5,598 nt of DNA from an uncultured Sphingorhabdus sp. (GTDB lineage: Bacteria; Pseudomonadota; Alphaproteobacteria; Sphingomonadales; Sphingomonadaceae), in assembly GCA_937873665.1 (NCBI GenBank), contig CALMYW010000213.1, positions 1-5,598 of the forward strand. Reading direction: 5' to 3'. Shown one piece after another: positions 1 to 5,598 of this stretch. How positions within the stretch are numbered: position 1 is the stretch's first letter; the number at the start of each line of letters is the position of its first letter. A program made the translations under genes and the position numbers. The notes beneath the pieces were generated by a model, which was not told the origin of the DNA, ran no database searches, and saw nothing but the letters and a program-made list of their open reading frames with translations.

Positions 1-253
1 CCTTTAACCGGATGACCGGGCCAGGTGTCGCACCGTTGATGCCGATGGCATGCCCCTCACGTCCGCCGACCCGGAGCGAGGCATGACCGATGGATAGTGC
101 GATTTGCTCCCCGGACACCACGGACATCGGGCCTGCGAGGCCAGGAGTTCCACTGCGCGCCCACGCGGGGAGCGCTGCCGAAAGCGCGAGGCCCCCGCCC
201 CCCAAGGCAGCCGAACGAATGAGGGTACGGCGATCGAGCGCAAAAGAATGCAT
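1..253 (-). CDS. copA: Copper-resistance multicopper oxidase (PcoA/CopA family), N-terminal part
   Basis: This is the first 84 residues of a protein cut by the left edge. ATG is at 253, and an in-frame stop at 281-283 limits any extension. Residues 1-32 form a Tat signal: a twin arginine in DRRTLIR (R8, R9), a Gly/Ala/Leu-rich stretch, and an Ala-x-Ala-type end near PAWA. The mature part reads like the first cupredoxin strand of CopA/PcoA oxidases, ending with INGATPGPVIRLK (compare the family's VNG..P.P..R). The copper-ligand motifs lie outside the window. Members of this family are exported folded to the periplasm and oxidise Cu(I) or sequester copper. The gene follows the sigma-factor gene by 61 bases and has its own ECF-type promoter in that gap. 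No clear Shine-Dalgarno sequence is visible. The family shares the name copA with the copper ATPases. copB often follows in such operons, but this cannot be seen here. Confidence 0.85.
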   Translation of the reverse strand, partial: MHSFALDRRTLIRSAALGGGGLALSAALPAWARSGTPGLAGPMSVVSGEQIALSIGHASLRVGGREGHAIGINGATPGPVIRLK

Positions 254-289
254 GAGTGGTATCCGGTAAGATTGACGGCTTCATCGTCC

Positions 290-317
290 TCTACGCAGCC
301 GCTTTCCCTAGCCCTCA
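290..317 (-). promoter_or_regulatory. Predicted ECF-sigma promoter of the multicopper oxidase gene
   Basis: On the minus strand, TGAGGG (317 to 312) and CGTAGA (295 to 290) are separated by exactly 16 bases. The same hexamer, spacing and GGC[CT]GCGTA context occur before the cnrY-like gene and before copC. The TGA of the -35 element is also the stop codon of the sigma-factor gene. A transcript starting about 7 bases past the -10 would have a leader of about 30 bases before the ATG at 253. Promoter function is inferred from the repeated motif and its position. Confidence 0.7.
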
Positions 318-884
318 GATCTGGTCGCCAAGCATCGCCTTTAATTTCCCCCTGGCCCGGTAGAGGCGGGTCTCGACCGTCTTCTCGCTGACACCGAGCA
401 CGTCGGCAGCTTCGGCCTGGCCGAGGCCATCGATCGTGCGGAGGACCAGGGCCTCGCGCAGACGGGATGGCAAGCGGGATATGGCAGCGGTCACGCGCGC
501 CAGTTCGGCCCGGTCTGCCGCTTGCACATCGGCGGGAATGGCATCGTCTGAAACATCGAAAGCCATCTCGAGCGGCACTGCGCGCGTGAAGAAGGCGCGC
601 ACCTTGCGCCTTCGTCCCCAGTCCCTGCACTTGTTGAGCGCGATGTGCTTGAGCCATGCCACAAACGGTCGCCCATGGTCGTAACGCCCAAGAGCCGAGA
701 AAGCGGCAATGAAGGTTTCCTGGGTGACGTCGAGGGCCTCGTGCGGATCGCCGACTGACGCTCGCACCAAGCGAAACACAGCGTCACGGTGGCGCGCCAG
801 CAATTCGCGATAAGCGTCCTGCCGGCCCGCGAGCGCCAGTGCCGCGAGCTCGCCGTCGCTCCCCTCGGACAGCGGAAGGCTCAC
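315..884 (-). CDS. ECF sigma-70 family RNA polymerase sigma factor, CnrH-like
   Basis: The protein has 189 residues, the usual ECF size. Sigma region 2 spans about residues 24-92 and contains DVTQETFIAAFSALGRY and the FVAWLKHIALNKCRD segment (core binding, -10 recognition). Region 4 spans about 128-185, with LPSRLREALVLR followed by a helix-turn-helix (AEAADVLGVSEKTVETRLYRAR) for -35 recognition. There is no long C-terminal sensory extension, so control should come from a separate anti-sigma protein. The start is GTG at 884, inside a GTGA overlap with the stop of the upstream sensor gene, which suggests translational coupling. Gene order (small membrane protein, CnrX-like sensor, sigma) matches cnrYXH of Cupriavidus, where CnrH is held by CnrY until CnrX senses metal. 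The likely targets are the three TGAGGG-N16-CGTA promoters in this window. Assignment as an ECF sigma is secure; the CnrH subgroup rests on context. Confidence 0.93.
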   Translation of the reverse strand: MSLPLSEGSDGELAALALAGRQDAYRELLARHRDAVFRLVRASVGDPHEALDVTQETFIAAFSALGRYDHGRPFVAWLKHIALNKCRDWGRRRKVRAFFTRAVPLEMAFDVSDDAIPADVQAADRAELARVTAAISRLPSRLREALVLRTIDGLGQAEAADVLGVSEKTVETRLYRARGKLKAMLGDQI

Positions 885-1321
885 CGCACTTCTGGGGTAA
901 GGGCTCTGGTAACCGACCTGTCGAATTTGGCCGCCTGATCAGGCCTCAGGACGGCGCGCATGGCAAAGAGATGCTCAAGCGTTTCCTTCTGCATTTCACC
1001 CATGACCTTGTGGGTGTGGTCGATGGCGGCCGTGACTTGCGGACCATAGCCGTGTTCCACTTCCATCGCTTCGGCCAGATGGGCATTGGCGGCCCGCATC
1101 TCGAGTTCGAGCGCCTTGCGGCGTGTGGCAAAACGCTGCTCGATTGCCTCGATCTTTGCTTCCTGTGCGGCATCGAGTTCGAGCTCGCTGTGCAGCAAGG
1201 CGTGGAGTTCGGTCTCGCTCTGCCTTTCCGGTGCGAACAGGACGCGGCCAGCATAAGTGCCGCCCAGCGCCGCCGCAAATGCGACAAGCGCGATCAGGAT
1301 CAGCCGCGTGGTCCAATTCAC
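881..1321 (-). CDS. CnrX-like membrane-anchored periplasmic metal sensor (heavy-metal resistance family)
   Basis: This 146-residue protein has one N-terminal membrane segment (about residues 6-28) followed by a charged, helical periplasmic domain. The fold type is the CnrX/Spy-like helical hairpin. The CnrX site, known from Cupriavidus as H42, H46, E63, H119 and M123, is fully matched here by H40, H44, E61, H117 and M121, with the same intervals. The surrounding helices (LHALLHSEL, EAIEQRFATRRKALE, TLEHLFAMRAVL) also read as CnrX-type. In the cnr system CnrX binds metal in the periplasm and relieves inhibition of the sigma factor by CnrY. The start is GTG at 1321 in a GTGA overlap with the upstream gene, and its stop overlaps the sigma-factor GTG. 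Because every neighbour is a copper gene, the physiological ligand is probably copper, but the five ligands alone would also suit Ni(II) or Co(II). Confidence 0.85.
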   Translation of the reverse strand: MNWTTRLILIALVAFAAALGGTYAGRVLFAPERQSETELHALLHSELELDAAQEAKIEAIEQRFATRRKALELEMRAANAHLAEAMEVEHGYGPQVTAAIDHTHKVMGEMQKETLEHLFAMRAVLRPDQAAKFDRSVTRALTPEVR

Positions 1322-1596
1322 GGGTGGACATCCAGCAAGGTCGAAGGTGCGAGGGGATTGTCAGGCGCAAAGGGAGAGATGGGCTGAGCCGTGGCGGGTT
1401 CGCCGCCCGCCAGTCCGCCACCGGCTACGCCGACCACCAGCGCCAGGGCTGCGGCAAAACCCATCAGCCGCGACCCGGCCGCAGCCTCACGGCGGCTCGC
1501 AGCCAGTCCGGCAAGCACAGCATCGTCGATAGTCGCCAGCCCCGAAGGAGCCGGAAGTGTGCCCAGGCGGCGGAGCGCCTGATCAAGGTCGGACAT
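1318..1596 (-). CDS. Small single-pass membrane protein, candidate CnrY-like anti-sigma factor
   Basis: The product has 92 residues. It has a cytoplasmic N-terminus of about 42 residues with a predicted helix (MSDLDQALRRLG) and SRR before the membrane, one membrane segment (about 45-64), and a short Pro-rich periplasmic tail ending APSTLLDVHP. Size and layout fit CnrY (about 95 residues, cytosolic sigma-binding part, one membrane pass, short tail), although I see no strong residue-level identity. The role is inferred from layout and from being first in a Y-X-H gene set, with its stop overlapping the GTG of the CnrX-like gene. ATG at 1596 was chosen because GGGAGA lies 6 bases upstream. The longer reading frame from 1671 would run through the promoter and gives an unlikely N-terminal extension. 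Typical annotation would be hypothetical protein. Confidence 0.75.
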   Translation of the reverse strand: MSDLDQALRRLGTLPAPSGLATIDDAVLAGLAASRREAAAGSRLMGFAAALALVVGVAGGGLAGGEPATAQPISPFAPDNPLAPSTLLDVHP

Positions 1597-1602
1597 GGTG
1601 GG

Positions 1603-1608
1603 TCTCCC
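1603..1608 (-). promoter_or_regulatory. Ribosome binding site deciding the cnrY-like start
   Basis: GGGAGA on the minus strand lies 6 bases before ATG at 1596. It selects this start over the in-frame ATG at 1671, which lies upstream of the predicted promoter. Confidence 0.7.
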
Positions 1609-1623
1609 GAGGTCTTGTGATCC

Positions 1624-1651
1624 TATACGCAGCCATATCCCCGATCCCTCA
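1624..1651 (-). promoter_or_regulatory. Predicted ECF-sigma promoter of the Y-X-H regulatory operon
   Basis: On the minus strand TGAGGG (1651 to 1646) and CGTATA (1629 to 1624) are 16 bases apart. It aligns closely with the promoter before the oxidase gene: both share CTGAGGG at the -35 and GGCTGCGTA at the -10. A start about 7 bases downstream of the -10 would leave a leader of about 20 bases with the GGGAGA ribosome site. If the local sigma factor uses it, the operon is positively autoregulated. The function is inferred. Confidence 0.72.
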
Positions 1652-1673
1652 GAAAAATTGAACCAGCCCAATT

Positions 1674-1701
1674 TGAGGGATGCTGTTCCGGGCCGCGTAT
1701 C
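1674..1701 (+). promoter_or_regulatory. Predicted ECF-sigma promoter of copCD
   Basis: TGAGGG (1674-1679) is followed after exactly 16 bases by CGTATC (1696-1701), the third copy of the motif in the window and the only one on the plus strand. The expected transcript start near 1708 gives a leader of about 27 bases containing a good ribosome site. Its -35 faces the -35 of the regulatory-operon promoter, 22 bases away. The function is inferred from the repeated motif. Confidence 0.72.
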
Positions 1702-1721
1702 TCAACCTGATAGCCATTTCC

Positions 1722-1729
1722 AAGGAGAT
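1722..1729 (+). promoter_or_regulatory. Strong Shine-Dalgarno sequence of copC
   Basis: AAGGAGAT lies 5 bases before ATG at 1735. It is the strongest ribosome site in the window and fixes the copC start. Confidence 0.8.
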
Positions 1730-1734
1730 AACTG

Positions 1735-2118
1735 ATGCGTTTGCCCAGCCTTGCCTTTGCCGTTGCGACTCTGGGGCTCATCGTGCCGCAGGTAGCCAGC
1801 GCGCATACGCAGCTCGTGTCTTCGACCCCGACAGCCAATGCCACGGTCGCAGCGCCGACAAAGGTCGAACTGCGCTTCAATGAGGCCGTGATCGGCGCAA
1901 CGGCAAGGGCCGAGATCGCAATGACCGGAATGCCGGGTATGGCAAACCATGCGCCGATGCCGATCACGGGTTTCACCGCCCGGCTTGGCAATGACAGGAA
2001 ATCGATGACGTTGCTGCTCCGTCGGCCGCTTGCCAGCGGGACTTACCGCGTGACCTGGAGCGCGGCCGGAGCCGACACGCATCGCATGGGCGGCAACTTC
2101 AGCTTCACCGTACGCTGA
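1735..2118 (+). CDS. copC: Periplasmic copper-binding protein CopC
   Basis: The protein has 127 residues, with a signal peptide of residues 1-23 ending in Ala-Ser-Ala, so the mature protein begins with H24. CopC proteins bind Cu(II) through the N-terminal histidine plus an Asp-x-His pair; here these are H24 and D114/H116 in GADTHRMGGNFSF. A methionine-rich loop, M63, M66, M69, H72 and M75, matches the Cu(I) site of Pseudomonas CopC. Both sites therefore appear present, as in classical two-site CopC. The loop carries one extra residue before its His and last Met compared with my recollection of the Pseudomonas protein. The body is a small cupredoxin-like beta barrel typical of the family. CopC is thought to carry copper in the periplasm and pass it to CopD. 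copD starts 4 bases after the copC stop, so the two are co-transcribed, probably from the ECF-type promoter at 1674-1701. Confidence 0.95.
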   Translation: MRLPSLAFAVATLGLIVPQVASAHTQLVSSTPTANATVAAPTKVELRFNEAVIGATARAEIAMTGMPGMANHAPMPITGFTARLGNDRKSMTLLLRRPLASGTYRVTWSAAGADTHRMGGNFSFTVR

Positions 2119-2122
2119 AGAC

Positions 2123-3055
2123 ATGGACAACCTGCCTGTCATCGCCATCCGGTTCGCGCTTTACGCCGACCTGATGGTGCTGGCAGGTGTGACGGCCTTC
2201 TCGCTTTACGCGCTGAAACCCGAGGAGCGAGGCACTGCCTTGCTGCCGCTGGCCAAACCTGCCCTCCTCCTTTCGCTGCTCGGACTGCTGCTGTCCGGCG
2301 GCGGCATGATCGCACTTGTCGCAGCCATGACCGGGACAAGCCTCTGGGCAGTCGATGGCTCGGCCTTCAGGGAAATCGTTACACAGAGCGCCATCGGCAG
2401 CGCCTGGGTCGTGCGCATGGCGGCAGTTGCAATTGCCCTGCTTGCCGCCCTGGCGCTTGGCCGAAGCCCACACCTTGCAAGATACTGTCTGCTTGCCTCG
2501 GCTGTGCTTGCCATCGCCACGCTGGTTTGGACTGGCCATGCCGGTGCAACCGAAGGGTGGACTGGATCCCTCCACCGGCTGAGCGACATCGTCCACATGC
2601 TGGCGGCGGCTGTATGGATCGGCGGAATTGCCGCGTTCTCCTGGCTGCTTTTTCAGCCATTGGCGCACCAATCCGATGCGCAGATCAGGATCGCGCATCG
2701 GGCGCTTGAACAATTCTCGCGGGTTGGGACGCTTGCGGTCGGGTTGATCGTTCTCACGGGCATCATCAACAGCCTGAGCCTGATGGGCTTGCCGCATCCC
2801 TACGCCTTGTTCGCTTCGCGCTACGGCCAACTCCTGCTTATCAAGCTCGCCCTGTTTGCTGCAATGCTGATGCTGGCGGGTGTCAACCGCTGGCGGCTGA
2901 CACCCGCTCTTGGTGCAGCCATCGCCAACGGCAATCCGGTCCCCGCGTTACGTGGTCTTCGGCAAAGCCTGGTTCTGGAAACGTCCACAGTGCTTACGAT
3001 CCTCGCCGTGGTGGCCTGGCTGGGTACACTGGAGCCGATCATGGCGTACGGGTGA
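2123..3055 (+). CDS. copD: Copper-resistance inner-membrane protein CopD
   Basis: This 310-residue, very hydrophobic protein has about eight membrane segments (roughly 8-30, 45-68, 93-113, 119-138, 153-178, 199-220, 236-256, 286-304). Family marks include GHA at 138-140, the histidine-bearing segment [19 protein letters not shown] (H151, H158), the [18 protein letters not shown] segment, the LLIKLALF...NRWRLTP block and a C-terminal ET....A.V.W.GTLEP helix. CopD proteins are proposed to take copper across the inner membrane together with CopC, or to help load periplasmic copper enzymes; the mechanism is not settled. ATG at 2123 follows the copC stop by 4 bases with no clear ribosome site, so translation is probably coupled. 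The length is typical for stand-alone CopD, not a CopC-CopD fusion. The next gene is 64 bases away behind its own promoter. Confidence 0.93.
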
Positions 3056-3063
3056 ATTACCAC

Positions 3064-3094
3064 TTGACCCTGACATGATGTCAAGGTTGATGAG
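3064..3094 (+). promoter_or_regulatory. Predicted MerR/CueR-type copper-responsive promoter and operator
   Basis: A -35 TTGACC (3064-3069) is followed by a 19-base spacer and a weak -10 candidate GATGAG (3089-3094). Within it lies a 21-base dyad, ACCCTGACAT / G / ATGTCAAGGT (3067-3087), whose arms match at 9 of 10 positions. It starts at the A of TTGACC, the same register as the CueR site of the E. coli copA promoter. Over-long spacers with an ACC...GGT dyad are the hallmark of MerR-family activators. The regulator is not encoded in the window. The poor -10 match is the main weakness. Confidence 0.72.
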
Positions 3095-3104
3095 TGTTGC
3101 GACC

Positions 3105-3111
3105 AGAGGAG
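3105..3111 (+). promoter_or_regulatory. Ribosome binding site deciding the copper ATPase start
   Basis: AGAGGAG lies 8 bases before ATG at 3120. In-frame ATGs at 3075, 3078 and 3090 fall inside or at the edge of the predicted operator/promoter and lack such a site. Confidence 0.75.
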
Positions 3112-3119
3112 TACGAAGT

Positions 3120-5465
3120 ATGACCGAGTCGCATCATGACCATGCGAAATGCGCCCATTCCGGATCGAAGGCTCCAGGAACGGTGATTGACCCCGTCTGC
3201 GGAATGAGCGTCGATTCTGCGACGACCACGCATGTAGCGACCCATGACGGCGTCCATCACTACTTTTGCAGCGCTGCCTGTCTAACCAAGTTCAAGGCCG
3301 ACCCATCACGCTATATGAGCGATGCGCCGCGACCGGCAGAGCCGGTGCCAGACGGCGCGATCTGGACCTGTCCGATGCATCCGGAGGTCCAGCAGTCCGG
3401 GCCGGGAAGCTGCCCGATCTGCGGCATGGCCTTGGAACCGATGACGCCGACGCTCAACGATGGACCGTCGCCCGAATATGCCGACATGAAGCGGCGCTTT
3501 GTAATCGGCCTCATCCTCGCTTTGCCGGTGGTTGCGCTCGAAATGGGCGGGCATCTGACCGGACTGCGCCATTATCTGGATGGAAACATCGCCAACCTGA
3601 TCCAGATGGTTCTGGCGACGCCGGTGGTCCTGTGGGCGGGCTGGCCATTTTTCGAACGCGGCTGGGCCTCGGTGAAAAGCCGCCACCTCAACATGTTCAC
3701 CCTGATTGCGATGGGAACGGGCGTTGCCTGGATCTACAGCATCGCGGCGGCGCTCGCGCCCGGTATGTTCCCGCCCGCGTTTCGCGCAATGGACGGCTCA
3801 GTCGCGGTCTATTTCGAGGCGGCTGCGGTCATTACCGTGCTGGTCTTGCTTGGCCAACTGCTTGAACTGCGTGCCCGGGAAACAACCAGCGGTGCGATTC
3901 GCGCATTGCTCGACCTTTCGCCCAAGCTCGCCCGCCGGGTTCGTCCTGATGGTAGTGACGAGGAGATCACACTCCACCAGGTTCTGGTCGGCGACACGCT
4001 CCGCGTTCGCCCAGGCGAGAAGGTTCCGGTTGATGGCGTGGTGCTGGAGGGCCGCGGCACGGTCGATGAATCGATGGTGACTGGCGAGTCCATGCCGGTG
4101 ACCAAGGAGGCTGCGTCGAAGCTGATCGGTGGCACGATCAACCAGACCGGCGGCCTCGTGATGCGCGCCGAGAAGATCGGGCGCGACACCATGCTGGCGC
4201 GCATCGTCCAGATGGTAGCAGAAGCCCAGCGCAGTCGTGCGCCGATCCAGCGGCTTGCCGACACCGTGTCGGGCTGGTTCGTGCCGGCGGTGATCGCGGT
4301 CTCAGCGATCGCGTTCGTCGTCTGGTCCCTGGTCGGCCCATCGCCGGCAATGGGCTATGGCCTGATTGCAGCGGTGGCCGTGCTGATCATCGCCTGCCCC
4401 TGTGCGCTTGGCCTCGCGACCCCGATGTCGATCATGGTGGGGGTCGGACGCGGCGCGCAGGCCGGTATCCTTATCAAGAACGCCGAGGCGCTCGAACGCA
4501 TGGAGAAGGTCGATACGCTTGTCGTCGACAAGACCGGCACGCTCACCGAAGGCAAGCCCGCGGTGGTTGCGATCGAGACGGCCGAAGGGTTCGACAGCCA
4601 AGAGGTTCTGCGCCTTGCCGCGAGCCTCGAACGCAGCAGCGAGCATCCGCTGGCCCTGGCGATTGTCAGGGATGCAGAAGCCAAGGGGCTCGCAATCAGC
4701 GAACCGGGCGACGTCGATCAGCCAGTCGGCAAGGGTATCACCGGCATCGTCGATGGACATCGGCTTATTGCTGGAAATGCCGGCTTTCTTGAGGAACAAG
4801 GGGTCTCGACTGCCGAACTGGCGCAACGTGCTGCCGTCCTGCGCGCTGACGGGGCGACCGCAATTTTCCTTGGCATAGATGGTAAGGTTGCGGGTGCCAT
4901 CGGCATTGCCGATCAGGTTAAGCAGACTACGCCTGCCGCGCTCAAGGCGCTGGCCGAAGCGGGGATCCATGTCATCATGTTGACCGGAGACAATCGCGTC
5001 ACGGCAGAGGCCATCGCGCGGCGGCTTGGCATCGACGACGTCGAAGCCGATGTGTTGCCAGACCAGAAGAGCGCGATCGTCAAGCGCTTGAGGGACAAAG
5101 GCAGAATCGTGGCGATGGCAGGCGACGGTGTGAACGACGCCCCTGCGCTTGCCGCTGCCGATGTCGGCATCGCCATGGGCACCGGCACAGACGTTGCGAT
5201 TGAAAGCGCAGGCATCACACTGCTCAAGGGCGATTTGACGGGGATAGCGCGTGCCCGGCACCTCAGTCATGCAACCATGACCAACATCCGGCAGAACCTG
5301 TTCTTCGCCTTTGCCTACAACGTCGCTGGTATCCCGGTGGCTGCGGGCGCGCTCTACCCGCTGTTCGGCATCATGCTTTCACCGATCATCGCAGCGGCGG
5401 CGATGGCGCTTTCCTCGGTCAGCGTCATCGGCAATTCGCTGCGTCTCAGGAGGATTGCGCTATGA
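3120..5465 (+). CDS. Cu(I)-exporting P1B-1-type ATPase with YHS and heavy-metal-binding N-terminal domains
   Basis: This 781-residue protein pumps Cu(I) out of the cytoplasm using ATP. The N-terminus is His-rich (HHDH), then a YHS domain (about 22-66: DPVCGM with C27, then C50 and C54) and a short heavy-metal-binding domain (about 81-107: WTCPMHPEV...SCPICGM). No classical HMA (GMTCxxC) domain is present. Core motifs are TGES (321-324, actuator), CPC (426-428, membrane metal site), DKTGT with phospho-acceptor D470, SSEHPLA (H509, P510), TGDN (622-625) and GDGVNDAP (668-675). TM7 fits N-x6-YN-x4-P (N726 to P739) and TM8 fits P-x6-M-x2-SS-x5-N (P755 to N772), the Cu(I) signature. The start at 3120 is set by the ribosome site; the frame stays open from 2910 but that part lies over copD. 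Its stop overlaps the next ATG. Such pumps are named copA, copF or silP-like; the symbol is left open to avoid confusion with the oxidase. Confidence 0.95.
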
Positions 5466-5598
5466 ACCTTTCCAGCAAGCGCGCGTGGCTGCTGGCCGCA
5501 GCTTCGGCCGCGCTGATCGCTGCTTTCCTGCTCTATCCGGAACACCGGCAGCACTTCTTCGGGCTGATCCCTTACGCATTCCTGTTCGCCTGCCCGCT
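5462..5598 (+). CDS. Small membrane protein, probable DUF2933 family, N-terminal part
   Basis: The gene begins with ATG at 5462, overlapping the ATPase stop (ATGA), and runs off the right edge after 45 full codons. The sequence shows a short basic N-terminus, a hydrophobic segment (about residues 8-24, [17 protein letters not shown]), a polar PEHRQH stretch, and a second hydrophobic segment [11 protein letters not shown]. This layout, including a loop histidine and Cys-Pro at the end of the second helix, resembles DUF2933 proteins. Those are short two-helix proteins that often end in a His/Gly-rich tail and sit beside copper ATPases. That tail would lie beyond the window. The function is unknown; the overlap implies co-translation with the ATPase and a role in metal handling at the membrane. 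Confidence 0.72.

Follow-up and report, generated by a model that had tools for sequence, protein, structure and literature searches.

A CnrH-like ECF sigma factor and three TGAGGG-N16-CGTA elements predicted to form a local, self-activating copper regulon in sphingomonads

The closest described relatives of the locus analysed here are CnrYXH, from plasmid pMOL28 of Cupriavidus metallidurans, and NccYXH, both of which share with it the gene order Y-X-sigma. Without cnrH, nickel and cobalt resistance falls, and transcription of cnrC starts past the cnrH gene (available text of PMC4803752). The transcript starts of cnrY and cnrC are placed at 53286 and 54660 of pMOL28 in the available text of PMC9045368, which describes cnrYp once as non-RpoD and once as RpoD-dependent; a table in the available part of PMC11647585 tags the start at 53286 as RpoD. 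On the pMOL28 sequence, these mapped starts are 8-9 bases past the CGTA of CAAGGG-N17-CGTA and CGAGGG-N17-CGTA. A copper-answering, self-activating ECF sigma factor has also been described, SigAb of Acinetobacter (available text of PMC12153292).

The window, which is the whole 5,598-nucleotide stretch of contig CALMYW010000213.1 that was analysed, shows a Y-X-sigma cluster on the minus strand between genes for copper handling, and contains the following features.

2..253, minus strand: beginning of a CopA-type multicopper oxidase gene that runs past the window edge
292-317, minus strand: TGAGGG-N16-CGTA, predicted sigma-dependent promoter of the multicopper oxidase copA/copB operon
315..884, minus strand: ECF sigma factor, CnrH-like (Sigma70_r2 and r4_2; best PDB match CnrH 4cxf_A)
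881..1321, minus strand: CnrX-like periplasmic metal sensor X (matches 3zg1 and NccX 4clv)
1318..1596, minus strand: small membrane protein Y, presumed anti-sigma factor (gene order, CnrY position and size)
1626-1651, minus strand: TGAGGG-N16-CGTA, predicted autoregulatory sigma-dependent promoter of the Y-X-sigma operon
1674-1699, plus strand: TGAGGG-N16-CGTA, predicted promoter of copC-copD, sigma-dependent and divergent from the Y promoter
1735..2118, plus strand: copC (PF04234, NF033814)
2123..3055, plus strand: copD (PF05425, NF033808)
3064..3083, plus strand: CueR-type operator TTGACCCTGACATGATGTCA, 5' of the ATPase gene
3120..5465, plus strand: copper/heavy-metal P-type ATPase (YHS and HMBD domains)
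after the ATPase gene, plus strand: start of a DUF2933 gene

With a probability of about 0.8, the three sites are elements for the CnrH-like sigma factor and form a self-activating, locally acting copper regulon in which the ATPase gene is probably also under CueR. The sequence evidence that the sigma factor recognises the three sites is strong; sigma binding, sigma dependence and induction by copper are inferred.

Among solved structures, CnrH (4cxf) is the best match of the sigma factor (E 8.6e-35), followed by SigW (2.9e-20), and its alignment with CnrH gives 44% identity. X matches 3zg1 (E 2.1e-19), whose PDB entry says CnrR and which is the CnrX protein, and NccX 4clv (E 5.6e-18). Its residues H40, H44, E61, H117 and M121 correspond to H42, H46, E63, H119 and M123 of CnrX, which we take to be the metal ligands, and these five positions are invariant across eight X sequences. 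Judged by these matches, sigma and X are homologs of CnrH and CnrX of Cupriavidus. Y shows one hydrophobic stretch, and its size and gene position fit CnrY; a family search with Y gave no match above the cut-off, and neither phmmer nor hhalign found sequence similarity to CnrY. Y is thus presumed to be the anti-sigma factor from gene order and from its CnrY-like position and size.

Over its whole length the window is 99.1% identical to plasmid p3 of Novosphingobium sp. ES2-1. The oxidase gene is annotated at the same place on p3, where the full protein belongs to TIGR01480; copB comes after the oxidase gene, cueR after the ATPase cluster, and an RND cluster is 9-12 kb away. The plasmid is typed as conjugative, and just past its copper cluster it contains an ISKpn23-type transposase gene and sul1 (locus L080, 18448-21028).

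The original prediction, that TGAGGG and CGTA occur in three copies each separated by exactly 16 bases, agrees with a scan of both strands, which finds precisely three exact matches in the window; 200 dinucleotide shuffles gave a mean of 0.01 matches, and no shuffle reached three. The details given with it are also borne out: T is the second base past TGAGGG at all three sites, the -10 context GGC[CT]GCGTA is present at each of them, and the remaining TGAGGG hexamers (starting at 59 on the minus strand and at 220 and 5089 on the plus strand) show no CGTA at the right distance. The positions were right too, except that the ranges extended two bases beyond CGTA. The distance from CGTA to the start codon is 29 bases for Y, 38 for the multicopper oxidase and 35 for copC, so that leaders of 21-31 bases, in line with the distances first proposed, would result if transcription started 8-9 bases past CGTA, an assumption taken from cnr of C. 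metallidurans. A scan of the window for sigma-70-type promoters found none. In 29.6 kb around the same place on p3, these are the only three sites, and no fourth appears there even with a looser -35 and N17 allowed.

The -35 hexamers of the divergent Y and copC promoters have 22 bases between them, and the exact back-to-back pair is found in 20 nonredundant loci with a -35 gap of 7 to 25 bases; two polymerases at these promoters may well exclude each other. In another locus (L160, 8841-8892), two tandem motif copies are located 5' of one Y gene. At the oxidase promoter, the TGA of the -35 (317-315) is the stop codon of the sigma gene. Of 66 sigma genes followed by an exact site, a count that includes near-copy loci, 38 show this overlap, 19 of them belonging to the nonredundant set; no RNA structure is supported at the overlap (z 1.65).

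Loci found with the sigma protein (L001-L079) fall into two parts: all 20 loci from L001 to L020, whose sigma factors are 50-98% identical to that of the window, have at least one exact site, and the 59 loci from L021 to L079 have one motif match in all. A further 60 loci were taken from genome matches and compared with ten proteins of the cluster. A sigma match is present in 80 of 81 compared loci, L166 having none in that comparison, and 49 of the 80, with sigma factors less than 80% identical to each other, form the nonredundant set. Within 3 kb either side of these 49 sigma genes, and with spacers from 10 to 23 counted, N16 accounts for 107 copies in 46 loci and all other spacers together for four: one N13, one N15 and two N17. 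The flanking consensus is TGAGGG[GA]T-N12-TGCGTAT, which is informative only outside TGAGGG and CGTA, the sites having been chosen by the exact pattern.

Position is conserved as well. With a looser -35 ([CT][AG]AGGG) and N16 or N17, the 49 nonredundant loci show a Y-side site (same strand, 500-1500 bases before sigma, where Y begins) in 43 cases, a site just past the sigma gene in 38 and a divergent-strand site in 43. All three classes are present in 31 loci and at least two in 45; three loci have a single site, and one, L131, has zero by this pattern. Control spacers (11/12 and 21/22) yield at most one per site class in the same loci.

The 16-base spacing holds in most relatives, while some use 17 and three loci are mixed. 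Among 109 Y-X-sigma loci, searched with the looser -35, there are 238 sites with N16, 24 with N17 and three with another spacer, in a set that includes near-copies and at least one locus counted twice (L202 and L222). Scored by locus, 92 are N16, 12 are N17 and five have none. Two of those without a site by the looser pattern, L203 and L204, contain [AG]GAGGG-N16-CGTA at the same three positions. L174 has TGCGGG-N17-CGTA 5' of Y, and L205 shows one extra N17 match beyond the sigma gene on the opposite strand. L170, L171 and L208 mix the two spacers, which weakens a strict rule of one spacer per locus. The 17-base spacer is seen in several separate sigma lineages (L111, L163, L172, L173, L200, L202 and L223), and a quickly built tree of 75 sigma factors, which has weak branches and in which mixed loci took the majority spacer, implies no fewer than four switches between 16 and 17. 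A link between the spacer and the length of the sigma2-sigma4 linker was dropped: by eye there is no clean split, in printed lengths that include more than the linker alone (one anchor was not found).

The family of Novosphingobium taihuense (G001, the genome with L004) provides 298 genomes in which presence of the motif can be set against presence of the sigma factor. Genomes with a sigma relative at E 1e-30 or better were scored as sigma-bearing, a cut-off that misses diverged systems: 114 are positive and 184 negative. As expected from the original prediction, the motif is more frequent in the former, with a mean of 4.77 copies against 1.27, and the reversed-pattern control shows no difference (1.91 in sigma-bearing genomes, 1.72 in the others); a rank test of the motif counts gives p 5e-32, a statistic that ignores kinship. 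Fourteen genomes scored negative have at least four copies, and a search for the X sensor finds it in nine of them and not in the other five. Among the sigma-bearing genomes, two of 114 are without an exact copy and six have one; of these eight motif-poor genomes, G294 uses N17 (L163) and G090 (L213) shows no site even by loose patterns. The sigma relative at G133:C5:28168-28716 is interrupted by an in-frame TGA and may be a decayed copy. In wider samples, X relatives occur in five of 385 class-level genomes and in 17 of 398 phylum-level genomes, two and nine of which, respectively, were already in the family sample.

The oxidase genes of genomes scored as sigma-negative serve as a control. 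Of the 184 such genomes it draws on 50, those with the lowest numbers after removal of four that have at least four copies; a match was obtained in 32 of these 50, and 30 loci were returned, each with roughly 1.5 kb of flank. None of the 30 oxidase relatives, in genomes scored as sigma-negative, shows the site in the 400-540 bases upstream, and no sigma or X relative is present in these short loci; one of them (L265) has a motif match elsewhere. Because of this result and the co-occurrence counts, the motif, as far as its distribution tells, follows the sigma factor and not the copper gene. The same control bears on the notion that the motif is a by-product of coding constraint at the end of sigma, of copper-gene leader sequence or of shared ancestry. 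One site does share bases with the stop codon of sigma, and loci that are nearly identical show the same bases; the site nevertheless persists in L011 and L012, where it is located outside the sigma gene, most spacer positions are poorly conserved in the 49 divergent loci, and the sigma-negative oxidase genes lack it, which together make a by-product hardly credible.

From conservation and co-occurrence alone the protein that binds cannot be identified, and another copper regulator that travels with the cluster, for example a CopR-type response regulator, could in principle bind the motif; the comparison of locus neighbourhoods covered ten proteins, all from the cluster itself. The spacing between the two boxes is, however, nearly fixed, the distance to the start codons suits a promoter, the motif is tied to presence of the sigma factor, and it resembles the mapped CnrH promoters, so that we regard a different binding protein as very improbable and keep to recognition by the sigma factor.

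The extent of the predicted regulon was assessed in 14 genomes. Of 73 exact sites, 61 are at most 16 kb from a sigma gene, 55 of them at most 3 kb, and the 61 include second, diverged copies of the system; the regulon is therefore local. The other 12 sites are elsewhere, against 28 genome-wide matches of the reversed pattern, and a wide, genome-scattered regulon was rejected on these numbers. The earlier idea of an ECF regulon thus stands, refined to a local rather than a genome-wide one. In six loci (L152, L153, L156, L158, L011 and L015) other genes are found behind the motif; they encode DUF2231 membrane proteins, SAM methyltransferases, a TonB-dependent receptor and an APC permease.

A second regulator probably enters at the ATPase gene. 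An operator of the kind of TTGACCCTGACATGATGTCA, which we take to be a CueR box, precedes 17 of 19 ATPase genes with a neighbouring cueR (eight of the 17 being near-copies of the window) and one of 26 other ATPase genes; that one is the window itself, whose cueR is just outside, as seen on p3. In this respect the window's ATPase gene, with a CueR-type operator and with cueR downstream on p3, resembles the CueR-regulated copper ATPase genes. CueR belongs to the MerR family of activators and acts in the cytosol, apart from the sigma system; through it, cytosolic Cu(I) probably adds a second drive to the ATPase gene. With a CueR-type operator at the ATPase gene, sigma is probably not the sole regulator of the plus-strand cluster; the proposed copper regulon keeps its sigma control, with this amendment for the ATPase behind copC and copD.

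Taken as a mechanism, the three sites would be the -35/-10 elements for RNA polymerase carrying the sigma factor encoded between them. At rest, Y, together with periplasmic X, would keep sigma at the membrane. Excess periplasmic copper would bind X, Y would then release sigma, and the freed sigma would switch on Y-X-sigma, the multicopper oxidase/copB genes and copC/copD, while cytosolic copper would act separately through CueR on the ATPase.

The identity of the signal is the least direct step: because X keeps the ligand positions of a nickel/cobalt sensor, the argument for copper as inducer comes from the target genes alone. The sites could accordingly be recognised by sigma and the signal be nickel, cobalt, zinc or general envelope stress, as the retention of all five CnrX ligand positions, which leaves the sensor site itself without a sign of a change of metal, would allow. 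Against this, the target neighbourhoods consist of copper genes, multicopper oxidase in 45, copB in 44 and copC in 33 of the 49 nonredundant loci, and it is in two Cupriavidus relatives that the sites instead precede RND efflux genes; a non-copper signal is for these reasons judged unlikely, and copper is preferred.

A broader scenario, to which we would give even odds, is that a sphingomonad branch of CnrYXH has been re-dedicated from nickel/cobalt export to periplasmic copper detoxification: the unchanged five-ligand site would answer copper, the spacer would move between 16 and 17 in step with the lineage of sigma, and the stop codon of sigma would have been built into the -35 of a promoter that sigma itself fires. 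For copper defence, the analysis offers a promoter code, a target list and a candidate regulator; the system occurs on plasmids and on chromosome-sized contigs. Two questions arise: how a single sensor site can act for nickel in one group while acting for copper in another, and how the spacing of the promoters can shift in step with the sigma factor.

In the literature searched, with most subscription journals outside its scope, no published regulator was found, and neither the motif nor a CnrH-type copper sigma factor is reported in sphingomonads. The working principle, that of CnrYXH, is known; as far as this literature goes, the wiring to copper is new, and so are the promoter code of the sphingomonads, with a spacer of 16 bases, and the overlap with the stop codon. 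SigAb differs from the system described here in its promoter (GTCAAC/CGTT), in its other anti-sigma proteins and in its indirect control of metal genes (available text of PMC12153292). Caulobacter and Asticcacaulis plasmid clusters (L172, L174 and L219) are nearer: they likewise show Y-X-sigma beside copper genes, with TGAGGG or TGCGGG and CGTAT, the two Caulobacter loci having a 17-base spacer and the Asticcacaulis locus one of 16, and they have other genes behind the sites, such as those for a copper-binding protein and a P-type ATPase. In CnrYXH, too, one site precedes Y and another directly follows the sigma gene, the cnrC start past cnrH being in the same place as the oxidase promoter here, and its promoters show the -10 CGTAT and the -35 core AGGG, as here; Cupriavidus USMAA2-4 repeats the N17 form. 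In contrast to CnrYXH, the sites here precede genes for multicopper oxidase/CopB and for CopC/CopD and not those for the CnrCBA RND pump, there is a divergent site as a third one, the spacer is 16 instead of 17, and Y has no recognisable sequence relation to CnrY. On the similarity of its genes and promoters, the system is of the CnrYXH type with copper outputs, and its motif belongs with the CnrH promoters, as a copper-wired branch.
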